A stretch of DNA of 11,579 nt from Acidobacteriaceae bacterium (GTDB lineage: Bacteria > Acidobacteriota > Terriglobia > Terriglobales > Acidobacteriaceae). The stretch spans positions 4,356-15,934 of the forward strand of contig PLKU01000297.1 of NCBI GenBank assembly GCA_003140705.1. The letters run 5' to 3'. Shown one piece after another: positions 1 to 11,579 of the stretch (its first letter is position 1; each line of letters starts with the position of its first letter). The translations under genes and the position numbers were made by a program. Below the pieces are notes generated by a model, which was given only the letters and a program-made list of their open reading frames with translations, ran no database searches and had not been told where the DNA came from.

Positions 1-105
1 AATCCTGATGTGGTCGCCGTCTTCGAGCCTGGCCCAAAGCTTCACATACCATACCGCCGGCCTGTCGGGTTCAGTGAGCGATACTTTGTTCTTGCCGCTA
101 CCTGA

Positions 106-282
106 AGGCAGACAGTCGTCCGCCTGAAGATCGGCGGCATCGACAGCCAGCGGACGATTATCCGCGTTGCGAACGGCAAGGGAGGCAATGATCGCGACCT
201 GCCGCTGAGCCAGGCGCCGATGGTGACTCTGCGCGCCCACTGGCGCAGGCTTAAGCCGCGAACTTACCTGCTTCCCTCACGG
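106..282 (+). pseudogene. Tyrosine recombinase (phage-integrase family) internal fragment
   Basis: Read in the frame of position 124, this stretch gives LKIGGIDSQR followed by a GKGGNDRDLPLS segment, then W-R-R-L-K-P and T-Y-L-L-P-S. That is the beta-hairpin region of Xer/integrase-type tyrosine recombinases, as found in the integrases often associated with IS91-like elements; the Lys in GKGG is in the position of the catalytic lysine. Upstream, the frame is closed by a TGA at 103-105. Downstream, similarity stops at about 282, so the N-terminal DNA-binding domain and the R-H-R-Y catalytic box are missing. The remnant ends about 20 bp from the stop codon of the GH63 gene on the other strand. 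Family recognition is firm because of the motif string; the exact ends are approximate. It cannot encode an active recombinase. Confidence 0.8.
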
Positions 283-301
283 ATGTCACTGCGGAAACGC
301 G

Positions 302-2317
302 TTAGCGTGCGGGCGGCGGCGGCTGTGTCTGCTCCATGTATTCCACGTAGCCGAGCAGCGCGCCCCAGTGGTAGAAACGGTCGCTGTTTCTCACGTCGTC
401 GCCGCTGCCGGTCTTAGCGTTGTAGTTCTCGTGTACGTGGCCGTTCTCCTTCCACTCCTTCAGGAACAGCTCATAGGACTTCTGCGCAAAGTCGCGTCGC
501 GCCTCGGGGTCGTCGTAGTTGCGCAAACCAAGATAGACGAGATAGTTCATGGGACCCCAGATACGGCCACGCCAGTAGTTCTGATCGGAAAAGGCTGGAT
601 CGTTGCGCGCGATGGAGGGAATGACCCACTGTCCCCAGAATTCGTCGGTGTTGAGCAAGTGCTTCTGAATCATGGTTTGCGCCTGGGCGGGCGTAGCGGC
701 GCGTGCCAGCAGCGGATAGAGGTTGGTCGGCGAAAGCCGGTGGCTGAGCTGGCCGGTGTGCAGGTCCTTGTTCAGAAAGATGCCGTCCGGCTCGCTCCAC
801 AGCGTGGCCAGGCTGGCGCGGTAGCGGTCGGAGCGCGCGCGTAACTCCGTGGCCTCGGCAGACCGGCCAAGCTCAGCGGCAATCTGGGCCAGTGCGTCGC
901 AGTCGGCGATATACATGCTCATCAGGCCTACATCGGCAATCTCCATCAGGTGCAACTTTGCGTCGTAGGACGCGCCGTCGTACATGGGGCTGTTATCGAG
1001 GCCGGATTCGTAGATGGTCCCCGCGCCGGTTTCGCGGAAGCTGTCGTCGAGATTGGTGGGATCGGTGGGGCCATCGTTGCCCCAGGCCAGGTAGCCTTGC
1101 GTCTGGCGATGCTGGTCCCACCAGCGGTTCCAGCTCAGCAGCGGCTCGAAGGTGTCCTGAAGAAACCAGCGGTCGTGAAACTGCTGATAGAGGCCCAGCA
1201 CCGTGATGGCTCCCACTGGTGGCTCGGAGTGATCGAAGGTCTTCCAGCCGCCGGGGCGGGCAAGGTTGGGAACGAAGCCACTCGGCGTCTCCTCTCGCAA
1301 AATCTCCATGGCGTTGGCGTAGGCCAGGTCGCGGTCGCCAATCGCTGCCAGAGTGGCGGCGAAGAAGGTATCTCAGTCGAAGAGTATGTAGCCGCCAAAT
1401 TTCAGGTTCCAGACGCGGCTCACCGGGGAGATGACGCGGCGCAGGTTCGGCTCGTAGATGGTGTCCCAGCCGAGCGTGGTTTCAATGGCATCGCGGATAG
1501 GCGCCGCGGTACCGGCGGAGGCGACGGACTTCTCGTAGGCCTGGCGTTGGCGATCGACGATGGCCTCAATCTCGGCCAGGGTGCGGCGTCGTCCGGTGGC
1601 GATGCCCACCGGCGCCGTGAAATCCACGGAAAAGTAGGGCGAGGTGACGGGAACGTCGGCGTAGTCGTCGCTTTCGGCATGGGCGGAGGGTGGGGCGCAG
1701 GTGCAATACACGGGCGCGGGGCCCGAGGCGCCGCGGGTCTCGATGAAACCCGCGCGGCGTAACGCTGTGCCGGGCCGGTTCCAGAGGAAATCGACGGAGA
1801 CCACCAGCGTGGGAGGCAAAGCGGAGATTGGCTTGGATGGCAGCGGCGTGGCGAGCAGAACGAGGTTTCCCGCATCGTGCGCGCTCTGGATGCGCCAACT
1901 GTGGCCTTTCCAGGTAACGCGCAGATCGGTGTAGCTGCCGTCCCAGGCATGGGGGCCAGGAACTACCTGCTCGGCGCCGGGCTGCAGGCGGCCGATGAGA
2001 ACATCGCCAAGAAACGCATCGCCGCCCAGGGTGGCGTTGTGCTTCAGGCCCACATGAATGGCCAAACCCTCGGGGAGCAGCACCTGCGTAATCACGCTGT
2101 TTGTGTCCCACGTATTCCATCCCTGGGCCAGGCGCTGCTGCACCGCGCGGTAGTTGGCCGATGGCGACGGAGGAGCGGGTTGGTCCCCTGCGCGGCGCGA
2201 AGAGGCCGTTGGAAACGAAGATCCGGCTTCTGGCTGTGCCAGTGCGGCGATTGAGATTCCCCAAGCTAGAAACAGGATCGGGAAGGCACGATAAGACGCT
2301 TTTGATGAAAGAACCAT
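302..2317 (-). pseudogene. Exported GH63-type glycosidase interrupted by one in-frame TGA
   Basis: The frame encodes 671 residues if codon 315 (TGA at 1375-1373) is read through. The ATG at 2317 is chosen because it opens a signal peptide (MVLSSK, hydrophobic core, A-L-A before Q28) and has GGGAG 10 nt upstream; a frame-open start at 2416 would put 33 non-signal residues in front. Before the stop lies a beta-rich N-terminal domain; after it the (alpha/alpha)6 catalytic part of GH63 (glucosidase/mannosylglycerate hydrolase-like) enzymes. The general-acid motif ESGLDNSPMYD (Asp441), YWRGRIWGPMNYL, the general-base motif HVHENYNAKTG (Glu630) and FYHWGALLG are all present. The interrupted motif reads GGYILFD-stop-DTFF, where relatives have F-D-W-D. 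The gene ends in TAA at 304-302. It lies divergent to the GH5-like gene. As written it yields a 314-aa product lacking the active site. Possible explanations are a very recent nonsense mutation (TGG to TGA, one transition), suppression, or a sequencing error. Substrate cannot be told; an alpha-glucoside or alpha-mannoside is likely from the family. Confidence 0.85.
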
Positions 2318-2389
2318 GGCAGATCGACTCCCACCGCATTGTAGCGGGAGAGAGTTCGCACACGATGTGCGCGGGGCGACCGTCGCGCT

Positions 2390-2416
2390 ATGATAAGCCG
2401 AAATGCATGACGTCAC
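2390..2416 (-). promoter_or_regulatory. Candidate promoter of the GH63-type gene
   Basis: On the minus strand, GTGACG (2416-2411) is followed after 15 nt by TATCAT (2395-2390), which matches TATAAT at five of six bases. The spacer is shorter than the usual 17 nt, so this is only a candidate. It would give a leader of roughly 65 nt before the ATG at 2317 and lies in the divergent intergenic region. Confidence 0.25.
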
Positions 2417-2443
2417 CGCCAGACTCGGCTATAAGCGAGTTCA

Positions 2444-2473
2444 GTGACCGCATGGACAGGCGGAGGATATAGA
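2444..2473 (+). promoter_or_regulatory. Candidate promoter of the GH5-like gene
   Basis: GTGACC (2444-2449) and TATAGA (2468-2473) are separated by 18 nt and each matches the sigma70 consensus at four of six bases. The position suits the GTG start at 2549, leaving a leader of roughly 70 nt. A short inverted repeat, ACTCG/CGAGT, lies just upstream at about 2423-2440 and might be an operator, but no regulator gene is nearby. Confidence 0.25.
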
Positions 2474-2548
2474 TACGACGCAAGGGTCGGTCCAACGGGG
2501 CTGACCGCTGCCGGGATCAGGCTCTAACGAAAAAACGGGGGAAACACA

Positions 2549-3781
2549 GTGAAAGCATCTGTTGTTCTTGGGATCGGAATTGCCCTTGCATCAGCTGTCG
2601 GCTTTGCTCATGCAGAGAAGCCGTTGACGGACTACAGCTCCGTTCGAGGCGTGAATTATGGATTGTATGGCGACCAGGCCACGCTGGAAAGGGATCTCGG
2701 CTATGCCAAGCGGATCAACCTGAACAGCACACGCATCTGGCTGAGTTACAAAGCCTACGAGAAGGCTCCCCAAGCATACATCGAACGGCTGCGTAATTAT
2801 ATCCGCACGGCGAACCGGATGGGCTTTACAACGATGCCGATCTTGTGGAATGGGAACGACCTGAATCCGGATTCCCTCAAGCCCGCATTCCGCGTGGAGG
2901 GAGACGCATACGTTAAGGCCATTGTCGAGGCAGTCAAGGATGAACCAGGGGTGCTGATGTGGGACATCATGAATGAGCCCCTCTGGAACGACTATTACAA
3001 CAAAGCCAGCGGCGAAGAGAAGAAACAACACGAAGGAGAGATAACAGCGTTCGTGCGGTACTCCCTGACTTATGTGAAGATGATTGACCCTGTGAATGCA
3101 GTGACGGTCGGATATGCATTCTCGAGCGAAATGGAAGGCTCTGCCGATCTTGTCGATGTGCTGAGTTTTCACGATTACACGACGACCCGGGGCTCGGTTG
3201 AAGACGCTTACCGCACAGCCGAGGAGATCGCAAAGAAGTACCGCAAGCCAATTCTCAATACTGAAACGGCGTGCATCGCGCGTGGGAATCCGTACGACGA
3301 GGTTCTGCAAATTGCCCAGGAGCACCACACGGGATGGTATCTGTTCAACCTGATGATCGGCGGGTACTGGGGCGAAGTGCACGGAATCTTCTACCCTGAC
3401 GGGACGGTGCGCGACCCTTCCATCATCGCGGCAGTTATGGGCTTCTACAGGAATCGCAACATGGACACGATCGTTAAGTCCTCGCCGAACCGGGAGGGCG
3501 CGGCCGAGAAAGCTCTGAAGGCGATTGAAGATGCGTTAAGTGAAGACAAGGGGACGTTTGGCCGGCCTCCATCTGCGGCGGCGACGGACAAGATCCTGGA
3601 TGCGGCGGAATACGCGGCGAACTTGCTGGAGGCTGCCGAGATGGTTCCGATGAATATGCCGCCGACCGCGCAGATCCTTTATTGGCGACAGCAGCCGCCG
3701 GAGAAGCGCGACCGGGAGGCGGTCCGGAACTTCACCTACGAGTTGGGGCTGGAGCTTAAGAAAGAGTGCCAGCTCAACTAG
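2549..3781 (+). CDS. Exported GH5-like glycoside hydrolase (cellulase/mannanase superfamily)
   Basis: A 410-aa secreted retaining glycosidase. The GTG start at 2549 has GGGGGA six nt upstream and opens a signal peptide (MKASVVLGIGIALASAVGFAHA, cleavage after A-H-A at residue 22). Residues 30-305 form a TIM barrel of clan GH-A: VRGVNYGLYG near strand 1, STRIWLS, MWDIMNEP with Glu143 as acid/base, LSFHDY with His208, and ILNTET with Glu239 as nucleophile. GWYLFNLM and GGYWGEVHGIFYPDG complete the barrel. Residues about 310-410 are a charged, probably helical extension outside the usual barrel. The enzyme presumably hydrolyses a beta-linked glucan or mannan outside the cytoplasm; the substrate is not readable from sequence, and a GH2-type barrel is a less likely alternative. 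It is divergent from the GH63-type gene across 231 bp and ends in TAG. It is intact and not obviously in an operon with the genes downstream. Confidence 0.85.
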   Translation: MKASVVLGIGIALASAVGFAHAEKPLTDYSSVRGVNYGLYGDQATLERDLGYAKRINLNSTRIWLSYKAYEKAPQAYIERLRNYIRTANRMGFTTMPILWNGNDLNPDSLKPAFRVEGDAYVKAIVEAVKDEPGVLMWDIMNEPLWNDYYNKASGEEKKQHEGEITAFVRYSLTYVKMIDPVNAVTVGYAFSSEMEGSADLVDVLSFHDYTTTRGSVEDAYRTAEEIAKKYRKPILNTETACIARGNPYDEVLQIAQEHHTGWYLFNLMIGGYWGEVHGIFYPDGTVRDPSIIAAVMGFYRNRNMDTIVKSSPNREGAAEKALKAIEDALSEDKGTFGRPPSAAATDKILDAAEYAANLLEAAEMVPMNMPPTAQILYWRQQPPEKRDREAVRNFTYELGLELKKECQLN

Positions 3782-3822
3782 GGCAAAACCACGATTTCCA
3801 TGCCCAAAAAGATTGATTGATG

Positions 3823-3849
3823 GTGTTGTTTTCTTGAGGAAAACAACAC
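3823..3849. terminator. Perfect 11-bp hairpin after the GH5-like gene
   Basis: GTGTTGTTTTC (3823-3833) and GAAAACAACAC (3839-3849) are exact reverse complements around a five-base loop TTGAG. The hairpin begins 41 nt after the TAG of the GH5-like gene and faces the 3' end of the gene stub on the other strand, so it sits where a shared terminator would be expected. The stem is AT-rich (4 of 11 pairs are G-C) and neither side has a clean T-run, so it is not a textbook intrinsic terminator. It could instead be a transcript-end stabiliser or a mobile-element end. Confidence 0.45.
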
Positions 3850-3918
3850 TTGAGAGCCGTTGCGCAGGGTACAGCTTTCGTGGCTATGCTATAGGGACCG
3901 AGCCGGCCACCTCGAACC

Positions 3919-4260
3919 TCAATCTCCTTTCGTCAGCTTCTGGTATAGGACTGGATCGAGTTCTTCCAGACCTATGATGCCGTGCAAGTGGTTGACCGAG
4001 ATCCACGGCAGCCAGGTACGGTGAGCGCCGATGCCTCTGATGCCCGGTCCCATCCGCCAGTGTTCCTGCTGCCAGCCCGGTCCCTTCAGGTCGTAAATGC
4101 GGCCGGGCAGCGCCAGCATGGACTTGGTGTCGTGAAGCAGGATGCGCGCGACGTCCAGATAGTGCTCGTCGCTGGTGTACTTATACAACCGGGCATAGTA
4201 GGGCACGGCCCAATCCAGATACTCGTCCACCTCGCTACCCGAAACGGCGTGGCCAGTTCA
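3919..4260 (-). pseudogene. C-terminal stub of a probable carbohydrate-active protein
   Basis: The frame reads about 113 residues up to a TGA at 3921-3919. An in-frame TGA at 4260-4258 closes it upstream, and no signal peptide or ribosome binding site precedes the internal GTG at 4230. The text is strongly protein-like: DEYLDWAVPYYARLYKYT, then LDVARILLHDTKSML, PGRIYDL, GPGWQQEHWRM, HRTWLPWISVNHLHGI and GLEELDPVLYQKL. The aromatic-rich helical pattern resembles the end of an (alpha/alpha) barrel protein of the kind found in glycan-degrading loci, but I do not recognise the exact family. It lies on the strand opposite the GH5-like gene and seems to be the 3' remainder of a gene whose 5' part was deleted near 4260. 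No function is expected from it as it stands. Confidence 0.6.
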
Positions 4261-4579
4261 GAGCGTGCATCCTATGACGAAAAAGACCGTCAGGCGCAAC
4301 GGGTTCAGGCTTGAGGTCCGGATGCTCCGGTTTGGCTCCGCACAGCCGAGAGCGACAGCGTGGTCCTTGGTGGTCGCGCGCAAGGCGAGCAAAGAGGACG
4401 AGCTACGTTTTGAGGTTCGGCAAATTATCGAGGGGAAGCGTGTAGACCTTAGAGGACTGGCGGAGTAGCTAAGCATGGGAAGGATTTAGAAAGAGGCGCC
4501 TTTGAAGGAAGGCGGGTGTACACTCTGGGGATCGGCCAGGAAGCCCAATGGGAGGTCCCTGGTTGTTCGTGAGGATGAT
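4261..4579. other. Intergenic stretch without a convincing gene
   Basis: This 319-bp region separates the gene stub from the TPR gene. A 67-codon frame (GTG 4265 to TAG 4468, + strand) and an antisense frame of similar length overlap each other; neither has a ribosome binding site, signal sequence or recognisable domain. A TACACT at 4519-4524 could be a -10 element for the TPR gene, but no good -35 stands 16-18 nt before it. The 5' part is probably debris of whatever event cut the stub at about 4260. Confidence 0.4.
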
Positions 4580-6034
4580 ATGAGACGAGCTGCTGGTCCT
4601 GTTGTTGCCGTAGTGTTGCTCAGTGGAATGGCCTTTGGCCAGCCCGCCGGGTCTGCCAAAAAGATCCCCATCACCACGTCTTCGCCGGAAGCGCGAAACT
4701 CTTACCTTAAAGGGCGGGACCTGGCCGATAAGTTGCGTTCCGACGAGGCTCGACCGCTATTGAACGAGGCCATCATCAAGGATCCGAACTTCGCCATGGC
4801 GTACTTGCTGCGTATGCAAACGGCGCCGTCTGCCAAGGAGTTCTTCGCCGATCTGAAATCTGCCGTGGCGGCAGTCGACAAAGTCTCAGAGGGAGAACGG
4901 TTGTCGATCCGAGCATCGGAGGCCATGACTGACGGCAACACCATGGAGGGCGGGAAGTACCTGCAGAAACTGGTCGCCGCGTACCCGGACGACGAGCGGG
5001 CCCACGAGTCGCTCGGCCTTTATTACCAAGGCCTTCAGCAATATGATCAAGCGATTGCGGAGAGTCAGAAGGCTATTCAGCTAGCTCCGGATTATGCGCC
5101 GGCATACAACCTGCTCGGCTATCAGTTTCGGGATGCTCAGAAATACAAGGAGGCAGAAGCGGCCTTCCGCAAGTACATTGAGCTCATTCCCAATGAGCCC
5201 AACCCATACGATTCGTTGGCCGAGCTCCTGATGAAGATGGGCCGGTTCGGCGAATCCATCGAGAATTACAAGAAAGCGCTTTCGCTCAATACTCACTTCT
5301 TCAGCGCCTACCGCGGGATTGCGGCGAACCTTATGTATCAGGACAAGCATCAGGAGGCGCTGGAGCAACTACAGAAAGAGTACGACCTGGCGCTCAACGA
5401 CGGCGACCGGCAGGATGCGCTTTTCAGCATGGCGGTTTGCTACATGGACGAGGGTAAGTTTTCAGAAGCACTGGAGAAGATTTCAAAGATCTCGTCGCTG
5501 GCTGAGCAACGAGGCGATAAAGCTGGGGTGGCATTCAACGCGGACACTCAAGGCTTTCTGCTGTTGAATGCAGGACGAGTCGAAGAGGCGAAGACGGAGT
5601 TCGCGAAGGCCCTCGAACTCGCGCACCAATCGGCTATGCCCGACGCGACAAAGAAGTCCTTTGAACTTGGAAACGACGGGCGCATGGCATTAGTGGCCAG
5701 CGCGAAGAAGGATTTCGAGAGTGCGAAAAGGGAAGCCGAGGTGATGAAGACCGGGTTCGAGGCGCTGGGTAACCCGGCTCAGGTGCGGGGAGCTCATGAA
5801 GTACTGGGGATCATCGCACTCAATCAAGAGAACTACGATGAGGCCATCTCGCATCTGAACGAAGCGAACCTTCAGTCGCCCTACGTAATGTTCCAGTTGG
5901 CCAAAGCCTATGCCGGCAAGAAGGAGGCGGGAAAAGCGACGGACTACTACCAGAAGGCCGCTGACGCCAACACGCTGCCCGATTTGGGGTACGCCCTCGT
6001 AAGGAAACAGGCAAAGAAGGCGTTGGGAAAGTAG
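4580..6034 (+). CDS. Exported TPR-repeat protein
   Basis: A 484-aa protein built almost wholly of tetratricopeptide repeats, which are helical hairpins that bind other proteins. The ATG at 4580 is chosen over an in-frame TTG at 4502 because it has GAGG five nt upstream and opens a signal peptide (MRRAAGPVVAVVLLSGMAFG). No lipobox cysteine is visible, so the product is probably periplasmic or secreted. Clear 34-residue TPRs run consecutively at about residues 139-171 (LGLYYQGLQQYDQAI), 173-205, 208-238, 241-271 and 278-308. More divergent repeats follow to residue 463, including LGIIALNQENYDEAI. The first 130 residues contain looser helical repeats (LNEAIIKDPNFAMAYL). No catalytic domain is present, so a scaffold or adaptor role is likely but the partner is unknown. 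It is a single gene convergent with the TPR-CHAT gene, and ends in TAG. Confidence 0.85.
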   Translation: MRRAAGPVVAVVLLSGMAFGQPAGSAKKIPITTSSPEARNSYLKGRDLADKLRSDEARPLLNEAIIKDPNFAMAYLLRMQTAPSAKEFFADLKSAVAAVDKVSEGERLSIRASEAMTDGNTMEGGKYLQKLVAAYPDDERAHESLGLYYQGLQQYDQAIAESQKAIQLAPDYAPAYNLLGYQFRDAQKYKEAEAAFRKYIELIPNEPNPYDSLAELLMKMGRFGESIENYKKALSLNTHFFSAYRGIAANLMYQDKHQEALEQLQKEYDLALNDGDRQDALFSMAVCYMDEGKFSEALEKISKISSLAEQRGDKAGVAFNADTQGFLLLNAGRVEEAKTEFAKALELAHQSAMPDATKKSFELGNDGRMALVASAKKDFESAKREAEVMKTGFEALGNPAQVRGAHEVLGIIALNQENYDEAISHLNEANLQSPYVMFQLAKAYAGKKEAGKATDYYQKAADANTLPDLGYALVRKQAKKALGK

Positions 6035-6262
6035 GCGGCAGCCGAGCGGCGTAACTAAGGCATTTCTCCTTCTGATATGGCCATGTTGGTTGTCGTGCAA
6101 GGTGACGATTTCATGAAGAAATTGCCCTTTCAGCGTATCAGTTTCGGTGTGCAGCAGAAGGAGAAGTGCGTTAGCCGTGGGGCGGGGCTCATTTCCCCAA
6201 ATTCCGAGCTTTTCCCAACGCGACCAAAACGGGTGTAATGTCCGGCAGACCAGACAATGGGC

Positions 6263-6281
6263 GGTCAAATGTTGAAAACTG
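6263..6281 (+). repeat. Dispersed motif, copy 1
   Basis: GGTCAAATGTTGAAAACTG differs at one position of 19 from the copy at 11551-11569. Related copies cluster at 10046-10198. The pattern of short, similar motifs in non-coding DNA, in both orientations, resembles the repeated terminal sites left by insertion sequences (IS21-like ends are one possibility), but the family is not established. Confidence 0.5.
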
Positions 6282-6471
6282 GGCATTTCACTCTTTGAGG
6301 TAGGCCAACTTGAGAATGGGCCCAGAATCGCTTGCGAATTCGTGCGCGCAACGCTAAGCGATCGTTGGCCTCGCCCCTACCACGGAAGATTCACTTCCCG
6401 GGAGCTTGAATCTGCAGACCCTTGCCAACGCAGAGGACTTATCCGGCCTCAGTGAAAGCTTTGGCGATTCT

Positions 6472-6490
6472 GCGCTCGCTTTTGGAGCGC
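6472..6490 (-). terminator. Short hairpin at the end of the TPR-CHAT gene
   Basis: GCGCTC (6472-6477) and GAGCGC (6485-6490) pair perfectly around a seven-base loop, one base beyond the TAG of the TPR-CHAT gene (6494-6492). No T-run follows on the minus strand, so termination activity is uncertain. Confidence 0.25.
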
Positions 6491-6491
6491 G

Positions 6492-9400
6492 CTATCTCCA
6501 GTTGCCCATCAACACGAAGGGCGCCCAGTAAAAGGGATGCGCGTAGCTGGCCTGAGGAGTCGAAGTGCTCGGCTTGTTCTCTTCAACTGTGAAGCCGCGC
6601 CCACTCGCGCCGGACTGCGGCTTCACCTTGCCTTGTAACAGGTCCAGCTGTGCCAGGCGCAACGCTTCGACCTTCGGAACGTTCCCTGCGCCGTCCGCCC
6701 AGCGTTTGTAGAAGTCTGCCATCAGGGCGCCTGTACTGGCATCGTCGACTTCCCACAGCGAGGAGATTACGGCTTTCGCGCCCTTGAGCTGCGCGGTCGT
6801 GCCCAACCCATCGACTTCGCGTCCGTTGCTTGCGTCACCGCTCATGCCGGTTTCGCAGGCCGAGAGAGTGAGCAGGTCGGTGTCGGTGAGCGAGATCTGC
6901 TGATTGTCCCGGAAGTCGGCGACCGTGAGGTGATAGCCCTGCGAGTCCTGATCTTTGCCCGCCAGCAGCAGATACGAGCGGCTGTCATCTCCGGGCCGGA
7001 AGACAAAATGGCTGGCGATGTGCACTACGGTGTGCGGATGGTCGAGCGCATGCTCCATGGCCTTCTCAGTGAATGCGCCGTTGAGCAGGATGGTGCCGGG
7101 CAAGACGCCCTGGATGCTCTTGCCCTGCGCATCGCTGACCACGTCGCTCAGTTCGCCGGCAACGGCAGGCAATGCGGGCAGTGTGCTTTCGTATTGCCGC
7201 GATATGCCCATGGCTACTGCGCTGAGGTTGCTGAAATCCGGCTTTTCGGTGAGATGCGGAATGCTCACGGGCGTAATGGTGACGATGGAGTAATTCTCCA
7301 ATGTGTACTGTTTGCCGTCAAAGAGCGCGGCAAAGGGCACGTAGCGCAGGACGCCGTCGAGCGACCAGACGAGCGTTTGGGCCTGCGCCTGATCGAGATC
7401 TTTCTTCACAGGGCCGATGAGAATCTTGTAGAGATCCTGGGCGAGTGGTTTGGGATCACTGTGCGGATCGCGGAGCGCCTGCTCAAAGGCCGCGATTTTC
7501 TGGTTGAGATCTTTCTTCGCGATGGGGTACTCGCGGGCCACCGCAGTTGAACCGGTGATGACGATGACGTTGTAGCGGTCGTCGCTCAGCAGCGTATACA
7601 GCGCCACGGTCTTCGGCATCTTGGCGATGGCCTGCTTCAGCAGGCTTACATCGCCCTTGACGTCGGCTACTTGCTTGTTGGCGTCGCCGGAGGCGCTGAA
7701 GAGCTTGTAGAGGCGGCCATAATAGTCGCTCAAGCCCCTGCTTGAAGCGTTGAGCTGGTCAGAGAGCTCCTGATACTCCTTCTCCTGGTCTGGCGTGCGA
7801 TTGGGAATTTTCTTCAGCGCCGACCACTTCTCGCCCACCGCAACCATCTGCGCAGTCGCGGTCTGATAGTCCGCGGCCGCTTGCTGCTCGGCCGGAGTGA
7901 GAGTGAGCGGACTGAGCGAATCGGCGGCGGCGCCGCGCACATAGTCGGAGTATTCCTGGACCTTGAGAAGATTTAACACCTGTTGCGCTTCCGGCAGACG
8001 GCCCTGTTCGATAAGCAGGTTGGCCAGGAAGTGGTAGTAGTCTTCTCTGGATCCAAGAAAACTCTGCTGCAGGCTCTTCTCCATGCCGCTGATCTTGCTG
8101 CGCACCTGCTGCAACAAGTTGACAGCCTGCTTGCCGTAGTAAATTGCCAGCGCAGGTTGATCGCGATGAACCGCACCCATGAGGAGGTAATAAGCGGCTG
8201 CTTGCGCATTTGGGTTGCTCATCGCGATGGCGATGGGCAACGCCTGGTTCATCAGGTCGAGCCCTTTATCGTGCTGGTTCGACACGAAGTAGTCAACGCC
8301 GAGGAGAAGGAGTGCGAAGGCCTCACCTGCGTGGTTATCCATCTTACGGAAGAGTGCCAGAGACTGGGTTGTGCACTCCATCGCTTTGTCCTTGTCGCCC
8401 AGTCGAAGGTAAATACCACCGATAGAAAGCAGCTCATTGGCCTCATCGATGGAGGCACCCACAGCGCGAGAAATCACGAGACTCTGGTTGATGGCGTCGA
8501 GAGCCTTCTGTTGGTCTCCCTGAGCCTGGTAAATGGCGCCAATGGAGAATAGATCGGCGGCCTCGCTGCCGCGAATGCCCAGGGCACGATAGATCTCAAG
8601 ACTCTGTTTGTACGATTCGAGCGCCTTGTCATACTGCCCGAAGTCGAAATAAAAGCCGCCGGTGGTGCTCAGCGCGCCAGCCTCACCCAAGCGGCTGCCG
8701 GTCTGGCGCAAGAGCGGGAGAGCCTGCTTGTAAAGGTCCAGGGCTTTCTCCGGCTCGCCCAGGCTGCTGTAGATCGCCCCGGCTGACCCATCCGCAGCGA
8801 CCTCGCCGGCCAGGTTTCCCACGTCATGAAAAATCTGGATTGACTGGTTGACGTATCCCAGGGCTTTCTTCGGATCGCCTGCATTCAAATAAGCGCCGCC
8901 GATCATGTTCAGCGCCGTTGCCTTCCCCAGTCGATCGCCCACCTGATCGAACATGGGCATGGCCTGCACAAAGGCAGCGCGCGCCCCCGGCATTTCGCCC
9001 AGAAAGAAGCGCTCCATTCCGATGTAAATCAGCGACCTCGCCTGGCCACTTTGGTCAGCCACTTGTTGAAACAGAGCCAGCGCCTGAGTAAATTCGTCAA
9101 GCGCTTTGCGTCCACCTCCCACGTAGAAATCCCCAATGCCGATCCATTGCACGATCTTTGCCTGCAGATCTTCGTCGCCGGCCTGCTGCGCGAGGGTCAG
9201 AGCCTGCTTGTGGTACTCGAGCGCCTTTGCGATTTCACCCAGGTTGAATTGCGCCCAGCCGAGCCCATTCAGCGCCGCCGCCTCGCCGTCGACGTCGTTC
9301 GAGGCGGTAGACAGTTCGAGCGCCTGCTGCGACGTCTGCATTGCTTTGTCATTCTGGCTCAGGTCGGCGTAGCAACCTGCTTCGCCATTGAGAGCGATGG

Positions 9401-9737
9401 TCTGTTGCGCCTCATCGTGCGCCTTGCGCGCTTGCTCCAGTGCCTGACCGTAGATATCGAGCGCCCGCCGAAACTCCGATACCCTGAAGTAGAGATCGCC
9501 GATAGCGTTCAAGGTCGTGGCTTCGGCGTTGGCGTCGGACTTAAGCTGTGCTGCCTTCAGGTCAGTATTCAGCCTAACCAGCTTTTCGCTGATCTGTGGC
9601 GGCAATACGAGGCTTGTTTGCGTGCCGGTGACGGGGGCAGGCTGCTGCGAAAAGGCCGGAGGCGCGCACGCTGCCGCCAGCACGACGAATGCTATCCTTC
9701 GGGACGCGCTTGGGCATACAGTCGATCGAAGCGGCAT
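6492..9737 (-). CDS. Exported TPR-CHAT protein (caspase-like peptidase domain)
   Basis: A 1081-aa protein. The ATG at 9737 is chosen over an in-frame GTG at 9884 because the promoter at 9845-9817 lies between them and because the ATG opens a signal peptide (MPLRSTVC, hydrophobic core, A-F-S before QQ). Residues about 72-551 hold twelve TPR-like units of exactly 40 residues each. A charged helical linker follows (about 560-700, SREDYYHFLANLL and KVQEYSDYVRGAAAD). The C-terminal CHAT domain (about 705-1081) has the caspase-type dyad: His910 in VVHIASHF and Cys961 in LSACETG. It also has the family motifs GREVDGL, GAKAVISSLWEVDD and a final HPFYWAPFVLMGNW. CHAT domains are cysteine endopeptidases of the separase/caspase class, and TPRs usually sense or hold the partner or substrate. 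Here the export signal points to a periplasmic or extracellular role, unlike cytoplasmic defence CHATs. No gasdermin, CRISPR or other effector gene is beside it. SD sequence is weak (GAGG 12 nt upstream). It ends in TAG. Confidence 0.9.
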   Translation of the reverse strand: MPLRSTVCPSASRRIAFVVLAAACAPPAFSQQPAPVTGTQTSLVLPPQISEKLVRLNTDLKAAQLKSDANAEATTLNAIGDLYFRVSEFRRALDIYGQALEQARKAHDEAQQTIALNGEAGCYADLSQNDKAMQTSQQALELSTASNDVDGEAAALNGLGWAQFNLGEIAKALEYHKQALTLAQQAGDEDLQAKIVQWIGIGDFYVGGGRKALDEFTQALALFQQVADQSGQARSLIYIGMERFFLGEMPGARAAFVQAMPMFDQVGDRLGKATALNMIGGAYLNAGDPKKALGYVNQSIQIFHDVGNLAGEVAADGSAGAIYSSLGEPEKALDLYKQALPLLRQTGSRLGEAGALSTTGGFYFDFGQYDKALESYKQSLEIYRALGIRGSEAADLFSIGAIYQAQGDQQKALDAINQSLVISRAVGASIDEANELLSIGGIYLRLGDKDKAMECTTQSLALFRKMDNHAGEAFALLLLGVDYFVSNQHDKGLDLMNQALPIAIAMSNPNAQAAAYYLLMGAVHRDQPALAIYYGKQAVNLLQQVRSKISGMEKSLQQSFLGSREDYYHFLANLLIEQGRLPEAQQVLNLLKVQEYSDYVRGAAADSLSPLTLTPAEQQAAADYQTATAQMVAVGEKWSALKKIPNRTPDQEKEYQELSDQLNASSRGLSDYYGRLYKLFSASGDANKQVADVKGDVSLLKQAIAKMPKTVALYTLLSDDRYNVIVITGSTAVAREYPIAKKDLNQKIAAFEQALRDPHSDPKPLAQDLYKILIGPVKKDLDQAQAQTLVWSLDGVLRYVPFAALFDGKQYTLENYSIVTITPVSIPHLTEKPDFSNLSAVAMGISRQYESTLPALPAVAGELSDVVSDAQGKSIQGVLPGTILLNGAFTEKAMEHALDHPHTVVHIASHFVFRPGDDSRSYLLLAGKDQDSQGYHLTVADFRDNQQISLTDTDLLTLSACETGMSGDASNGREVDGLGTTAQLKGAKAVISSLWEVDDASTGALMADFYKRWADGAGNVPKVEALRLAQLDLLQGKVKPQSGASGRGFTVEENKPSTSTPQASYAHPFYWAPFVLMGNWR
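8085..9524 (-). repeat. Twelve-unit 120-bp TPR coding repeat
   Basis: Within the TPR-CHAT gene, twelve consecutive units are each exactly 40 codons long (1440 bp) with no insertion or deletion. Each begins with E-A or Q-A followed by a hydrophobic-x-x-hydrophobic-G helix (for example ALNAIGDLY, ALNGLGWAQ, LLSIGGIY) and a second helix of the KALxxYxQAL type. The 40-residue pitch matches the kinesin-light-chain-like TPR type (Pfam TPR_12/TPR_7), not the 34-residue type seen in the neighbouring TPR gene. DNA identity between units is only partial, so these are old, diverged duplications. Confidence 0.85.
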
Positions 9738-9816
9738 GGTGACAAACTGCCTCGGATTCAATGCGGAAAGGACCGGGAGCTGATTGCCGGTCGGGGAGAA
9801 CGGGGAAACTGCTCGC

Positions 9817-9845
9817 AGTGTAGGCGCGGCCCTCTCGTCTGTCAA
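9817..9845 (-). promoter_or_regulatory. Sigma70-type promoter of the TPR-CHAT gene
   Basis: On the minus strand, a consensus TTGACA (9845-9840) is followed after exactly 17 nt by TACACT (9822-9817). Transcription would begin near 9810, giving a leader of about 72 nt before the ATG at 9737. This is the clearest promoter in the window and it rules out the upstream GTG at 9884 as the start of the gene. No operator-like repeat overlaps it. Confidence 0.7.
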
Positions 9846-10045
9846 TGATGGCGCCCATCCGGCAGCGCCGCTGCCCGGTGCCACGAATGTGGATCAGGAT
9901 TGTTCTAAAGGCTCAATATTTGAATTCAGGCTGAGGCACGGCGGAAGCCCCATTCGCGCAGACGCCCTTATGGGGTGGTGAGGAGGTTGTGGGGAGCAGG
10001 GTGGGCATTGCCGCGATCGGAGGTTTGGTGATCGGCTATTGTCAT

Positions 10046-10198
10046 TCAACCGTTGATAACTGGGGTGCCTTTTTGAAAATGTCAGTTTTCAACAAAAACG
10101 GCGAAAACTGTGCGCTGGAAAATGTCCCGGTGACCCACGAAAGTCGCTCATGTGGCATCCTCGAGCGATCTTATTTTCGGCATTTTTCAACGGTCGAC
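10046..10198. repeat. Cluster of dispersed-motif copies in both orientations
   Basis: TCAACCGTTGATAACTG (10046-10062, + orientation) matches the copy at 11551-11569 at 15 of 17 bases. CAGTTTTCAAC (10083-10093) is an exact 11-base match in the reverse orientation, GAAAACTG recurs at 10103-10110, and CATTTTTCAACGGTCGAC (10181-10198) is a further reverse-orientation copy with a few changes. The clustering of partial copies suggests nested remains of insertion-sequence ends. No transposase reading frame survives here. Confidence 0.5.
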
Positions 10199-10265
10199 TT
10201 TTTCGACAGCCACTAGCCTTCCCACAAGCTGACGCCGAATCCCAACCGGAAGGAAATGGAGGACT

Positions 10266-10361
10266 ATGGCGGCCGATGAACGCAACCTTCAAAGCCGTCA
10301 TGCGTACGCTCATCTTGGTCTGAGCCTGAAGTTGATCTCGATAGTGGTCGGAACTGGCTGA
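10266..10361 (+). CDS. Possible 31-codon ORF with strong ribosome binding site
   Basis: An ATG at 10266 stands three nt after GGAGG (10258-10262) and reads 31 codons (MAADERNLQSRHAYAHLGLS, then KLISIVVGTG) to a TGA at 10359-10361. The spacing is shorter than usual. The C-terminal part is weakly hydrophobic. No family is recognisable; it may be a chance ORF or the 5' remnant of a lost gene. Confidence 0.2.
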   Translation: MAADERNLQSRHAYAHLGLSLKLISIVVGTG

Positions 10362-10395
10362 CAGGAGGAAATCATCGACGCGAAAATAACCCACC

Positions 10396-10422
10396 TCGAC
10401 CTTGCACGACGCGTAGTATACT
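10396..10422 (+). promoter_or_regulatory. Candidate promoter of the PEGA gene
   Basis: TATACT (10417-10422) matches the -10 consensus at five of six bases. The best -35 candidate, TCGACC (10396-10401), lies only 15 nt upstream, so the -35 assignment is weak. The site would give a leader of about 60 nt before the ATG at 10488. Confidence 0.3.
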
Positions 10423-10487
10423 TGCGCGAATCTGGAATTCCAAAAGAGAACGAACATTGATCTTTCGGAAGGGTGTGGCACGTCACT

Positions 10488-11333
10488 ATGCGCAAGAATC
10501 TCCTTGCATTCATTGTCTTGGTAATTTGCCCTCTGCTCGTCGGTCAACAGCCACAGCATGGTCCCGAGAGAGATGTTGCGCAACAAGCCAGGCTTGGCGA
10601 CGCACCCGATCCTCACATGCTGCTGGATGGCACCCCAGTCAAGCTACGTTTCAGTGAAACGGTTTCCTCGGAGACCGCAAGAGTGGGTCAAGAGATTCCT
10701 CTTGAAGTTCTTGAGGACATCACTGTCGATCACGTAGTTGTCCTTCAAAAAGGAGCCACAGCGATTGCGACTGTAACCTCCGCTGAACACAAGAAGAGCA
10801 TGGGCCGCGCAGGTAAGCTCGACATCTCGATCAGCTATGCCCGGCTTAAAGATCAGGAGAAGGTCGCATTGAGAGCGATGCAAGACAGCACCGGTGGAGG
10901 GCACGTTGGAGCAGTGACCGGTGCCGTTGTGGCCACATCAATCATCTTCTTCCCGGCCGCGCCACTGTTCCTTCTCATACATGGGAAGGACTTCACCATT
11001 CCGCAAGGCACTGAGCTCACAGCGTTCATCGAGGGCGACATGCACCTGAACATGGCGAACTTTGGTGTCGCTCGACCAGAGCTCGTGGCTGCTCCTTTGC
11101 TGGATGCTACCGCTCAGGCCTCTCTGTCCATCGAATCCGCCCCTCCGGGCGCGGATATCGAAATCGACGGCGCATTTGTCGGCAACACGCCCTCCACAGT
11201 CGCTGTAGCTTCCGGCAGCCATGAGATTGCGGTGAAAAAGAGGGGCTTCATTCACTGGCGCAAGACCCTAATCGTGACGGGTGGCACGATTCACGTGAAT
11301 GCTGAGCTCGAGCCGGAATCTCCAAGGCAATAA
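10488..11333 (+). CDS. Exported PEGA-domain protein
   Basis: A 281-aa exported envelope protein. The ATG at 10488 opens a signal peptide (MRKNLLAFIVLVICPLLVG); an in-frame GTG at 10473 adds only MWHVT and cannot be excluded, because the GGAAGG at 10467-10472 is far from the ATG (15 nt) and too close to the GTG. Residues about 47-135 form a beta-rich domain (TPVKLRFSETVSSETARVGQ, VVVLQKGATAIATV, GRAGKLDISISYARL). It is followed by a glycine-rich and hydrophobic segment (about 137-166, GGGHVGAVTGAVVAT through FFPAAPLFLLIHG) that may insert into or lie on a membrane. IPQGTELTAFIEGD closes that part. Residues 210-275 are a PEGA domain: SIESAPPGADIEIDGAFVGN, TP, then GSHEIAVKKRGF and a final beta strand. 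PEGA domains occur in bacterial surface and envelope proteins and are thought to bind polymer or protein partners. The exact role is unknown. It ends in TAA and stands alone. Confidence 0.85.
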   Translation: MRKNLLAFIVLVICPLLVGQQPQHGPERDVAQQARLGDAPDPHMLLDGTPVKLRFSETVSSETARVGQEIPLEVLEDITVDHVVVLQKGATAIATVTSAEHKKSMGRAGKLDISISYARLKDQEKVALRAMQDSTGGGHVGAVTGAVVATSIIFFPAAPLFLLIHGKDFTIPQGTELTAFIEGDMHLNMANFGVARPELVAAPLLDATAQASLSIESAPPGADIEIDGAFVGNTPSTVAVASGSHEIAVKKRGFIHWRKTLIVTGGTIHVNAELEPESPRQ

Positions 11334-11386
11334 CCTTCAGAACGTCCTCCTTTCCATGTTCGAAGAAACCTCCAGGCTTGGCGAGC

Positions 11387-11414
11387 GAAAGTCAAATCAT
11401 TTCTCATGACTTTC
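11387..11414. terminator. 8-bp hairpin downstream of the PEGA gene
   Basis: GAAAGTCA (11387-11394) and TGACTTTC (11407-11414) are exact reverse complements around a 12-base loop, 53 nt after the TAA of the PEGA gene. No T-run follows, so it is a possible transcript-end structure or a binding site, not a standard terminator. Confidence 0.3.
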
Positions 11415-11550
11415 AAGCCGCCATCGGAGAATCAAGAACCTAGGCGGCCTGTGGAATTGCTTCGAAAACCTGTAAGAAGCTGCCGTCAAAGCAAAGAATC
11501 ACTTGAGCACTTGCGGTCCTGGGGGTATCACAGCGAATTCGGACATCGCC

Positions 11551-11569
11551 GGTCAACTGTTGAAAACTG
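11551..11569 (+). repeat. Dispersed motif, copy at right edge
   Basis: GGTCAACTGTTGAAAACTG is the best-formed copy of the motif; its core CAACTGTTG is itself palindromic. It lies 10 bp from the end of the window in non-coding DNA and may mark the end of an insertion sequence that continues beyond the window. Confidence 0.5.
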
Positions 11570-11579
11570 ATTACATGAC

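Follow-up and report, generated by a model that had tools for sequence, protein, structure and literature searches.

A glycoside hydrolase gene in a draft acidobacterial genome carries a single in-frame TGA that is probably a young nonsense allele, that is, a recent inactivating mutation of an otherwise intact glycosidase gene. The gene lies on the minus strand at positions 302..2317 of the window (by which we mean the whole stretch of 11,579 nucleotides that was analysed, corresponding to bases 4356-15934 of contig C5 and reaching the end of that contig) and encodes an MGH1-like/GH63-like protein. Its reading frame (2317-302) extends from ATG to TAA over 671 codons and contains exactly one internal stop, the TGA at codon 315 (1373..1375, read 1375-1373 on the minus strand and appearing as TCA on the plus strand). 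As described in the initial annotation, 314 codons are open before this stop (1376..2317) and 356 codons, followed by the TAA, are open after it (302..1372), with no frameshift and no other lesion. The first segment comprises what appears by eye to be a signal-like N-terminus together with an N-terminal part, and is the product expected if the TGA terminates translation; the second covers positions 10-354 of the 356-position MGH1-like_GH profile. Since these abutting open segments share one frame and together align with a single protein family from one end to the other, a chance arrangement can be excluded, and the interrupted frame is confirmed as a real observation in the assembled sequence. 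One mark of a nonsense pseudogene, an inactivating lesion in the frame, is present in the form of this one TGA at codon 315.

The original description of the gene as “GH63-type” is approximate. When the frame is read through the stop, the best Pfam model is MGH1-like_GH (PF22422, 170.5 bits against a cut-off of 27), and the Trehalase (PF01204, 62.9 bits, cut-off 21) and Glyco_hydro_63 (PF03200, 54.3 bits, cut-off 22.4) models are weaker yet also exceed their cut-offs. The C-terminal part after the stop matches MGH1-like_GH by itself with 169.3 bits, and the N-terminal part (approximately 300 residues; 314 before the stop) has no Pfam match alone. Scores against the NCBIfam models for glucosylglycerate hydrolase (63.1 bits, cut-off 550), YgjK-type alpha-glucosidase (52.9 bits, cut-off 625) and TreA (25.6 bits, cut-off 560, and 21.2 bits, cut-off 941) all fall far below the cut-offs. 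The gene has Pfam matches and candidate acid and base residues in common with the clan GH-G type glycosidases, which include the mannosylglycerate and glucosylglycerate hydrolases (MGH, MhGgH), GH63 YgjK and GH37 trehalase, and its FDWD motif has the W-x-W-D spacing of MhGgH; it differs from them in its extra N-terminal part of about 300 residues and in scoring below the NCBIfam cut-offs.

The match to the catalytic-domain profile begins at residue 313, with the column of W315 near the profile start, and a weak piece of the profile alignment places this column with a Trp of YgjK. Residues D441, E630 and W315 are invariant in 26 of the 26 aligned sequences, in keeping with the earlier statement that both downstream catalytic residues are preserved. 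By analogy with MhGgH and YgjK, D441 is a candidate general acid and E630 a candidate general base. In the mycobacterial glucosylglycerate hydrolase MhGgH (PMC6608630), Trp40, Trp42 and Asp43 show a W-x-W-D spacing and Trp42 hydrogen-bonds the sugar; judged by this spacing and by a chain of comparisons via L031 and TTHA0978, W315 is probably the equivalent of Trp42.

The best matches to the gene in a homologue search of genome contigs come from metagenome-assembled Acidobacteriaceae. Within a set of 81 homologues, made up of the best 80 of 95 relatives and a paralogue located on contig C413 of the same genome, codon 315 is TGG in 81/81 and never Cys, a count that calls for some sampling caution, the 80 relative loci having been found with six peptide patterns of which one includes Trp315. 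The frame is open across the site in all 81 sequences and TGA is confined to the gene in the window, so the proposal that the stop replaces a Trp codon where relatives have FDWD holds up on inspection of the orthologous codon. An independent search of 60 relative genomes, which is free of the peptide-pattern bias and shares many genes with the set of 81, gave TGG in the loci of 26 relatives and in two overlapping paralogue loci wherever the codon was readable, three matched loci ending short of codon 315. The closest relative, L087 (MAG palsa_248; taken as the gene of genome G004), encodes a 93% identical, intact protein with TGG at this position. In the phylogenetic tree it groups with the interrupted gene (support 100/99), and L088 (bog_222) is the next to join (99/98). 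As the stop is present in one of 82 sequences, it would have arisen since this lineage parted from that of L087.

No second genome carrying the stop was encountered among the homologues read (0/81), and conserved recoding was rejected on this ground. The “1 TGA” reported for the relative G021 is the terminator at the natural end of the gene and not an in-frame stop. One homologous match, L157 (MAG bog_368), is split across two frames (residues 14-452 and 495-668) by a frameshift that reflects either decay or assembly.

Purifying selection is evident on both sides of the stop. Relative to L087, dN/dS is 0.18 for the whole gene, 0.27 before the stop and 0.12 after it. The value is lower after the stop than before it in comparison with each of the nine homologues compared (e.g. 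0.185 before and 0.117 after relative to L088), and the higher dN/dS of the upstream part is therefore no trace of the stop. Changes were assigned to branches with L088 as the outgroup, 26 differences over the whole gene not being assignable; after the stop, the gene's own branch carries 23 synonymous and 10 nonsynonymous changes and the sister branch 14 and 6, respectively. These counts are incompatible with a lack of constraint along the whole of the own branch (P about 2.5e-8), and if the background dN/dS is put at 0.12-0.15, an unconstrained share greater than about 15-20% of the branch is rejected at 5%. A further mark of a pseudogene, selection that is relaxed once the lesion is in place, was thus not seen in the downstream part, in which dN/dS is 0.12 and the ratio of nonsynonymous to synonymous changes is 10:23 compared with 6:14 in the sister, and the earlier impression that nothing else had decayed is well founded. 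Since constraint persists downstream of it, the stop is either recent relative to the split from L087, or not real, or not harmful. This lack of decay fits a recent nonsense mutation, the first of three options originally put forward (the others being read-through as Trp and assembly error), and it is also the point that can be held against such a mutation, loss of function having left no trace in the sequence.

The own branch is approximately twice as long as that of the sister, with 72 and 38 assigned changes, respectively, over the whole gene. G-to-A on the coding strand is the commonest class on the own branch (22/72) and is found in 3/38 changes on the sister branch (Fisher P about 0.008, for a class chosen after seeing the change table of this one gene). 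Conversion of TGG to TGA is itself a G-to-A change and hence a mutation of the expected class. The excess possibly reflects a gene orientation that differs with respect to replication, or a differing mutation bias. DNA damage or an error spectrum is not needed as its source, as the ratio of nonsynonymous to synonymous changes is normal, and one gene cannot decide the matter.

The genome (G000) is a fragmentary draft of 5.24 Mb in 582 contigs, estimated as 73% complete, in which NN scaffold joins are frequent and cut genes, for example at C554:5686-5687 (L085) and in C312 and C561. A match to prfB, which encodes RF2, passes its cut-off narrowly (370.4 bits versus 370, profile positions 140-352) because the gene is cut by such a join: a second prfB piece (positions 62-136) lies just upstream in another frame, and the break coincides with the NN. 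A prfB frameshift that would result in leaky UGA termination was rejected for the same reason. Of 123 long non-overlapping frames, more end in TGA (54, this gene included) than in TAG (40) or TAA (29); these frames, of at least 300 codons, were delimited mechanically in 364,876 bases from 44 contigs or parts of contigs and are not verified genes. The next in-frame stop after a terminal TGA follows at a median of 20 codons, and TGA is the natural terminator of both the C413 paralogue and the 68% identical homologue in G021. The prfB match and the common use of TGA as a terminator exclude genome-wide reassignment for practical purposes, which puts the earlier judgement that such reassignment was unlikely on firmer ground.

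That judgement had pointed to neighbouring genes ending in TAG or TAA. This is correct for the four intact neighbours, to which a remnant of 103 codons ending in TGA (3919-4230, minus strand) has to be added. The remnant matches the last part of an 855-codon frame located elsewhere in G004 (C8:871351-871653) and follows the next gene, which encodes a GH5-like protein (2549-3781, plus strand). In G004, DNA resembling the GH5-like gene and the remnant (73% and 79% identity) is found close together near 812 kb of C8, so that the truncation of the remnant appears older than the split, and, judged from these sequence comparisons, the remnant appears to be unrelated to the stop at codon 315. Beyond it are located a TPR protein (4502-6034, plus strand) and, as its neighbour, a separate gene for a 1130-residue TPR-repeat protein with a C-terminal CHAT domain (6492-9884, minus strand). 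DNA similarity to the 20 kb around the gene of the closest relative covers only about 247-2375 of the window. A plasmid search returned 145 records, all below 60% identity, which have no bearing on the stop.

According to the favoured explanation of a young nonsense allele, one coding-strand G-to-A substitution would have converted the TGG of the conserved Trp315, at the start of the catalytic domain, to TGA, either throughout the acidobacterial population or in whichever strain dominates the assembly. RF2 would then terminate translation at codon 315 to yield a 314-residue product devoid of the catalytic domain, and the part downstream of the stop would not be expected to be made. If the stop is real, neither part of the gene should be active. 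The loss would probably be tolerated via another member of the family: the paralogue on C413, which is 67% identical and is interrupted by an NN join close to its beginning, could make it tolerable together with the more distant, partial family matches found in this genome on C409 and C283. In this account a genuine base at the stop, an inactive product and a compensating paralogue are all inferred.

It is possible, albeit rather unlikely, that the stop is a consensus or assembly error, in which case the gene would be intact in the population and one base of the draft would be wrong. The total absence of other lesions is what an error predicts, and the assembly is fragmentary (582 contigs, 73% complete). 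We counted 117 N runs, of which 104 consist of just two Ns, in the 364,876 bases sampled from 44 contigs or parts of contigs. Such joins interrupt prfB, where they simulate a frameshift, and two tRNA genes, which they hide from ARAGORN, and the last base of one NN join is located immediately to the left of the window. In contrast, the stop is approximately 1.37 kb from the nearest N run and lies inside a gap-free stretch of 11.6 kb, the flaws observed in the assembly are N joins rather than wrong bases, and the substitution required belongs to the commonest class on the gene's own branch. In a codon-usage scan for in-frame stops across the 44 contigs or parts, a weak control in that it separated coding from non-coding sequence weakly, this gene is the sole listed case in which the upstream and the downstream segment each reach 100 codons and a score of 0.2. 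With no other such stop listed, the assembly does not seem rich in isolated in-frame stops.

It is very unlikely that TGA315 is functionally read through, with a near-cognate or suppressor tRNA inserting Trp to some extent so that full-length enzyme would be made. Even less likely is the more specific possibility that a real UGA, decoded as Trp to give partial synthesis of the full-length enzyme, serves to tune the enzyme down, like a switch, in a single lineage whose code is otherwise standard. In favour of read-through, the stop takes the place of a Trp codon, and near-cognate decoding of UGA usually inserts Trp. Purifying selection also persists past the stop, and Belinky et al. (PMC7918605) interpret many in-frame stops of bacteria as read through where dN/dS is below 1. 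The present case resembles those described in that paper in having a single stop in an intact frame, a dN/dS well below 1 and a position at one tip of the tree. It differs from the shared, persisting stops described there in being known from one genome only, so that persistence is not demonstrable. The constraint is fully explained by the youth of the stop, and with 0/81 homologues carrying it, there is no measurable period over which selection has maintained the stop.

The tRNA complement, as far as it was seen, likewise lends read-through no support. A suppressor tRNA with anticodon UCA, suggested in the initial annotation as a check, is absent from the 35 tRNA genes seen in the 73% complete assembly (34 RF00005 matches, with 150 of 160 candidates scored, and one gene detected by ARAGORN only), although tRNA-Trp itself was also not found in this assembly, where the single match to a tRNA-Trp pattern is not a tRNA. 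By visual inspection, two tRNA genes split by Ns are those for Asp and Gln. With the same pattern, 30 loci were fetched (one of them from G000), and ARAGORN names 25 as tRNA-Trp(CCA), all in relatives. By eye, the anticodon stem has 5 bp in 25/25 of these, in a search that covers genomes with a match and whose pattern itself fixed the three inner stem pairs. According to one study (PMC13092985), tRNA-Trp with a 4-bp anticodon stem raises UGA read-through in E. coli, and UGA-reading forms of tRNA-Trp are described. The gene in the window is comparable to systems in that study, in which UGA is decoded as Trp via a 4-bp-stem tRNA-Trp or tRNA-Trp(UCA), in having UGA at a Trp codon of its relatives; it differs in the 5-bp stems of the relatives' tRNA-Trp, the presence of a prfB match, the common use of UGA as a terminator and the single codon known to be affected. 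Read-through as Trp, as one of the options originally listed, is accordingly left without positive support.

A split gene, with the two halves produced separately by downstream reinitiation and cooperating as pieces, is extremely unlikely. Both halves are open and the C-terminal half retains its 169.3-bit match to MGH1-like_GH. The first ATG, GTG or TTG start downstream of the TGA, however, is at 1309, with 21 codons between start and stop, so that a product begun there would lack the remainder of FDWD as well as the first part of the catalytic domain, and no ribosome-binding-like sequence was seen by eye upstream of this start. All 81 homologues are open at the site, and the split in L157 falls at another place, between residues 452 and 495. 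Selenocysteine insertion or genome-wide reassignment of TGA has nothing beyond the in-frame TGA itself in its favour and a negligible probability, given that neither tRNA-Sec (150 of 787 candidates scored; seven weaker matches fall on Ser, Cys, Leu and Tyr tRNAs) nor SelB (best score 102.6 bits versus 242.25) exceeds its cut-off in the 73% complete assembly, that TGA ends 54/123 long frames as well as the C413 paralogue in a genome with a prfB match, and that the column is Trp in 81/81 homologues and never Cys.

In-frame stops in bacterial genes are widespread and mostly short-lived, according to PMC7918605, and the case described here is an ordinary one that gives no evidence of an altered genetic code. 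Were read-through nevertheless true, the gene would provide a clean natural case in which UGA is read as Trp in an organism that has RF2 and uses the standard code. A lone TGA in place of TGG, in an otherwise intact gene from a draft metagenome assembly, is what a young nonsense allele or a wrong base looks like, and such a substitution should not by itself be taken as a sign of recoding.
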